DNA of 64,000 bases, taken from Verrucomicrobiota bacterium. GTDB lineage: Bacteria; Verrucomicrobiota; Verrucomicrobiia; CAIQCK01. The notes under the pieces were generated by a model that had not been told where the DNA came from, did not search any database, and was given only the letters and a program-made list of their open reading frames with translations. The position numbers and the translations under genes were made by a program. Position 1 is the first letter of the stretch. Each line of letters begins with the position of its first letter. This document shows, piece after piece, positions 1 through 64,000 of this stretch. The DNA is taken from the NCBI GenBank assembly GCA_026397915.1, contig JAPLTX010000021.1, positions 220,841-284,840 of the forward strand, written 5' to 3'.

Positions 1-392
1 AGCAGAGCCAGGTCCCAGCGAGATTCGGTCAACAGGATTCGACCGGATAATGACAGTTTGCCTGCAAGCGCAATCCGAGCCGCGGTTTCAGCTTGGCCAA
101 GAGCCAAAGACATTTCTTGAGTGGCTCGTTCCGCCGTGGTCTTTTGTTTTTCCGCCGCCTGCCGCGCAGCTTCAGCAAGTCGCCATTGCCGTGTCACTAT
201 GTTGAGGCCAAAGACTGTGGCTAGAACAACGCCCGCGCCGAGCGCCGCCACTATCAATGGCAGTTGCTTCTTCCAGCTTATGTCGGATGTCGCCATTCTC
301 TCACATTCAAGCGCACACTGCTGGCAAATCTCGCCCTCGGCATCTGCCGGCAGTTCCGCCCCACATTTCGAACAAGCCTTGGCCGCGTCCAT
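1..392 (-). CDS. Zinc-ribbon, single-TM membrane protein (partial, C-terminus off window)
   Basis: The minus strand is open from an ATG at 392-390 to the window edge (130 codons seen). The N-terminus has two CxxC pairs (C7/C10 and C23/C26, CSKCG and CQQC), a short zinc ribbon. One hydrophobic segment follows at about residues 44-68, then an Ala/Glu/Lys-rich probable coiled coil. The last visible residues (LSLSGRILLTESRWDLALL) resemble the linker that joins a membrane anchor to WD40 repeats in large signalling proteins of Verrucomicrobiota and Planctomycetes. The layout of ribbon, membrane helix and helical linker is visible; a kinase or WD40 function is inference because the body lies outside. 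It is divergent from uvrB with 92 bp between the starts. Confidence 0.6.
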   Translation of the reverse strand, partial: MDAAKACSKCGAELPADAEGEICQQCALECERMATSDISWKKQLPLIVAALGAGVVLATVFGLNIVTRQWRLAEAARQAAEKQKTTAERATQEMSLALGQAETAARIALAGKLSLSGRILLTESRWDLAL

Positions 393-484
393 ACTACAAT
401 TGTGTAGCACGCAGGAACAAACACGCCAACCGCAAAGCTGGCAAAGGGCGGCTCGGTGCGGTAAGTATGGTCGGGATTTAGCGC

Positions 485-2530
485 ATGGAATTTGAATTAG
501 TCAGCAAGTTCAAGCCGCGCGGCGATCAGCCGCAGGCCATTGAGACGCTCATGAAGTCGCTGGAGGCGGGCAACCGGTTCCAGACGCTGCTGGGTGTCAC
601 CGGCTCGGGCAAGACCTACACAGTGGCCAATGTCATCGAGCGGTTGCGGCGGCCGACGCTGGTGATCTCGCACAACAAGACGCTGGCGGCGCAGCTCTAC
701 AGCGAGTTCAAGCAGTTCTTCCCGCGCAACGCGGTGGAGTATTTCGTCAGCTACTTCGACTATTACCAGCCGGAGGCCTACATCCCGCAGACGGACACGT
801 TCATCGAGAAGGACAGCGCCATCAACGAGTCCATCGAGCGGCTGCGGCTGTCGGCGACGAGCGCGTTGCTGACGCGGCGGGACGTGGTGGTGGTGGCCAG
901 CGTCTCGTGCATCTACGGCCTCGGTTCGCCGGAGGACTGGATGAACATGGTGGTGCCGGTGAAGGTGGGCGACACGCTCCCCCGGGACACGTTCCTGCGG
1001 CGGCTGGTGGACATCCAGTATGACCGCAACGACATCGCGCTGGAGCGCGGCAATTTCCGGGTGCGCGGCGATGTGATCGAACTCATTCCCAGCTACGCCG
1101 AGGACGCGCTGCGGATCGAGTTCTTCGGCGACCAGATCGAGAAGATCACGCGGTTCGACCCGCTCACGGGCCGGCGGCTGGAGGACCTGCCGGGCACGAG
1201 CGTGTTCCCGTCGAAACACTGGGTCACGTCCCCCGACAAGCTGGAGAAAGCCATCGAGACGATCCAGTTGGAGGAGACGGAGCGGATCGAGTGGTTCGAG
1301 AAGCGCGGCAAGCTGTTGGAGGCGCAGCGGCTCAAGATGCGCACCACCTACGACATCGAGATGATGCGGGAGATGGGCTTCTGCTCCGGCATCGAGAACT
1401 ACTCGCGCCACCTCAGCGGCCGCGCGCCGGGCCAGCGGCCGTTCTGCCTGCTGGACTTCTTCCCGAAGGATTTTCTGCTGGTGATTGACGAGAGCCACGT
1501 GACGGTATCGCAGATCGGCGCGATGTATGAAGGCGACCGCTCGCGCAAGATGACGCTGGTAGAGCACGGCTTCCGCCTGCCGAGCGCGCTCGACAATCGG
1601 CCGCTGAATTTCCCGGAGTTCGAGTCCATGGTCGCCCAGGCTATCTTCGTCAGTGCGACGCCGGCGGATTTCGAGCGGGAGAAGAGCGCCGTCGTCGCCG
1701 AGCAAATCATCCGCCCGACGGGCCTACTCGACCCGAGAATCACGATCAAACCGCTGGACGGGATGATTGACGACGTGATTGAGCAAATCCGCGCCCGCAC
1801 GGAGAAGAAAGAGCGCGTGCTGGTGACGACGCTGACCAAGCGCACCGCCGAGGACCTGAGCGATTACCTCAAGGACCTCGGCATCAAGGTCACCTATCTC
1901 CACTCTGACATAGACACCATCGAGCGCGTCGAAGTCCTGCGCGGCCTGCGCAACGGCAAGTTCGATGTGCTCGTCGGCATCAACCTCCTGCGCGAGGGCC
2001 TCGACCTGCCCGAGGTGTCGCTGGTCTGCATCCTCGACGCCGACAAGGAAGGCTTTCTGCGCAGCGCCACCGCGCTCATCCAGGTTTCCGGCCGCGCCGC
2101 CCGCCATATCAACGCCGAGGTCATCCTCTACGCCGACGTGATGACCAACTCCATCAAGAAGCTCATCGAGATCAGCGATTACCGCCGCACCAAGCAGATG
2201 GAATACAACCGCGTCCACAAGATCACGCCGAAGTCGGTCGTGCGCGGTGTGCAGGAGAGCCTCCAGAGCATCGTGCAGGGCCGCGAAGTCGAGGCGAGCG
2301 TCGTCAGGGAATCCGGTGCCGACTACGACGTCGTCGAACTGATCCGCGAACTGGAAGCGGAGATGCTGGAAGCGGCGAAGAAGCTGGAGTTCGAGCGCGC
2401 CGCGCTGCTGCGCGACCAGATCAAGGAATTGCAGCGCGGCACCGGCGAAGGCGAAGCGCCGGCGTTGAAGAAACGCGAGGTGGTCTATGCCGCGCCGAAC
2501 GGCGGCAAGACGGCGAAGCGGCAGAAGTAG
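485..2530 (+). CDS. uvrB: Excinuclease ABC subunit B (UvrB)
   Basis: UvrB is the DNA-loading helicase-like subunit of nucleotide excision repair. It receives damaged DNA from UvrA and recruits UvrC. The 681-residue product is of normal length. Visible marks are the Walker A motif GVTGSGKT at residues 37-44, the beta-hairpin that clamps DNA ([12 protein letters not shown], near residue 95), the DESH Walker B box, helicase motifs V/VI in the second RecA domain ([10 protein letters not shown] and QVSGRAARH), and a C-terminal UVR domain ([19 protein letters not shown]) that binds UvrC. The start is ATG at 485; there is no strong Shine-Dalgarno. It is monocistronic here, and its stop codon lies inside a long palindrome (2527-2598). 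Confidence 0.97.
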
Positions 2531-2598
2531 CGCCGGCATCCCTGCCGGCGTCGTTTCGCAAACCGTCGTCGCATCGCCGGCAGGGATGCCGGCGCTAC
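2527..2598. repeat. Stop-spanning nested palindrome (REPIN-like)
   Basis: Two perfectly complementary 24-nt arms (2527-2550 and 2575-2598) are separated by 24 nt. Each arm is itself a small hairpin (CGCCGGCA, loop TCCC, TGCCGGCG). The left arm begins in the uvrB stop codon. There is no T-tract, so it is not a textbook terminator. It resembles the palindrome at 35853-35931 in core (GGCATCC..TGCC), arm length and loop length, which suggests a dispersed REP/REPIN-type element. Confidence 0.75.
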
Positions 2599-2664
2599 AG
2601 TCAACGCGGTTCTCGCCCCGAATCTGCGCTTGCAGCGGACGGCGAGGTTGGGTTGAATGCGCGC

Positions 2665-4101
2665 ATGAGCGCCTCACGCCTCCTTCCCTCGTTCGGTTTC
2701 ATTGCAACCCTTATCCTCCTGCTTCACGTCCAGCCTGCGCTGTCCGCCGACGTGCGATCGTGCGGCGCCAAAGGCGACGGGCAGACCGACGATACAACGG
2801 CGATTCAGAAGGCCGTGGATAGCGGCGGCCGCGTCAGTTTCCCGAAGGGCGTCTATTGCATCACCAAGCCCGTCGTCATCGAACTCGACAAGACCGGTTT
2901 CACGTCGCTGGCCGGCGACGGCGTCGCGCGCGTCGTCATGGAGGGACCGGGCGCGGCGTTCCGGTTTGTCGGCACGCACGCGGGCAGCGCCGATCCTGAA
3001 CAGGTGAAGCCGAATGTCTGGGAGCGCCAACGAATGCCGATGGTAGATGGGCTGGAGATTGTCGGCGCGCACCCGGAGGCCGACGGCATCGAGGCGAACG
3101 GCACGATGCAAATCACGATCACGCGCACGACCGTCCGCGACGCACGGCACGGCATCCGGCTCGCGGCACGCAACCGCAACGTCCTCATCGCCGACTGCCA
3201 CATCTATCACAACCGTGGCATCGGCGTGTTCTACGACGACGTGAATCTGCACCAGTCGAACATCAGCGGCTGCCACATCAGCTATTGCGCTGGCGGTGGC
3301 ATCGTTTCGCGCGGCGGCAACGTCCGCAACATCCAGATCGGCACGTGCGATATCGAGATGAACATGGCCACCAACGCGCCGCCGACGGCGAACGTGTTGA
3401 TTGATTGTTCCGGCAGCAGCGCGGGGACTGCCGAGGTCGAGATCACCGGCTGCACAATCCAGCACAGCGGCAAGTCGCCCGACTCCGCCAACATTCGCAT
3501 CATCGGCCGCGGCAATCCCGCCAAAGGCCAGCCGGTCGCGCGCTGGGGCCACGTCACCATCACCGGCAACGTATTGAGCGACGTGAAGGTGAACGTCCAT
3601 CTCCGCGACGCGCGTAGCGTGGTCATCACTGGCAACACGTTCTACATGGGCTACGAGCACGACCTGCTGGTGGAGGACTCAAGCAACATCGTCGTCGGCC
3701 CGAACAACTTCGACCGCAACCCGCTCTACGGTTACGGCGATGCCGCCAAGGTCAACGGCGGTGTTGTGTTTCGCGGCTCGACCGATTGCACGCTCGACGG
3801 CCTGCACATCAACGGCGCGTGGCGGAAGCCGGCGGCGTTGATGGTCGAGAAATGCAATCGCTTTAACATCGCCAACTGCACGATCCTCGACAGCGATAAC
3901 GTCGGCCTGCTGCTGAAAGACGTGACGAACAGCAAAGTGGCTGGCTGCTTGATTCGCGACGACCGCCGCGACGCCAAGCCCGGCCCGTCCCTGAAAGTCG
4001 AAGGCGGCCGTGGAAACTGGATCGTCCAGAACCTGCTCGCCAACGGCCACGAAGCCGCAGCAGGCGCGGCCCGTGTGGAAGGCAACCACGATGGGAAGTG
4101 A
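2665..4101 (+). CDS. Secreted pectate-lyase-like right-handed beta-helix protein
   Basis: A Sec signal peptide (residues 1-27, hydrophobic core GFIATLILLLHVQPALS) precedes the opening of the Pectate_lyase_3 family: VRSCGAKGDGQTDDTTAIQKA. Repeated short Asn/Ile-rich rungs such as ITITRTTVRDARHGI, VLIADCHIYHN and VVITGNTFY fit a parallel beta-helix. These proteins bind or cleave polysaccharide outside the cytoplasm; the substrate cannot be named. I chose the ATG at 2665; an in-frame TTG at 2653 would add four residues. The two following exported-protein genes are close and in the same direction, so a small operon is likely. Confidence 0.8.
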   Translation: MSASRLLPSFGFIATLILLLHVQPALSADVRSCGAKGDGQTDDTTAIQKAVDSGGRVSFPKGVYCITKPVVIELDKTGFTSLAGDGVARVVMEGPGAAFRFVGTHAGSADPEQVKPNVWERQRMPMVDGLEIVGAHPEADGIEANGTMQITITRTTVRDARHGIRLAARNRNVLIADCHIYHNRGIGVFYDDVNLHQSNISGCHISYCAGGGIVSRGGNVRNIQIGTCDIEMNMATNAPPTANVLIDCSGSSAGTAEVEITGCTIQHSGKSPDSANIRIIGRGNPAKGQPVARWGHVTITGNVLSDVKVNVHLRDARSVVITGNTFYMGYEHDLLVEDSSNIVVGPNNFDRNPLYGYGDAAKVNGGVVFRGSTDCTLDGLHINGAWRKPAALMVEKCNRFNIANCTILDSDNVGLLLKDVTNSKVAGCLIRDDRRDAKPGPSLKVEGGRGNWIVQNLLANGHEAAAGAARVEGNHDGK

Positions 4102-4135
4102 CGACAGAGCTAAAGGAAGCCGTGAGGACACTCGC

Positions 4136-5350
4136 ATGAAAACAGAATCACTCACCCGGCGCAATTTCCTGAAGCGATTCGTCGCAGCCTCGACGGCGGC
4201 GTTCGCACCTTGGCCGCAATGTTTCGGAGTTGGCACGTCGCGCTCCATGAAAGCGTATGACGTGAAGGAACTGCGCGCGCCGGTGGCCGAGGCTAACGCG
4301 GTCACGGCGATGGTGCTCGGTGATGACGGCCTGATTTACTGCGGGCTGACGGGCAAGCGGCGCGTGCTGGCGGCGCTCGACCCGCGCGACGACTCCACCC
4401 GCGACCTCGGCGAAGTCTTCCCGGACGACCCGAAGACACGCGGCATCCTCGACAAGATTCACAACGCGCTCGTGAAAGCGCCGGACGGCAGTCTCTATAT
4501 CGGCCAGGGCTTGAACGTCTCTGACGCCTACCCGATGGAGTTCCACAGTCACGGCTACGAAGGCGGGCATCTGTTCCGCTACCAGCCGGGCGCGGGCCGC
4601 CTCACCGATCTCGGCCCGCAGGTTCGCGGCGAAGCCATCCAGGGAATGGCGATGGACCCGCGCGGGCGCTACATCGCGGGCTACACCATTCCCGGCAACC
4701 GTTTCTTTGTCCACGACCTCGCCTCGCACACGGTCACGGACTACGGGCGCATTTCGCAGATGGCCCACCACAACCTCGTTTGCGATGCCGCCGGCGTGAC
4801 GTGGGGGTGCTGGAACTGCGCGCTCGCGCCGAAGGGCGCGCCCGTCCGCACTGACGGCTGCTATCTGATGCGTTACGAGCACGAGCAGCGGGCGTTCAAG
4901 CGCACGACCATCGAGGTGCCGACGGAGCCGTTCCGCGCTGTGTCGCCCGCGAAAAACAAATCCTGGGCCAACGGTTTCGACTCTGCGTGTTGCGCGCGCG
5001 ATGGGTCGGTCTATTTCGGCACGTCGCTGCCGGCCAACCTCTGCCGCCTCAAGCCCGGCGACGGCAAGGTGGAACTGCTGGGCCGACCCGTGCGCTCATC
5101 GCGCATCCCGGCGCTCGCCGAGGCCAGCGCCGGCCGCATCATCGGCTTCGGCGGTTTTCCGCAGATGCAGTTGTTCACGTATGACCCGGCGAAGCGCGCG
5201 CTGGAGAACCACGGCGTGGTGTTGCCGCACTACAAGCTCTGCATCTTCCACGCGATGGTCGTGTTGCCCGACGGCCGCATCTACGCTGGCGAGACCGACA
5301 GCAGCCGGGCCAACATCTACTGTCTGATCCCCCGCTCAACGAAACGCTGA
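4136..5350 (+). CDS. Tat-exported beta-propeller protein
   Basis: The product has 404 residues. The Tat signal RRNFLKRF starts at residue 9 and is followed by a short hydrophobic stretch. The rest consists of propeller-like blades, e.g. AMVLGDDGLIYCGLTG, ALVKAPDGSLYIGQG, AMDPRGRYIAGY and VVLPDGRIYAGETD, each with the xxDGxxYxG turn seen in NHL/SMP-30/PQQ-like propellers. No catalytic residues can be assigned, so it may be a lactonase-like enzyme or a binding scaffold. The ATG at 4136 puts the twin arginines at the normal place; earlier in-frame codons overlap the preceding gene. The next gene starts 12 nt after the stop. Confidence 0.7.
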   Translation: MKTESLTRRNFLKRFVAASTAAFAPWPQCFGVGTSRSMKAYDVKELRAPVAEANAVTAMVLGDDGLIYCGLTGKRRVLAALDPRDDSTRDLGEVFPDDPKTRGILDKIHNALVKAPDGSLYIGQGLNVSDAYPMEFHSHGYEGGHLFRYQPGAGRLTDLGPQVRGEAIQGMAMDPRGRYIAGYTIPGNRFFVHDLASHTVTDYGRISQMAHHNLVCDAAGVTWGCWNCALAPKGAPVRTDGCYLMRYEHEQRAFKRTTIEVPTEPFRAVSPAKNKSWANGFDSACCARDGSVYFGTSLPANLCRLKPGDGKVELLGRPVRSSRIPALAEASAGRIIGFGGFPQMQLFTYDPAKRALENHGVVLPHYKLCIFHAMVVLPDGRIYAGETDSSRANIYCLIPRSTKR

Positions 5351-5362
5351 CTCAATCCTGCC

Positions 5363-7402
5363 ATGAACACACCGCATCATCTCAACCGTCGCGAGTTCCT
5401 CGCGCTCTCCTCACTCACCGCTGGTGCGCTCTGGCTCGGCCGCTCCGCCGCGAACGCCGCAGTGGCTGCCAGCGCCGTGCCCGATTGGATCGCGCCGGGC
5501 AAGCTGCGCTGGGTCTGGGCGCTGTGGGAGCCGATTGACCTTTACACGCGCGGCGGCCACGGCGCGGGCGTCGGCGACGGCCGCGCGACGGGACATTGGG
5601 TGCGCCGTTGGTATGAGCGGATGCACAGCGACGAGATTCTCGACAAGCTCGCCGCAGCCGGCGTCAACGTCGTCACGACGCACTTCTACAAAGGTTTCGG
5701 CCTCAAGGCCGAGGACGTGGAGATGAAGCGCGCGGCGGATTTCACCAAGCGCGCCCACGCCCGCGGCATTCGCGTGCTCGGTTACCACCAGTTCAGCACC
5801 GTCATCTACGAGACGATGCTCGACGAAGTGCCGAACCTCGCCGACTGGATTCAACGCGGCCCCGACGGCAGCAAGCGCACCTATGGCAGCGCGACGTGGC
5901 GTTGGTCGGCGTGCCCGATTCATGACGACTTCATTGCCTACCTGAAGCGCGTGATGAGCCGCTGTCTGCTCGACGCGGGCATGGACGGCGTTGAGTTCGA
6001 CGGCACTAGCTACGATTGCCACTGCGACGGCTGCCAGACTGCGTTCCGGCGCTACTTGGCCGCGCACAACCCGAACCCGCGCGAGCGGTTTGGCCTGCCG
6101 CACTTCAATCATGTCCGCATCCCATCGCAGTGGGCCACGAAGGATCCAATCTGGCAGGAGTGGATCCGCTTCCGCATGGACCTCATGGGCCGGCGGCTGC
6201 GCGAACTGCGCGAGTTCACCCATCGCACCAAGCCCGGCGCGGCGTTCGTCACTTACGAGGATTGCCCGGCGCTCTGGCGCAAGGACCGCACGCGGCTGTT
6301 GCCGGACAACGGCGACTATCTCGACCTCGCTGTCGCCGAAAGCCACGACATGCCGCAGGTGCTCGACCGCGAGTTGGTCACGAAAGTGCGCCACTTGAAG
6401 GAAGGCACCGCCATCGGCCGCATTGCGCTTTCCACCGACTGGCTCCGCAGCGCCAAGGGCAGCATCACGTTGCCGAGCGATCCCAAGCCTGTTGAACTCG
6501 ACATGGCCGAGTGTCTCGCGTGCGGCGGCCAGATGCTGACGGCAACGTGGGCGTTGCGATCCGGCGACAAACGCGACGGCTCGGCGTTTTTCGAGCAGCC
6601 AGCGTTTTTCGAGGCGATGAAGCGCTATATGGGCTTCAACCGCGCGCATGAGGCGCTCTACGCCGGCTCGCAGCCTTGTGCCAACGTCTGGGTCTATCAC
6701 TCGGTGTGGTCGCTGGCGTTCGACCATCGCACGGCCTACAACAGCGACCTCGGCTTCGAGCAGGCGCTGCTGGGCCGCATCGCCTACCGAGTCGCCAAGG
6801 AACCGCATCTCGCCAAGCTCGGCCCGCGCGACGTGCTCATCGTCGCCAGCCAGACCTGCCTGAGCGACCGTGAGTGCGACGCCATCCGCGCCGCCGTCGA
6901 GCGCGGCTGCGGCGTCATCATCACCGGCCTCAGCGGTGAGTGCGACGAGAACTTCCGCCAGCGCGAACGCTCGCCGCTACCGGCCCTCGCCGCCAAGCCC
7001 AACGTTCGCTACTTCGAGAAATGTCCCGGCCGCATCTCGCAGCCCGCCGGCGAAAGCGAGCGCGGTCTGCGCCCCGCGATGCCTGCACGCACGCCGGACA
7101 TCCTCAAAGCCGTGCGCGAACTGGCGAAGGAAGGTCTCGCCGCCGAGTTGGAAGGCGGCGACCGCAAACAGCCGCTGACGTTCGTGGACATCTACCGTGC
7201 GTCCGACGCGCACGTGGCCCACGTCGTCTATTACGGCGACGGCGCGTCGGAAGGTTTCCGTCTGCGCGTCGCCAAATGGTTGCCAGCCGGAAAGCCGACG
7301 CTCTACTCGCCGCATCTCGCCGCACCCGTGGCGCTGCAATTGGCGGCGGATGGTTCGTTCGCGTTGCCTCCATTTGGTCGGTATTGCGCCCTGAAACTTT
7401 GA
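5363..7402 (+). CDS. Tat-exported glycosidase-like TIM-barrel protein
   Basis: The 679-residue product starts with a Tat signal (NRREFLALSS, residues 8-17, then an Ala-rich core). The body resembles the barrel of GH42-like or beta-galactosidase-trimerisation-type hypothetical glycosidases. It contains ILDKLAAAGVNVVTTHFYKG, RGIRVLGYHQFST and GMDGVEFDGTSYDCHCDGC followed by a Phe-Arg-Tyr-Leu segment, the Cys-rich loop common in that group. A Rossmann-like module near residue 490 (DVLIVASQTCLSDRECDAI) matches the trimerisation domain. The substrate is unknown; with the two upstream exported proteins it probably acts on a plant or algal polysaccharide. Confidence 0.7.
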   Translation: MNTPHHLNRREFLALSSLTAGALWLGRSAANAAVAASAVPDWIAPGKLRWVWALWEPIDLYTRGGHGAGVGDGRATGHWVRRWYERMHSDEILDKLAAAGVNVVTTHFYKGFGLKAEDVEMKRAADFTKRAHARGIRVLGYHQFSTVIYETMLDEVPNLADWIQRGPDGSKRTYGSATWRWSACPIHDDFIAYLKRVMSRCLLDAGMDGVEFDGTSYDCHCDGCQTAFRRYLAAHNPNPRERFGLPHFNHVRIPSQWATKDPIWQEWIRFRMDLMGRRLRELREFTHRTKPGAAFVTYEDCPALWRKDRTRLLPDNGDYLDLAVAESHDMPQVLDRELVTKVRHLKEGTAIGRIALSTDWLRSAKGSITLPSDPKPVELDMAECLACGGQMLTATWALRSGDKRDGSAFFEQPAFFEAMKRYMGFNRAHEALYAGSQPCANVWVYHSVWSLAFDHRTAYNSDLGFEQALLGRIAYRVAKEPHLAKLGPRDVLIVASQTCLSDRECDAIRAAVERGCGVIITGLSGECDENFRQRERSPLPALAAKPNVRYFEKCPGRISQPAGESERGLRPAMPARTPDILKAVRELAKEGLAAELEGGDRKQPLTFVDIYRASDAHVAHVVYYGDGASEGFRLRVAKWLPAGKPTLYSPHLAAPVALQLAADGSFALPPFGRYCALKL

Positions 7403-7439
7403 GGAAACCGCGCGCCGCTCTGCGATCCCGATTTTGCCC

Positions 7440-7467
7440 TTGCGATAGGTCCGGCTTCACCTACACT
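7440..7467 (+). promoter_or_regulatory. Candidate sigma-70 promoter for the MFS gene
   Basis: TTGCGA at 7440-7445, a 16-nt spacer and TACACT at 7462-7467. The predicted start is near 7474, giving a leader of about 32 nt that holds the AAGGAG ribosome site just before the ATG at 7506. Confidence 0.5.
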
Positions 7468-7505
7468 GCGGTCGAAGTTGAAAGAGTAATACTTTGAAGG
7501 AGCCA

Positions 7506-9023
7506 ATGTTCCAGCGGGGTTGCAGTGATCAAACGGCCATGCATGTGCTTCTCAAAAGAGAATATCTCCCGATCGCGCTGCTCGCGGCGTTCGCGGGGTT
7601 CATGATCCGTCTGGACGGTTACATCGTGAACGTCGCTCTTCCCAGCATGGCGCGATCTTTGGGCGTGGGCACGGGCGGGATTTCCTTCGTGGTCACGTCT
7701 TACCTTCTGGCGATCACCGGCACGATGCTCTTGTTTGGGAAGTTGGCGGACAAGATCGGCATCAAGAAGATGTTTCTGTGGGGATGCGCCGTTTTCTCGC
7801 TCGCCTCGTTGTGCTGTGGGCTGTCGTGGAATCTTGTGTCGCTGCTTGTGTCACGCTCGCTTCAGGGATTGGGAGGGGCCATGCTGTTGACGGCGGCGTT
7901 CTCCTCCATCCCCCGGTATTTGCCCAAAGAGATCAACGGCTGGGCCTTTGGCTTGTTCACGTTGGCGGTCGGGCTTGGTGTTTCCGTCGGAGCACCCACT
8001 GGCGGCTTAATCGCGGGTTTCTTGTCGTGGCCGTGGATCTTCATGATCAATGTGCCCGTGGGGGTCTTGGCGATGATCGCCGTTCACCGGATATTGCCTC
8101 CCGATCCGGAGCCGGTGCTCTCCGTGTCGAAAAGCCTGGCGCATTTTGACATCAAGGGAGCGGCCCTGAGTTTTGCCAGTGCCGCCTCGCTTGTGTTCGC
8201 ACTGACCATGGGCCGGGAAATCGGCTGGACGTCCGTTCCGATCCTGTCCTGCCTGGCGGCGTGCCCCCTCTTGTTGGCGATCTTCATCCGGCATGAAATG
8301 AATCACCCCGACCCCTTGGTCCCTGCGGTGCTCGTGAGAAACGGGCCGTTCATTCTCGGAGTTGGCGCGGCATTCGTGGGATTCGGTTTGCTGGCGGCCA
8401 ACAGCTTCGTCATGCCTTTCTACCTCGAAATCACCAAGTCCATGTCGCCCGAATGGGTGGGATTTGTCCTGTTGATTTACTCGGTCACACTCACGGTCGC
8501 TTCCCCGCAAGCCGGCAAGTTGGCCGACCGCATTGATCCCCGGTTCATCGCTTCGGGCGCACTCGCTTGCTTGACGGTGCTTTTTCTGGGCTTCTCGCTC
8601 CTGTTGCGAACGCCGGGGTTGGGAGTGACAGTAGTTTATCTGGCGTGCCTGGGAGGTTTCTTCGGGTTTTTCTTCCCGGCCAACAACTCCAACTCGATGA
8701 AGGGGGCGCCGCCAGAATGCCGCGGGATTGCGGGCGGCCTCTACCAGACAGCAGCCAACATGGGAATGGTGATGTGCGTGGCGCTTTTCGAAACCATTTT
8801 TTCGGAGCACCTGCCAGCGCACCATGTGGAGGTGCCCTTGACATCGAACCACCTCACAGCTGAAGCCATGACAGGGTTCAGCCACGTTTACGTGATCGCA
8901 GCGTCCTTGTCATTGCTGACGAGCCTGGCCATTTGTTTGTCCGTTCGCTTCAAGGGATCTTCACGGCCCGGAACCGGGGTGATTCCCGGAGTTGTCCCGG
9001 AGTCGTCGTCAGGGTCATCCTGA
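7506..9023 (+). CDS. MFS drug-efflux-type transporter (DHA2 / EmrB-QacA family)
   Basis: An integral inner-membrane protein of 505 residues with about 14 hydrophobic segments, as expected for the DHA2 family of proton antiporters. The family motif at TM1 is present (LDGYIVNVALPSM) and motif A follows TM2 (GKLADKIGIKKMF). Motif C-like Gly-rich helices are visible in TM5 (GLFTLAVGLGVSVGAPTGG). The ATG at 7506 follows an AAGGAG; the TTG 12 nt upstream is less likely. Codon use is less GC-skewed than its neighbours, and it stands alone between unrelated genes, which may reflect transfer. The substrate cannot be told. Confidence 0.88.
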   Translation: MFQRGCSDQTAMHVLLKREYLPIALLAAFAGFMIRLDGYIVNVALPSMARSLGVGTGGISFVVTSYLLAITGTMLLFGKLADKIGIKKMFLWGCAVFSLASLCCGLSWNLVSLLVSRSLQGLGGAMLLTAAFSSIPRYLPKEINGWAFGLFTLAVGLGVSVGAPTGGLIAGFLSWPWIFMINVPVGVLAMIAVHRILPPDPEPVLSVSKSLAHFDIKGAALSFASAASLVFALTMGREIGWTSVPILSCLAACPLLLAIFIRHEMNHPDPLVPAVLVRNGPFILGVGAAFVGFGLLAANSFVMPFYLEITKSMSPEWVGFVLLIYSVTLTVASPQAGKLADRIDPRFIASGALACLTVLFLGFSLLLRTPGLGVTVVYLACLGGFFGFFFPANNSNSMKGAPPECRGIAGGLYQTAANMGMVMCVALFETIFSEHLPAHHVEVPLTSNHLTAEAMTGFSHVYVIAASLSLLTSLAICLSVRFKGSSRPGTGVIPGVVPESSSGSS

Positions 9024-9084
9024 TTTTTCAAATCTTCTTGCCCGTGAAACGCAGGCGACGATTCAGCCAAACCGAGCCTGCGAC

Positions 9085-9113
9085 TCGACAAACGCGGCCG
9101 GAGTTCCTACAGT
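9085..9113 (+). promoter_or_regulatory. Candidate promoter of glcDEF, probably leaderless
   Basis: TCGACA at 9085-9090, 17 nt, TACAGT at 9108-9113. The glcD ATG is only 8 nt beyond the -10 box, so transcription would begin at or next to the start codon. No Shine-Dalgarno is visible before the ATG, which fits. Confidence 0.5.
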
Positions 9114-9121
9114 GAAAGCGC

Positions 9122-10561
9122 ATGGCAGCGATTGCTCCATCTTTCTTTAGCGAGTTGCGCGCGATCTGCGGCGATGACGGTGTCATCACGCAGGAAGAGC
9201 GGCTTATGGTTTATGAGTGCGACGCTTACACGATGGAGAAGCATCTGCCCGATGTCGTCGCGCTGCCGCGCAGCACCGACGAGGTTGTGCGGGTCGTCAA
9301 GCTCTGCGCCGAGCATCACCTGCCGATCATTCCGCGCGGCACGGGCACGAGCCTCAGCGGCGCGGTGCTGGCGGTGGACGGCGGCGTCATCATCGGCACT
9401 ACGCGGCTCAACCGCATCTTGAACGTGGATTACCGGAACCGCCGGGCGCTGGTGGAGGCGGGCGTGCCGAATCTCTGGATCACCAACGCGGTGAAGCATC
9501 GCGGTCTGATGTTTGCGCCGGATCCGTCGAGCCAGCCCTCGTGCACCATTGCCGGCAACATTGCTTTCAACGCCGGCGGACCGCACACGCTCAAGCACGG
9601 CGCGACGACGAGTCACGTGCTCGGTTTCGACTTGGTGCTGCCGGACGGCGATGTCGTCTGGCTCGGGGCCACCGCCGACGGCGGCGAAGACGTGGAGGGC
9701 TGCGATTTGCGCGGGGTGGTGGTCGGTGCGGAGGGGATGTTCGGCGTCATCACACGGGTGGTGGTGCGGCTGATGAAAACGCCGCACGCGTTCCGGACGA
9801 TGCTGGCGGTGTTCAACAGCGCCGATGATGCGTCGCACGCTGTCAGTGACATCATCGCCGGCGGGATCATCCCGGTGGCGATGGAGTTGATGGACCAGCC
9901 GATCACTCGCGCGATTGAGGACGCTTATCATTTCGGCCTGCCGACGGACGCGGGCGCGGTGTTGATAATCGAACTTGAAGGCCACGAGGCCGGCTTGGAC
10001 CGGCAGGTGGAGCGTGTGACTGAGCTTTGCCGCAAGAACCATTCGCGCGACCTGAAGCCGGCGCGCACGCCGGAGGAGCGCGCGGCGTTGTGGAAGTGCC
10101 GCAAGAGCGCGTTCGGTGCCATTGGTCGGATCAGCCCGAACTTTGTGACGCAGGACGGCGTGGTGCCGCGCACGAAACTGCCGGAGATCATGCAGTTTAT
10201 CTATGATACCGCCAAGAAGCTTGGCCTCGGCGTCGCCAACGTCGCTCACGCCGGCGACGGCAACATTCACCCGATTATTTTTTACGACGAACGCATCGCC
10301 GGCGACGTGGAGAAGGCGTATGCGTGCAGCACGGCGATCGTGCGCCGCTGCATCGAACTGGGTGGCACGGCCACCGGCGAGCACGGCATCGGCGTTGAGA
10401 AAGCGGAGCTGATGTCGGTGCAGTATAGCGCGGACGATCTCGACGCGATGCAACGCGTGCGACGCGCGTTCGACCCGGAGGGTCGCTGCAACCCGCACAA
10501 GATGTTCCCCGGCGGCAAACGATGCCTGAACTTCAATCCGCGGAGGCAGGTGGCGATATGA
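9122..10561 (+). CDS. glcD: Glycolate oxidase, FAD-linked subunit GlcD
   Basis: GlcD is the catalytic flavoprotein subunit that oxidises glycolate (or D-lactate) to glyoxylate (or pyruvate). The 479-residue product shows the FAD_binding_4 fold: LPRSTDEVVRVVKLCAEHH, the pyrophosphate loop PRGTGTSLSGAVL, and SCTIAGNIAFNAGGPHTLKHG. At the C-terminus it has the FAD-oxidase C domain with GDGNIHP and TGEHGIGVEK. Length and order match the family. It leads an operon with overlapping glcE and glcF. A glycolate-oxidising complex suits an organism that eats algal exudates or recycles photorespiratory-type C2 acids. Confidence 0.93.
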   Translation: MAAIAPSFFSELRAICGDDGVITQEERLMVYECDAYTMEKHLPDVVALPRSTDEVVRVVKLCAEHHLPIIPRGTGTSLSGAVLAVDGGVIIGTTRLNRILNVDYRNRRALVEAGVPNLWITNAVKHRGLMFAPDPSSQPSCTIAGNIAFNAGGPHTLKHGATTSHVLGFDLVLPDGDVVWLGATADGGEDVEGCDLRGVVVGAEGMFGVITRVVVRLMKTPHAFRTMLAVFNSADDASHAVSDIIAGGIIPVAMELMDQPITRAIEDAYHFGLPTDAGAVLIIELEGHEAGLDRQVERVTELCRKNHSRDLKPARTPEERAALWKCRKSAFGAIGRISPNFVTQDGVVPRTKLPEIMQFIYDTAKKLGLGVANVAHAGDGNIHPIIFYDERIAGDVEKAYACSTAIVRRCIELGGTATGEHGIGVEKAELMSVQYSADDLDAMQRVRRAFDPEGRCNPHKMFPGGKRCLNFNPRRQVAI

Positions 10562-11403
10562 GCATCGTGGCCTACGCTCCGGACGATCTCACCGTGACCG
10601 TGACCGCGGACACGACGCTGGCAGCGTTGCAGCAGCATCTCGCGCCGCGCGACCAGTGGCTACCGGTGGACCCGCCGAACCCGGCGCGGCTCACCATCGG
10701 CGAAATCGTGGACTGCGACCTGAGCGGGCCGCGTCGCTACGGTTACGGAACAGTCCGCGAGCACATCCTGAGCCTGCGCGCCGAGTTGGCCGACGGGCGG
10801 TTGATCAAGTCCGGCGCGGACGTGGTGAAAAACGCCGCTGGCTACGACCTCTGCCGGCTCTTCACCGGCGCGCGGGGCGAACTCGCGACTGTGTGCGAGG
10901 TCTGCTTCAAGGTGCAGCCGCGGCCGGAAGTGGAGCATTTTGGAAAAGTGGAGTTCCCAACCGCCGAAGCGGCGTGCGAATTTGTGGAGAAGCTCGACAC
11001 CTCCGAATTGACGCCGACGGTGCTCGATTTGCACAACGCCAACGGCGCGGGGCCGTGGACCGTCGTCGTCGGCTTCGCTGGAACGCGCGAGGAGGTTGCT
11101 TGGCAGCGCAAGGAAACCGAGCGGTTTGCCGCGATGACCGATACCAATCTCGATTACGAAGAGCAGTTCTGGTCCACCACTGCTGCTGGCCCAGCGCGCA
11201 AGCTCTCTGTGTTGCCGTCAAAACTCGCCGCGACCATCGCCTCGATGCGCGGCGTCACGTCGCTCGTGGCGCGCGCGGGCAACGGCGTCATTTATTACCG
11301 AGGCGAGGACCAGGGAACTGGCCTCGCGCCGGCCGTCAAGTTGATGCAGCGTCTGAAGCATGAGTTCGACCCAGACAACCAACTCCAAGCCCGCCGTGCT
11401 TGA
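10558..11403 (+). CDS. glcE: Glycolate oxidase FAD-binding subunit GlcE, N-terminally short
   Basis: The product resembles the second, smaller FAD-binding subunit of glycolate oxidase: DDLTVTVTADTTLAALQQHL, RYGYGTVREHILSLRAELADG and KNAAGYDLCRLFTGARGELA are typical. It has 281 residues against about 350 for the E. coli protein. The missing part is the first FAD-binding strand-loop region with its Gly-rich pyrophosphate loop. The ATG at 10558 overlaps the glcD stop (ATGA) and has a GGAGG upstream; an ATG at 10522 would add 12 residues but would not restore the loop. Either the glcE FAD site is lost and the subunit is structural, or GlcD supplies the flavin. Confidence 0.85.
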   Translation: MSIVAYAPDDLTVTVTADTTLAALQQHLAPRDQWLPVDPPNPARLTIGEIVDCDLSGPRRYGYGTVREHILSLRAELADGRLIKSGADVVKNAAGYDLCRLFTGARGELATVCEVCFKVQPRPEVEHFGKVEFPTAEAACEFVEKLDTSELTPTVLDLHNANGAGPWTVVVGFAGTREEVAWQRKETERFAAMTDTNLDYEEQFWSTTAAGPARKLSVLPSKLAATIASMRGVTSLVARAGNGVIYYRGEDQGTGLAPAVKLMQRLKHEFDPDNQLQARRA

Positions 11404-12643
11404 GCCGTTCATTGATGAGCGGACCGCGCTGACCTGCGTCCATTGCGGGTTGTGTCTGGCGTCGTGCCCGACCTATCTGGAGACCGGCGACGAAAACCTC
11501 TCGCCGCGTGGCCGCATCTATCTCATGCGCCAGCTTCTCAGCGGGCGCGCGCCGCTCAACGACGCGACCGTGCAGCCGCTGGATGTCTGCCTCGGCTGTC
11601 TCGGTTGCCAGACGGCGTGCCCAGGCAGCGTCCATTACGGCGAACTGATCGAGCACACGCGCGACTTCATCGAGCACCATCACCGGCGCTCGCTCTACCA
11701 GACGCTGCTGCGGCGCGTGCTCGTCGAGCAGGTGTTCCCGTATCCGTGGCGGACGAAGCTCGCGCTCGCGCCGCTGCAACTCGTCCGTTGGCTCGGCTTG
11801 GAAGGATGGCTGCCGGCTTTCACGCGCCCCATGACGTCGCTGGTGCCGGCGGGTTTCCGCAGCGAACCGCTGCCGCTGAATTCGCCGACCGCCGTGACGG
11901 AGAAGAAAGGCCGGATCGGTTTCATCGAAGGTTGCGTGCAGAGCGTCATGTTTGGCCCGACCAACAGCGCCGTCGTGCGGCTGCTTGTGCGCGCGGGCTT
12001 CGATGTCGTGACGCCGCCGGGGCAGGGATGCTGTGGCGCGCTCTTCTCGCACAGTGGGCAGTTGGAGAAGGCGCGCGCGTGCGCCCGCCAAAACATCGCG
12101 GTCTTCGAGCGGTTCGCCGTGGACCACATCGTCATCGGCGGCTCCGGCTGCGGCGCGACGCTCAAGGAATACGGCCTGCTGCTCAAGGACGATCCCGCGT
12201 GGGCCGCGCGCGGCAAGGTCTTCGCCGGCAAGGTCCGCGACATGGTCGAGATCCTCAGCCCGCGCTCCTTCGCTCTCAAAGCCGACTCCATGCCGCTCGT
12301 CACCTATCACGACGCCTGCCACCTCAACCACGCGCAGGGCATCCGACAGCAACCTCGCGAGCTGCTAAAGGCAGTTTGCGGAGACCGGTTCGTCGAGTTG
12401 CCGGAAAGCGATCTCTGCTGTGGCAGCGCCGGCAGCTACAACCTCACCCAGCCCGACATGGCGGCGCGGCTCCAGAAGCGCAAGACCTTGAACATCCTGA
12501 AAACTGGCGCGACGGTGGTGGTGACGACCAATCCCGGCTGCATGTTGCAGATTCGCGCCGGCTTGGTGGCCGCAGGCCGGGCCGACATCGAGGTGGTGCA
12601 TCTGGCGGATTTTCTGGACCGGCTCGGCGCAGGCCAATCGTAG
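11360..12643 (+). CDS. glcF: Glycolate oxidase iron-sulfur subunit GlcF
   Basis: The 427-residue product has two ferredoxin-type [4Fe-4S] motifs, CVHCGLCLASCP (from residue 26) and CLGCLGCQTACP, which pass electrons from the flavin subunits to the quinone pool. Two CCG (heterodisulfide-reductase-like) domains follow, one with GQGCCGALFSHSGQ and one with YHDACHLNHAQG and SDLCCGSAGSYN. Length matches the family (about 407 in E. coli). It overlaps glcE by 44 nt, so translation is coupled. It acts at the inner face of the cytoplasmic membrane. A hairpin overlaps the stop codon. Confidence 0.93.
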   Translation: MSSTQTTNSKPAVLEPFIDERTALTCVHCGLCLASCPTYLETGDENLSPRGRIYLMRQLLSGRAPLNDATVQPLDVCLGCLGCQTACPGSVHYGELIEHTRDFIEHHHRRSLYQTLLRRVLVEQVFPYPWRTKLALAPLQLVRWLGLEGWLPAFTRPMTSLVPAGFRSEPLPLNSPTAVTEKKGRIGFIEGCVQSVMFGPTNSAVVRLLVRAGFDVVTPPGQGCCGALFSHSGQLEKARACARQNIAVFERFAVDHIVIGGSGCGATLKEYGLLLKDDPAWAARGKVFAGKVRDMVEILSPRSFALKADSMPLVTYHDACHLNHAQGIRQQPRELLKAVCGDRFVELPESDLCCGSAGSYNLTQPDMAARLQKRKTLNILKTGATVVVTTNPGCMLQIRAGLVAAGRADIEVVHLADFLDRLGAGQS

Positions 12644-12664
12644 GCCAGACACTCCTGTCTGGCC
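12643..12664 (+). terminator. Hairpin overlapping the glcF stop
   Basis: Perfect 8-bp stem GGCCAGAC / GTCTGGCC with loop ACTCCT. It starts in the stop codon, like the uvrB palindrome. No U-run follows, so it may stabilise the mRNA end or be a small palindromic repeat rather than a Rho-independent terminator. Confidence 0.5.
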
Positions 12665-12700
12665 GTCTGCCGCGTGCGGACCATTGGAATTGAGCGTGGC

Positions 12701-15286
12701 ATGAATGCGATGAGATTCGTGTGCCGTTTCTTCTTTGCGGTTTCGATTGCGGTGGCGGGCGCGAGCGCCGACGAACTCGACCAAGCGATGACGCTGGCGC
12801 GAAAGACGCTCGACTTCGTCCAGCGAAGCCGGCCCTGTCCGGCGTTGGCGGCGCGGCTCGCGGAACTGGAGCAGCGCGCAACGACGCGCGACGCAAACCG
12901 GGCGGAACTCTGCCAAAGCGTGCGGCAACTGCGGCGACAGATCATCTTCTCGCATCCGCTGCTGGACTTCGACCGGTTGCTCATCAACAAGTGCCCGACG
13001 CCGAGCTACTCGCACCAGTCGCGCCAATACCTCGGCCGCTACAGCCGGCCGGGGCCGGGTCTGGCGGTGATCGAGAACTGGAAGGATCAGCCGCGCGAGA
13101 CGCTGCTGTTCAAGGGGCGCTTGCCGGTCGGTTCGACGATGCATCCGGAGTTGTCGTTCGATGCGCGGCGCGTGGCGTTCGCGTTCTGCGACCACACGCC
13201 GCCGGACCCGAACTTGCGGCAGTTTTTCCTCTGGGAGATCGGCGCGGACGGAAAGGGCTTGCGGCAGCTCACGGGGCGCGCCGCCGACCGCACTGCCGGC
13301 GAAGACGGACGCCAGACTGCGCTGGTGGAGGATTTTGATCCGTGTTATCTGCCCGACGGCGGCATCGCGTTCGTCAGCACCCGGCCGCAGACCCACATCC
13401 GCTGCCAATACGGCGGGCGCTACTTTGCCAACTTCCTGCTCTATCGCTGCGACGCCGACGGGCGCAACATCCGGCAGCTTTCCTTCGCCGAGGCGCCGGA
13501 ATGGGAGCCGAGCCTGCTCGACGACGGCCGCATCGTGTATTCGCGCTGGGACTACACCAACCGCCACTCGTATCATTTCCAGAGCATCTGGGTGACGCAT
13601 CCCGACGGCACCGGCACCGCCAGCCTCTACGGCAATCTCACCCGCAACCCGTGTAACAGCGCCGAGCCGCGCCAAATCCCCGGCTCGCACAAGATCGTCT
13701 GCACCGCGGCGGCGCATCACGCCTACACGGCTGGCTCGATCATCGTGGTGGACCCTCGCGCGGGCCTCGACGGCTTGGAGCCGATCAAGCGCGTCACGCC
13801 CGAGGTCGCATTTCCCGAAACCGAGGGTTGGCCAACGAGCGCGTTCACGACGCCGTGGCCGCTCAGCGAGGATTTGTTCCTGGCCGCCTACACGCCGGAG
13901 CCGCTCGCGAAGGAAAACACACCGGCCCAGAACGCGAACGCCTATGCCATCTATCTGGTGGATACGCTCGGCGGACGCGAACTGATCTATCGCGACCCGC
14001 AAGTCTCGTGCGTCTCGCCGATGCCGCTCGTGCCGCGACCGAAACCGCCGGTGTTGCCGCGCGCGTTGACGAAGGCCGCGGAACCGACGGGCACGTTCTA
14101 CATCCAGAACGTCTATCAATCCAGCCAGCCCATCGCCCCCGGCAGCATCGCGGGTGTGCGCGTGGTGCGCGTGTTTCCACAAACCGTCGAGACGCCGCCG
14201 GGCCGCAGCGTCGCCGTCTATGAAATGCCCAAGCGCATCCTCGGCACCGCGCCGGTGGACGCCAGCGGCTCCGTGACGTTCCGCGCGCCGGCGGGCCAGC
14301 CGTTGTTCTTCCAGCTCGTGGACAAGAACGGCATGGCGGTTATGACGATGCGGGCGCTGGCCTACTTGCAACCGGGTGAGGAAGCCGGTTGCATCGGCTG
14401 CCATGAATCGCGCCACGGCGCGCCCGACCGCATGGCGCGGCACGCGCGCTCGAAAGTCTACGACCTCCAGCCGCCCGCCGGCCCACGCTACGATGGCGGC
14501 CTCAGTTTCGCCAAAACCGTCCAGCCCGTGCTGGATCGTTACTGCATCGGTTGCCACGGACTGGAGCGCACCGACGGCGGCGTCAACCTGCTCGGCACGC
14601 TCCAGCCGGTCGCGTTCCCGCGCGCGCAATGGCCCGGCCCGAACAAGATGCGCGTGAGCACCGCCTACGAGTCGCTGGTGACGCGCACGGGCCTCGTGGC
14701 GGTGGCGCAAGGCGACATGGAGAGCGACTTCAGCAAACCGAAGGATTACTTCGCCCACGCCGGCCGGCTCGCGCCGATGCTGATGGCCGGCCATCCCGAC
14801 AAGAACGGCCAGCCGCGCGTGCGACTCGACCGCGTGAGTTTCGCGCGCATCGCCGACTGGCTGGACATGAACGCCGTCTGCTACAGCGACTACTCTTGGA
14901 ACAAACCCGAATGGTGCGAACCGTCGCCCGACGACGAACGCGCGCTCCGCGAGCACGTGCGGGCCAGATTCGGCGCAGCATTTGCCGAAGCGCCGTTTAC
15001 CGCGCTGGTGAACGTGGCGTTGCCGGAAGAGAGCCGCGTGTTGAAAGCGCCGCTGGCGGTGGCAGCGGGTGGTTGGGGACAGATTTCCGAAAACGGCTGG
15101 CGCGACACATCCGACCTCGATTACATCGCGATGCGGCGGCTCGTCGAAGCCGCCATCGGCCCGTTGCCTGGCCGCGACATCGCCGGCACCTGCGGTCGCG
15201 ACGACTGTTGTGTCTGCGGCTGCTGCTGGGTGCGGCGCGCGGTTTCGGCCGCTTTAACAAGAGCGACAACTCGCGCAGGGCAGTGA
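12701..15286 (+). CDS. Secreted HzsA-related dihaem beta-propeller protein
   Basis: A Sec signal (RFVCRFFFAVSIAVAGASA) opens an 861-residue product. The middle has PD40/WD40-like propeller blades (STMHPELSFDARRVAFAF, DFDPCYLPDGGIAFVS, EWEPSLLDDGRIVYSRW). Two c-type haem motifs follow, C564-H568 (CIGCH) and C615-H619 (CIGCH). This domain order matches the hydrazine-synthase-alpha-like proteins of Planctomycetes and Verrucomicrobiota, most of which are not in anammox organisms and have no proven reaction. The C-terminus carries an odd Cys cluster (CGRDDCCVCGCC). I take it as a periplasmic electron-transfer protein linked to the carbohydrate block; hydrazine synthesis is not implied. The start 12701 gives the best signal peptide; 12674 is possible. 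Confidence 0.75.
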   Translation: MNAMRFVCRFFFAVSIAVAGASADELDQAMTLARKTLDFVQRSRPCPALAARLAELEQRATTRDANRAELCQSVRQLRRQIIFSHPLLDFDRLLINKCPTPSYSHQSRQYLGRYSRPGPGLAVIENWKDQPRETLLFKGRLPVGSTMHPELSFDARRVAFAFCDHTPPDPNLRQFFLWEIGADGKGLRQLTGRAADRTAGEDGRQTALVEDFDPCYLPDGGIAFVSTRPQTHIRCQYGGRYFANFLLYRCDADGRNIRQLSFAEAPEWEPSLLDDGRIVYSRWDYTNRHSYHFQSIWVTHPDGTGTASLYGNLTRNPCNSAEPRQIPGSHKIVCTAAAHHAYTAGSIIVVDPRAGLDGLEPIKRVTPEVAFPETEGWPTSAFTTPWPLSEDLFLAAYTPEPLAKENTPAQNANAYAIYLVDTLGGRELIYRDPQVSCVSPMPLVPRPKPPVLPRALTKAAEPTGTFYIQNVYQSSQPIAPGSIAGVRVVRVFPQTVETPPGRSVAVYEMPKRILGTAPVDASGSVTFRAPAGQPLFFQLVDKNGMAVMTMRALAYLQPGEEAGCIGCHESRHGAPDRMARHARSKVYDLQPPAGPRYDGGLSFAKTVQPVLDRYCIGCHGLERTDGGVNLLGTLQPVAFPRAQWPGPNKMRVSTAYESLVTRTGLVAVAQGDMESDFSKPKDYFAHAGRLAPMLMAGHPDKNGQPRVRLDRVSFARIADWLDMNAVCYSDYSWNKPEWCEPSPDDERALREHVRARFGAAFAEAPFTALVNVALPEESRVLKAPLAVAAGGWGQISENGWRDTSDLDYIAMRRLVEAAIGPLPGRDIAGTCGRDDCCVCGCCWVRRAVSAALTRATTRAGQ

Positions 15287-15320
15287 AAACAGGAAACCCC
15301 ACGATAACAACTCGGCGAAC

Positions 15321-17588
15321 ATGAACAGACTAATCAAGCTTGTCGGAATTGCCTTTGGGATTGCTACCATCGGAGCGGCGGCGGACGACAAGGACGTTGT
15401 GATGTTGGAGAACCGCGTCCTGCGATTGGAGATACGAAAAGCACCCGCGCCCTTCATTGAGCGGCTCATCCACAAGGCGAGCGGCCAAGCCGCAGTCGTC
15501 GCGCCCGCCAACAAGAGCCTTTTCTCGATCACCCTTGCGAAGGAGGATGGAAGCTTGGAGACAATCGAGAGCGCCGCGGCAGGCGAGTCGAACGTGAGCA
15601 CGGCGGGTAAGATTGTCCTCAAGTATGCGAAGTTCCCAGCGCTCGATCTCGCGGTCGAGGTTACGGTCGTGTGCAACGAGAAGAATCCACTGACGCTCTG
15701 GACGATGCGCGTTGTGAACAACACGGGTCGGCGGTTGAAGACGGTCCGGTTCCCGCAGTTGCTCGCCGTGCCGACCATCGGTGACAGCAAGGACGATTGC
15801 CTCGTGTTGCCAGCGCTCGCCGGCACGCTCATCGAGAACCCGGCGGAGAACTGGCGAAACGGCCAGAGTGTGACGTTACGTTATCCGGGCGACATGTCGG
15901 CGCAATTTCTCGCGTATCAGGATCGCACGGCGGGTGTGTATCTGGCCGGCATGGACACGGCGGGTCATCCGATGTCGTTGGGCGTATCGAAGCAGGCGGA
16001 CGGATTTCGGTTTTGGCATGAGTTCGCGACTGTGAACGATGGGGGAAAGGCGGCGGGCGCGTGGCAGAGTCCGTATCCGGTGGCGATCGGTGTGACACAA
16101 GGAACTTGGTGCGACACGGCCGACCAATATAAGCAGTGGGCCGTGCGGCAAAAGTGGTGCGCGAAGACGTTGGTCGAACGGCGCGACATTCCCGCGTGGT
16201 GGAAGGACGGGCCGGACGTGCATGTCATGGAGGTCCGCACCTACGACAACAAGCGCACTTGCACCGGCTCTTATTACCCGAAGCTCCACGACCACCTCCG
16301 CGCGTTCCGCGAGAAGATCGGCGGGCCGATCGTCCCGATGCTCGGCGGCTGGGAGAATCACCGGCGCTGGACCGGCGGCGATTACTTTCCGGTCTTCGAC
16401 GCGGACAACGCTCGGCGAATCATCCCGCAGCTTGGGCAGGACGGCTTCCGGCCGTTCTTCTTTCTATCGGGGTTGTTCTACACGTATTGGAATGAAGGTC
16501 GCGACGGCGGGGAGATTCCCGCCGCGCAAAAGCACGCGGCGTCCTACGTTCTCAACGAGAAGACAGGCAAGCCCAAGGAATACGTGCTCAACGAATCCAA
16601 CCCATCCGGCGATTGGAAACGGCATTCCTACCAGTTCTGCGTGAGTGCTCCGCAGACGAAGAAGTTTTTCTGCGACGTGATTGACCAGGCGCATGCGCTC
16701 GGCGTGGACGTGTTGCAGATGGACCAGACGACCGGCGGTGCGGGCGACGCCTGCAGCTCGACGGCACACGGCCACGCGCCGGGCGGCGGGCTTTATCAGA
16801 GCCGCGCGTTCTGGGAACTGCTCGACGAGATGCGCGCGCACGGCAAGCGCCGCTCGCCCAACTTTGTCCTGTTCCACGAGGAGCCGCACGAGCAGTTGAT
16901 CCCGCACCTCGACGGTTTTCACGTGCGCGAGTATTACGAAAAGCGCTGGTATCGCGGCCAGCCCGGCGCGGTGGGCATCCCATTGTTCTCCTACCTCTAC
17001 CACGAGTTCGCGTCGGGCTACGGCGGCGACAGCGCCAGCCTGAGCAAAGAGAACAGCCGCTGGAACGTTCGTTGCCACGCGATGAACCTCATCGCCGGTC
17101 GCACGCCCGGCGGCTCCATCTGGTCGTCGCACCAGAGCATGTTCGAAGCGCATCCCGACCAGATCGCGATGATCCGCAACCACTGCCGTCTCTTGAAGAC
17201 GCGGGCGAAGGAATTCCTGATGCTCGGCAAGATGCTGCATCCGTATGAACTAGCGGTGCCCAAGCTGGTGATTGGCGTCCCTGCGCAGCGAGGTGGAAAG
17301 TGGGTGCGAGAAGACCTGCCGACGCCAGCAATCCTCACCAGTTCATGGCAATCGCCGAGCGGCAGGATCGGCCACCTGTTCGTGAACATCTCCGAAACCC
17401 GGCAGCCGCTGAAGGTGAGTCTCGACACGCGTAACGCGCCCGCCGCGAAATCATGCGACGCCGAAATCTACCGCTCGACCGCTTGCAAATCGTTCACGCC
17501 GCTCTGGCAAAACGTGCAGGCGCCGAAAGAGTTCGCCGCCGAACTGGAGCCGATGGAAGCGGTGTTTATCGAACTGCGAAAGATATGA
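15321..17588 (+). CDS. Secreted DUF6259 glycosidase-like protein
   Basis: The 755-residue product begins with a signal peptide (LIKLVGIAFGIATIGAAA). The centre reads as the DUF6259 TIM-barrel: WWKDGPDVHVMEVRTYDN, GGPIVPMLGGWENHRRW, FRPFFFLSGLFYTYWNEG and ALGVDVLQMDQTTGGAGDAC. The Asp in DVLQMDQ sits at a barrel strand end where GH36-like enzymes keep a catalytic acid. N- and C-terminal beta domains flank the barrel. The family is related to retaining glycosidases, but activities are largely unassigned. Its stop overlaps the next start (ATGA), so the two are co-translated. Confidence 0.75.
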   Translation: MNRLIKLVGIAFGIATIGAAADDKDVVMLENRVLRLEIRKAPAPFIERLIHKASGQAAVVAPANKSLFSITLAKEDGSLETIESAAAGESNVSTAGKIVLKYAKFPALDLAVEVTVVCNEKNPLTLWTMRVVNNTGRRLKTVRFPQLLAVPTIGDSKDDCLVLPALAGTLIENPAENWRNGQSVTLRYPGDMSAQFLAYQDRTAGVYLAGMDTAGHPMSLGVSKQADGFRFWHEFATVNDGGKAAGAWQSPYPVAIGVTQGTWCDTADQYKQWAVRQKWCAKTLVERRDIPAWWKDGPDVHVMEVRTYDNKRTCTGSYYPKLHDHLRAFREKIGGPIVPMLGGWENHRRWTGGDYFPVFDADNARRIIPQLGQDGFRPFFFLSGLFYTYWNEGRDGGEIPAAQKHAASYVLNEKTGKPKEYVLNESNPSGDWKRHSYQFCVSAPQTKKFFCDVIDQAHALGVDVLQMDQTTGGAGDACSSTAHGHAPGGGLYQSRAFWELLDEMRAHGKRRSPNFVLFHEEPHEQLIPHLDGFHVREYYEKRWYRGQPGAVGIPLFSYLYHEFASGYGGDSASLSKENSRWNVRCHAMNLIAGRTPGGSIWSSHQSMFEAHPDQIAMIRNHCRLLKTRAKEFLMLGKMLHPYELAVPKLVIGVPAQRGGKWVREDLPTPAILTSSWQSPSGRIGHLFVNISETRQPLKVSLDTRNAPAAKSCDAEIYRSTACKSFTPLWQNVQAPKEFAAELEPMEAVFIELRKI

Positions 17589-19615
17589 AACTCACCTTCC
17601 TGAAGAACCGTTTCATTGCAGGGGCTTTGATTCTGCTCCTGAACGGAGCGACGCAAGCCGAAGTTGTGCGGGTTGAGATTCGCGAGCGAGGACCGTTTGC
17701 TGATGGGCATGAGTTCGGGCGGGCGGGCGCTTACGAGAAGATCGCCGGGCGGCTGCATTGCGAAGTTGATCCGGAAGACGTCAGCCATGCGCGCATTGCC
17801 GACATCAAGCTCGCGGTGCGAAACGCGCGCGGGCGGGTCGAGTTTTGGACGGACTTTTTCCTGCTCAAACCGGTGGACGCGCGGCGCGGCAACGGGCGGT
17901 TGCTCTATGACGTGAACAACCGCGGCAACAAGCTCGCGCTCTGGACGTTCAACGAAGCCCGCAGCAACAATCCCACCACGCTGGCCGACGCCGGCAACGG
18001 TTTCCTGATGCGCAACGGCTGGTCGGTGTTGTGGTGCGGCTGGAGTGGTGAGGTCCCGCCCGGCGAGAGCCGGCTCGTGGCAGGTCTGCCGGTTGCCACG
18101 GAGAACGGAAAGCCGATCACCGGCAAAGTCCACGTGGAAATCTGCCGCGACGATCCGGTCGAGTGCAGTCCGCTCTACTGGACGCCGTGGACCGTCGCGA
18201 TTCCGTATCCGCCAGTGAGCTTGGACACCAAACAGGCGCGGCTTACGATGCGGCCGAAACGTTCGGAGCCGGCGGTGGAGATCGCTGCCGATCAGTGGGC
18301 GTTCGTGCGCGTCGAGGACGGCCAGCGCGTCGCCGATGCGGGACACTTGTGGGTGAAAGGCAAGCTCCGGCCAGGTTGGCTCTACGATCTGGTCTATACG
18401 GCACGCGACCCGCGTGTGTCGGGGCTCGGACTCGCCGCGGTGCGCGATTGCGTGTCGTTCTTCCGCTACAACGCCGACAGTCCGCTGGCGGGAGTCATCG
18501 AGCGCGCCTACGTCTTCGGCATCTCGCAGTCGGGTCGATTCGTGAACCATTTCATTTTCGAAGACTTCAACACCGACGAGCAGCGGCGCGCGGTGTTTGA
18601 TGGCGCGCTCTCCCACGTCAGCGGCGCAGGGCGCGGCCTGTTCAATTGCCGCTTTGGCATGGCCACACTCTGCGCGACGCAGCACGAGAACATCCTTGTG
18701 CCATCCGAGTCGTTCCCGTTCAACATCGTGCCGCAAACCGATCCGGTGACGCGGCGCACGGGCGACATCCTTGCTGCCCCGCGCACCCGCGGGCAGATGC
18801 CGAAAGTGTTCTACACGCAGACTTCGACGGAGTATTGGACGCGTGGCGCGTCGCTGCTGCACACCGACGTGGACGGGAAGCGCGACGTGTCGCTCGACCC
18901 GCACGCGCGACTCTACGTCGCGGCCGGCGCGCAACACCTCGGCGGCAGTTCCACCAACCGCGGCAGCTACCAGAACCCTTGCAACCCGCTCAACGACCGA
19001 CCGCACTTGCTGCGGGCGTTGCTGGTGGCGCTGGACGAGTGGGCCAGCCGCGGCGTGCCGCCGCCGGAGAGCCGTTACCCGAGAATCAAAGACGGCACGC
19101 TGGTTAGCGTGGATGAGTTTCGGACGCAGTTCCCGAAGATTCCCGGTGTGCAGTTGCCGGCGGCCTGTTACACGCCGCTGCGACTCGATTTTGGTCCACG
19201 TTGGGAGAAGGAGGGCATCGCGGACATTGTGCCGCCGAAGGTCGGGCGGCCCTATCGGACGCTGGTGCCCGCCGTGGACCGCAACGGCAACGAACTCGCC
19301 GGCGTCCACCTGCCGGACGTGGCCGTGCCGTTGGCGACCTACACCGGCTGGAACCTGCGCGCGGCCCCGCATGGCGCGGAAGGAATGCTCGCGCCGTATT
19401 GTGGCTCGTATCTACCGTTCGTCCTCACCTACGAAGATCGTCTCAAGGCCAACGATCCGCGTCCCGCGGTGCTGGAGCGTTATCCGAGCCGCATGGTTTA
19501 CCTCTATCACGTCACGGAAGCCGTCCGCCGGCTCCGCAGTCAGCGCCTGCTGCTGGAAGAGGACGCGGCGGCGCTGCTAAAGTTCGCCAGCGAGCGGCAG
19601 CTTTGGAACCAGTAG
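17585..19615 (+). CDS. Secreted alpha/beta-hydrolase-domain protein
   Basis: The product has 676 residues with a signal peptide (NRFIAGALILLLNGATQA). The sequence matches the large alpha/beta hydrolase domain family PF20091: VRVEIRERGPFADGHEFG, GRLLYDVNNRGNK and the nucleophile-elbow-like GISQSGRFV (G312-G317, nucleophile probably S314). A later His/Asp region includes HPHARLYVAAGAQH-like residues (about 435-450), where the triad His may lie. Such proteins are probably esterases acting on substituted sugars or aromatic esters. The ATG overlaps the upstream TGA. It faces the next gene tail to tail with 11 bp between stops. Confidence 0.75.
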   Translation: MKLTFLKNRFIAGALILLLNGATQAEVVRVEIRERGPFADGHEFGRAGAYEKIAGRLHCEVDPEDVSHARIADIKLAVRNARGRVEFWTDFFLLKPVDARRGNGRLLYDVNNRGNKLALWTFNEARSNNPTTLADAGNGFLMRNGWSVLWCGWSGEVPPGESRLVAGLPVATENGKPITGKVHVEICRDDPVECSPLYWTPWTVAIPYPPVSLDTKQARLTMRPKRSEPAVEIAADQWAFVRVEDGQRVADAGHLWVKGKLRPGWLYDLVYTARDPRVSGLGLAAVRDCVSFFRYNADSPLAGVIERAYVFGISQSGRFVNHFIFEDFNTDEQRRAVFDGALSHVSGAGRGLFNCRFGMATLCATQHENILVPSESFPFNIVPQTDPVTRRTGDILAAPRTRGQMPKVFYTQTSTEYWTRGASLLHTDVDGKRDVSLDPHARLYVAAGAQHLGGSSTNRGSYQNPCNPLNDRPHLLRALLVALDEWASRGVPPPESRYPRIKDGTLVSVDEFRTQFPKIPGVQLPAACYTPLRLDFGPRWEKEGIADIVPPKVGRPYRTLVPAVDRNGNELAGVHLPDVAVPLATYTGWNLRAAPHGAEGMLAPYCGSYLPFVLTYEDRLKANDPRPAVLERYPSRMVYLYHVTEAVRRLRSQRLLLEEDAAALLKFASERQLWNQ

Positions 19616-19626
19616 CCGCGGCAGAA

Positions 19627-20985
19627 TTAGATTTCGACGGTCTTGCCGGGAATCGGTGCGGGGTAGATGCCGTCGGCGTCGGCCAGAACCGGCGCGGGCG
19701 TGTCGAAGGTCAGGCTGTCAATGTCCTTCACATACTGGAAGGTTGAGTTCATCGCCTGATCCCACGTCACCATCTGGCCGGTGTGTGTGGCCATGCGGCC
19801 CATCAACGCGGCGAGGTCGGCTTCGGCGGCGCGGCGGGCTTCGTTGTGCGGCTTGTCGTTGCGGATGGCGTCGAGCAGCGCCTGCCACTCCGCGTGGTAG
19901 GGATTGATGTCTTTCTCGCCGTAGCGCCACGCGATGTTGGCGTCGTCCATCACCTGGCTCTTGTAGATGCACGGGTCGGGATCGCCGAGGTTGGCCATGA
20001 TGCGCGCCGAGCCTTTGGTGCCGTGGGCGAAGTCGGTGTAGGTCTGCCAGCAGCCGGTCATGTGCCGCGAGAACGCAAACAGCTTCGTGCCGTCGGCGAA
20101 GGTGAACTCTATCGAGTAGTGATCGAAGAGGTTGCCCGCTTCCTTGTGCGTGCGTCCGCCCATGCCTTGCGCGGAAACGGGCCACGCGCCCTTGGCCCAA
20201 CAGGCCACGTCCACGTTATGGCAGTGCCAGTCCACGAAGAAGCTGCCCGAGGTCCAGTTGAAACGAACGCCGTTCTGGAGTTGGAACTGTATCTCGTTCG
20301 CGCCTTTCGGCAACGGCGGCGTGTGGCACGGGCCGTGGACGCGATAGATGCGCAGCGTATGCACGTCGCCGATCTCGCCGTCGTGGATGCGCTTGACGAC
20401 CTCCTGGCGCGCCTTGGAGTGCCGCCACATGAAGCCGCAGCCGACCTTGAGTTTTTTCTTTTCGGAAAGTTCGGCGGCCTTCAGCAACCGCCGCACGGCG
20501 GGCGCGTCCACCGCGAATGATTTCTCCATAAACACGTTCACGCCTTTCTGCACGGCGTATTCGAAGTGAACTGGCCGGAACGCCGCCTGCGTCGTGAGCA
20601 GCACCACGTCGCCGGGGCTGAGAGTATCAATCGCCTTCTTGTAGGCGTCGAATCCTATGAACTTCCGCTCCGGCGTCACGTCCACCTTCTCATCGAACCT
20701 CTTTTTCAAATTGTCCAGGCTCTTGTCCATCTTTTGCTCGAACAGGTCGGCCATCGCGTGGAGCATCACCGAGTCGCCCTTGGCCGAGAACGCGTCAGCC
20801 ACCGCGCCCGTGCCGCGTCCGCCGCAACCGACCAACGCCAGCTTTGTCGTGCCGCCGCCGGCGGCATGGCAGTGGGGCAGCGCGACGCCCGCTAGTGCGG
20901 AGGCCGCGACGGCTTGTCCGGAGAGTTTCAGGAACTCGCGGCGGGAAGGGGAGTTTGTGGTCGGGACTGATTTCGATGTGTTCAT
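19627..20985 (-). CDS. Tat-exported Gfo/Idh/MocA-family oxidoreductase
   Basis: The 452-residue product has a Tat signal (SRREFLKLSGQAVAASA, residues 14-30). A Rossmann NAD(P)-binding domain follows (TKLALVGCGGRGTGAVADAF), then a Gfo/Idh/MocA C-terminal domain (FNWTSGSFFVDWHCHNVDVACW). The family oxidises or epimerises sugars and inositols with NAD(P). Exported members must carry a tightly bound cofactor folded in the cytoplasm, as in glucose-fructose oxidoreductase. The ATG at 20985 has an AGGAG 6 nt upstream. In this phylum it is usually found beside DUF1080 and other exported sugar enzymes, as here. Substrate unknown. Confidence 0.88.
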   Translation of the reverse strand: MNTSKSVPTTNSPSRREFLKLSGQAVAASALAGVALPHCHAAGGGTTKLALVGCGGRGTGAVADAFSAKGDSVMLHAMADLFEQKMDKSLDNLKKRFDEKVDVTPERKFIGFDAYKKAIDTLSPGDVVLLTTQAAFRPVHFEYAVQKGVNVFMEKSFAVDAPAVRRLLKAAELSEKKKLKVGCGFMWRHSKARQEVVKRIHDGEIGDVHTLRIYRVHGPCHTPPLPKGANEIQFQLQNGVRFNWTSGSFFVDWHCHNVDVACWAKGAWPVSAQGMGGRTHKEAGNLFDHYSIEFTFADGTKLFAFSRHMTGCWQTYTDFAHGTKGSARIMANLGDPDPCIYKSQVMDDANIAWRYGEKDINPYHAEWQALLDAIRNDKPHNEARRAAEADLAALMGRMATHTGQMVTWDQAMNSTFQYVKDIDSLTFDTPAPVLADADGIYPAPIPGKTVEI

Positions 20986-21167
20986 GAGTAGCTCCTGTTG
21001 CACGGTTGCGATTTCGGCGGCGAGCTTACACGGCGACTCCAGGCGCGTCGAGTTCGTTCATCGCCGCGCGGCGGCGACTTTTTGGCGTTGTCAGACCGAG
21101 GCGGTGGTGTAACCATCACGACGCGGAACTGGAAACCTTCAACTCTTGCTGATGGAGGAGAAACGTT

Positions 21168-22724
21168 ATGTGCCAGTGTCATCATTCGATCTCGTGTTCC
21201 GGTTGTGGTCACACCATGAGTCGCAGGGGATTTCTCACGCGTTGCGCAACCGTTGCGGCGACTGCCGGCGCGCTACGACCCAGCGCCAGCCGGGCCGATG
21301 ACGCGAAGCCGCGCGTGGCGCTGGTGTTCCTCGCCAACAGCTCGGGCCTTGAGATGTGGCCCTACCCAAACTACGACTGTCCGCGCCGCCACGCGGAGAT
21401 CATCAAGCTGCTCAAGGAAGGTTGTCCGCAGGTCGAGTTCGTGCCCGTGGTTGTGAGCAAGCCTGCCGAGGTGGAGAAGGCCATTGCGCTCAAGGACACC
21501 GTGGACGGCTACCTCGTCTATACGGTCACATTGATGTGGGGACTGACAGGCGCGATTTTGCCGATTGGTAAGCTCGGCAAACCGATGTTCGTCGCCGACG
21601 AATATCTCGGCGGTTCGGGCGTGTTCCTTGTCGGCTACAGCGGTCTGCGCCGGCAGGGCATCCCGGCGGGCGCAGTGTCGAGCACGCGGCCGGAAGACCT
21701 CGTAGCCGTGGCGCGCGTTTTCGCCGGCGTGAAGAAGCCAGGCATGACGCCGGCGTTGTTCGCGCAGCAGTGCGACGAAGTTTATCGCCGCACGTTCCCG
21801 AAGGTCGGCGCGATGAAGTGCCTTGAGGATAAGGTGACGCTGACCGGCATCGGCGAATGCGTGGAGCGGCTCAAAAAGTCGCGCTTTCTCATCGTCGGGC
21901 CGAAGTTCACCGGGCAGAAGCGCGACTTCCTCGGAGCCAAAGGCATCTACATCGGCTTCGAGGAACTGAGGACGTTCTACGAGAAGGTGGACCGCGACGC
22001 AGCGGCCGAGGTGGCGCGGCGTTGGTGCGCGAAAGCTGAAAAGGTCGTCGAGCCGACCGTGGAGTGGATCAACAAGGCCGCCGCTGTTTATCTGGCGACG
22101 GTGGAGTTGATGAAGAAACACAACACCGACAGCGTGACCATGAACTGCCTCGGCGGATTCTCCAGCGGCCAGTTGCCGGCGTATCCGTGCCTCGGCTTCA
22201 TGCAAATCCTCGACGACGGCGGCCAGGGCGTCTGCGAAGCCATGCCTGACGATTCGCTCAGCATGATCATGGCGCGCATTCTCACCGGCCGTGCCGGCTA
22301 CGTTTCCGACCCGGCGCTGGACACCTCTAAGAACCAGATCGTCTATTCCCATTGCATGGCGCACACAAAGGTGTTTGGTCCCCAAGGCACGGCCAACAAG
22401 TTCCACATCCGCACGCTCCACAACCGCGACCCACGCGGCTGCTGTGCCGAGTCGTTCCTGCCGGAGGGCTACATGACCACCACGTTCCGCACGAGCGTCG
22501 CGCGTAAGCTGATGGTCATTCACCAGGCGAAGGCCGTCGGCAACCTCGACGCCGACCGCGGCTGCCGCACGCAACTGCTCGGCGAAGTCCGCGGCGACAT
22601 CGGCAAGCTGTTCGCCGAATGGGACCGCTTCGGCTGGCATCGTGTCACCGTCTATGGCGACATCCAGGAGCCGTTGATCGAGTTTGGCAAGGCGCTCGGC
22701 TTGCAGATTATCCACGAAGCGTAG
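21168..22724 (+). CDS. Tat-exported L-fucose/arabinose-isomerase-fold protein (Cys form)
   Basis: The product has 518 residues. A GGAGGAG ribosome site 7 nt before the ATG fixes the start. The first 16 residues are rich in Cys and His (MCQCHHSISCSGCGHT), then comes the Tat signal SRRGFLTR. The body resembles the FucI/AraA sugar-isomerase fold: N-terminal Rossmann-like domains (VALVFLANSSGLEMW, KDTVDGYLVYTVTLMWG) and a C-terminal domain with CLGFMQILDDGGQGVCEAM, YSHCMAHTKVFG and a GCRT motif (Cys466), ending RVTVYGDIQEPL. It is a paralogue of the product of 24926-26455, in which that Cys position is a TGA. Reaction and substrate are not known; fold assignment is by motif pattern only. Confidence 0.65.
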   Translation: MCQCHHSISCSGCGHTMSRRGFLTRCATVAATAGALRPSASRADDAKPRVALVFLANSSGLEMWPYPNYDCPRRHAEIIKLLKEGCPQVEFVPVVVSKPAEVEKAIALKDTVDGYLVYTVTLMWGLTGAILPIGKLGKPMFVADEYLGGSGVFLVGYSGLRRQGIPAGAVSSTRPEDLVAVARVFAGVKKPGMTPALFAQQCDEVYRRTFPKVGAMKCLEDKVTLTGIGECVERLKKSRFLIVGPKFTGQKRDFLGAKGIYIGFEELRTFYEKVDRDAAAEVARRWCAKAEKVVEPTVEWINKAAAVYLATVELMKKHNTDSVTMNCLGGFSSGQLPAYPCLGFMQILDDGGQGVCEAMPDDSLSMIMARILTGRAGYVSDPALDTSKNQIVYSHCMAHTKVFGPQGTANKFHIRTLHNRDPRGCCAESFLPEGYMTTTFRTSVARKLMVIHQAKAVGNLDADRGCRTQLLGEVRGDIGKLFAEWDRFGWHRVTVYGDIQEPLIEFGKALGLQIIHEA

Positions 22725-22728
22725 CTTT

Positions 22729-23157
22729 ATGAAACCTGTCCGAACCGCACTCATCAGCGGCCTTGTTCTTGTCAGCGTCGTTTCGTTGCTCACAGGCGTC
22801 GAGCGCAACGTCGAAAAGACGGAGGCCGACTCCAAACCGATCAAACTGACCGGCATTTTCGATCCCTACGAGTGCCGCGACACCAACGTCACCAACGCCG
22901 TCGTGATGAAGCCTCAGCCTAAGTGCGGCGAATGCCATGCCTCGGCCGTCCTCAGTCCGAACGCTCAACTGCCACGGCTGGAACTCACGGTTGCCCACGG
23001 TCGCACGACGAACTCGTGGGTTTTCACCGGCCAGCCGAAAGACGGCCAGATCGTCTTCGAGAAGGGCAAGTTTCACATGACCTACTCCGACGGCTGCCTC
23101 AAAGGCGCATACAAGGGAAAGATGAACGCGCGCATTGAGTTGAAGGCGGAGAAGTAG
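22729..23157 (+). CDS. Small exported protein with one CxxCH motif
   Basis: This 142-residue product starts 4 nt after the isomerase-like gene, so it is almost surely in the same operon. Residues 5-22 (RTALISGLVLVSVVSLLT) form a signal peptide or anchor. The mature part has a single haem-c type motif CGECH (about residue 65) with a nearby Cys (YECRDT) and is otherwise beta-rich (TNSWVFTGQPKDGQIVFEKG). I do not recognise a family. A monohaem electron carrier serving a periplasmic oxidoreductase is the simplest reading; the CxxCH could also bind metal. Confidence 0.6.
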   Translation: MKPVRTALISGLVLVSVVSLLTGVERNVEKTEADSKPIKLTGIFDPYECRDTNVTNAVVMKPQPKCGECHASAVLSPNAQLPRLELTVAHGRTTNSWVFTGQPKDGQIVFEKGKFHMTYSDGCLKGAYKGKMNARIELKAEK

Positions 23158-23185
23158 CCGCGTTGTTCCATCGCGCAAAGGAATC

Positions 23186-24748
23186 ATGAACCACCACCGC
23201 TCGATCCTCCAACGACTGCTCATCGGGGGAACGTTGACGGCGCTTGCCGGCTTCGGAGCCTCTGCGGAAATCCTCGACAGCGGTTTGAAGCCGGAGACCG
23301 TCGAGCAGAGGCCGTATCGCGATTACGTGCGGGAGTGTCTCGACACGCTGATCAGTCGGGGAACCGACCGCTACGGCAAGGTTCACGCGCCCATCCTCGT
23401 AAGCATCCTCGATGTCCGCACGCGCGACTGTCCGGAGAATCCCCTGCCGATGGACGAAAAGTTCCGCGTGATCCGGCGCGAGCGTCGCGGGCCGGCCGGG
23501 GCGAATCTCTACTTCGACCAGCCGACGCTGCGGGCGATGCTCGCGCTGTCGCGGATCAGCGGCGAGGGGCGCTACGCCGAGTTTGCCGAGCGGTGCATGG
23601 GCCATTGGATGAAGCATCTGGTGGACGACAAGGGGTTCTTCTGGTGGGGCTGGCACCGTCATTACGATGTCTTCCGCGACGAGATGACCGGCCACATGGG
23701 CAACCCGCACGAGATTCACGTGCAAGAGGCGATGTGGCCGGAGCTTTGGCGAGTGAACAAAGAAGCCGTCCGGCGCGAGATCGAAGCCGTCTGGCAGTGG
23801 CACGTCGTTGACAAGAAGACCGGCGAGGTCAACCGCCACGGCGACGGCCAGCGCGGCTGCGATTTTGCAATGAGCGGCGGCGAGTTTGTGCGCGCGTTCG
23901 CGTTTCTCTACGCACAGACCCAGGAGCCGGTGTGGCTTGACCGGGCGCGGCTCGTCGCGGACTACTACTGGAAGGCGCGCGACCCGAAAACCAACCTCAT
24001 TCCCAACCGCCCCAACGCCGGCACAAACCGTTTCGACGGCTCGCACTTCGAAACTTCGATCTCAGGCCTGATGTGCCACTCGCTGCTGGGCGCCTCGGAG
24101 TTGTCCGGCGAGACGAAGTTCCGCAAACAGGCCGTGGCGTATCTGAAAGCCGGCGCGACCTACGGCTACGACGCGCAGGCTGGGAAGTTCTGGGGCAGCC
24201 TCAAGCTGGACGGTTCGCCGGAGCCTGGCCCGCGCGTGACCGGCGGCTACGCGCAGTATGAGCCGCGCGGCCACATGGACCTCTGGCAGCCGTATGCAGC
24301 GGGTTATGAGCATCCGCTCTACGCCGCGCAAGCCTACGCGCAGGCCAGCAAGGTGACGGTCGACAAAATTTTCCTGGAGACCGCGCAACGATGGGCTGGC
24401 TGCATCCGGCGGGCGTTCCCGCCGCGCGCGTGCGAGGTAAACACGTGGTATCGGCTCTACACGACGGACTGGGCGCCGCACGGCACCTACGCGCAGCTCT
24501 ATGGCCAGACCATCTCGTTCTTCCTCCAGGTGCACCGGCTCACGGGCGACGCCGCGCATTTGCAGTTCGCGCGCGACGTGGCGAAGGAAAGCCTCTGCCA
24601 GCTTTACTACCACGGCTTGCTGCGCGGCCATCCGTGCAAGCCGTATTACGAGGCGATTGACGGCGTCGGCTATCTGCTCTACGCGCTGCTGCAACTCGAC
24701 CAGACGCTCGCGGGCAACAAAGACGCCGTCCCGCTTGAGAACTGGTGA
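23186..24748 (+). CDS. Secreted alpha/alpha-barrel carbohydrate-active protein
   Basis: The 520-residue product has a signal peptide (RLLIGGTLTALAGFGASA). The rest is helical with repeats typical of six-hairpin (alpha/alpha)6 barrels: LYFDQPTLRAMLALSRISG, MGHWMKHLVDDKGFFWWGWH, SGGEFVRAFAFLYAQTQEP and SISGLMCHSLLGASELSG. Aromatic and acidic residues line these helices, as in unsaturated glucuronyl hydrolases and some polysaccharide lyases. I cannot give the family number. It follows the CxxCH gene by 28 nt and has an AAAGGA before its ATG, so it probably belongs to the same transcript. Confidence 0.65.
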   Translation: MNHHRSILQRLLIGGTLTALAGFGASAEILDSGLKPETVEQRPYRDYVRECLDTLISRGTDRYGKVHAPILVSILDVRTRDCPENPLPMDEKFRVIRRERRGPAGANLYFDQPTLRAMLALSRISGEGRYAEFAERCMGHWMKHLVDDKGFFWWGWHRHYDVFRDEMTGHMGNPHEIHVQEAMWPELWRVNKEAVRREIEAVWQWHVVDKKTGEVNRHGDGQRGCDFAMSGGEFVRAFAFLYAQTQEPVWLDRARLVADYYWKARDPKTNLIPNRPNAGTNRFDGSHFETSISGLMCHSLLGASELSGETKFRKQAVAYLKAGATYGYDAQAGKFWGSLKLDGSPEPGPRVTGGYAQYEPRGHMDLWQPYAAGYEHPLYAAQAYAQASKVTVDKIFLETAQRWAGCIRRAFPPRACEVNTWYRLYTTDWAPHGTYAQLYGQTISFFLQVHRLTGDAAHLQFARDVAKESLCQLYYHGLLRGHPCKPYYEAIDGVGYLLYALLQLDQTLAGNKDAVPLENW

Positions 24749-24767
24749 TGTTCGGGAACTGAATCTT

Positions 24768-24872
24768 GCGTTGACGGCCCCGGGCATCGGCGTAGGATGC
24801 GCGGCGTTGCGATATGACAGCGGAAGTTCCAGCGGTCGTAACGTGGACGCGTCTCCGGCATGGGAGCCTCGG
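24768..24872 (+). promoter_or_regulatory. Repeat copy A: promoter plus 5'-terminal stem-loop leader
   Basis: TTGACG at 24771-24776, 16 nt, TAGGAT at 24793-24798, predicted start near 24805. The transcript would open directly with a 9-bp stem (24805-24813 with 24835-24843). The 105-nt block is about 80 % identical to 37381-37485 (85 % over the first 80 nt), including both promoter boxes, and stem changes are compensatory. From the -10 box to the next start codon is about 128 nt here and 131 nt in copy B. Confidence 0.65.
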
Positions 24873-24925
24873 AGATGATCAGCTTGCTCACTCCATCCAC
24901 CACTTTGCTCCCAAAGGAGGCAGTC

Positions 24926-26455
24926 ATGAGTGACATCTCTCGCCGTGCGTTTGTCCAAGCTTCATCCGCCGCCATCGGTGCGTGTGCGGTAGCCGCTCAG
25001 CCACCAGAGCGCAACGCACATCGCGGGGAGCGCGCGAAGGTTTTCATGGTGATGTTCGGCACCGCGCCCTCGCAGGACGACACTGACATCAGGCCGATGA
25101 CCCACGCGGAGATCGTCCAGCGGTTGCAGCGGGACTGCGACGGCGTGGAGTTCGCCGTCCGGGACCTGGCCGCGGGCGCGAAGCTGGACGCGGTGCTCAA
25201 CGAGGTCAAGGACCTCAAGCGGCAGCAGTTTGACGGCGTCATCATCTACGGCTGCCCCAGGGAATACGACCTGTTGAGGAGCGGGCTGCCGACGATCAAC
25301 GTCGCGGTGCTCAACGACTTCATGAACATCCCGTTTCCGCTCTATCGGAAGAACCGCACCATCGGCGCGATGCTCGACCCGTGGGGGTTCTGCGCCGATG
25401 CGGCTGTCTCCGAAAAAATGTTCCTCGACCTGATCGCCAAGGTGAAGTTGGTCCGCGCGCTCAAGCGCATGAAGAGCGAGCACATCCTCACCGTGACCGA
25501 TTCGCCGCGCGTGAACGTCATCTATGGCGACCTGCTGAAAAATCCGCCGCCGGACTACAACGAGCAGATTCTCAGCGCGATTGACCAGACCTTCGGCACG
25601 CACGTCACCAAGATCGGCACAAAGGAAGTCGTCGAGGAGCCGTATATCCGCGACCTCTGGAAAAACGACAGCCCCGAGGCCAATGAAATCGCCAAGCGAT
25701 GGATTCGCGACGCGGAGAGGATGTTCGGCACCACCGAATCGGAGGTCGTCCGGTCTGCGAAGGTTTATCTGGCGATGAAGTGGCTGATGGAGCGGCACAA
25801 CGCCACGGCGATGGCCTACCACATTCGCACGCTGGTGCCGAACCCGCGCCGCGAGGACTACGTCGTGTCGTGCCCGGCGACTTCGGAGTTCCAACTGCAC
25901 AACATCGTTGCCAAGTGCCAGTCGCACCTGAACATCCTGCTCTCCGAGATGATGCTGCAATACGCCTACGGCCGGCCGAGCATGTTGGGCGACTTCTCGG
26001 TGGACACCTACAACAACACCTCCTGCGTCCAGCATTGCGAGGGGCCGTGGAACGCCTGGGGCGACGACCGGCGAGTGCCCTACAAGATTCGGGACCATCG
26101 CGAGCGGCCGGTGCGCAAGCGCTCGCTGCCGGGCGTTGGAGTCGGCTGGTGCATCCTGTATCCGCCCAACGAGCCGGTGACGATGTGGCAACTCGACGTG
26201 CTCTCCAAGGAGGTGCTCGTCCACACGGGCCGGACCGTGCCGATGTATAAAGGGCGCGTCAAATACAAGGACCACTTCTACGACATGATGTGACGGACCA
26301 AAATAGTGGCATCGGTCGATGCCAAAAAAGTCCAGCGTCACATCTACCCCGACAAATACGGCGTCCACCGGTGCGCGACGTTCGGCGACCTGCGCGAAAC
26401 GGTGAAGGACATCGCCGGCCTGCTCGGCTTCACGGCGGTCGAGGAAGACCGGTAG
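24926..26455 (+). CDS. Putative selenoprotein: Tat-exported sugar-isomerase-fold protein (TGA at 26291 as Sec456)
   Basis: Translation starts at 24926 (AAAGGAGG 5 nt upstream) with the Tat signal SRRAFVQASS. A conventional reading stops at TGA 26291-26293 after 455 residues. The same frame then continues without stop for 53 codons to TAG 26453-26455 and reads RTKIVASVDAKKV...YGVHRCATFGDL...LLGFTAVEEDR, which aligns with the C-terminus of the paralogue at 21168-22724. There the TGA position is Cys466 in GCRT, followed by 52 residues. A hairpin with a GGUC loop follows the TGA. The best reading is a 509-residue selenoprotein with Sec456. Body motifs include VFMVMFGTAPSQDD, QFDGVIIYGCPREYD and SVDTYNNTSCVQHCEG. 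A plain nonsense mutation is the alternative. selA, selB, selC and selD are not in this window. Confidence 0.75.
26294..26333 (+). promoter_or_regulatory. Candidate bacterial SECIS element
   Basis: The apical stem is a perfect 7 bp, TGGCATC (26307-26313) with GATGCCA (26318-26324), closed by the tetraloop GGTC (26314-26317). A lower stem GGAC (26295-26298) / GTCC (26330-26333) is separated by an A-rich internal loop. The first loop G is 21 nt after the TGA, within the 16-37 nt range known for bacterial SECIS elements, and GGUC is the loop sequence recognised by SelB in E. coli fdhF. Confidence 0.75.
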
Positions 26456-26688
26456 CGCGCGACTTGCGGCTTGGTGCCGGCGATTCGGGTTCGCCGCGTC
26501 GGATGACCACTTGTTCTGGTGTTGATTGTCGGCTGCGATTCCGGTGGTTAGCGCGCAGTCAATTCGCGAGAGGAACGTGCATGAATATCAGGAGCGTGGC
26601 GGATGGACGAGGACAGCGGAGCAGGCTGTCTAAGACGAAGCGACAGCGTCCAGCGTCATGGAGCGACCCCAACTGCACAGCTGAGACA
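26456..26688. other. Gene-free stretch after the selenoprotein gene
   Basis: This is 233 nt between the TAG at 26455 and the convergent terminator. A short open frame from ATG 26581 shows no recognisable protein and an Arg/Ser-rich random-looking product. I see no tRNA, repeat or strong promoter. Confidence 0.5.
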
Positions 26689-26689
26689 G

Positions 26690-26720
26690 AAAAAGAGCGC
26701 CTCGTTTGCACGAGACGCTC
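26690..26720 (-). terminator. Rho-independent terminator of the RRM gene
   Basis: On the minus strand an 11-bp stem (26720-26710 with 26705-26695, one central mismatch) and a 4-nt loop are followed by five U residues (26694-26690). It lies 41 nt beyond the stop of the RNA-binding protein gene. Confidence 0.85.
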
Positions 26721-26760
26721 TCTTGTTGGGAACTAAAGTTCCTGTGGAATGGCTGCCGGT

Positions 26761-27060
26761 TTAGCGGCTGCCGCCGTAGCCGCCACCGCCGCCACCGCCA
26801 CGGGGACGCTCTTCGCGCGGACGGGCTTCGCTGACCGTCAGGGCGCGGCTGTCGAGTTCTTTGCCGTTCAACTGGGAGATGGCCGCGGTGGCCTCCTCCT
26901 GGGTGCCCATGGTGACGAAGGCGAACCCGCGCGACTTCTGGGTGAACTTATCCATGATGAGGTCGCACGTCGCGACGTTGCCGGCGGTCTTGAACAGGTC
27001 CGAGATGTCGTTCTCGGTGGTGTTAAACGACAGGTTTCCTACAAATAGCTTGGTAGCCAT
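26761..27060 (-). CDS. Single-RRM RNA-binding protein with Gly-rich tail
   Basis: The 99-residue product is a single RNA recognition motif. RNP2 is LFVGNL (residues 5-10) and RNP1 is RGFAFVTM (44-51). The tail is Arg/Gly-rich (RGGGGGGGYGG). Bacterial proteins of this type bind U-rich single-stranded RNA, and in cyanobacteria many are cold-induced. The gene has its own promoter about 140 nt upstream and a clear terminator, so it is monocistronic. The long leader is reminiscent of cold-shock mRNAs and may control translation. Confidence 0.93.
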   Translation of the reverse strand: MATKLFVGNLSFNTTENDISDLFKTAGNVATCDLIMDKFTQKSRGFAFVTMGTQEEATAAISQLNGKELDSRALTVSEARPREERPRGGGGGGGYGGSR

Positions 27061-27201
27061 AATTACTGAACTTTCTGCTGCTGTGGGGAGCTTAGCGGTG
27101 ACTGTTCCCGAAGGATCGGGTTTCTGATCATCACCAGCTATGGAGGGCTACCTGACAATCTACCAACTCACTGTTAAATCCTCGCCTCTGCGAGCAAGGC
27201 A

Positions 27202-27229
27202 AACATAGGGCCGTTGGCCACAATAGCAA
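27202..27229 (-). promoter_or_regulatory. Candidate promoter of the RRM gene with long leader
   Basis: On the minus strand TTGCTA (27229-27224), 16 nt, TATGTT (27207-27202). The predicted start near 27195 gives a leader of about 135 nt, which contains a small hairpin CCCGA-TCCT-TCGGG near 27110. Confidence 0.5.
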
Positions 27230-27288
27230 CAACCATTCTTGGAAATCGCACTCTCCCTGCCCGGGCTTGCGCGGCTCATGGCAGCGAG

Positions 27289-27846
27289 ATGACTGAAATG
27301 AGTTTGTATCGGTTGTCGCTATTGGCCGGGTTCTGTGAGACGCTATACGGTATGGAAACTATGTTGACGGCGGATGCGGTTCATTACGTGACGAGGGAAG
27401 GCAACGACTACAATATCCGGTTTGTGGACAAGCAAACTCCTTTGAGAAACACCTGGTTCATTTTTGAGGTGAAGGATATTTCCAAGCGCACGGTCACCGA
27501 ACAGGGGATTTCCTTTGGCCGGCAGTTCGTCAAGATCATCGAGGACAAGGAGGGGGTCTCGGACAAGAACATGTGCGAGCTGGCGTTGCTCCGCCTGAAG
27601 ATCGCCTTGGAAAGAAAAGAGGAGGATACCACGGCGAACCGGCCGCGACCGACGCTGGACTGCGGCTACGATCTGCACAGCGCTGCATCCGTGGACAAAC
27701 CCGTTTCGATGAAGGCCGAAACCAGTCAGTTTCAGAAAATGCTCCGCCGGGCGCATCGAAACATCAGCGAACCGGTTGTGGCTCCCCGGCTCGTCCAACT
27801 TCGCTACGGAGGCACTCGCAGAGTCCACCGTTGGGGCTGCATCTGA
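27289..27846 (+). CDS. Hypothetical protein
   Basis: I do not recognise this protein. The first half looks coding: MSLYRLSLLAGFCETLYG, DAVHYVTREGNDYNIRFVD, NTWFIFEVKDISKRTV and NMCELALLRLKIALERKEE have a normal hydrophobic pattern. Codon use and GC are clearly lower than the neighbours, which fits a horizontally acquired orphan. The tail (RRVHRWGCI) is less convincing. Starts at 27289 or 27298 are possible; neither has a strong ribosome site. It runs towards the frameshifted metalloprotease gene and ends 34 nt from it. Confidence 0.5.
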   Translation: MTEMSLYRLSLLAGFCETLYGMETMLTADAVHYVTREGNDYNIRFVDKQTPLRNTWFIFEVKDISKRTVTEQGISFGRQFVKIIEDKEGVSDKNMCELALLRLKIALERKEEDTTANRPRPTLDCGYDLHSAASVDKPVSMKAETSQFQKMLRRAHRNISEPVVAPRLVQLRYGGTRRVHRWGCI

Positions 27847-27879
27847 CGATGACCGTGAGGGCGGTTTTCGAGCGCGTCT

Positions 27880-28532
27880 TCACGGTTTGCCGCGGACGCT
27901 GGCGATGGCGGCGGCGGCCAGCGCGTTGCAGCGTTTGCAGTAGTCCTCGCCGGTCTTGTCAATCTCTCCGATGCTGCCGGAACCGTGGACGGCGCACGCC
28001 CAGTCTTCGCAATGGTCGCGCTGGCCGAACGTGTGTCCCAATTCGTGGATGATAATCTTCCGCACCCGCTTGTAGTGCCGCGCGCGGTCATATACCTCGC
28101 CCCAAAAGGCGGGTCTAGGCGGCAGACGGAGACGACCGCCGTGGTGCCATTGCAGCGGGCAATGCCGGTGCTCCAATTCATGTCCCGTGTGAACGTGTCC
28201 TTGTTCGTCAGCAAGACGCAACGCCCTTCGCCCCGCACGCGACCGAGGACAGCCGTCAGCAATTTGCGCAGTTCCCACTGATGCCGCTTTGGTCGGGAAG
28301 CGGCGGAAAGGTCCACGGGATTCTTCTCGACGCGCACCGGCAGGCTGAATCGTCGGTGCAGGAACTCTTTCAGCATCGCCAGCATTTCCTCATCGGCGAC
28401 GCTATCGTTGAGGATAACAATGTCGCGCTGGAGGTTGATCGTCGGTCCAAACTCCACCTCCTGCGCCGCCAGACCGAGCAACGCCGCTACGCACAGCACC
28501 GCATACAACCTGATTCTCGATTGCTGGCTCAT
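27880..28532 (-). pseudogene. Archaemetzincin-like zinc protease, one frameshift
   Basis: Two overlapping minus-strand frames make one protein. The N-terminal frame gives a signal peptide (RIRLYAVLCVAALLGLAA) and LLTNKDTFTRDMNWSTGIA and AVVSVCRL. After a slip near 28111-28113 the next frame gives PAFWGEVYD, then HELGHTFGQRDHCEDWAC and YCKRC. HExxHxxGxxHC with a later CxxC is the signature of archaemetzincins (family M54), with structural Cys ligands. The slip is one missing base in a run of three C (minus strand), so a sequencing or assembly error is possible; otherwise the gene is broken or uses frameshifting. An exported archaemetzincin is itself unusual. Confidence 0.7.
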
Positions 28533-28556
28533 CGAAAGGCGCTTTCTTCCGGCCCG

Positions 28557-29210
28557 TTACAACTTCGTCATCGCTGCGTGCCACCGCCGCAGGTTCTTCA
28601 AATCCGACGGCAGCTTCGTCGTGCCGGTGAAGAGATAGTTGCCGAGCACACCGTGGAGATCGAAGTCCACGAAATACGGCCGCTCGCCGAGGAGGAACCG
28701 GTTGTAGTCGAGCATCCGGTCGTAGGGCGCGAGCGCATCGTGGAGTTGTTGCCGCCACCACTTCAAGTGCGAGCGCCAGCTCTCGACACAGCCTTTGCCG
28801 AACTTCCGTTCCTTGTGGCGGATCGCCATCGTCCGCTCGTAGAGCGGCATCGTGGGAATCAGGTGCGTATCGCCGATGCGAAAAGCCGCGCCTTCAACGT
28901 CGTTCTCGATGTGTTGCGCGAGGAGCCGTTGGAGTCCTTCGAGCCGCGGCGGGAAACAACCCAGCTTGAACTTTGCGTCAACGTAGCGCGCCACCTCTTG
29001 GCCGAAGTCGGTCTTATCCCAGATGGTTTTCCGGCCGTCCACGAGCACCGGCACTTGGTAGTAAGCGCCACGTGTGGCGACGACGACGACGCGGCGGTCG
29101 GCGTAGGTGATGTTGGTGGTGCGATACTTCGCCCCGGCCCAGTCGAGCATTCCGCGGATGCTGATGCAGAACGGTGAGAACGGCAGTTGAATCAAGTTCA
29201 TCGCGCTCAT
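28557..29210 (-). CDS. Glutathione S-transferase-like protein
   Basis: The 217-residue product begins with a thioredoxin-fold domain: LIQLPFSPFCISIRGMLDWAG has the N-terminal active-site region of the GST fold, and VPVLVDGRKTIWDKTDFGQ gives the conserved cis-Pro (VPVLVD) and the Asp that binds glutathione. A helical C-terminal domain follows (PYFVDFDLHGVLGNYLF). Length is normal for the family. GGAGGA lies 6 nt before the ATG at 29210. The archaemetzincin-like gene starts 24 nt downstream and the large hypothetical gene ends 61 nt upstream, so the three may share a transcript. The substrate is unknown. Confidence 0.8.
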   Translation of the reverse strand: MSAMNLIQLPFSPFCISIRGMLDWAGAKYRTTNITYADRRVVVVATRGAYYQVPVLVDGRKTIWDKTDFGQEVARYVDAKFKLGCFPPRLEGLQRLLAQHIENDVEGAAFRIGDTHLIPTMPLYERTMAIRHKERKFGKGCVESWRSHLKWWRQQLHDALAPYDRMLDYNRFLLGERPYFVDFDLHGVLGNYLFTGTTKLPSDLKNLRRWHAAMTKL

Positions 29211-29271
29211 CGGTTGTCCTCCGTCATGAGCTAACCGTTACGCGCACTTCGGCAAAACCGCAAGCCGCCGT

Positions 29272-31008
29272 TCACTTCTTCATCAGCTTCCGCGCGTGGA
29301 CCAATGCGGACAACACAAACGCCGATGTCACCTCCGGGCCGCCGACGAGGATGCGCGTCGGCGTCTTCATCTTGTTCCACTCGTAAGCTTTGAACGGCGC
29401 GCGCCGCCCGCCTTCGCCGACGCTGCGGTCCATGCACGCCAGCGCGGGCGCGAACGACGCCGGCTCGGCGCCGAGTTTCGCCAGCGCCAGCAGCGCCAGC
29501 GCCGCGTCGAACACATTGATCTCCGCCGCGAGCAGTTCGTCTTGCACGTAGGCGAGCACCTGCCGGCGGATCATCTCGAAGCTGCCGTTGGGGTCGAGCG
29601 CCTTCCGCTTCGGCTCCGGCAGCGCGCGGAACGCAGCGTAGCAGCGGCCGAAGTAGGCGCAGTAGAGTTCCGGCAGGTAGTAGATGTGCGAGCGCGGGTT
29701 GGCGAATGCGCCGGTGTCGGCAAGCCGGTCCTGGAAGCGGATGATGCGCCGCAGGGTTTCCAGCCGCTGCGGGTTCTCGACGATCTGCCAGCGCTCGTGA
29801 TTACGGAAGCTGACCTCCAGCACGTCGAGGTTCAACGTCGGGTCCACGTCGTTTCCAAACGGTTTGTCGCCCGCGAGGTTTGCAATCCACGTGACGACAG
29901 CGCCGTCGAAGTCAATGTTGTCATTGATGGAAACGGTGGCCGGGTGATGGGTGTTCTGGTGGCCGATTTGGTGCGCGGCGTAAAAGTCCAGCAGCGGTTG
30001 GTCGAGCAGCGGATGCTTCGTGCCGAACTGCGTCGCCGCCGAGAACGAGCAGGCGGTGGTGTCGCAGTCCGGCACGTAGAGACCGAAGCCGAGGTCGCTC
30101 TTGAGCTTCCAGAAGAATCGGCTCATCCGGCAGTGCGGTGGCGGCACGAGCGCGGTGACGACATCGAACTCCTTGCCGCCGTTCGGCAGCCGGACGCGCT
30201 CGCGGCTGGTGTCGAGGCAGAATTCCAGCATCCCGCCGATGGCATTGCGCGCCGACTTTACTGCGTCGGGCGAGGCGAGGCCGCTGTCGAGGTAATCCAT
30301 CAGCGCTTCGGCGAAGAACGCGTCGTAGTAGGCGGCGCGATGGCGGATCTGCACCGGCGCCCACATCGGCTCGGCGAGGCCGCGCCACGGCGGGTTGAGC
30401 AGCGCGGCGACGTGCGGGTTGGCGAGGAGGAAAACGCGGGCGAGGTTAAATAACAACGTCGCGTTCTTGTAGGTCCGCGCGTTCAGCCCGTCGAGCGCCA
30501 CGAGCAGATCGTCCCCACGCACATCCGGATCGCCAAGCAGATTGAACGCCGCGTAGGCCGGGATGAAGCCGTTCGCCTCGAACGAGCCGAGCAGGTGCGC
30601 CGCGCAGCCGCGGATAATGCCGTCCACGCGCTCCAGCGAAACCGTTTCCGACGAAGCCGGCACCGACGACGGCTTCGGATGCGGCTGCGGAAACTCGTCG
30701 AGCAACTCGGCGAGCGGCCGGCCGATGGCGCGCCAATCCGGCGTTGCCTCGTCGCGGGTGGCGCGGAGCGCGTCTTGCAGCGTGCAAAAGCGGGCCTCGT
30801 CGCGAAGTTGCGGCAGGCCGGCGCGGCTGAGGATCGGTCGGAGCACGACATTGGAGAGCGCGGTCTTGTAGAAGCGGCGCAAGTGCGCATCGCCGACCGA
30901 CGGCGAGGGCGTCAGCAGCAGTTCGTCGCACAAGTCGAAGATCGTCGGCCCGACCCGCTCGGCCGTGACGATGCGATAAGCGGCGTGTGCGAAATGCCGG
31001 AAGTTCAT
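29272..31008 (-). CDS. Large helical protein with DCDTTA motif (possible class II terpene-cyclase-like)
   Basis: The 578-residue product starts at ATG 31008, 31 nt after the proC stop. It is helical with repeated aromatic-acidic segments. At residues 314-319 it has DCDTTA, which resembles the DxDD/TTA acid motif of class II terpene cyclases and squalene-hopene cyclases; total length and motif position fit that group. Other segments: FDLCDELLLTPSPSVGD, MLEFCLDTSRERVRLPNGG and FAPALACMDRSVGEGG. No isoprenoid genes are nearby and there is no signal peptide, so the assignment is tentative; a helical-toroid protein with a chance motif is the alternative. Confidence 0.45.
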   Translation of the reverse strand: MNFRHFAHAAYRIVTAERVGPTIFDLCDELLLTPSPSVGDAHLRRFYKTALSNVVLRPILSRAGLPQLRDEARFCTLQDALRATRDEATPDWRAIGRPLAELLDEFPQPHPKPSSVPASSETVSLERVDGIIRGCAAHLLGSFEANGFIPAYAAFNLLGDPDVRGDDLLVALDGLNARTYKNATLLFNLARVFLLANPHVAALLNPPWRGLAEPMWAPVQIRHRAAYYDAFFAEALMDYLDSGLASPDAVKSARNAIGGMLEFCLDTSRERVRLPNGGKEFDVVTALVPPPHCRMSRFFWKLKSDLGFGLYVPDCDTTACSFSAATQFGTKHPLLDQPLLDFYAAHQIGHQNTHHPATVSINDNIDFDGAVVTWIANLAGDKPFGNDVDPTLNLDVLEVSFRNHERWQIVENPQRLETLRRIIRFQDRLADTGAFANPRSHIYYLPELYCAYFGRCYAAFRALPEPKRKALDPNGSFEMIRRQVLAYVQDELLAAEINVFDAALALLALAKLGAEPASFAPALACMDRSVGEGGRRAPFKAYEWNKMKTPTRILVGGPEVTSAFVLSALVHARKLMKK

Positions 31009-31039
31009 GATGCGGCGAAGAATCGACGCGGAGCGGCGA

Positions 31040-31873
31040 TTACTTCGCGCCGAGCAACTTCGACTTCTCGGTGGCAGCTTTGACGGCGCGCATGAACGTG
31101 GCCCGCAGGCTGCCGGTTTCGAGGGCGTGGATGCCTTCGATGGTGGTGCCGCCGGGCGATGTGACTTGGTCCTTGAGCACGCCCGGATGCAGGCCGGTGT
31201 CGAGCACCATCTTGGCCGCGCCAAGAACGGTTTGCGCCGCGAGCCGCGTGGCAACGTCGCGCGGCAGCCCCATCGCCACACCACCGTCGCTGAGCGACTC
31301 GATCACCATATAGATGTAGGCTGGACCGCTGCCGCTGAGGCCGGTAACGGCGTCGAGCAGTCTCTCCGGCAACTGGAAGGCCAAGCCGACCGCGCCGAGG
31401 ATTCTTTGCGCGAGCATGGCATCTGCGGCGGTGGCGGCGCTGCCGAGGGCGAAGCCAGCCGCGCCAGCGCCAACCAGCGACGGCGTGTTCGGCATGACGC
31501 GGATGACGCGTGCGCCGGCGGGCAGTGCGGTTTCAAGTTTGGCGAGCGTGATGCCGGCGGCGATGCTCAGCAGCAGGTGATTCTTGGTGAAGACCGGTTT
31601 GATCTGCGCCAGCGCGGCCGGGACGACGTCGGGTTTGACGGCGAGGATGACGACACAGGCGTTCTTGGCCGCCGCAACGTTGTCAGCGGTAACGTTGACG
31701 CCGGTTTCCTTGGCGAGGGCGTTGCGCAGGGCGTCGGCAGGTTCCGCCACCCAAATCTGCTTTGCCGCCGCCACACCGGCGCGAATGATGCCTTTGACGA
31801 GCGCCGATCCCATCTTGCCACCGCCGATGACGGCGATGGCTGACGTTGCGTTGCTGGATGAAGCTTTGGTCAT
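31040..31873 (-). CDS. proC: Pyrroline-5-carboxylate reductase (ProC)
   Basis: ProC makes L-proline by NAD(P)H reduction of pyrroline-5-carboxylate in the cytoplasm. The 277-residue product has the Rossmann loop IGGGKMG (residues 16-22), RVMPNTPSLVGAGAAGF and the C-terminal dimer signature TGLSGSGPAYIYMVIESL followed by QVTSPGGTTIEG. The ATG at 31873 is preferred over upstream in-frame codons because a good promoter ends 7 nt before it and the upstream extension is not conserved-looking. Confidence 0.95.
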   Translation of the reverse strand: MTKASSSNATSAIAVIGGGKMGSALVKGIIRAGVAAAKQIWVAEPADALRNALAKETGVNVTADNVAAAKNACVVILAVKPDVVPAALAQIKPVFTKNHLLLSIAAGITLAKLETALPAGARVIRVMPNTPSLVGAGAAGFALGSAATAADAMLAQRILGAVGLAFQLPERLLDAVTGLSGSGPAYIYMVIESLSDGGVAMGLPRDVATRLAAQTVLGAAKMVLDTGLHPGVLKDQVTSPGGTTIEGIHALETGSLRATFMRAVKAATEKSKLLGAK

Positions 31874-31880
31874 GGTGCGG

Positions 31881-31908
31881 ATGATAGCGGAGGCATTGCC
31901 CCGGTCAA
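31881..31908 (-). promoter_or_regulatory. proC promoter, probably leaderless
   Basis: On the minus strand TTGACC (31908-31903), 16 nt, TATCAT (31886-31881). The -10 box ends 7 nt before the ATG at 31873, so the transcript would start at or beside the start codon. Confidence 0.6.
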
Positions 31909-32154
31909 CGCGGGATTTTGCGATTATAGAGCTGGAAACCGACGTTAATCGTGAAACAGACGCTCCTCTCCACCCGCTTTCGGTTTTTGGGTTGAACGCT
32001 GATGACTTCATTGGCCTGCAAGATGAGCGCAATGTTCGGCCGGATATGACGCGCCGGCGTTCAACCGTTGCAGGCCGCGTTCATGAGACAGGCCCGCAGT
32101 TGCGCGCACGTGCCATCCCCCACCATCAGTTCCGGCGCGCTCTGCCGCCGCCGG
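31909..32154. other. Gene-free stretch between proC and amt
   Basis: No convincing gene. A 10-nt inverted repeat (GGTTGAACGC near 31989 and its complement near 32053) brackets about 55 nt. It lies after the amt stop on the minus strand and could form the 3' end of that mRNA. Confidence 0.4.
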
Positions 32155-33585
32155 CTAGTCGTTGTAAGCTTCCTCGCCGTGTTGCGAAACGTCGAGGCCG
32201 CGGAGTTCGTCTTCCTCGGTCACACGCAGGCCGATGACGGCGTCCACGAGCTTCAGAATCAGAAACGTCGCCACGCCCGCCAGCACCCACGTGAATGCCA
32301 CCGCCGTGAGCTGGTTCATCAACTGGCCCGTGCCGCCGGCCAGCGAAACGGTGTTGCCGCCGACCTTGAACGTTGTTGAGATCGCCGGATTGACGACCGT
32401 GCTGGCGAAAACACCCGTCAGCGCCATGCCAATGGTGCTGCCAACGCCGTGGACGCCGAACGCATCGAGCGAATCGTCATAGTGGAACTTCGCCTTCAGT
32501 TTGCTTACCGCCATGTAGCAACCAAAGCCGGCCGCAAGTCCGATGACCATGGCCGACGGCACCGATACGAAGCCAGACGCTGGCGTGATCGTCGCCAGCC
32601 CGGCCACCATGCCCGACGCCGCGCCGAGCACGCTGGGCCGGCGTTTCAAGCTCCACTCGGTCAACAACCAGCCGAGGCCGCCCGCCGCCGCGGCGAAGTG
32701 CGTCGCTGCAAACGCGTTCGACGCCAGCCCGCCCGCGGCGACTGCGCTGCCGCCGTTGAAGCCGAACCAGCCGAACCACAGCAAGCCCGTGCCGATCAGG
32801 CTCAGCACGACGTTATGCGGCACCATCGGCTCGCGCGGATAGCCGAGCCGTTTGCCCATCACCAACGCGCAGACCAGCGCTGACACGCCGGAACTGATAT
32901 GCACCACGGTCCCGCCCGCGAAGTCGAGCACCGGCACGTGGCCGCCGAGCGCCCAGTTGAAGTAGCCGCCCTTGCCCCACACCATGTGGCAGAGCGGGAA
33001 GTAAACGATCGTCACCCAAAGAACTGTGAACGTCAGGAACGCGCTGAACTTCATCCGCTCGGCAAACGCGCCGCTGATTAGCGCGGGCGTGATGATGGCG
33101 AACATCAACTGGAACAGCATGAACGTCTGCTGCGGAATCGTCGCGGCGTAGTCCGCATTGGGAGCGTCGCCGACGCCTTTGAGCATGAAGTATTGGAGCG
33201 GGTTGCCACAGAATGCGTTCCCCTCACCGAACGACATGCTGTAGCCATAGATCACCCACAACACCGACACGACCGACATCAGGATCAAACTGTGCATCAT
33301 CGTGCCGAGGACGTTCTTCGACCGCACGAGGCCGCCGTAAAACAAAATCAGCCCCGGCGCGGTCATCAGCAGCACCATCGCCGTGCTCACGAGCATCCAG
33401 GCGTTGTCGCCGCTGTTGACGGCGGGCACCGCCGCTGCTGCCGCCTCCAGCTTCGCGAGGCGCTGTTCGAGCGATGCGGAGGGCGCGTCGGCTGCGCTTG
33501 CCGCTGGCACGGCCAGTGCAGTGAAGCTGGCCAAGAGAAACAGAGAGACGAGTCCGATCAGAGTGCGGCAGTTGTTTTTCGACAT
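32155..33585 (-). CDS. amt: Ammonium transporter Amt
   Basis: The 476-residue product has a cleavable-looking signal (TLIGLVSLFLLASFTALAV), an Ala-rich spacer (residues 30-60) and about 11 membrane helices. Family marks are GLVRSKNVLGTMMHSLILM, DFAGGTVVHISSGVSAL with the first pore His, and FGVHGVGSTIGMALTGVFA with the second. It conducts ammonium across the cytoplasmic membrane. The start 33585 is the ATG before SKNN; a longer form from 33624 would run through the promoter. No glnK neighbour is seen. A sigma-54-type promoter lies 12-39 nt upstream, which suggests nitrogen control. Confidence 0.94.
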   Translation of the reverse strand: MSKNNCRTLIGLVSLFLLASFTALAVPAASAADAPSASLEQRLAKLEAAAAAVPAVNSGDNAWMLVSTAMVLLMTAPGLILFYGGLVRSKNVLGTMMHSLILMSVVSVLWVIYGYSMSFGEGNAFCGNPLQYFMLKGVGDAPNADYAATIPQQTFMLFQLMFAIITPALISGAFAERMKFSAFLTFTVLWVTIVYFPLCHMVWGKGGYFNWALGGHVPVLDFAGGTVVHISSGVSALVCALVMGKRLGYPREPMVPHNVVLSLIGTGLLWFGWFGFNGGSAVAAGGLASNAFAATHFAAAAGGLGWLLTEWSLKRRPSVLGAASGMVAGLATITPASGFVSVPSAMVIGLAAGFGCYMAVSKLKAKFHYDDSLDAFGVHGVGSTIGMALTGVFASTVVNPAISTTFKVGGNTVSLAGGTGQLMNQLTAVAFTWVLAGVATFLILKLVDAVIGLRVTEEDELRGLDVSQHGEEAYND

Positions 33586-33607
33586 AGTAATACTTGGCTG
33601 AGCACGG

Positions 33608-33623
33608 AGCAGCACGCGTGCCA
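33608..33623 (-). promoter_or_regulatory. Sigma-54 (-24/-12) promoter of amt
   Basis: On the minus strand TGGCACG (33623-33617), 4 nt, CTGCT (33612-33608). This matches the TGGCACG-N4-TTGCW consensus except one base, with GG and GC at the right spacing. The start would lie near 33597, giving a 12-nt leader. A perfect 8-bp dyad (CACCGCAG / CTGCGGTG, 33644-33665) lies just upstream and may bind an activator. Confidence 0.7.
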
Positions 33624-33848
33624 CGGCAAACGACGGTGGTTTGCACCGCAGTCGTTCCTGCGGTGGAAAGAACTGCGCACTTCGGCTGCGGCGATTTGCA
33701 CAGCCCGGCCAAAAAACGCAGCTGTTCCTGCCAACTCTCCCGTTTATCGCTTGAAACAGGAAATATTTGACCTCGCGGCGTCCAGCGCGTATTGACGTGG
33801 CCGGATGAGCAGCAAGGCCGTGAGGTTACGCATCACGCATTACACATT

Positions 33849-35036
33849 ATGCCCATGAAATACCGCCGTTTCGGTCGCACCAACCTCCAGATGCCCGTCA
33901 TCACCTGCGGCGGGATGCGCTACCAGCACAAGTGGCAGGACGTTCCGGAGGCCGAGATTCCCGCCGACGGCCAGGCCAACCTCGAAGCCTGTATTCACCA
34001 CGCGCTGGCGCTTGGCATCAACCACATCGAAACCGCGCGCGGCTACGGCACCAGCGAGATGCAGCTCGGTCGCGTCCTGCCCACGCTCCCGCGCGGGAAG
34101 ATGCTCATCCAGACCAAGGTCTTTCCCTTCGCCACGCCCAAGGAGTTTCTCGACACCTTCGAGACCTCCATGCGCTACCTGCGGCTCGACCACGTGGACC
34201 TGCTCTCCATCCACGGCGTCAACAACGCCCAGCTCCTTGACTGGTCCCTGCGCAAAGGCGGCTGCCTCGACGCCGCCCGCCAGCTCCAGCGCGACGGTCG
34301 CTGCCGCTTCATCGGCTTCTCCACCCACGGCCCGACCGACGTCATCGTCAAGGCCATCGAGACCGGCGAGTTCGACTACGTCAACCTCCACTGGTATTTC
34401 GTCAACGAACTCAACTGGCGCGCCGTCGAGGCCGCCGCGCGCCGCGACCTGGGCGTCTTCATCATCAGCCCCAACGACAAGGGCGGCAAACTCTACGCCC
34501 CGCCGCCGAAGCTCGTGGACCTCTGCCGCCCGCTGACGCCGATGCAGTTCAACGACCTCTTCTGCCTCGCCCGGCCGCAGGTCCACACCCTCAGCATGGG
34601 TGTGGCCCGGCCTTCCGACTTCGACGAACATGTCGCCGCCCTCGACCACTACGACCGCGCCGCCGAAACCGCCGCGCCCATCGAGCAACGACTCCGCGCG
34701 GAGATGGCGCGCGTGCTCGGCGACGACTGGTGCCGTCGCTGGCACGAGGGCCTGCCCGAGTGGACCGACACCCCCGGCAACGTCAACGTGCAGGAGATCG
34801 TCCGCCTCTGGACCTACGCCAAATCCCTCGGCATCCTCGACTGGGCCAGGATGCGCTACAACCTCCTCTCCAACGCCGAGCACTGGTTCCCCGGCGCTGC
34901 GCCCGGCAAACACCGCGAAGTGGACCTCCGCCCCGCGCTGGCCCGCAGCCCCTTCGCAGCACGCATCCCCGCCATCCTCGACGAAGCCCACACCATGATG
35001 TTCGACGAGCCGCAGAAACGCCTCAGTCAGAATTGA
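33849..35036 (+). CDS. Aldo/keto reductase family protein
   Basis: The 395-residue product opens with the AKR barrel start [20 protein letters not shown]. It continues with the NAD(P)H-binding and catalytic region [20 protein letters not shown] (Asp of the usual tetrad replaced; Tyr present in RGYG), [28 protein letters not shown] and [14 protein letters not shown]. It is of the COG1453 type. The C-terminal part is helical without the CxxC clusters often seen there. Two ATGs (33849 and 33855) are possible. It stands alone. Confidence 0.82.
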
Positions 35037-35077
35037 AGAGAAGAGGTCTAACCTGCCCATTCTGAACCCGGGGCGGG

Positions 35078-35560
35078 TCAGCGGGTGTTCTGCATGCGCT
35101 TGTTAACCGTTTTTCTTATTGTGTAAAAGGTTCGCTCCAGAAAATCGAAATGGAGATCAAGAATCTTTTCTGGGTCTAGAACCTCAGAATGTTTGATCGC
35201 TTGCCCCTCGTCCCCCGCCCAACAGCAGTATAGCGCGTTCACTTGGTTCTTGATGATGTAATCGTATAGTCGCTCTCGCGATACTCGCCCTGCCAGTTCG
35301 TGTTCATCCGGAGGATCAGGGTCCTCCTCAATCACACATGCTCCAAATCCGCAACCACAGCCCTCGAAGCTTCCCGCGTATCGGACATGAGCCAGCTGAA
35401 ACTTCTGAGCAACGATCCGATTATTCTCGTCCAATAGTTCAACCGAAAAAGGCACGACTTTAGACTGCCAGCCATCCTGCTTGGCATCTACCTCTTTCCA
35501 ATTCTGAGGTTCGATCAGGGGCAGTTCGTTGTCCGCCCCGATGTAAAACATCTTGCACAT
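35078..35560 (-). CDS. Hypothetical cytosolic protein
   Basis: I do not recognise a family. The 160-residue product has no signal or membrane segment. It has a Cys cluster (FEGCGCGFGACVIEE, about residues 69-83), an acidic stretch (DPDPPDEHELAG) and a helical end (LHFDFLERTFYTIRKTVNK). Base composition is lower in GC than the surrounding genes, which suggests transfer. It is convergent with the aldo/keto reductase gene, 41 nt between stops. Confidence 0.65.
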   Translation of the reverse strand: MCKMFYIGADNELPLIEPQNWKEVDAKQDGWQSKVVPFSVELLDENNRIVAQKFQLAHVRYAGSFEGCGCGFGACVIEEDPDPPDEHELAGRVSRERLYDYIIKNQVNALYCCWAGDEGQAIKHSEVLDPEKILDLHFDFLERTFYTIRKTVNKRMQNTR

Positions 35561-35682
35561 AGCTCTTTAGCCAACGTCCCGCTTTAGCAGGCGACACGGC
35601 GGATTTTGGAACCTGGCTTTCGCCCCGTCCAGAACAAAGTGCGCGAGGGTGAAGCGCGACCTCCGGGCGCGCCGGATGTTGG

Positions 35683-35724
35683 GCGGATGAAGCATCGCAT
35701 CCGGAGGCCGCGACCCACCTTGGC
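35683..35724 (+). repeat. Dispersed repeat P (copy 1 of 2)
   Basis: A 42-nt segment starting GCGGATGAAGCATCGC is nearly identical to 37159-37198 (a few substitutions and two single-base gaps), in the same orientation. Neither copy is in a gene. Confidence 0.6.
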
Positions 35725-35852
35725 TTGGGTCTGATCCTCCGCGTCCCCGGCGTTTCTGCGTTGAGATGGCGGATTCCAGACGCAGAGGCGCGGAGAATCG
35801 CAGAGGGGCGCGTGGAAAAAGCAGTGCGATAAGGCCAGTGGTTTTCGTTGTT

Positions 35853-35931
35853 CCTGGGAGCGCAGGCATCCTGCCCGCCGGGGCGCGCTAACCTCAACAA
35901 CGACGGCGGGCAGGATGCCCGCGCTCCCAGG
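35853..35931. repeat. Long palindrome (REPIN-like)
   Basis: 28-nt arms at 35853-35880 and 35904-35931 are complementary with one mismatch, around a 23-nt loop. The core GGCATCCTGCC resembles the arms of the palindrome at 2527-2598, and the loop length is almost the same. Palindromes with this core are common between genes in Verrucomicrobiota. Confidence 0.7.
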
Positions 35932-36104
35932 CACGCCGCCCGCATCCCTCGCCTGTCCACGCGACTGCGCCGACGCTCCGCGTTCATCTCCAGCGCCGCC
36001 GTGGCGTCGAGGGGCATTGCGGGGTCGTTGCGCTGAGCGGTGGGGCAATAGCCGTGCGCGCGGGGCTTTTTCCAGCGGGATTTGGTCTCGATTTCCAAGC
36101 CCAA

Positions 36105-36480
36105 GGGGTTCGCCCCTTGCGGCAGGGGGCGCGTCTCCTGTCGCAAGGGGCGCTTCACCTGCCGCTGGAGGTGCACCTCCTCCCGCAGGAGGAGCGTCAC
36201 CAGCCGTAAGGGACGGTCGCCCCGCGCCGCAGGAGGTGCATCCCTTGTCGCAAGGGACGCGTCACCAGCCACAGGAGGCGCGCCCCCAGGCGCAAGGGGC
36301 GCTTCACCTGCCACAGGGGACGCTTCACCTGCCGCTGGAGGCGCGCCTCCTGTGCCACGGGATGCGTCTCCTGCCGCAGAAAAATCGCCTCCTGCGGCAC
36401 GAGATTCGCCTCCTGTCGCAGGGGAAGCGCCTTTTTTTGCTAAAAACGGGCCTTTTTGCCAAAAAACACCGTTTTGAGCC
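36105..36480. repeat. 21-bp tandem array 1 with AT-rich cap
   Basis: Fifteen consecutive units run from 36105 to 36421. Fourteen are exactly 21 bp and one (36210-36232) is 23 bp. Units are diverged around GAGGCGCGTCNCCTGCCGCAG and vary most in the middle. The array ends in a cap (36422-36480) with TTTTTTT, AAAAA, TTTTTGCCAAAAAA and CCGTTTTGAG runs. It lies in a 923-bp gene-free region and touches the stop of the next minus-strand gene. The 23-bp unit breaks any single reading frame. Confidence 0.8.
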
Positions 36481-36483
36481 GCC

Positions 36484-37077
36484 TTACCCCCTAGACCAGT
36501 AAGTGTCCCAGCCTTGGTTGCGGATGCGAGCGCCGGCGGGTGCCTGCCGCCAGAGCCGGAAGAACGTCGCCACGTCGCCGACACAAAGAGCAGCGTGCAA
36601 GAGGCTGAAGAACAAGACGCAAAAAAGCAAAGTCCCGGATAACAAAGGCGCCGTGAAGAGCGGAAGCAGAGTCAGCACGCAAAAAGGGGCCGCCAGCATG
36701 AAAAGCACGCGCCGGCGCGGCAGCGGCTCGTCGCACACCACGTAGGGAATGACCCGCTGCGGCCAAAAACCGGCAAGAAGATCCGGCGAGCGCAGGCCGC
36801 AACCATACGCCAGCGCGTGGACAAACTCGTGTGCCGGAACCAGCGCCAGCAAGGCCAGCAGGAAGCACGGCAGGCTCCAACGCTGGAGTCGAAAGTGCGC
36901 GCGCAACTCCGGCGCTGCGTGAAAAAAGAGAATCGTCGCGGCGAGAAGCAAGGGAACGGTGCAGAGCATCGCCGCGACCACGAAACGACGATCCTTGGGT
37001 GTGCGCAGCAGAGTCCAGCCCACTGCGACCGGGTCGAAGGTTCGGTTCTCAGGAATTGGACCGTTGATGAAACGCAT
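36484..37077 (-). CDS. Membrane zinc-peptidase-like protein (DUF3267 type)
   Basis: The 197-residue product has about four membrane helices. The HEFVH motif (residues 83-87) lies in a membrane-proximal helix (LVPAHEFVHALAYGCGLRSP), as in DUF3267/M50-like putative metallopeptidases. A third zinc ligand cannot be fixed; a later Asp (VGDVATFF) is a candidate. The ATG at 37077 is chosen because upstream codons lack conservation-like content. It stands alone, and its 3' end abuts repeat array 1. Confidence 0.72.
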   Translation of the reverse strand: MRFINGPIPENRTFDPVAVGWTLLRTPKDRRFVVAAMLCTVPLLLAATILFFHAAPELRAHFRLQRWSLPCFLLALLALVPAHEFVHALAYGCGLRSPDLLAGFWPQRVIPYVVCDEPLPRRRVLFMLAAPFCVLTLLPLFTAPLLSGTLLFCVLFFSLLHAALCVGDVATFFRLWRQAPAGARIRNQGWDTYWSRG

Positions 37078-37158
37078 ACGCTCGCCAGTCGCCTGACATT
37101 GTAAATCAACTGCGGACTTGTCGCATAACACGGGAAAAGGAACAAGCGCGGCTGTTAC

Positions 37159-37198
37159 GCGGATGAAGCATCGCGTCCGGAGGTCGATCCACCTGGGC
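37159..37198 (+). repeat. Dispersed repeat P (copy 2 of 2)
   Basis: Second copy of the element at 35683-35724, same orientation, about 1.5 kb away. The pair brackets array 1 and the DUF3267 gene. Confidence 0.6.
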
Positions 37199-37380
37199 GG
37201 CGAGGGAAGGGGAAAGCGGCGGAGCGTTGGCCCGTGCTCGGCGAAAGAAGAATTGGGGGAGAAGCTCTCAGCGGCCCGCTTTCAGTTGTCAGCCGGGCAA
37301 CCGGTTTCCGCACCCTTGGAATGTCAGTGTAACCAAGCCAGCAGCATCGCGAAAACATCGCTTCAGGCACGAAGTTTTTA

Positions 37381-37485
37381 GCGTTGACGGGTCGGGGCAT
37401 CGGCGTAGGCTGCGCGGCGTTGCGATATGACGGCGGAAACTCCAGCAAACGCAGCGTGGAAACAGTTCCGGCGTGGGCGCGCCGG
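37381..37485 (+). promoter_or_regulatory. Repeat copy B: promoter plus 5'-terminal stem-loop leader
   Basis: TTGACG at 37384-37389, 16 nt, TAGGCT at 37406-37411, predicted start near 37418. The transcript would begin with the stem CGTTGCG (37418-37424) / CGCAGCG (37450-37456). Compared with copy A at 24768, the stem is kept by compensatory or wobble changes. The 180 nt before it (37199-37380) hold nothing I can identify. Confidence 0.65.
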
Positions 37486-37541
37486 GAATCGCCGGTCTGT
37501 GGCTTTGTCCGTCCGCGCTGCTGACGCAATCTGAAACCTCC

Positions 37542-38162
37542 GTGCGACTTCTCAACCCTCTTCTGCGCAGTCTCCACGAGCCTGTTTATGCGCGCCGTCT
37601 GGCGGTGCTCTCGGACTTCATCGTGCGGGAATTGAAGCCGGGCGACCGCGTGCTCGACGTCGGTTGTGGCGCAGGCCGGCTCGCGCAGGCGCTATTGCAA
37701 CATCCGGGCCGACCGGAATCGTTCACGGTTCACGGTGTGGAAACGCGGCCCCGGCCGGATTGCGTCGTGCCGGTGACGGCTTACGACGGCGGCTCGCTGC
37801 CGTTCGAGGCGCGCGCTTTTGATGTCGTCATCGTTGCCGACGTGTTGCACCACGCGTCCGACCCGAAGCGTCTGCTGGAGGAATGTTGCCGCGTGTCGCG
37901 CCGGCTCGTGTTGGTGAAGGACCACAAGGTCGAGGGCTGTCTCGCGCGGTGGCGTTTGCGTCTGATGGACTGGGCCGCCAACGCCCCCTACGACGTGCCG
38001 TGTCTTTACCGCTACGCGACGCTGGCGGAATGGCGCGCGATGTTCGCGGCCCTGCCGGTGCGCGTGCAGTCGGAACTTGCCTCCATGCGACTCTATCCCG
38101 CAGGATGGAACTGGTTCTTCGGCCGGCGGCTCCAATACTTCGCCGTGCTCGAAGTCCGCTGA
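37542..38162 (+). CDS. Class I SAM-dependent methyltransferase
   Basis: The 206-residue product has motif I VLDVGCGAGRLA, a post-I acidic strand, and motif IV/post region RAFDVVIVADVLHHASDPKRLLEECCRV, the Methyltransf_11 pattern. The C-terminus has LYPAGWNWFFGRRLQYFAVLE. I chose the GTG at 37542; a GTG at 37473 would start inside repeat copy B. The next gene starts 6 nt after the stop, so it is transcribed with the DprE1/DprE2-like pair, and it may methylate a lipid-linked intermediate. That role is inference. Confidence 0.82.
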   Translation: MRLLNPLLRSLHEPVYARRLAVLSDFIVRELKPGDRVLDVGCGAGRLAQALLQHPGRPESFTVHGVETRPRPDCVVPVTAYDGGSLPFEARAFDVVIVADVLHHASDPKRLLEECCRVSRRLVLVKDHKVEGCLARWRLRLMDWAANAPYDVPCLYRYATLAEWRAMFAALPVRVQSELASMRLYPAGWNWFFGRRLQYFAVLEVR

Positions 38163-38168
38163 ACGACC

Positions 38169-39497
38169 ATGCCAGCGCCACCGCTCCGCCAAACCGAACT
38201 CGTCCGCCCTTGGAACGGCTGGCCCGCCGTCCCGCAGAAGACGCTCCGCGTGTGGCGCAGCGCGGACCCGCTGCCTGAGCCGTTGACGGGCGAAACGTTC
38301 CTGCCGTTCGGCTTGGGCCGCAGCCTCAGCGATGTCTGCCTGAACCCGGACGGCATCTTGCTTCGGACGCCGGCGATGGATCGGTTCCTCGCTTTCGACG
38401 AAACACGCGGCAGCATCCGCTGCGAAGCCGGCGTGACGCTGCGGCAGTTGCTGGAGTTCTTGACGCCACGCGGGTGGTTCTTGCCGACGACGCCGGGAAC
38501 GTCGCAAGTAACCGTCGGCGGCGCCATCGCCAACGACGTGCATGGCAAGGACCATCACTGCAACGGATCGTTCGGCTGCCACGTCACGCGGTTGGAACTG
38601 CTCCGCAGCGACGGCCGGCGCATCGAGTGCTCGCCGGACGCACAAAGCGAGCTGTTCCGCGCGACCATCGGCGGGCTGGGGCTGACCGGCCTGATTACAT
38701 GGGCTGAGTTCCGGCTGAAGCGGATGCCGTCGCCGTTTCTCGACGTGGAGTCTGTCCGGTTTGATTCGCTGGAGGATTGGCGGCGCGTGGCGCAGGAAGA
38801 CAGCGCGTGGGAATACACCGTCGCATGGCTCGACGGCACGCGCGCGCCGTTCCCCGGCATCCACATCCGCGGCAACTTCGCCGCAAGCGCGCCGACAGGC
38901 TACCGGATGCGGCGCGACGCGGCGGTGACGGTGCCGTGTTACGCGCCCGGCTGGTTGTTGCGGCCGTCGTTTATCAGCGCGTTCAACCGGCTGAAGCTGT
39001 TGGGGCAGCCGGCGATGGTGAAGAAGAACCGCCAGGATTTTCAGAGCTTCTTTTATCCTCTGGACCGCATCGGAAACTGGAATCGCCTGTATGGACGCCG
39101 GGGCTATCTTCAATATCAGTTTGTCGCTTCGCACGAGCGCGCTCTGGGCCTGCTCCGGCGTGTCTTGGAGACCGCCATCGCTTCGCGGCAGCCGGCTTAC
39201 CTCGTTGTCCTGAAGACTCTCGGCCCATCCACGTCGGCAGGTTTGCTCTCTTTCCCGATGCCGGGACTGACCGCAGCGATTGATTTCCCAAACCTCGGCA
39301 AGCCGACGCTGGATTTGTTCAGCCGGTTTGACGAGATGGTTCGAACCGCGAAGGGACGGTTGTATCCGGCCAAAGACCCGCGGATGTCCGCCGCGATGTT
39401 CCGCGATGGCTATCCGGCGTGGCGCGAGTTTAGCCGGCACGTTGACCCCGCCTTCTCGTCCGGATTCTGGCGTCGCGCCGCAGGCAACACGCCATGA
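38169..39497 (+). CDS. DprE1-like FAD-binding sugar oxidase
   Basis: The 442-residue product has the vanillyl-alcohol-oxidase-type FAD domain: FGLGRSLSDVCLN, IRCEAGVTLRQLLEFL, TTPGTSQVTVGGAIANDVHG, and the DprE1 signature HGKDHHCNGSFGCHV (H125 to V139). In actinobacteria DprE1 oxidises decaprenylphosphoryl ribose at C2 for epimerisation to arabinose. The Cys in HHCNGS is at the position that in DprE1 of M. tuberculosis is the benzothiazinone-reactive Cys387 only by analogy of region, so I do not claim it. The stop overlaps the next start (ATGA), which supports a two-enzyme epimerase. Confidence 0.82.
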   Translation: MPAPPLRQTELVRPWNGWPAVPQKTLRVWRSADPLPEPLTGETFLPFGLGRSLSDVCLNPDGILLRTPAMDRFLAFDETRGSIRCEAGVTLRQLLEFLTPRGWFLPTTPGTSQVTVGGAIANDVHGKDHHCNGSFGCHVTRLELLRSDGRRIECSPDAQSELFRATIGGLGLTGLITWAEFRLKRMPSPFLDVESVRFDSLEDWRRVAQEDSAWEYTVAWLDGTRAPFPGIHIRGNFAASAPTGYRMRRDAAVTVPCYAPGWLLRPSFISAFNRLKLLGQPAMVKKNRQDFQSFFYPLDRIGNWNRLYGRRGYLQYQFVASHERALGLLRRVLETAIASRQPAYLVVLKTLGPSTSAGLLSFPMPGLTAAIDFPNLGKPTLDLFSRFDEMVRTAKGRLYPAKDPRMSAAMFRDGYPAWREFSRHVDPAFSSGFWRRAAGNTP

Positions 39498-40222
39498 GCA
39501 AGAAAGCCGTCATCTTTGGAGCCACGTCGTTGATCGCCGAGCACACGGCCCGGCTCCTTGCCGCTGAAGGTTGGGAATTGGTTCTCGTGGGCCGCAACCG
39601 TCAGGCGTTGCAAGCCGTCGCCTCCAACCTGCGCCTGATGGGATGTGCTCCGGTCCACGAACTGCTCGGTGACGCTGCCGACATGAGCGCACTCCCTCAA
39701 CTGGTGGACTCCGCGCACCAGCTTCTGGGCCGGTTCGATCTTGCGCTGATCGCCTGGGGAAGTTTCTATCCGAATCCCGATGCGCGGCAGATACAGGAGA
39801 TGGAGCGGATCAACCACACGGCGGCGACGGCTCTGGCGGAACTGCTTGGCGAGGCGCTCGCGCAACAACGCGGCGGCACGCTCGCCGTGCTCTCATCGGT
39901 CGCGGGCGACGTGTTGCGGCCGGCGAACTTTTTCTACGGCAGCACGAAAGCCGCGCTCGACGCCGATCTCCGGAAGTTGCGCCTGAAGCTCGCGCCCCGC
40001 GGCGTCCGCGTCCTCACCATCAAGCCCGGCCGCGTCGAAACGCCGATGACAGCCTTCGCGCCGCGTTCGTTCCTCACGGCGACGCCCGCCGCGACCGCCG
40101 CCGGCATTCGCCGCGCGCTCCAGGGCCGGCGGGACGTCGTCTATGTGCCCGGTTGGTTGCGCGCGGCCTTCTTCGTGCTGCGGTTGCTGCCGAAATGGTT
40201 GGTCAGTCGTTTGCGCTTTTGA
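39494..40222 (+). CDS. DprE2-like short-chain dehydrogenase
   Basis: The 242-residue SDR has the NAD(P) loop FGATSLIAEHTA (GxxxxIA form, typical of DprE2), and the catalytic Ser134/135, Tyr148 and Lys152 (YGSTK). The C-terminal hydrophobic end (AAFFVLRLLPKWLV) may sit at the membrane. It overlaps the DprE1-like gene by 4 nt. In the known pathway DprE2 reduces the keto intermediate, so the pair would epimerise a polyprenyl-phosphate pentose. The organism's lipid and sugar are unknown. Confidence 0.8.
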   Translation: MSKKAVIFGATSLIAEHTARLLAAEGWELVLVGRNRQALQAVASNLRLMGCAPVHELLGDAADMSALPQLVDSAHQLLGRFDLALIAWGSFYPNPDARQIQEMERINHTAATALAELLGEALAQQRGGTLAVLSSVAGDVLRPANFFYGSTKAALDADLRKLRLKLAPRGVRVLTIKPGRVETPMTAFAPRSFLTATPAATAAGIRRALQGRRDVVYVPGWLRAAFFVLRLLPKWLVSRLRF

Positions 40223-40248
40223 ACCCGCGGCTTTGCCGCTCTACTGCT

Positions 40249-41844
40249 ATGAAAACGCTGAGATGGAATCCACAGATCCTGATGGCAATCGCAGCCGCCG
40301 TGCTCATCGCGCCGCTGTGCGCGGTTCCGGCCGCCGCCGCGAGCGCGCAGTTCGAGCAACTCCTGCCTGACCTCTATCTTCTGCGAGACACCTGCAACGT
40401 CTATTTGCTGCGCGACGGCGAGCGCGCGGTGGCGATTGACTTCGGCGGCAGCGATTGGACCGGCGCGCTGAGTTCCATCGGCGTCAAGCAACTCGATTAC
40501 GTCCTGCTCACGCATCATCACCGCGACCAGTGCGAAGGGTTGCTGAGCTACACGGGCAACGCCGAACTGCGCGCGCCCACGGGCGAAGCGGGCTTTCTGT
40601 CGCCCGACGGCGTTAGAGCCTACTGGAAGCGGCGCATGGCGCGGCCGAGCGGCTACCCGACGAGCTTCAGCGTGCTGCCGCGCGGCTTGGCGGCTGTGCA
40701 ATGCAAACTCGCCGAGGGAGCCGATCTGTTTTGGGGCCAGCATCGCATCCGGTTCTTACCGACGCCCGGCCACACTGCCAGCGCGCTGACGGTCATGGTG
40801 ACTTGGCAGGGGAAGAACGTCTTCTTCTGCGGCGACGCCGTCCATGCCGGCGGCAAGGTCTGGCAGCCGTTCCATCTCGAATGGGACCACTGGACGCCGA
40901 GCGGCGCGCTTCAGGCGTGGTATGGATTGGAGCGGCTCGGCTACTGCCACATAGACCTGCTCTGCCCGTCGCACGGGCCGGTCGTCTCGCGCGGCGCGGG
41001 GGATTGCGTGAAGCTGGCCCGGACGCGCCTGATGGCTCTCATCCGCGCCAAAGGCTCCGTCTGCGAAGGCGAGCGCGACGACTACTTCCCGCTGGAGCCG
41101 TTGCCCGGTCTCAACGCGCGGCGCGTGTCGCCGCACCTCTACCAGTTTGGCGGCAACAGCTTCCTGCTCGTCTCGAAGACCGGCGAGGGTTTCCTCGTGG
41201 ACCCGTTCAAACCGAGCCTGCCCGACCTCGAAGCCCTGCTGCCGGTGGCCGGTGTGAAACGCGTGACGGCCTGCATCGCATCGCACTTCCACTACGATCA
41301 CACCGACGCGTATCCGGCGATGAAGGAGAAATACGGCGCCGAGGCATGGATGCATCCGTGGCTGGCCGAGGTGCTCGGTAACTCCGATAAGCTCGACCTG
41401 CCGTATCTGCCCGCCGCGCCAATCAAGGCCGACCGCGTGTTGCCTGAGACGGGTGAGTTCACGTGGAACGAATACCGCTTCGACCTCTGGCCGATGCCGG
41501 CGCAGACGCGATGGCACTGCGCGTTCATGGCGACGGTGGACGGCAGGCGCGTGTTCTTCAGCGGCGACAGCTACCAGTCGCCGTCGCGCTGGAACGGCAC
41601 GGGCGGCTTCTGCGCCTTCAACAACTGCCACTTTGACGCCTTTCGCGACAGCGCGCGGCTGGTGTTGCGCGTGAAGCCCGACCTCATCGCCAACGGCCAC
41701 CAAGTCGTCTATCGCTATCACGCCAGCCACTACGAGAAGATCGTGCGTTGGGCCGACATGGCAGAGAAAGCCGTGCGCGACCTCTGCCCGTCGCCGGATT
41801 GGACGAAGGACTACTACGTCCCGCAGAAGCTGGAGACGCCGTAA
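40249..41844 (+). CDS. Secreted tandem metallo-beta-lactamase-fold protein
   Basis: The 531-residue product has a signal peptide (ILMAIAAAVLIAPLCAVPAAA). Two MBL domains follow. The first has THHHRDQ (H89, H91, D93) and TPGHTASALTVMV, FCGDAVHAGG and CPSHGPVVS. The second has SHFHYDH (H346, H348, D350, H351), FFSGDSYQSPSRWNG and ANGHQVVYRYH. Both keep most metal ligands; the first has Gln94 where His is usual. Duplication of a hydrolase domain in one exported chain is uncommon. It starts 26 nt after the SDR gene. The substrate is unknown. Confidence 0.82.
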   Translation: MKTLRWNPQILMAIAAAVLIAPLCAVPAAAASAQFEQLLPDLYLLRDTCNVYLLRDGERAVAIDFGGSDWTGALSSIGVKQLDYVLLTHHHRDQCEGLLSYTGNAELRAPTGEAGFLSPDGVRAYWKRRMARPSGYPTSFSVLPRGLAAVQCKLAEGADLFWGQHRIRFLPTPGHTASALTVMVTWQGKNVFFCGDAVHAGGKVWQPFHLEWDHWTPSGALQAWYGLERLGYCHIDLLCPSHGPVVSRGAGDCVKLARTRLMALIRAKGSVCEGERDDYFPLEPLPGLNARRVSPHLYQFGGNSFLLVSKTGEGFLVDPFKPSLPDLEALLPVAGVKRVTACIASHFHYDHTDAYPAMKEKYGAEAWMHPWLAEVLGNSDKLDLPYLPAAPIKADRVLPETGEFTWNEYRFDLWPMPAQTRWHCAFMATVDGRRVFFSGDSYQSPSRWNGTGGFCAFNNCHFDAFRDSARLVLRVKPDLIANGHQVVYRYHASHYEKIVRWADMAEKAVRDLCPSPDWTKDYYVPQKLETP

Positions 41845-41865
41845 AAGAAACCTGACCGTAAGAAC

Positions 41866-43611
41866 GTGAGACTGCCATTCATTGTCGCCGCCCTTGTTGC
41901 GTTCACTGTCTCAACTGCTTTTCCCGCCGCCGCCCAATCCACGAAAGCAATGGCGCTGGAGTTTCTGATGCGTCATGCCCCGGCGGCGCTCAAGTGTCAG
42001 CGGGAGGATGGCGCGTTCTTTCCGTTCCCGGAGTGGAAACAGCCGTCACGCTACCACCAGTATTGCCTGTATCCGCTGGCGTATCTCTACGTGACACCGG
42101 AGGCGGGAAGGTTCTATCACGATCCTGCGTTGCTAAATGCAGTGCGCGCTTCGATGCGTTACATGAGCGGACTCATCAAGCCCGACGGGACATCGCCTGT
42201 GTATTCGCGCGGCGGTCACTGGGGCGACGCGCTGGATGATTGGTGGCCTTACTTCGCGTTGGAGAGCTGGGAACTCGTGCGCGGGCACTTGACGCCGGAA
42301 GAGAACGCGCTGTGGGAAAAGACCATCCGACGCAGCGTGGAGGGTTGTGTGAAGCACGTCGAGCGGACGCTGGCGAATCCGAAGTTCCCCGACGCCGACA
42401 ATGTGGCCAATCACTTCGTCTGGTTTCTGCTGTCAGTGTTCCGGGCGGGCAAGGTTTTCGACCAGGATGACTGGCGCCGCCTGGCCGAGGGCGGACTGCA
42501 ACGCGTGATTGCCGTGCAGCAGCCCGGCGGTTACTGGCACGAGGGCGGCGGCCCGACCACGCTCTACAACTTCGTCACCACGGACGCGATCAGTCTCTAC
42601 GCAATCGAGACCGGCAACGCCGCCGCCTGGCGGGCGGTGCGCAAGGCGGAGGAATTTCACCGCGCGTTCACCTATCCGGATGGCGTGCCGGTCGAGACGA
42701 TAGACGGCCGCGTGCACTACACCGGGCGGCCGATGATGATCATTCCCGCCGGGTTCACACACTCGCCGGCGGGACAGGCCTATCTACAGCGCCAGATCGC
42801 GTGTCTGATGCGGCAACCGGTCGGGGATTTCCTGCAAGGCTATTCGTTCTTCACTGACGTCGCGCGACACGCGGGCAACGTCGCGCCTGCCGAGCCACCT
42901 TTGTCGCTGCACGTCCTGCCGAACCGGCTGGCCGCCATCACCTGCTCGCAGGATTGGGTTTGCGCGGTGAGTGCCATCGTCAACCGCGCTGTGAAGAGTC
43001 GTTGGTTTCAAGACCGCCAGAACCACGTCAGCTTTTGGCACAGCCGGACCGGCCTGATTTTCGGTGGCGGCAATTCCACCGGACAACCAGCGTTTTCCAC
43101 TGTCGTGGTCGAGAAGCTGGACGGTAGCGCACAGGCCTTTGTAACCAGTGCAGCCGAATTATTGCTGGCGGAACAGTCGCGGCTGGCGGTCGCGCTGACC
43201 GTTGGCGGCGAGTGCGTAGAAATCACCGTGCGGCTCGAAGACGATCGCACCGCCCGACTGGAGGCGCTGTGGCGTGGGCCGGGCCACGGTCCATGCGTGT
43301 GGCAATTGCCGCTGCGCCTCGACCGCTCGGCCAAAATCGTCGTTAGCGGAAAAACTCATACACTTGGGGACCGGAACCTGACGTTGACCGGCGCGGACTT
43401 GGGGGACAATCTGAACTACGGCGCCTGGCGTTTGCAATGGCAGGATGCGGCTGGGGCGACTTTTCGCTGGCCCATTGAGCAGTTCACTCCCTACTTCAAG
43501 GACGGTAAGTCCGACAAATCAGATCCGACAAGCCATACCGCCTATGGCGTGCTAGCATTGCGCCTGCGAGAGTCGGTGCCGGTTCGCGTGAAGTTTGCGA
43601 TCACAGAATGA
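41866..43611 (+). CDS. Secreted alpha/alpha-toroid polysaccharide lyase-like protein
   Basis: The 581-residue product starts at GTG 41866 with a clear signal peptide (RLPFIVAALVAFTVSTAFPAAA). The N-terminal two thirds are helical with conserved aromatic/His segments (QPSRYHQYCLYPLAYLYV, VANHFVWFLLSVFRAG, PGGYWHEGGGPTTLYNFV), as in alginate lyase or heparinase II/III toroids. The C-terminal third is beta-rich. No exact family can be fixed. The next gene's signal peptide has almost the same string (FTVSTAF), so the two were probably exported and evolved together. Confidence 0.68.
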   Translation: MRLPFIVAALVAFTVSTAFPAAAQSTKAMALEFLMRHAPAALKCQREDGAFFPFPEWKQPSRYHQYCLYPLAYLYVTPEAGRFYHDPALLNAVRASMRYMSGLIKPDGTSPVYSRGGHWGDALDDWWPYFALESWELVRGHLTPEENALWEKTIRRSVEGCVKHVERTLANPKFPDADNVANHFVWFLLSVFRAGKVFDQDDWRRLAEGGLQRVIAVQQPGGYWHEGGGPTTLYNFVTTDAISLYAIETGNAAAWRAVRKAEEFHRAFTYPDGVPVETIDGRVHYTGRPMMIIPAGFTHSPAGQAYLQRQIACLMRQPVGDFLQGYSFFTDVARHAGNVAPAEPPLSLHVLPNRLAAITCSQDWVCAVSAIVNRAVKSRWFQDRQNHVSFWHSRTGLIFGGGNSTGQPAFSTVVVEKLDGSAQAFVTSAAELLLAEQSRLAVALTVGGECVEITVRLEDDRTARLEALWRGPGHGPCVWQLPLRLDRSAKIVVSGKTHTLGDRNLTLTGADLGDNLNYGAWRLQWQDAAGATFRWPIEQFTPYFKDGKSDKSDPTSHTAYGVLALRLRESVPVRVKFAITE

Positions 43612-43624
43612 GAAACCCCCATCC

Positions 43625-46159
43625 ATGAAAACCATGAAACTGCTGCTTGTTGTCGCCGCCATCGTTGTATTCACCGTCTCGACCGCCTTCGCCGCCGACG
43701 CGCGCACGCTCGTCTCGCTCAACGGCCAGTGGGACATTGCCGAGGGCGGGATGGATCAGCCGCCGGCGAAGTTCAGCCATCGCGCGCCCGTGCCGGGACT
43801 CGTGGACATGGCCATGCCGTGCTTCGAGTCGCCCGGCTCGGCTGTGTCGCTAGACGAGCGGAAGGACAGAAAACGGCCCGCCGATCCGAGACGCGAGGCG
43901 TTCTGGTATCGGAGCACGTTCAAATTGAAAGGCCCGCTCCCGGAAGTGGCGCGCCTGAAGATCAACAAGGCGCGTTATGGCACAAAGGTCATCCTCAACG
44001 GCAAGGTCGTTGGCGAGCACGGACCGAATTTCACGCCCGCGTGGTTTGATGTGCGGCCGTTCCTGAAGGGAGGCGGCGCGGAGAACGAGCTGGCTATCCG
44101 CGTCGGCGCGTCATTGGCACAGGTGCCGGCGTATTTGACCGAGGGCTGGGATTTCGAGAAGAGCCGTTACATTCCCGGCATCTACGATTCGGTGGAGCTG
44201 ATCCTCTGCGGGGCGCCGCACGTGATAAACGTGCAAACCGTGCCCGACGTGGAGAAGAAGGCTGTTCGCGCCGTCATCGAACTGGCGAGTGCCGCGACAG
44301 CGCAGGTGAAAGGCGTCGTGCGCGAGGCGAAGTCTGGCCGCACTGTTGGCAACGCGTCGGTCGAGGCGCGCTCGGCAAATAAGGTCGAGTTGACCATTCC
44401 GATCCGCGACGCGCGGCTCTGGACACCGGAGGATCCGTTCCTTTACGAACTGGTCGTGGACACCGGTGGCGACACGTCGAGGACGCGGTTCGGGCTGCGC
44501 ACGTTCACGACCGACCCGGCAAGCGGCCGCGCGCTGCTCAACGGCCGGCCGTATTTCCTGCGCGGCTCCAACGTCTGCATCTACCGTTTCATGGAGGACG
44601 CCAAACGCGGCGGGTTGCCGTGGGATCGCGACTGGGTGCGCAAGCTGCACCGGCGGTTCAAGGAGATGCACTGGAACTCGTTGCGCTACTGCATCGGGTT
44701 CCCGCCGGAGCTTTGGTATGAGATCGCCGACGAGGAGGGCGTCATGATCCAGGACGAGTTCCCGATCTGGTATGGCGGGCGGCCGGATGCGTGGCCGAAG
44801 GAAATCACGCAGCAGCACCTCGCCGTCGAGTTCACGGAGTGGATGCGCGAGCGTTGGAACCATCCGTGCGTCGTCATCTGGGACGCGCAGAACGAGACCA
44901 CCGACGACGCCGTCGTCGCCGCGACGTTGATGGCCGTGCGCGGCCTCGACCAGTCGAACCGCCCGTGGGACAACGGCTGGGGCGCGCCGCAGAAGCTTGG
45001 CGACATCTCCGAGTGCCATCCGTATCGGGCAAACCGGAAAAACTTCTTTGCCAACTTCGCGAACGAAACAGGCATCCCGGACATCGGTCCGGGCACGGGC
45101 ACGCGGCCGTTCGTCAACAAAGCCAAGCCGCCGTATCTCATCAACGAATACGGCTGGCTTTGGATCAACCGCGACGGCACGCTGCCGACGCTGACGGTCG
45201 AGGTTTATAAGCGGTTGCTTGGCGAAAAGGCCACCGTCGCCGAGCGGTTCCGCTACTACGCGCGGACGCTGGCGGCGAAGACCGAGTTCTGGCGCAGCAA
45301 GCGGCTGTGCGCCGGCGTGCTGCACTTCTGCGGCCTTGGTTACTCGCGCCACGACGGTCAGACCAGCGACCATTTCATCAACGTGAAGAACCTGACTTAC
45401 GAGCCGAACTTCCGCCGCTACGTGAGCGACAGCTTCGCGCCTGTCGGCATCATGCTCGACTTCTGGAGCGACGAGCTGCCGCCCGGTGAGAAGCGCGACC
45501 TCTCCGTCGTAGTTATCAACGACCTCTACGAAAACTGGTCGGGCAACGTCCACTTCCGCATCCTCCACGGCACAAAGACGCTCGCCGAGCAGACGCAGCC
45601 GTGCGAAGTCGCTGCGCTCGGCGATAAGCGGCTGACGTTCAACCTCGCCGTTCCCGCCGATGCGGGCCGCTACACACTCGAAGCCGCACTGGTGAAGAAG
45701 GGCGCGCCCGACGTTCGGAGCTTGCGCGACTTCACCGTGCTGACGCCGGAGGAGCGCGAGGCCCGTCGCAACCTCGCCGAGGGCCGGCCCGTGAAGGCGT
45801 TGTCGGTGCTGACGAAGGACGGTCAGACCTATCGCGCCGAGTTCGCCGTGGACGGCAAGAGCGACACGCGCTGGTCGAGCGAGTTCCGCGACCCGCAATG
45901 GCTCGCCGTGGACCTTGGCGCGGCGCAGGCGATCTCCCGCGTCGAGTTGCAATGGGAGGGCGCGTTCGCGAAAGCCTACACGATCCAGGTTTCGCTCGAC
46001 GGCGAGAACTGGAAAACCGTCCACGCTACCACCAAGGGCGCCGGCAAGACCGAAGTCATCCGTTTCGCGCCGACGCAGGCCCGCTGGGTTCGCCTCCAAG
46101 GCACGCAACGCGGCACGCCTTTCGGCTACTCGCTTTGGGAAGTGCGCGTGTATCACTGA
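43625..46159 (+). CDS. Secreted GH2-family glycosidase with C-terminal F5/8 type C domain
   Basis: The 844-residue product has a signal peptide, a GH2 N-terminal jelly roll (SLNGQWDIAEGGMD, FWYRSTFKL), an immunoglobulin-like domain (DARLWTPEDPFLYELVVD) and the TIM barrel. The acid/base is Glu424 in WDAQNETTDD and the nucleophile Glu508 in LINEYGWLW. A C-terminal discoidin-like module follows (residues about 705-843, NLAEGRPVKALSV to SLWEVRVYH), a carbohydrate-binding type. Beta-galactosidase, glucuronidase or mannosidase activity cannot be told apart by eye. I chose ATG 43625, 13 nt after the upstream stop. Confidence 0.85.
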   Translation: MKTMKLLLVVAAIVVFTVSTAFAADARTLVSLNGQWDIAEGGMDQPPAKFSHRAPVPGLVDMAMPCFESPGSAVSLDERKDRKRPADPRREAFWYRSTFKLKGPLPEVARLKINKARYGTKVILNGKVVGEHGPNFTPAWFDVRPFLKGGGAENELAIRVGASLAQVPAYLTEGWDFEKSRYIPGIYDSVELILCGAPHVINVQTVPDVEKKAVRAVIELASAATAQVKGVVREAKSGRTVGNASVEARSANKVELTIPIRDARLWTPEDPFLYELVVDTGGDTSRTRFGLRTFTTDPASGRALLNGRPYFLRGSNVCIYRFMEDAKRGGLPWDRDWVRKLHRRFKEMHWNSLRYCIGFPPELWYEIADEEGVMIQDEFPIWYGGRPDAWPKEITQQHLAVEFTEWMRERWNHPCVVIWDAQNETTDDAVVAATLMAVRGLDQSNRPWDNGWGAPQKLGDISECHPYRANRKNFFANFANETGIPDIGPGTGTRPFVNKAKPPYLINEYGWLWINRDGTLPTLTVEVYKRLLGEKATVAERFRYYARTLAAKTEFWRSKRLCAGVLHFCGLGYSRHDGQTSDHFINVKNLTYEPNFRRYVSDSFAPVGIMLDFWSDELPPGEKRDLSVVVINDLYENWSGNVHFRILHGTKTLAEQTQPCEVAALGDKRLTFNLAVPADAGRYTLEAALVKKGAPDVRSLRDFTVLTPEEREARRNLAEGRPVKALSVLTKDGQTYRAEFAVDGKSDTRWSSEFRDPQWLAVDLGAAQAISRVELQWEGAFAKAYTIQVSLDGENWKTVHATTKGAGKTEVIRFAPTQARWVRLQGTQRGTPFGYSLWEVRVYH

Positions 46160-46507
46160 GCGCTGCACGTGGTTGTAGAGCCGGTCGTCTTGGCCGACAA
46201 AACCGTTTCATGCCGAACTTCGCGAAAACACCAGAACGTTGTGAACGAGGCGGCCGCCACTACAACGCCGCGGACGTCTTTTCCTTGGGCCGAAAACCGA
46301 AGTTCGCTGTGGGCTATTCTCTTGTTGTTGCTCCGCGACTTGCCATCAGAGGTTTGATCCATGATGGCGGCGAATTGGCTTGTCTGCTGCAAGGTCGGGG
46401 ATTTCCCTACGTGTTTTTCATTGTTTCCCGACGTGCAAGCGTCGGTGGCATGAGGTAATGTATGAAATCATTGGCATTGGAGCAGAACCCGCAGTAGAGA
46501 AACGGTT
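46160..46507. other. Gene-free stretch before the Tad-type locus
   Basis: 348 nt without a convincing gene. A 6-bp hairpin (CCGACG / CGTCGG, 46428-46445) lies about 60 nt before the first pilus gene. I see no clear sigma-70 or sigma-54 boxes. Confidence 0.4.
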
Positions 46508-46975
46508 GTGAGGACGGAATGGAAAACCGGTCGGCGGCGCCAAGGGCAATCTCTTGTGGAGACTGCGCTGACCTTCGTGATTTTCATGTTGCTGGTCTTC
46601 GGCGTCCTGGACTTTTCGCGTCTGTTCTTTGTTCATCTGACGATGCAGCACGCGCTGCGCGTGGCGGGCCGGTATGCCGCTACGGGCAATCATTTGACGA
46701 ACTCGCAGGGCACCAGCATGTCGCGCACCAATTCCATCATGCAAGTTGCGCAAAACGCGGCGATGGGCCTGCCGTTGACGACGATTCAGTTTACCAGCCA
46801 GTCCTTCGGCGGCGGCAGCGCCGGCGGTCCCTGCGACACGGTCACGATGGCGCTCGGCTGCAATGTCCAGTTGTTGACGCCGCTGATTTCGCGGTTTTTC
46901 ACCAACGGCGTCTATCGCTTCAATGCCAGTATGACGTATCGAAATGAACCCTTCCCTCCCACTCAAACGAACTAG
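46508..46975 (+). CDS. TadE-like pseudopilin
   Basis: The 155-residue product has the TadE pattern: a basic N-terminus, then GQSLVETALTFVIFMLLVFG with the Glu five residues into the hydrophobic helix, DFSRLFFVHLTMQHALRVAG, and a variable exported domain with two Cys (PCDTVTMALGC). TadE proteins are minor pilins processed by a prepilin peptidase. The start is GTG 46508; the nearby ATG is out of frame. It overlaps the next gene by 32 nt. Confidence 0.8.
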   Translation: MRTEWKTGRRRQGQSLVETALTFVIFMLLVFGVLDFSRLFFVHLTMQHALRVAGRYAATGNHLTNSQGTSMSRTNSIMQVAQNAAMGLPLTTIQFTSQSFGGGSAGGPCDTVTMALGCNVQLLTPLISRFFTNGVYRFNASMTYRNEPFPPTQTN

Positions 46976-47546
46976 CGATCCGGCCGCGCCATCCGCGGCC
47001 ACCCTGTGCGTGAGCAGCGAGCGCCATTTCCGCGGCAGGCGAAAGGGCCAGGCGCTGATGGAGTTTGCCATGATCGTCGTGATTTTGGCGATCATGGTAA
47101 TGGGGCTGGTGGATTACGGACGGTTGTTCGTGGTGCGCCAGGTAATGGTCAACGCAAGCCGCGAAGGCGCAAACCTCGCGGCGCGCGGCACGACTTTGTC
47201 CAATGCCGTGGCCGCGATGATTTCGACGGCACCGGCGATGCTTTTCAGTAATGGTTATGGAACGATTATCGCGTCCACGGTGACTCGCTCCGGCAGCGGC
47301 GTTGCGACCGTCACGGGTCAGGTGAAATACGGTGCCACCAATTTTCTCAGCCGCATCGGGAGCTTGAATGCATCGGGCAGTAGCGTGACGCTGCCCAGCA
47401 ATCAGTTGCCGCAAACGAACCAAACGTTATACGTGACCGAGGTTTTCTACCCCTTCACACCCGCGACGCCGGTGGCTAACCTCATGCGTTTCATGTCAAC
47501 AAATGCTGCGATGCCAACGAGCCTGTATGACGTGACGTTTTTTTAG
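46944..47546 (+). CDS. TadE/TadF-like pseudopilin
   Basis: The 200-residue product has a 34-residue basic leader, then GQALMEFAMIVVILAIMVMG with the pilin-like Glu, followed by DYGRLFVVRQVMVNASREGA and a beta-rich exterior (VTVTGQVKYGATNFLSRIGS-like region). This matches the TadE/TadF family of minor pilins. The long pre-peptide is a little unusual; an internal start is possible but no better ATG exists before the helix. It lies in a row with the other pilus genes and overlaps its predecessor. Confidence 0.78.
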   Translation: MNPSLPLKRTSDPAAPSAATLCVSSERHFRGRRKGQALMEFAMIVVILAIMVMGLVDYGRLFVVRQVMVNASREGANLAARGTTLSNAVAAMISTAPAMLFSNGYGTIIASTVTRSGSGVATVTGQVKYGATNFLSRIGSLNASGSSVTLPSNQLPQTNQTLYVTEVFYPFTPATPVANLMRFMSTNAAMPTSLYDVTFF

Positions 47547-47567
47547 GGGTAAAGGCAGGCAAGTTCC

Positions 47568-48800
47568 ATGAGCATCGTCCATCATCTCGGCCTGAAGCGG
47601 CGGGGGGAAGCCGGACAGACACTGGTTGTTTACGCCATCATGTCGCTGGTGTTGGTTCTTGTTGTCGGACTGTGCATGGATGGGGCCACCATTTACCTGA
47701 GCAAGGCGGCTTTGGACAAAGCGGTGGACGCGGCGGCGCTGACGGCCGTCCGCAACCTGTTCCAAGGAGATGAGCGGGCGAGCGAGGTGGCGCAAGCCGC
47801 CCTCACCGCCAACTATCGCAGCGGCGGCTGGAATGCGCAGCCGCCCGTGGTCAACATCAACTACAGTGTTGACTCCAACGGCAACAAGGTGATGAACATC
47901 TTGGGCACTGCGGTGATCAACACCTATTTCATGCGCATCGTGCCGCGGTTCCAGACATTCACGATCAGTTCCGCGGCAAGCGCCACGCGCGCCAAGCTGG
48001 TCATGAGCCTGGTGCTCGACCGTTCCACCTCGATGGTTGGCAACAACGGTTCGGGAAAACTGCCGGGCGCGGTGGGCACTTTCATCAGTTTTTTCGACGA
48101 CAACATGGACAAGGTGTCTTTGGTCAGTTTCTCTGACACGACAAACCTGAACGTCTCCGTGCGGCAACCCTTCAAGAGCGTTGTCACCACCGCCGCCCAC
48201 GCCCTGGTATTTGAAGGCTACACTTACTCCGAGGGCGGCCTCAAGCTGGCGAAGCAGCAAAACGACAGCGTGATCATCCCTGCTGGCGATAACGTCATCA
48301 AGCTTGTGGTCTTCTTCACTGACGGTCAGGCCAACACCTTCCAATACACATGGCCGACCAACAAGACTTACAACGTCAGCGGCTCTGATTCCGGCAGCTA
48401 TTACTACATTTTGGATCCTGGAACCGGCAACGTGCTTCCCAGCTCTTCAAGCAGATACTCGTCGGCGCCGCCAGCGTATTGCCCGACCATGATTAACTTC
48501 GTTTCCGTCAACGGCTCCACCAAGGCCGTCAACCCCTCGAACATCCGCAACGAAGGCGACCTGCGGCTCTTGGATATCGCTAACACCATTCGCAATGCCG
48601 GCATGCTGATTTTCTGCATCGGCCTCGGCGGTGGCAGCATGGACGAAGCCATGCTCCACAAGGTGGCCAACGATCCCTCTTCGAGCACCTTCAACCCCAA
48701 TCAGCCCGTCGGCGAAACCATCATCGCCGCCACCGCCAACGACCTGCAAGTGGCCTTCCAGCAGATTGCCGCCAAGATTCTATTGCGGCTGACGCAGTGA
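47568..48800 (+). CDS. TadG-like protein with von Willebrand factor A domain (paralogue 1)
   Basis: The 410-residue product has an N-terminal pilin-like helix (GQTLVVYAIMSLVLVLVVGL), then DKAVDAAALTAVRNLFQGD, which is the TadG N-terminal region. From about residue 145 comes a vWA domain with the MIDAS motif DRSTS (D151-S155), SLVSFSDTTNLNV and VVFFTDGQANTF. Such proteins bind metal-dependent ligands at the cell surface and are linked to Tad/Flp pili. The next gene is a close tandem copy. Confidence 0.85.
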   Translation: MSIVHHLGLKRRGEAGQTLVVYAIMSLVLVLVVGLCMDGATIYLSKAALDKAVDAAALTAVRNLFQGDERASEVAQAALTANYRSGGWNAQPPVVNINYSVDSNGNKVMNILGTAVINTYFMRIVPRFQTFTISSAASATRAKLVMSLVLDRSTSMVGNNGSGKLPGAVGTFISFFDDNMDKVSLVSFSDTTNLNVSVRQPFKSVVTTAAHALVFEGYTYSEGGLKLAKQQNDSVIIPAGDNVIKLVVFFTDGQANTFQYTWPTNKTYNVSGSDSGSYYYILDPGTGNVLPSSSSRYSSAPPAYCPTMINFVSVNGSTKAVNPSNIRNEGDLRLLDIANTIRNAGMLIFCIGLGGGSMDEAMLHKVANDPSSSTFNPNQPVGETIIAATANDLQVAFQQIAAKILLRLTQ

Positions 48801-48975
48801 GCGTTGAAACGGGCGACGGCTGGAACAGGGAACCATCGTTCTGCTGGGTTACTTGGGAGTTAGATGCCGGGGGCGAGTCAGTGCGGTAAGAAGATTACAT
48901 GCTTGCAGACTGGCTGTAGAAGGCTACGATACTACTAATTCGTCTGCTGAGTTGTATTCTTGGACGCAACAGAAA

Positions 48976-50217
48976 ATGAGTCTATTGGGCACCTTCCACC
49001 ATCTTAATCGGGGGCGTCGGAAGAAGACCGGCCAGACCCTCGTCTTTTTCGCCATCATGCTGTTGGTGCTGATCCTCATCGTCGGGATGACGGTGGATGC
49101 GGCAACCATTTATCTGAGCAAGGCGTCCATGGACAAGGCGGTGGACGCGGCGTCGCTGACGGCCGTCCGCAACCTGTTCCAAGGACAGGCCCAGGCGACC
49201 CAGGTCGCGCAGGCTGCGTTCACGGCCAACTACCGCTGCGGTAGCCAATCTGCCAGCGATCCTGTCCTCAACATCTCTTACTCCACCGATTCTGCCAACA
49301 ACACGGTCGTGAACATCTTGGGCACTTCGGTAATCAACACCTACTTCCTGCGCGTCATCCCGCGGTTCCAGACATTCCAGATCAGTTCCTTGGCCACCGC
49401 CACGCGCGCCAAGCTGGTCATGAGCCTGGTGATTGATCGTTCCGGCTCGATGGTCGGCAACAACGGCTCGCAGAAACTGCCGGGCGCGGTGAGCACCTTC
49501 ATCAGTTTCTTCGATGACAACATGGACAAGGTGTCTTTGGTCAGTTTCTCCGACACGACCAACCTGAACGTCTCGGTGCGGCAACCCTTCAAGAGCGCTG
49601 TCACCACCGCTGCCAACGCCTTGTCATTTGAAGGCTACACTTACTCCGAGGGCGGCATGAAGCTGGCGAAGCAGCAAAACGACAGCGTGGTCATTCCCTC
49701 GGGCGAAAACGTCATCAAGCTCGTGGTGTTTTTCACTGATGGCTTGGCCAACACCTTCCAATACACATGGCCGACCAACAAGACTTATAACGTCAGCGGC
49801 TCTGATTCCGGCAACTATTACTACATTTTGCATCCCACCACTGGTAACACGCTTCCCAGTTCTTCAAGCAAATACTCGTCGGCACCGCCGTCGTATTGCC
49901 CGACCATGATTAACTTCGTTTCTGTCAACGGCTCCACCAAGGCCGTCAACGCCTCGAACATCCGCAACGAGGGCGATCTGCGACTTTTGGATATCGCTAA
50001 CACCATTCGCAATGCCGGCATGTTGATTTTTTGCATCGGCCTTGGTGGCGGCAGCATGGACGAAGCCATGCTCCACAAGGTAGCCAACGATCCCTCTTCG
50101 AGCACCTTCAACCCCAATCAGCCCGTCGGCGAAACCATCATCGCCGCCACTGCCAACGACCTGCAAGTCGCCTTCCAGCAGATCGCCGCCAAGATTCTAT
50201 TGCGACTGACGCAATGA
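48976..50217 (+). CDS. TadG-like protein with von Willebrand factor A domain (paralogue 2)
   Basis: The 413-residue product repeats the layout of the gene at 47568, with MIDAS DRSGS (D154-S158). The vWA and C-terminal parts are almost identical to paralogue 1 at the protein level and very similar in DNA, while the N-terminal 130 residues differ more. This points to a tandem duplication with later gene conversion of the 3' part. ATG 48976 follows an unremarkable leader; earlier in-frame codons lie in the 175-nt gap between the copies. Confidence 0.85.
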   Translation: MSLLGTFHHLNRGRRKKTGQTLVFFAIMLLVLILIVGMTVDAATIYLSKASMDKAVDAASLTAVRNLFQGQAQATQVAQAAFTANYRCGSQSASDPVLNISYSTDSANNTVVNILGTSVINTYFLRVIPRFQTFQISSLATATRAKLVMSLVIDRSGSMVGNNGSQKLPGAVSTFISFFDDNMDKVSLVSFSDTTNLNVSVRQPFKSAVTTAANALSFEGYTYSEGGMKLAKQQNDSVVIPSGENVIKLVVFFTDGLANTFQYTWPTNKTYNVSGSDSGNYYYILHPTTGNTLPSSSSKYSSAPPSYCPTMINFVSVNGSTKAVNASNIRNEGDLRLLDIANTIRNAGMLIFCIGLGGGSMDEAMLHKVANDPSSSTFNPNQPVGETIIAATANDLQVAFQQIAAKILLRLTQ

Positions 50218-50473
50218 GTAGTTTCGGCGCGGCGCACGGGCGCGGCAAATCGCCCCGGTGATACTGCGGTATCTGGTTGTCGAAGGACTTCGTGTCGCGG
50301 TGAATTCCCGGTGCGGTTTTCTGCTTTTTCCGACTTCTCAAACTACAAGTCTTGGTGCAATATGTGCTCGCAGGTTTGAGGAGATGGTGAGCCAGGGAAC
50401 AACCGAGAAGCGCCATCAAGCTCCCCACGCGGCGGCGAAGTCGCAGAACACCTGCAAGCGCGAGGAGAATAAA

Positions 50474-50668
50474 ATGTTCACGAAGAAGTCGAGCAAACGC
50501 GGGCAATCGCTGGTGGAGTATGGTCTGGTTCTGGCGCTGATCGCCATTGTGGCCATTCTGGTCGTGAAGGCTGTGGGCACGAAGACCACGAGCACTTTTG
50601 ACAACGTCCAAAGCCAGATGACCTCGCAGGGCGTTGCGACGACGTCGCCGACCGCTGCCAGTTCGTAG
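50474..50668 (+). CDS. flp: Flp/Fap-type major pilin
   Basis: The 64-residue product is a classic Flp prepilin: a short basic leader (FTKKSSKR), the cleavage Gly, then QSLVEYGLVLALIAIVAILV with Glu at +5 and Tyr at +6 of the mature chain. The C-terminus is Ser/Thr-rich. AGGAG lies 8 nt before the ATG. Flp pilins polymerise into Tad pili for adhesion. None of the assembly genes (tadA, tadB, tadC, rcpA, tadV) is in the window, so assembly must be encoded elsewhere. Confidence 0.9.
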   Translation: MFTKKSSKRGQSLVEYGLVLALIAIVAILVVKAVGTKTTSTFDNVQSQMTSQGVATTSPTAASS

Positions 50669-50708
50669 TCTCGACGCGAAGCGCGCCCAGTGCGCCTTGC
50701 AAGATTTT

Positions 50709-50795
50709 TGAAATCCAGTCGGCGGGGCCCGGAGCCAAGGCCTGCTCCCAACAGGCCCACCTACCTCCTTTGGCTCCACCCCGCCGGCGGATTTC
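50709..50795 (+). repeat. Long hairpin; dispersed repeat L
   Basis: The outer arms (50710-50740 and about 50767-50795) pair over most of 29 nt (GAAATCC with GGATTTC, CGGCGGGG with CCCCGCCG, GGAGCCAA with TTGGCTCC). The loop holds an inner CCTG/CAGG hairpin. It may end the flp transcript. About 70 nt resembles 51755-51826 (roughly 75 % identical), so it is also a dispersed repeat. Confidence 0.6.
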
Positions 50796-51122
50796 ATCCT
50801 CATCCCATCATCCCCGCTTCCGATTTTCCCCTTGCAGCGCAGATGGGGATGCAACAAACCGGCCGAAGGAACTTTTGAGCTTTCTTGGTTTCAACGGGGG
50901 CCAACTTTACGGCCGCGCTTGCCGGCTGCGCGCCGGTAAAATTTCCGCTTGATTTCCGGGCGGCTCAGCGGAAATATCGCGGCACTGAGGATGGACGGGA
51001 CGGGTGAAGATCAGTTCCCATTCTTGTTTTGGATGCGCACCGTCAGCGCGATGGCAGACGGTGCCTTGCCCCCGGCCTATCCTTGTATCCCCCAACCGTG
51101 CGGATGCCTTGCGCGGCGGCGC
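50796..51122. other. Gene-free stretch before array 2
   Basis: About 330 nt with no convincing gene. Several frames stay open, but products are low-complexity and continue into the array. Units of 21 nt may extend one step further left (51102) in degenerate form. Confidence 0.4.
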
Positions 51123-51490
51123 ATCGGAACGGTTCAGCCGCGCGGCTGGAGCATTTATCCTCACGGATAATCGCTCCAGCCATGCGGTTAATCCAATTAT
51201 CCACACCGGTAATCGCTCCAGCCGCACGGTTAATCCGATTAACCTCATGGATAATCGCTTCAGCCGTGAGGATAATCCGATTATCCACACCGGTAATTGG
51301 TCCAGCCGTGAGGATAATTGGATTAACCGCACCGATAATTGGTCCAGCCGTGAGGATAATTGGATTAACCGCACCGATAATTGGTCCAGCCGTGAGGATA
51401 ATTGGATTAACCGCACCGATAATCCGTTCAGCCGTGAGGTTTTTGGGCCAAAATACGCCGAAAAGGCCGTTTTGGGTGCGGTTGGGGCGG
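51123..51490. repeat. 21-bp tandem array 2 with AT-rich cap
   Basis: Fifteen units of exactly 21 bp run from 51123 to 51437. Units alternate between two types, one ending TCCAGCCGTGA and one with GGATTAACCGCAC, so the right half has a 42-bp period; the last units are nearly identical and the left ones are diverged. Many units contain small palindromes such as GGATAATCCGATTATCC. The cap (51438-51490) reads GGTTTTTGGGCCAAAA, then CGAAAAGGCCGTTTTGGG. Period, unit number and cap layout match array 1, though unit sequence does not. Confidence 0.85.
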
Positions 51491-51679
51491 TGGCTGGTCA
51501 AAAAACGACACTTTCCCGGAGGGGTGGGGAAAAGCTGCTGCCTTCATGCCGTAGGGGTTGCGACCGCCGCGCTTTCGAGCAAACAACCCACGGGTGATCG
51601 CACACCGCCGCTACGGCGTTACTGACCGGAGGATATTCCGAAGAGTCGGCCCAGTGATGACGAGAATGCCCGCATCACC

Positions 51680-51720
51680 CGGAAGGGTCTCGGTGTCGTA
51701 GCTGGGCCCTTCCGTTTCTT
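51680..51720 (+). terminator. Possible terminator-like hairpin
   Basis: CGGAAGGG (51680-51687) pairs with CCCTTCCG (51707-51714), then TTTCTT. No gene ends just before it, so it could close an unannotated small RNA or be chance. Confidence 0.3.
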
Positions 51721-51754
51721 CATCACGAAAAGGTTGAGCGCCTCACAGAACCTC

Positions 51755-51826
51755 TGAAATCCTGTCGCCGGGGTTTGGGGCCAGCGGCCTGAACATGCAG
51801 GCCCTGCTACTTCCCTTGGCTTCTCC
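51755..51826 (+). repeat. Dispersed repeat R (copy of L)
   Basis: TGAAATCC, GTCG, CGGGG, GCCTG..CAGGCCC, CTAC and TTGGCT occur in the same order and spacing as in 50709-50780, same orientation. The outer right arm is weaker, so it is a poorer hairpin. L and R bracket array 2. Confidence 0.5.
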
Positions 51827-52050
51827 CAATCAGCCACCGTCTCATCGCCTCAGCTCGCCATTGACTCCCGCCCGCGCTTTGCCTGCAAGGCGGCAGGCAG
51901 CATTGCGCCTGCAATGGGTCTGCACGATGGAATTGCAATAGCTCCCGTCTGATTGAAAAACGGCCGGCCGGCTTTTTCATCAATTTTCCTTCGGTAATTA
52001 CGGGCGAAAACGAATTCTGGCCGCGCGCGTCCCTGCATGTTCGCGTCGCT

Positions 52051-52065
52051 TGGCACGCAGGCTGC
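52051..52065 (+). promoter_or_regulatory. Sigma-54 (-24/-12) promoter of the PEP-CTERM gene
   Basis: TGGCACG (52051-52057), 4 nt, CTGC (52062-52065), one mismatch to TGGCACG-N4-TTGC. The start would lie near 52077, two nt before the ATG at 52079. PEP-CTERM proteins are under RpoN and PrsK/PrsR-type control in other bacteria, so the placement is meaningful. Confidence 0.68.
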
Positions 52066-52078
52066 CTTTGTAGAGGGC

Positions 52079-52639
52079 ATGAACTCGAACACTGCGAAAC
52101 TAATGGGTGGACTGATCTTGGGTCTGAGTCTTTCCTTACTCCCGGTCGGGGCCATACCGATCAACATCACCATGATCGGCAATATGCCCGCGGTGGCCGC
52201 CCCCGCGAGTCAACTGAATAACTTCGGCGACAGCGCGGTCTTCAGTTGGCTGAAGACGGACGTAGCCGCCTTCAACGCCTTCCAAGGAACCAGCTACCCC
52301 GTTCCGACAGCGAACCCGGATGGAAGCCCGCTGTCAAAGATCGAATCGTTTTCGGGTTCGCGTAGCTTCACCGCAACCCTGCCGAGTCAGGATTACGCGG
52401 TTCTGCACTGGGGCGGTAAGAATGGTGGTTGGGCGCAAGCCTTCTACAATCCCGGCCAGACCGCAAACTACGTTTTTAATGCACCTCCGGGTGGTCAACC
52501 GCTCGTGGGCGGAATCTCGTTTTACTCGAACTACGGTTCGGGATCTGGCGGCGGCGGTGGCTCGGTTCCGGAAGGCGGTGTGACGATCGGCTTGTTGGGT
52601 ATGGCGCTGGGTGGATTGGTTCTGATGCGGAAGGTGTGA
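52079..52639 (+). CDS. PEP-CTERM-type (VPEGG) exported protein
   Basis: The 186-residue product has a signal peptide (KLMGGLILGLSLSLLPVGA), a mature domain with an Asn/Ser-rich beta pattern (SFSGSRSFTATLPSQDYAVLHW), a Gly/Ser linker (GSGSGGGGGS) and a C-terminal tail at 163-186: VPEGG, a hydrophobic helix (IGLLGMALGGLVLM) and a basic end (RKV). This is the exosortase recognition tail in the VPDSG/VPEGG variant common in Verrucomicrobiota. The protein would be cut and passed to the cell surface or extracellular matrix. No exosortase is in the window. It has its own sigma-54 promoter and a terminator 155 nt downstream. Confidence 0.85.
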   Translation: MNSNTAKLMGGLILGLSLSLLPVGAIPINITMIGNMPAVAAPASQLNNFGDSAVFSWLKTDVAAFNAFQGTSYPVPTANPDGSPLSKIESFSGSRSFTATLPSQDYAVLHWGGKNGGWAQAFYNPGQTANYVFNAPPGGQPLVGGISFYSNYGSGSGGGGGSVPEGGVTIGLLGMALGGLVLMRKV

Positions 52640-52793
52640 CCACGCGTCACCGAAGACATGAACGATCTCGTCACCAATCTGAACGAGGTGTTCGACAACG
52701 GCATTCAGAGCGTTTGAGCCAGAAGTCACTTGGTGAAATGAGTTCATCACCGAAGTAACTGAAAACTGGCGACAGAAAGGAGGCTCAATCTTA

Positions 52794-52830
52794 CCCCTAC
52801 GGCTCCGGCGGGCCGTAGGGGTGGTTTTTT
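52794..52830 (+). terminator. Rho-independent terminator
   Basis: CCCCTACGG (52794-52802) pairs perfectly with CCGTAGGGG (52813-52821), then TGG and six T (52825-52830). It ends the PEP-CTERM transcript after a 3' UTR of about 155 nt. Confidence 0.92.
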
Positions 52831-52946
52831 AGTCGCTCCCTGTTTTTCGTTGAGGACGGCAGGGCGCAGAATATCCACTGAAAACTGCGAAGGGCCAGAA
52901 ACAAGCCGGTCGTTTCCAACCATCACCGCCCACCAGCGGTCCTGGA

Positions 52947-53567
52947 CTACCGGCTGAGCGTTCCCTTGGTGCTTGGCACGCCCTTGACGCGCGCGTCGCG
53001 CTGACAGGCGAGGTCAAGCGCCTTCGCGAGCGCCTTGAACACGCCCTCGATCATGTGGTGCGCGTCGCGGCCGGACTGGATGACGATGTGCAGGTTCATC
53101 GCCGCGCTGGTGGCCAGCGCGCGCAGGAATTCCTCCACGAGCTGCGGTGTGAACCGCTCGCTCGCCGTGCGGCCGATGACCGCGCCGCCTGCCTTCATCA
53201 GGCGCTTGCCTTCATAGACCAGCACCGGCCGGCCGCTGAAGTCCAGCGTGGCCTCCACGCGCGCCTCGTCCATCGGCACGCGCGACCAGCCGTAGCGTTT
53301 GATGCCGCGTTTGTCGCCGAGCGCCTGCGCAAACGCCTGTCCCAGCGCGATGCCGCAGTCCTCGACGGTGTGGTGGAAATCAATTTCGATGTCGCCCTTG
53401 CAGCGCAGCCGCAGGTCGCAGAGCGAGTGCTTCGCCAGCAACGTCAGCATGTGGTCGAAGAACGGGATGCCCGTTTTCACGTCGCTCTTGCCGCGGCCGT
53501 CCACGTTGAGCGTCAGATCAATCTTTGTCTCCGCCGTGTGCCGCTTGATTTTCGCGATGCGTTTCAT
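52947..53567 (-). CDS. hisB: Imidazoleglycerol-phosphate dehydratase (HisB)
   Basis: HisB removes water from imidazole-glycerol phosphate in histidine synthesis. The 206-residue product is the monofunctional form. Manganese-binding motifs are FFDHM (residues 36-40), HHTVED (65-70) and the C-terminal SGRDAHHMIE. The start overlaps the hisC stop (ATGA) and has GGAGG inside hisC, so translation is coupled. It is the last gene of hisDCB. Confidence 0.97.
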   Translation of the reverse strand: MKRIAKIKRHTAETKIDLTLNVDGRGKSDVKTGIPFFDHMLTLLAKHSLCDLRLRCKGDIEIDFHHTVEDCGIALGQAFAQALGDKRGIKRYGWSRVPMDEARVEATLDFSGRPVLVYEGKRLMKAGGAVIGRTASERFTPQLVEEFLRALATSAAMNLHIVIQSGRDAHHMIEGVFKALAKALDLACQRDARVKGVPSTKGTLSR

Positions 53568-54625
53568 TTGACCTCCGCCAGAATGTTGAGAGTGGCCGCG
53601 AGCAGTCTATCAGTTTCCGCGTCCGTGCCGATGGAAATCCGCACCCGGTCGCTCACACGCGGATCGCTCCACCAGCGCACCAGGATGTTCCGCGCCCGCA
53701 GCGCCTCGTAGAACTTCTTTGCCGTCATCGCCGCCGGCGGCTTTGCGAACAGGAAGTTCGTCGCGCTCGGCAGCACGTCGAAGCCGAACGCCAGCATCGC
53801 GTCGCGCAACCGCTCGCGCGTCGCCTTCACGCGCCGGACGTTCGCCTGAAAATGCGCGCGGTCGCCGAGCGCCGCCAGCGCCGCCACCTGGCTGAGTCGG
53901 TTCACGTTGTAACTGTCCTTGACCTTCATCAGGCCCTCGATGAGCGCCTTGTGGCCGATGGCGAAGCCGACGCGCATCCCGGCGAGCGAGTAACTCTTCG
54001 AGAGCGTGCGGGCTACCAGCGCGTTGCGGTGCTTCTTCACCAGCCGCAGCGCGTTGTCGTCGGCGAAGTCCGCGTAGGCTTCGTCAATCAGCACGACGCC
54101 CCGCGATGCCGCGCAAAGCCGATCCAGTGTCTTCGTGGGCACAGCGACGCCGCTCGGCGCGTTGGGGCTGGTCACGAGCTTCAGAGGTGCATGCTCGCGG
54201 AAAAGCCGTTCCGGCAGCGTAAAGTCCGGGTTCATCTCCAACTCCAGCTTCTTCGCGCCTTGGATGTCCGCCAGCACCGGATAGAGCGAGTAGCTCGGCA
54301 TCGCGTAAGCGACGCGCTGCCCCTCGCCGACGAACGCTCGCAACGCCAGCGTCAACACTTCGTCGCTGCCGTTGGCCACGAGCACCTGCTCCGGCTTGAA
54401 GCCATAGAGTGCGGCGATCTTCGCCTGAAGCGCGCTCGCAACCGGATCAGGATAAAGCCGCAGCGTCGGGCCGTCGCCAATCGCGTCACGGAGGGCCGCG
54501 ACGACCTTGGGCGACGGCGGATACGGGTTCTCGTTAGTGTTGAGCTTGACGAGGCCGGCGACCTTCGGTTGCTCGCCCGGCACGTAGGCGTGCATCCGGT
54601 CGATGTTGGGACGGAGATAGCTCAT
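53564..54625 (-). CDS. hisC: Histidinol-phosphate aminotransferase (HisC)
   Basis: A 353-residue fold-type I PLP aminotransferase that converts imidazole-acetol phosphate to histidinol phosphate. It shows LNTNENPYPPSP near the start, ANGSDEVLTLALRAF, SPNAPSGV, LIDEAYADF and the PLP lysine K210 in SKSYSLAGMRVGF. The start overlaps the hisD stop by 4 nt. Confidence 0.96.
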   Translation of the reverse strand: MSYLRPNIDRMHAYVPGEQPKVAGLVKLNTNENPYPPSPKVVAALRDAIGDGPTLRLYPDPVASALQAKIAALYGFKPEQVLVANGSDEVLTLALRAFVGEGQRVAYAMPSYSLYPVLADIQGAKKLELEMNPDFTLPERLFREHAPLKLVTSPNAPSGVAVPTKTLDRLCAASRGVVLIDEAYADFADDNALRLVKKHRNALVARTLSKSYSLAGMRVGFAIGHKALIEGLMKVKDSYNVNRLSQVAALAALGDRAHFQANVRRVKATRERLRDAMLAFGFDVLPSATNFLFAKPPAAMTAKKFYEALRARNILVRWWSDPRVSDRVRISIGTDAETDRLLAATLNILAEVK

Positions 54626-55917
54626 GGCTCAAACCGGATGCTGGCCGAACGGCCGTGCGCGTCGAGTCCCTCAGCAGTTGCGAACTGCCCGATGGCCGCC
54701 ACCGACTTCCGCAGCGCCTCGCGCGAATACTCGACGATGCTCGTGCGACGTTGGAACTGGTCCACCGTCAGCCCGGCAAAGATGCGGCCCGCGCCGCCGG
54801 TCGGCAGTTCGTGGCTCGGCCCGGCGACGAAATCGCCTGCGACGGTTGGGCTGAACGGCCCGATGAAGATCGCGCCAGCGGTCGTCAGCTTCGGCAGCAG
54901 CTTGCGCGCGCCGCGGCAGTGCAGTTCGAGGTGCTCGGGCGCGATACGGTTGGCGATCTCGGCGGCCTGCGAAAGCGAGCCGACCACAATCGCAACGCCG
55001 CCGGCCACGAGCGTCTTTTCGATGAACTCGCGCCGGGAGAGCGCCGCCAGTTGCTGCGCAAGCGCAGCTTCGACGGCGGCAACAAGTTTTTCGGACGTTG
55101 TGACGAGGAACACGCGCTCATGGCCGCTGCCGTGCTCCGCTTGCGCGAGCAAGTCGGCGGCGATCAACTTCGGATTTGCCGAATCGTCGGCGATGACGAG
55201 CAGTTCGCTCGGTCCGGGCAGCAGGTCCACGCCGACATGGCCGAACAAGAGCCGCTTGGCGGCGACGACATAGGCGTTGCCGGGGCCAAAGACCTTCGCT
55301 ACGCGGCGGACAGTCGGCGTGCCGAACGCCATCGCCGCGATGGCCTGCGAACCGCCGAGTTTATAAACCTCGGTCGCGCCGGAGAGCTTCAGGCCGAAGA
55401 GGAGCGACGGGTTCACGCGGCCGTCCTTGCCGGCGGGCGTGCAGACGACTCGCTCCGGGCAGCCGGCGATTCGCGCGAGCGCGACGGTCATCAGACTGGT
55501 GGAAACGAGCGGCGCGGTGCCGCCGGGGACGTAGATGCCGACGCGCTGGAGCGGGTCGAACTTCTCGCCGACGCGCGCGCCCTGCGGGTTGCGGGCGGAC
55601 CAGCCGCGACGGAGGCCGCGGCGGTTGAAAAACTCGATATTCCTCAGTGCGAACTTCGCCGCGCGCTTGAACTCCGCGCTGACGCCCTTCTCCGCGTCGC
55701 GCAGTTCGGCGTCGGTGACACAAAAATCCCCCGCCGTCGCCGGCGACCATCCGTCGAAACGCGCACTCAGTTCGAGCAGCGCCGCATCGCCGCGCTGGCG
55801 CACGGCTTCGACGATGTCGCGGGTGCGCGCTTCGATGACCGGGTCGAACAGGCTGGTCTCTTCCAGCGCCGCGAGCCTGGCTTCAAGATCCGCCGAGCGG
55901 TAATCAAGGCATTTCAT
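54622..55917 (-). CDS. hisD: Histidinol dehydrogenase (HisD)
   Basis: A zinc enzyme of 431 residues that makes the last two oxidations of histidine synthesis with NAD. Marks are YVPGGTAPLVSTSLMTVALA, KVFGPGNAYVVAAK, DLLPGPSELLVIADDSANP, LAQAEHGSGHERVFLVT with the catalytic Glu-His pair, and HLELHCRGA. Length is normal. It leads the hisD-hisC-hisB operon; the upstream 177 nt have no strong -35/-10 pair that I trust. Confidence 0.96.
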   Translation of the reverse strand: MKCLDYRSADLEARLAALEETSLFDPVIEARTRDIVEAVRQRGDAALLELSARFDGWSPATAGDFCVTDAELRDAEKGVSAEFKRAAKFALRNIEFFNRRGLRRGWSARNPQGARVGEKFDPLQRVGIYVPGGTAPLVSTSLMTVALARIAGCPERVVCTPAGKDGRVNPSLLFGLKLSGATEVYKLGGSQAIAAMAFGTPTVRRVAKVFGPGNAYVVAAKRLLFGHVGVDLLPGPSELLVIADDSANPKLIAADLLAQAEHGSGHERVFLVTTSEKLVAAVEAALAQQLAALSRREFIEKTLVAGGVAIVVGSLSQAAEIANRIAPEHLELHCRGARKLLPKLTTAGAIFIGPFSPTVAGDFVAGPSHELPTGGAGRIFAGLTVDQFQRRTSIVEYSREALRKSVAAIGQFATAEGLDAHGRSASIRFEP

Positions 55918-56057
55918 GGTTTGGTTTCCGGTTGAAACACGCTGCCAGCACCGCCAGCCACGCGTTTCAAAGCGCCGACTTGTAACAAACCGGCGGTGAT
56001 GGCAAAAGCCTTTTGTTGGCGGGTCACAGAAAGATCATCATGAGCCGCTATCGAAGA

Positions 56058-56086
56058 CTGGCATTGCGGAAACGCTGCGCTAGATT
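56058..56086 (+). promoter_or_regulatory. Weak candidate promoter of the DUF167 gene, leaderless
   Basis: CTGGCA (56058-56063), 17 nt, TAGATT (56081-56086). The ATG at 56095 is 8 nt after the -10 box and has no Shine-Dalgarno. Confidence 0.35.
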
Positions 56087-56094
56087 AGCTCACT

Positions 56095-56433
56095 ATGCCA
56101 TTCCTGAAACGAACTCCAAACGGCTGCCAGCTTTCGGTGCGCGTCCAGCCCGGCGCGTCGCGCAGTGAGGTGGCGGGGTTGCACGGCGCGGAACTGAAGG
56201 TGCGGGTGAAGGCGCCGCCGGTCGAGGGCAAGGCCAACGAGGCGCTGCTGGAATGCCTCGCGAAACTGTTCCGCGTCAAGCGCAGCCAGTGCGAGCTGCT
56301 ACGTGGCGAAACCTCGCGAAGCAAGACGGTGTTCGTGCGCGACCTGAATGAAGCATTGGCGCGGGCCGAACTTGCTGGCAAAATCGCCGGCGTGAAACCG
56401 CCTGCTGAGAGCCGCGACGAGGAAAAGGCTTGA
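56095..56433 (+). CDS. DUF167 (YggU) family protein
   Basis: The 112-residue product carries the DUF167 pattern: LSVRVQPGASRSEVAG, LKVRVKAPPVEGKANEALLECLAK and SQCELLRGETSRSKTV. The function of the family is not settled. The stop overlaps the TTG start of the MoeB-like gene, so the pair is co-translated. Confidence 0.92.
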   Translation: MPFLKRTPNGCQLSVRVQPGASRSEVAGLHGAELKVRVKAPPVEGKANEALLECLAKLFRVKRSQCELLRGETSRSKTVFVRDLNEALARAELAGKIAGVKPPAESRDEEKA

Positions 56434-57593
56434 GTTCAACCCCGACGAAGCTGACGAACGAGGAGATCCGACGTTACTCCCGGCACCTGACGTTGCCGGA
56501 GGTGGGTGTCGTGGGTCAGGAGAAGTTGAAAGCCGCGAGTGTCCTCTGCATCGGCGCGGGCGGACTGGGGTCGCCGGCGGCGATGTATCTGGTGGCGGCA
56601 GGCGTCGGGCGACTTGGCTTGGTGGATTTCGATGTCGTGGACGAGACGAACCTCCAGCGGCAGATCATCCACGGCACCAGCGCCGTCGGCCGCCCAAAAC
56701 TGGAGAGCGCCCGCGCGCGGCTCGGCGACATCAATCCGCTTGTCGCCGTGGAGTGCCACGCCACCAAGCTCAACAGCGGCAACGCGCTCGACATCTTCAG
56801 CCGCTACGATGTTGTCATTGACGGCACGGACAACTTCCCGACGCGCTATCTCAGCAACGACGCCTGCGTGCTGCTGAAGAAGCCAAACATTTACGGTGCG
56901 ATCTTCCGCTTCGAGGGCCAGGCCAGCGTGTTCGCGCCACACCTGGGCGGGCCGTGTTATCGCTGCCTTTTCCCTGAGCCGCCGCCGCCGGGCATGGTGC
57001 CAAGTTGTGCCGAAGGCGGCGTGCTCGGCGTGCTGCCGGGCATCATCGGCGTCATCCAGGCGACCGAGACGATCAAGCTCATTCTTGGCAAAGGCGATGC
57101 GCTCCTCGGCCGGTTGCTACTCTACAACGCGCTCGACATGAAGTTCCGTGAGATGAAGATGCGACGCGACCCGAATTGCCCCGTATGCAGCGAGCGACCA
57201 ACGATCACGAAGCTGATTGATTACGAGCAGTTCTGTGGCGTGAAAGGCGAACCAACCATGAATGAGCAACCAATCAGAGACGAGATCACGGCCGTCGAGT
57301 TGGCGGCGATGCTGAAGCGCGGTGAGAAGTTTGCGCTGGTGGACGTGCGCGAGCCGGACGAGTGGGCCATCTGTCGCATTCCCGGTGCGACGCTGCTGCC
57401 GCTGTCGGCGCTGCCGCAGCGCTTCGGCGAGTTGGCGAAGGACGCCCGCATCGTGCTGCACTGCAAGGCCGGCAAGCGTTCGATGAAGGCGCTTCAGTTT
57501 CTGCGCGAGCAGGGCTACGCCAATCTCAAGAGCGTCCGAGGCGGCATTGACGCGTGGTCCACCGACGTGGATCCGAGCGTGCCGAGGTATTGA
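56430..57593 (+). CDS. moeB: MoeB/ThiF-type adenylyltransferase fused to rhodanese
   Basis: The 387-residue protein has the E1-like ATP-binding loop IGAGGLGSP (41-49), DFDVVDETNLQRQI and zinc cysteines CYRC and CPVC. After a linker near residue 270 comes a rhodanese domain (FALVDVREPDEWAICRIPGA) with the persulfide Cys345 in CKAGKRS. Such fusions activate the C-terminal Gly of a sulfur-carrier protein and load sulfur for molybdopterin, thiamine or other thio-compounds. The TTG start overlaps the upstream TGA (TTGA). Confidence 0.92.
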   Translation: MSSTPTKLTNEEIRRYSRHLTLPEVGVVGQEKLKAASVLCIGAGGLGSPAAMYLVAAGVGRLGLVDFDVVDETNLQRQIIHGTSAVGRPKLESARARLGDINPLVAVECHATKLNSGNALDIFSRYDVVIDGTDNFPTRYLSNDACVLLKKPNIYGAIFRFEGQASVFAPHLGGPCYRCLFPEPPPPGMVPSCAEGGVLGVLPGIIGVIQATETIKLILGKGDALLGRLLLYNALDMKFREMKMRRDPNCPVCSERPTITKLIDYEQFCGVKGEPTMNEQPIRDEITAVELAAMLKRGEKFALVDVREPDEWAICRIPGATLLPLSALPQRFGELAKDARIVLHCKAGKRSMKALQFLREQGYANLKSVRGGIDAWSTDVDPSVPRY

Positions 57594-57605
57594 GGAATCT
57601 TTCCG

Positions 57606-58580
57606 TCAGGCCGCGCAACCAGCGCGGTGCGCAAGGCGCAGCGTTTCGTCGAACGGGCGGATGCCGGTGGAGGCGCCGATGGCTTGCACGCAACACGCGC
57701 CGACGGTGTTGGCAAACATGCCGGCGTCGCCTACGCCGAAACCGCGCAGCCGCGCGGTGATGAATCCCGCCAGCCACGAATCGCCCGCGCCAGTGGCGTC
57801 CACGACTTTCTTCGCGGGTGCCGGCGGCACATACAGCGACTTCGACGGCTCGGCGGGATCGCTGAGCAGACAGCCTTCTTTGCCGAGCTTGACGCCGACG
57901 ACGCCCGGTGCGCCGGCGGCGCGGAAGCGGGCGATGATTTTCTCCGGCGACTCCTCGCCGCTGACGTTGCGCGCCTCGTCGAGGCTCGGCACGAAAATGT
58001 CCAACCACGGCAGCGCCTTGGCGAGATTATCGAAGCCTTTCGCGCCGGCGACGCAGTCCAGCGAGGTCAGCGTCTTCGGAGCGGCGCGGCGGATGGCGCG
58101 CAAGGCCTTGCCAAACTCCGATTCCAGCTTCGGCATCAGGCCGAAGTAGCCCAGCGCGACGGCGCGGCTGCGCTTGATGTAAGCGATGCGTGCGATGATG
58201 TCGGCGGCGGTGAGTTGGTTGCCGCAGCCGCCGGTGTGGAAGAAGGTGCGCTCGCCGCTGGGGTCCACGCAGACGATGGTGGCGCTGCTCTGGCCGCGCT
58301 TGTCCACGATGACGCCGCCGAGGTCGAGACCGGCGCCGCGCAGGCGCTGCTGGAGGAACGCGCCCCAGTTGTCGTCGCCGAGGCGGCCGAGCGCGCCGAC
58401 GCGCAAGCCGAGTTTGGCGGCGGCGATGCCGACGTTGCAGACGTTGCCACCAGTGTGCAGCTCGACGGCCTCGCTATGGAAGAGCTTGCCAAACCCGATG
58501 GGCCGGTCGAGCGCGATGGGACGGCCGATGACATCGGCCACCATGTGGCCGGCGACGATAAGGTCAAAGGATTGTTTCAT
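57606..58580 (-). CDS. PfkB-family carbohydrate kinase
   Basis: The 324-residue product has PfkB signature 1 (ELHTGGNVCNVGIAAAKLG) and signature 2 (DATGAGDSWLAGF, with the catalytic Asp). It is similar in layout to ribokinase and adenosine kinase. The substrate is probably a sugar but cannot be named. ATG 58580 gives the normal N-terminus SFDLIVAGHMVADVIG. A TATCAT box 16 nt upstream may be its -10. It is convergent with the MoeB-like gene, 12 nt between stops. Confidence 0.9.
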   Translation of the reverse strand: MKQSFDLIVAGHMVADVIGRPIALDRPIGFGKLFHSEAVELHTGGNVCNVGIAAAKLGLRVGALGRLGDDNWGAFLQQRLRGAGLDLGGVIVDKRGQSSATIVCVDPSGERTFFHTGGCGNQLTAADIIARIAYIKRSRAVALGYFGLMPKLESEFGKALRAIRRAAPKTLTSLDCVAGAKGFDNLAKALPWLDIFVPSLDEARNVSGEESPEKIIARFRAAGAPGVVGVKLGKEGCLLSDPAEPSKSLYVPPAPAKKVVDATGAGDSWLAGFITARLRGFGVGDAGMFANTVGACCVQAIGASTGIRPFDETLRLAHRAGCAA

Positions 58581-58667
58581 TGATTTAATGATGCGGATGA
58601 TAACTGACGTCGGCCTTTGTGGCGACGACACATTCAACCGAAACGCTGCGCTGTTTGCAAGGCGAAC

Positions 58668-58691
58668 GGGGCGAGTGTGAAAACTCGCCCC
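58668..58691. terminator. Hairpin downstream of the lipoprotein gene
   Basis: Perfect 8-bp stem GGGGCGAG / CTCGCCCC with loop TGTGAAAA, about 70 nt after the minus-strand lipoprotein stop. No U-run follows on either strand. Confidence 0.45.
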
Positions 58692-58761
58692 GCTTGTGAA
58701 ACCAAACACCGCCGACCGCCGCGGCGGTCGCGGCGCACCGGTCGGTTTCGTATTTGGAAGT

Positions 58762-59172
58762 TTACGGCACGAGGAAGTTCTTTCCCGTCGTGGGGTCCTT
58801 CACCACCGAGCCGGGTGCGAAGCCGGTCACATCCACCAACGGCCCGTTCGGGTTCCACGGACTCTTGACGAGGCCGGGCCGGTTGGTGCGAAGGCCCAAT
58901 GGAATTGCTGCTCCCGGTGGCGGTGGAGGTGGTGGCGGAGGTTGCTGGGCTCTTGCATTGCGTTCCTCGCCTTGTTCGACGGCGTTGCCCACCAGCGCGC
59001 CAGTGAGCGCGCCAGCGCCAGCGCCAATCGCGGCACCCTGCCAGCCGCCAACCGCGCCACCGATGGCCGCGCCACCGAGTGTGCCATAGCCCGCGCCTTG
59101 TTCCGTGCTGGTGCAACCAGCCAGCACCACGCACGTGGCCATCATCGCTGCTGCAAGTTTCATTTCGTTCAT
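58762..59172 (-). CDS. Glycine-zipper lipoprotein
   Basis: The 136-residue product has a lipoprotein signal with lipobox LAGC (about residues 17-20). A glycine zipper (YGTLGGAAIGGAVGGWQGAA, then GAGAGALTGALVG) would insert in or span a membrane, as in YmgG or Rcs-type lipoproteins. A run of nine Pro (residues about 80-88) leads to a small C-terminal domain (DVTGFAPGSVVKDPTTGKNF). GGGAGC precedes the ATG at 59172. It is divergent from the DUF1080 gene. Confidence 0.82.
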   Translation of the reverse strand: MNEMKLAAAMMATCVVLAGCTSTEQGAGYGTLGGAAIGGAVGGWQGAAIGAGAGALTGALVGNAVEQGEERNARAQQPPPPPPPPPGAAIPLGLRTNRPGLVKSPWNPNGPLVDVTGFAPGSVVKDPTTGKNFLVP

Positions 59173-59320
59173 AGTTGCTCCCTGCAATATAACGTCGTTT
59201 CCTTCGACGAATCCTACCCTGCAAATGTTCAAATCTCAACCCACTGTTTTCCCGTCCGCACAAAAACGAACCACGGATTTTTCTTGAACCGAACACCCGG
59301 TTTGGAGTCAAAGAGAGAGC

Positions 59321-60328
59321 ATGAAGAAAACCTCGCTCTCTCTCCCGTTTGTTCTCGGCCTCGTTTTGTGCGGCGCGTGCGGTGTTGCGTTCGCGGCAGA
59401 CGATGCAAAACCGTTCGTAGGCAACTGGGCGCTGACCATTCCCGGCGGCGGCGCGGGCTGGCTCGGCGTCGAAGAAAAAGACGGTTGTCTCAAGGCAAGT
59501 GTTCTATGGGGTGGTGGCAGCGTATTGCCCGCCACGGGCGCCAAAGTTGAAGACGGCAAGCTGGTCGTCACGCGCATCCAGCAGCCGAAAGGCAAGGATG
59601 GTAAACCGGGTAAGAAAATCACCGAGACCATTACCGCGACGCGCGACGGCGACTGCCTCAAGCTCGTTACGGTCAAGTGCGCCGAGGGCGGTAAAGAATT
59701 CGGCCGCGCCGAGTTCATCGGCAAGCGCATCCCACCGGTGCCGGCCGCGCCCGACTTGTCGAAGGTGAAGTTCGGCGAGCCGGTCTGTCTCTTCAACGGC
59801 AAGGACCTCAGCGGCTGGAAGGTGCTCAACCCCAACGCGCCCAACGGCTGGAGCGCCAAGGACGGCATCCTGGTCAACGACGCCCCGCAGGAGCCGGGCA
59901 AGCACAAGGGTTACGCGAACATCCGCACCGAGCGCGAGTTTGAGGACTTCCGGCTCACGCTGGAGGTGCGCGTGCCCAAGGGCGGCAACAGCGGCGTCTA
60001 TCTGCGCGGTATCTATGAGGTGCAGGTGGCCGACACGTGCGGCAAGCCGCTTGACTCGCACAACATGGGCGGCGTTTACAGCCGCATTACGCCAACCGTT
60101 GCCGCCGAGAAGCCGGCCGGCGAGTGGCAGACGATGGACATCACGCTGGTGGATCGCCACGTTACGGTCATCCTCAACGGCAGGAAGATCGTTGATAACC
60201 AGCCGGTGCTTGGTTGCACCGGTGGCGCGCTGACGTCAGATGAGTTCCGCGCCGGCCCGATCTATTTCCAAGGCGACCACACGAGCGTGGACTACCGGAA
60301 CATCGTCATCCGGCCGGTGGCGAAATAA
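59321..60328 (+). CDS. Secreted DUF1080 (3-keto-disaccharide hydrolase-type) protein
   Basis: The 335-residue product has a signal peptide (LPFVLGLVLCGACGVAFA), an N-terminal beta domain (residues 30-145) and a DUF1080 lectin-like jelly roll: LFNGKDLSGWKVLNPN, NIRTEREFEDFRLTLEVRV, GNSGVYLRGIYEVQV and GPIYFQGDHTSVDYRNI. Some members cleave 3-keto-glycosides formed by Gfo/Idh/MocA dehydrogenases, and an exported member of that family lies at 19627. A functional link is plausible but they are 40 kb apart. Confidence 0.88.
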   Translation: MKKTSLSLPFVLGLVLCGACGVAFAADDAKPFVGNWALTIPGGGAGWLGVEEKDGCLKASVLWGGGSVLPATGAKVEDGKLVVTRIQQPKGKDGKPGKKITETITATRDGDCLKLVTVKCAEGGKEFGRAEFIGKRIPPVPAAPDLSKVKFGEPVCLFNGKDLSGWKVLNPNAPNGWSAKDGILVNDAPQEPGKHKGYANIRTEREFEDFRLTLEVRVPKGGNSGVYLRGIYEVQVADTCGKPLDSHNMGGVYSRITPTVAAEKPAGEWQTMDITLVDRHVTVILNGRKIVDNQPVLGCTGGALTSDEFRAGPIYFQGDHTSVDYRNIVIRPVAK

Positions 60329-60338
60329 TCACACCGGG

Positions 60339-62135
60339 CTACCACCGGTTCTCGTTCAGCCAGCGACGCACTTCGGGCGCCTTTGGATCGTCGGGGCGCA
60401 ATTGGATGAAGCGGGTGTAGTGTTGCTTCGCCTTTGCCTTTGTTGCGACCTGCTGTGAGTAAATCTGGCCGAGCGCCAGATGCGCTTTCGCAAAACTTGG
60501 ATCCACGCGCAGCAGCGCTTCGAATTGCGGCGTGGCCTCGGCGTAAGCGCCGCGTTGCAGCAGCGCAAACGCGTCCTGATAACGCTCCAGCGGCGTGCGG
60601 CGATCCACCGGCGGCGGTGATGGCGGTGGCACGGGAGGTGTCGAGGGCAGTGGCAGCTTCATCGGCGCCGGTTCCTCGGTTCGCGTGGTCTTTTTCGGCG
60701 CGGGCTTGGCGGTTGGCTTGGTGCTTTCCCGGCTGGCAGTGTTCAGCTTGCCGACTCGTGATCGCACGACGCCGGCGTCGGCAGCGGTCGGGAATTTCTT
60801 CAAGAACGTCTGGTAGGTTTGCTCCGCGACCGATCGGTTCTTGAGGTATCGCTCCTGCAAATCGCCGAGGTGAAACAGCGCGCTGGCATCGTGCGGGTCC
60901 ATCTCAACGATCCGCTTGTAAGCGGTGACGGCGACGGCGGGCTGGCTGAGTTCGACGGCCAGCGGCGCGGCGCGGCGCAACGCGGCGATGAAATCCGGCT
61001 TCAGGCGCACGGCTTCCTGGAAACTTTGCAGCGCCTGCGGTTTCTGGCCTTGTTGCAGGAACAGTTCGCCGAGCCGGAAGTGCGTGAGCGAGTTGAGCGG
61101 GTCCAGTTCGACGGCCTGCGCGTAAGCGGCGCTGGCGCGGTTGGTGTCGCGCTGCTGCTGGTAGTGGTCGGCGAGCGAGAGCGCGACCTCGGCGGCGTCG
61201 CGGTTGCGGCCGGCGGCCTTCAGTTGGGCGATCAACGCGTCGAACGCCGCCGGCTGCTGGTCCGAGGCTGGGGACACTGCTGGCGCTGACGTGTTTGTCT
61301 TTGCGACGACCGGTGGCGGCGCGGCCACCGGCTGGACGTTGGCTGCCGCCGCAGGTGTCGCGACCGGTGTTGGCAGCGGCGACGGCGGCAGGTTTAAGTC
61401 GAGTTCCAACTGGCGCGTCGAGCGTAACACCGTAAACCGCAACAGCGAGTCGGGCGCGAGCACGGTGTAGCGGCGGTAGAACTCCAGCGCGCGTCGTTTG
61501 TCCTTGAGTTCGATCTCGTAGAGCCGCGCCAGGTTCAGCACGACCTGCGGGTTGTTGGGCGCGGCCCGCAACGCGTTGTTCAGCCACGTCTCGGCGTCGC
61601 GCGCGCGGCCGCGGCGGCAGGCGATCACCGCGAGGTTGGCCAGTGCGTCGGGGTTGTCCGGCGCGAGTTCGCGCGCGTTGCTCGTGGCGCGGTATGCCTC
61701 GTCGAATTTGTTGAGGTGGAGGTAAGTCGCGCCGAGGAACAGCCATGCCGAAACATTGCGCGGGTCGAGCGCAGTGCAGCCTTGGAACTGTTCCAGCGAG
61801 GTTGCGAAATCGCGTTGGGCATACGCGGCGAGGCCGAGATTGTAGCGGAACGCGGGATTGTTCTTGTCGCTGGCGACCGCTTTCTGAAACGCCTCCGCAG
61901 CCTCTTTCGGTTTGCCGAACTCGTAAAGCGCCTGGCCGTAGAGGTTCTGGCATCGGGCATCGTTGGGCACGCCTCGCACGGCTTGCTCCAATAGATAGAC
62001 CGCGCGGACAAGGTTGGTGGTGCCGCCGCGCGCCAGCGCCTCGGCACCGGCGTTGACTTGCGATTGCGGATCCAGCGGTCCACAACCGCCCGGCAGCGAT
62101 GCTACCGCCACTAATAGTGCCAACACTTTTTTCAT
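60339..62135 (-). CDS. TPR-repeat lipoprotein
   Basis: The 598-residue product has a lipoprotein signal (KKVLALLVAVASLPGGC, Cys about 18). Two sets of tetratricopeptide repeats follow, residues 30-235 (AVYLLEQAVRGVPNDARCQNL, YGQALYEFGKPKEAAEAF, NLGLAAYAQRDFATSLEQF) and 320-450, with another repeat at the C-terminus. A Pro/Ala/Thr-rich linker (LPPSPLPTPVATPAAAANV) separates them. It probably acts as a periplasmic scaffold. It is divergent from the Tat DUF362 gene, 61 bp between starts. Confidence 0.85.
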   Translation of the reverse strand: MKKVLALLVAVASLPGGCGPLDPQSQVNAGAEALARGGTTNLVRAVYLLEQAVRGVPNDARCQNLYGQALYEFGKPKEAAEAFQKAVASDKNNPAFRYNLGLAAYAQRDFATSLEQFQGCTALDPRNVSAWLFLGATYLHLNKFDEAYRATSNARELAPDNPDALANLAVIACRRGRARDAETWLNNALRAAPNNPQVVLNLARLYEIELKDKRRALEFYRRYTVLAPDSLLRFTVLRSTRQLELDLNLPPSPLPTPVATPAAAANVQPVAAPPPVVAKTNTSAPAVSPASDQQPAAFDALIAQLKAAGRNRDAAEVALSLADHYQQQRDTNRASAAYAQAVELDPLNSLTHFRLGELFLQQGQKPQALQSFQEAVRLKPDFIAALRRAAPLAVELSQPAVAVTAYKRIVEMDPHDASALFHLGDLQERYLKNRSVAEQTYQTFLKKFPTAADAGVVRSRVGKLNTASRESTKPTAKPAPKKTTRTEEPAPMKLPLPSTPPVPPPSPPPVDRRTPLERYQDAFALLQRGAYAEATPQFEALLRVDPSFAKAHLALGQIYSQQVATKAKAKQHYTRFIQLRPDDPKAPEVRRWLNENRW

Positions 62136-62196
62136 GCTTCCAGCGCCTGTGCCAGCTAACATGACTGGCGCCGTGTGTCAAGATAACCACCACGTC

Positions 62197-63261
62197 ATGC
62201 AAAGACGAGCTTTCACGCGACGGCTTGGGGCCGCCGCGGCGGGTGCGCTGTTGCTGGCCGCCGCCACTCCGGGCGGAACGCAAAGACCGTCGCTGCCCGA
62301 CCATCCAGCGGAGGCGGCGCGCCGGTCGCGCGTGGTCATTGTCCGCGACGCGCGGGCGGTGGAGTTCTACTCGCCGCAGACCGACCGCGTGACGCGGATG
62401 ATCGAGCGGGGCCTCGTCGCGTTGACGCAGGCGGCGGACGCCACCGCGGCGTGGCGCGAGTTTATCAAGCCCGAGGACGTGGTCGGCATCAAGATCAACT
62501 CCCTGCCCGGCCCCGCCATGGGCACGCGCCACGAGATCGTGAACGCGGTGGTGAACGGCTTGCGGTGCGCAGGCGTGGCGGCGAAGAACATCATCATCTG
62601 GGACCGGGCTGACGAGAGCTTGGTTGCGGCGGGCTGGGAGCTTCGCGAGAGCGGCGAGGGGCCGTTATGCTTCGGCACGCTGCCGAACGCGGGCTGGGAT
62701 AGCCGGGTGTATTACCAGGTGCCGCAGGTCGGTAAGATCATCTGGGGCGACTTGGAATTCCGCGAACGCGAGATCAGCGAGCGGTCGTATTACTCGCGCA
62801 TCGTCACTGAGCGGGTAACCAAGCTGATCAACATCCCCGTGCTCATGGACAACAAATACGTCGGCGTGAGCGGCTGTCTTTACAACATCGCGATGGGATC
62901 GGTGGACAACAGCCGCCGTTTCCAGACGGAAAACCTGCACTACGACGCCGGCATCGCCGAGATTTGCGCGCGGCCGCCCATCAGTGAGAAACTGGTGCTG
63001 AACATCCTCGATTCGCTCGTGGCCCAGTATGCCGGCGGGCCGGCCTTTGAGCCGCAGGCGACCTGGATGCCTGGCGAGATCTGGCTGAGCCGCGATCCGG
63101 TGGCGCTCGACGCGCTAGCGCTGGCGGCCATTGAGAAACGGCGTAAGACAGCCAACATACCGAGCCTTGGCGGGCGCGGGCGCCACGTGCGCTTCGCTGC
63201 CGAGATGGGCGTCGGTGTGAATGAACGCTCAAAGATGGACATTGTCGAATTGAACCCGTAA
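62197..63261 (+). CDS. Tat-exported DUF362 family protein
   Basis: The 354-residue product has a Tat signal (QRRAFTRRLGAAAAGALLL). The DUF362 body shows VGIKINSLPGPAMGTRHEIV, NIIIWDRADESLVAAGW, LINIPVLMDNKYVGVSGCLYN and WLSRDPVALDALALAAIEK. Many family members carry ferredoxin domains; this one has no Fe-S motif. The function is unknown. The ATG at 62197 is the one adjacent to the twin-arginine motif. Confidence 0.82.
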   Translation: MQRRAFTRRLGAAAAGALLLAAATPGGTQRPSLPDHPAEAARRSRVVIVRDARAVEFYSPQTDRVTRMIERGLVALTQAADATAAWREFIKPEDVVGIKINSLPGPAMGTRHEIVNAVVNGLRCAGVAAKNIIIWDRADESLVAAGWELRESGEGPLCFGTLPNAGWDSRVYYQVPQVGKIIWGDLEFREREISERSYYSRIVTERVTKLINIPVLMDNKYVGVSGCLYNIAMGSVDNSRRFQTENLHYDAGIAEICARPPISEKLVLNILDSLVAQYAGGPAFEPQATWMPGEIWLSRDPVALDALALAAIEKRRKTANIPSLGGRGRHVRFAAEMGVGVNERSKMDIVELNP

Positions 63262-63277
63262 GCTGCGCGCCAAGGTT

Positions 63278-63811
63278 ATGCTGCCATCGAAACGTTTCAT
63301 CGAAATCGCCGTCCCGGTTGCGGCTCTCGCCGTCGTGCTTTTCGTGTTCGACTGGTGGCAGCGGTCGCGGCTGGAGCGGTTCCGGGCCGAAACACACCAG
63401 CAGTTCGTCGCCGACCTGACCGCCGCGCTGAAAAAGGCGTTGCCGGCGGCGGAGAACAATTTGCTGTTTCGCGATGACGCGGCGATTCCGCCGGTCAGCA
63501 TCACCTTCCACAACAACCCCATGCCGCGCGGCACCGGCCAGATCGAGATCTTCAACCTCGCCAGCTCGTCCGCCTATACCGACGCCAGCGGCACGCGCGT
63601 GACCGGCGAGCTTAGCAACGGCACCCCGCGGCATTTCTCGCTCGTCGTCGTCGCCCTCGTCGCGCTCGACAACCGCGGCAAGGTGACGCGCCGCCAGCAG
63701 ATGATTTTCACCGGCTTTGCTGCCGGCGAGCGTCGCGCCTTTGAGACGACGCTGGATCTGCCGCTGGACCAATTCGCCGCCCACCGCTTTGAACTCGACG
63801 CGGCGCGGTAG
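63278..63811 (+). CDS. Membrane-anchored hypothetical protein
   Basis: The 177-residue product has one N-terminal anchor (FIEIAVPVAALAVVLFVFDW), a charged helix, and a beta-rich exterior (PPVSITFHNNPMPRGTGQIEI, FSLVVVALVALDNRGKV). I do not recognise the family. It starts 16 nt after the DUF362 stop, so it is likely co-transcribed with that gene. Confidence 0.65.
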   Translation: MLPSKRFIEIAVPVAALAVVLFVFDWWQRSRLERFRAETHQQFVADLTAALKKALPAAENNLLFRDDAAIPPVSITFHNNPMPRGTGQIEIFNLASSSAYTDASGTRVTGELSNGTPRHFSLVVVALVALDNRGKVTRRQQMIFTGFAAGERRAFETTLDLPLDQFAAHRFELDAAR

Positions 63812-63840
63812 CGGATGCGCCGCCGCACGCAGAAAAACCC

Positions 63841-63869
63841 TTGCCGCCCATAAGGCGGCTGTGTAGTTT
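63841..63869 (+). promoter_or_regulatory. Candidate promoter of the right-edge gene, leaderless
   Basis: TTGCCG (63841-63846), 17 nt, TAGTTT (63864-63869), then 8 nt to the ATG at 63878. The spacer contains a 6-bp hairpin (GCCGCC / GGCGGC, 63843-63859) that may instead end the preceding transcript. Confidence 0.4.
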
Positions 63870-63877
63870 GCCCCGTA

Positions 63878-64000
63878 ATGGAAGAAGCGCCAGCGCCAAC
63901 GCAATCCGTGTTCAATCCGCAGACGATGAGCCATGCGTTCATGATGCGGTTTCGCAGCCTGCCGTTTTATCTCGTGGCGGTGCTGCTGCACGTGCTTTTT
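63878..64000 (+). CDS. N-terminus of a membrane protein (partial)
   Basis: Forty-one codons are visible from ATG 63878. After a polar start (EEAPAPTQSVFNPQTMSHAF) comes RFRSLPFYLVAVLLHVLF, the start of a membrane helix of the kind seen in energiser-linked or signalling membrane proteins of this phylum. Nothing more can be said. Confidence 0.55.
   Translation, partial: MEEAPAPTQSVFNPQTMSHAFMMRFRSLPFYLVAVLLHVLF

Follow-up and report, generated by a model that had tools for sequence, protein, structure and literature searches.

The window analysed here, a 64-kb stretch of DNA assigned to a Verrucomicrobiota bacterium, carries on its forward strand a gene whose frame opens with the ATG at 24926, meets a TGA at 26291–26293 (codon 456) and then runs on for 53 sense codons to a TAG at 26453–26455. 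This continuation past the TGA had been claimed in a sequence-only reading of the same DNA, as had its likeness to the end of a paralogue at 21168–22724. In-frame reading from the ATG bore out the first claim and alignment confirmed the second, placing the TGA at Cys466 of the paralogue, in a Cys-Arg-Thr motif. The paralogue lies 2.2 kb upstream of the gene, belongs to the same superfamily, is of the Cys type and keeps the catalytic Glu (E357) of the isomerases discussed below. The features referred to in the text are as follows.

21168..22724, forward strand: Cys-containing paralogue, with Cys466 aligned at the Sec column
24926..26455, forward strand: complete read-through reading frame of 509 residues with predicted Sec456, equal in extent to its relatives
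24926..25000, forward strand: twin-arginine (Tat) signal peptide (SRRAF), TIGR01409 at 18.9 bits against a cut-off of 16.7
25919..25921, forward strand: codon of Gln332, at the column of FucI Glu337 and AraA Glu306 by sequence alignment
25991..25993, forward strand: codon of Asp356, at the column of FucI Asp361 (metal ligand) by sequence alignment
26291..26293, forward strand: TGA, predicted Sec456; TGA in 17/17 DNAs and Cys in homologues
26294..26452, forward strand: tail of 53 codons, predicted to be translated after Sec; pN/pS 0.197 over 136 pairs of 17 sequences
26307..26324, forward strand: bSECIS-like apical hairpin with a 7-bp stem, its GGUC loop starting 20 nt past the TGA, from folding and covariation
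26366..26368, forward strand: codon of His481, at the column of FucI His528 and AraA His450 (metal ligand) by alignment
26453..26455, forward strand: final stop TAG, from the reading frame

Relatives at the DNA level were found with two peptide patterns from the family alignment, run against the contigs of 84,980 species genomes. This gave 17 loci in MAGs named as Verrucomicrobia, Planctomycetes/Pirellulales, Acidobacteria/Bryobacterales and unclassified bacteria; 16 of them reach the TGA site (L042 stops short), and these with the window make up 17 DNAs. In all 17 the TGA is followed by the tail RTK(I/L)VASV...YGVH, which is 53 or 54 codons long in the 16 sequences with a visible end (the contig of L030 runs out earlier). 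The pN/pS ratio, calculated as a ratio of means, was 0.197 for the tail, 0.281 for the 52 codons upstream of the TGA (136 pairs of 17 sequences each), against 0.952 in the 40 codons past the final stop (16 sequences with a visible end). The tail is under selection as protein. The family is rare: a close copy occurs in 1/387 Verrucomicrobiota genomes, which is the window genome, and in 1/392 genomes of the Planctomycetota, which is the holder genome G392 itself.

No evidence was found for a decaying gene or for a sequencing error (a TGC or TGT at 26291, which the sequence-only reading had allowed for), and the chance of either is negligible: this TGA is shared by 17 DNAs, taken from separate MAG records whose names cover at least three phyla, making an error very unlikely, and selection is purifying on both sides of the codon. 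The final stops of the 16 members with a visible end are TAG (7), TAA (6) and TGA (3), so TGA still terminates genes in some of these genomes. This, together with the identity of the window-genome tRNA with anticodon TCA (L001) as tRNA-Sec, leaves next to no probability for TGA as a sense codon throughout the host genome, a reading for which no supporting evidence was found.

The TGA could also be an ordinary stop, with a functional 455-residue product, and the protein databases agree with this on their face. A first protein search returned 306 matches, and all 120 of those listed, which are known as proteins only and not as DNA, end in MM immediately before the TGA site. Such an end is expected from gene callers that treat TGA as a stop. 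Against a stop, all 17 DNAs conserve the in-frame tail at the protein level, with a pN/pS of 0.197 compared with 0.952 past the final stop, and a product ending at the TGA would be without His481 and without the last strands and helix of the AlphaFold2 model. We therefore consider an ordinary stop very improbable; the 120 database relatives are probably about 53 residues short, with part of the predicted metal site missing.

Protein searches showed which residue homologues have at this position. A query made up of just the end of the read-through product found four proteins, three with Cys and one with Trp, and the end of a Cys form found 18, the query included. The close homologues with a tail (P0124–P0143), a protein list that cannot contain TGA members, have Cys in 20/20. 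More distant ORF rows from genome searches (25–32% identity) have Cys in 36/37, the other being a gap or not reaching the site; at least one gene is entered twice among these 37 rows via overlapping loci. The TGA or Cys that the sequence-only reading had asked for at residue 456 of homologues was thus found in the DNAs and in the proteins, with the exception of P0123, which has Trp. P0123 is an odd 285-residue ENA gene model of the tail, and by eye its first residues are unlike the family. L022, a distant homologue whose match contains a TGA, was ruled out as a further Sec form, having Cys at the site.

The 16 TGA sequences entered in the tree grouped as one clade with support of 1.0, which the 20 close Cys forms join at 0.96, making a single replacement of an ancestral Cys by Sec the most likely history. 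The Tat motif RRx[FL] is present in 16/17 TGA sequences (the 17th, L043, has no N-terminus) and in 112 of the 120 listed database relatives, as against 0/20 close Cys homologues. The gain of Sec and the gain of export seem to coincide.

Folding of the window RNA confirmed the 7-bp stem with a GGUC loop that had been described behind the TGA: positions 26307–26313 pair with 26318–26324 around the loop at 26314–26317. The lower 4-bp stem of the same description (26295–26298 with 26330–26333) was present in the window fold but is limited to a subset of the 17 folds (relatives plus window), leaving a role for it unsupported. RNA 26285–26345 folded at −26.2 kcal/mol (z −5.18), with equally stable shuffles in 0/200. 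The two strands of the window carry 823 + 834 TGA triplets, and among the hairpins that follow them a single one has a 7-bp stem and an N1-GU-N2 loop starting 16–37 nt downstream; it is reached twice, from TGA 26291 and from TGA 26286. The bacterial SECIS model, as given in a figure legend of a 2026 selenoprotein inventory, has a stem of 4–16 bp, a loop that is mostly N1-G(G/U)-N-N2 with N1 paired to N2, a spacing of 16–37 nt and an energy of −7.5 kcal/mol or lower (PMC13188914, Fig 2 legend). The window hairpin fits this model (7 bp, G-GU-C, 20 nt, −9.8 kcal/mol). The apical hairpin alone lies above −7.5 kcal/mol in 2/17 sequences (L032, −7.3; L040, −6.1), and the loop of L033 has three additional bases.

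Across the 17 sequences the stem and loop pair were standard in 96.3% of cells, compared with 71.6% for the best slid version, and both the covariation score and the number of cells changed on both sides were higher than in any of 500 shuffles. Changes on both sides occur in three pairs, a number reached by 31/500 shuffles and so no excess over shuffling, and the number of pair types, reached by 500/500, was no excess either. Codons +6 (Ala) and +9 (Asp) pair through their third positions, both silent, and the pair is standard in 17/17 (AU 8, GC 8, GU 1). When 6,105 pairs of variable third positions from 112 codon columns were ranked by covariation, it came first. The next pair inwards, of codons +7 and +8, closes the GU loop and ranks fourth. 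A further 14 third-position pairs outside the stem are also standard in 17/17, with lower covariation. The hairpin looks selected as RNA. An Rfam scan of 26250–26460 gave three matches, each far below the gathering score, and a literature search on the SelB tetraloop showed no published structure of a SelB-SECIS complex among the matches listed.

The sequence-only reading had proposed a check of the genome for selA, selB, selC (tRNA-Sec) and selD. All four were found in the window genome, each scoring over its cut-off, as a selC-selD-selA-selB cluster on contig C39, with selD, selA and selB within 4.3 kb. The tRNA-Sec has anticodon TCA and scores 64 bits (cut-off 47), and ARAGORN concurs. The host SelD is itself a Sec form (SCAG-TGA-ASK, L012:1480-1600), with a 9-bp stem and a GUU loop behind its TGA.

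Across the 17 holder genomes, a tRNA-Sec hit of at least 60 bits was present in 13, with none that high in 4. Hits over the cut-off were found in 15/17, a level that 5/14 control genomes pass too; the model matches 14/14 control genomes at E 0.001, and a weak hit is therefore hardly informative. selA was over cut-off in 14/17 holders and not in 3. Either selA or a tRNA-Sec of at least 60 bits was found in 16/17, the exception being G402, where the gene copy is cut off before the TGA site and the best tRNA-Sec hit scores 49.5 bits against the cut-off of 47. The background of selA was 17/288 in Verrucomicrobiota genomes and, over cut-off, 191/294 in genomes of the Planctomycetota, the phylum of G392. 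As selA is common in the Planctomycetota sample anyway, co-occurrence says little there and is informative for Verrucomicrobia only, where the holders are related to each other. The genome of L040 also holds a second selA-like stretch (G400:C346:10-987, 371.4 bits) with one in-frame TGA.

These data bear on selenium-free read-through of the UGA by a near-cognate tRNA (Trp) or a suppressor. Trp at the site in the odd gene model P0123 would agree with such decoding; set against it are Cys rather than Trp in 20/20 close homologues, a SECIS-like hairpin with covariation at silent sites, and a full sel set with a SelD of the Sec type, and we regard it as highly improbable. Among the readings found, only SelB-mediated Sec insertion explains the TGA, the tail, the Cys homologues, the silent covariation and the sel genes together. 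In this mechanism SelB would bind the GU-loop hairpin and deliver Sec-tRNA-Sec to the UGA. The predicted insertion of Sec at TGA 26291 is, on this evidence, very likely. Known bSECIS/SelB selenoproteins such as formate dehydrogenase and SelD are alike in their in-frame TGA, adjacent GU-loop hairpin, sel genes and Cys homologues. The motif at Sec456 is U-R-T, with no UxxC or CxxU, a difference from known bacterial selenoproteins.

Comparison of the 83 flanking ORFs of the 17 loci and the window, all against all, showed no common cluster at E 1e-8 and one weak pair at E 1e-5, and Pfam on 20 flanking ORFs showed no common theme, so that the neighbors offer no operon clue to function. In the window, the ORF upstream of the Sec gene (23186–24748) has a partial pectate lyase 2/PelW-like match (PF06917, 83.8 bits, best stretch 106–222), and an 870-residue ORF at 12674–15286 matches the hydrazine synthase alpha middle domain (PF18582, 77.6 bits).

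Two further claims of the sequence-only reading concerned the protein, a Tat signal and a sugar-isomerase fold. The signal was found by NCBIfam (TIGR01409, as listed above), which gave nothing else over cut-off. An AlphaFold2 model, made with Cys at the Sec position, supported the fold, as did structure comparison, in which the whole chain matched L-fucose and L-arabinose isomerases (Foldseek rmsd of 7–8 Å over the whole chain). Pfam gave 0 families at E 0.1 or better for P0001, and PDB sequence searches with P0001, P0002 and profile A2 missed the sugar isomerases altogether and gave weak matches to unrelated proteins (best E 0.0049). The protein is thus like FucI and AraA in whole-chain predicted fold and shares metal-site columns with them, the Asp with FucI and the His with both, and differs from them in its sequence (about 11% identity), in having no Pfam hit and in its Gln for Glu337/Glu306. 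Unlike these two, it has an extra Cys/Sec at the column of FucI Pro500, and a Tat signal. Profile similarity to sulfoquinovose isomerase SftI (NF048012) was weak, and stronger for the Cys paralogue P0002 (39 bits); the Sec protein scored far below the curated SftI cut-off (17.3 bits against 700), and a literature search on SftI gave nothing relevant among the matches listed.

Mapping of the metal site was done through sequence alignments at about 11% identity. On these, the position of the catalytic Glu (FucI Glu337, AraA Glu306) is Gln in 16/16 Sec rows, with Asp and His retained, so that the Glu-Asp-His metal and proton-transfer set of FucI and AraA appears incomplete in the Sec family. Loss of the catalytic Glu speaks against a standard isomerase. 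Sec456 aligns adjacent to the position of a substrate-contacting Trp of FucI and so probably faces the sugar pocket.

Taken as a whole, the best explanation is that TGA 26291 is a selenocysteine codon, likely giving a 509-residue Tat-exported protein of predicted L-fucose/L-arabinose isomerase fold (probability of roughly 0.93). The translated tail would complete the C-terminal domain and supply His481 as the third ligand of a divalent-metal site, and the tail would then be a requirement for this site, so that a product ended at the TGA would be incomplete. The alignments make it reasonably probable that the protein is a sugar-converting metalloenzyme. Because the proton-transferring Glu of FucI and AraA is Gln here, the most likely course would be that the selenolate takes over part of its work on an extracytoplasmic carbohydrate, as an acid-base catalyst or in binding the metal; that Sec works in place of the lost Glu we put forward tentatively.

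The main rival to a Glu-replacing role is that Sec does redox or structural work, for instance in a selenenyl-sulfide with Cys331 or Cys371, and no acid-base or metal chemistry on sugars. Cys331 and Cys371 are invariant in the family alignment A2, the isomerase Glu is lost, and many known selenoproteins are homologous to thiol oxidoreductases, according to section 7 of the inventory (PMC13188914). Against such work stand the retention of two metal-site residues, Asp356 and His481, and of the predicted isomerase fold, together with the conservation of Cys at the Sec column even in homologues that still have the Glu; redox or structural work is a possible role, held just as tentatively. With Sec in place of the Glu, the protein may be the first selenoenzyme with the sugar-isomerase fold: Planctomycetes, Verrucomicrobia and Acidobacteria would export a metalloenzyme whose selenolate, next to a divalent-metal site, stands in for the lost Glu and serves acid-base or metal-binding work on a carbohydrate, not redox. 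We offer this as a conjecture.

The statement in the sequence-only reading that no selenoprotein is known in FucI/AraA-like families agrees with the inventory as far as its Table 1, where a sugar-isomerase-fold family is absent from the 119 families and subfamilies (PMC13188914). No published sugar-isomerase selenoprotein was found among the matches listed; the supplementary selenoprotein table of PMC4807772, on two planctomycetes, may hold a mention. We rate the protein as a new selenoprotein family with a fold absent from that table of the inventory.

If true, this would extend the list of selenoprotein families, dominated by thiol-redox folds, to a fold of another kind, and would raise the question of why an exported sugar-binding metalloenzyme needs selenium. 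Expression of the gene as annotated, terminated at the TGA, would probably yield a protein that is not complete. For what Sec adds, the sister clade is a natural comparison, having Cys and no Tat motif.
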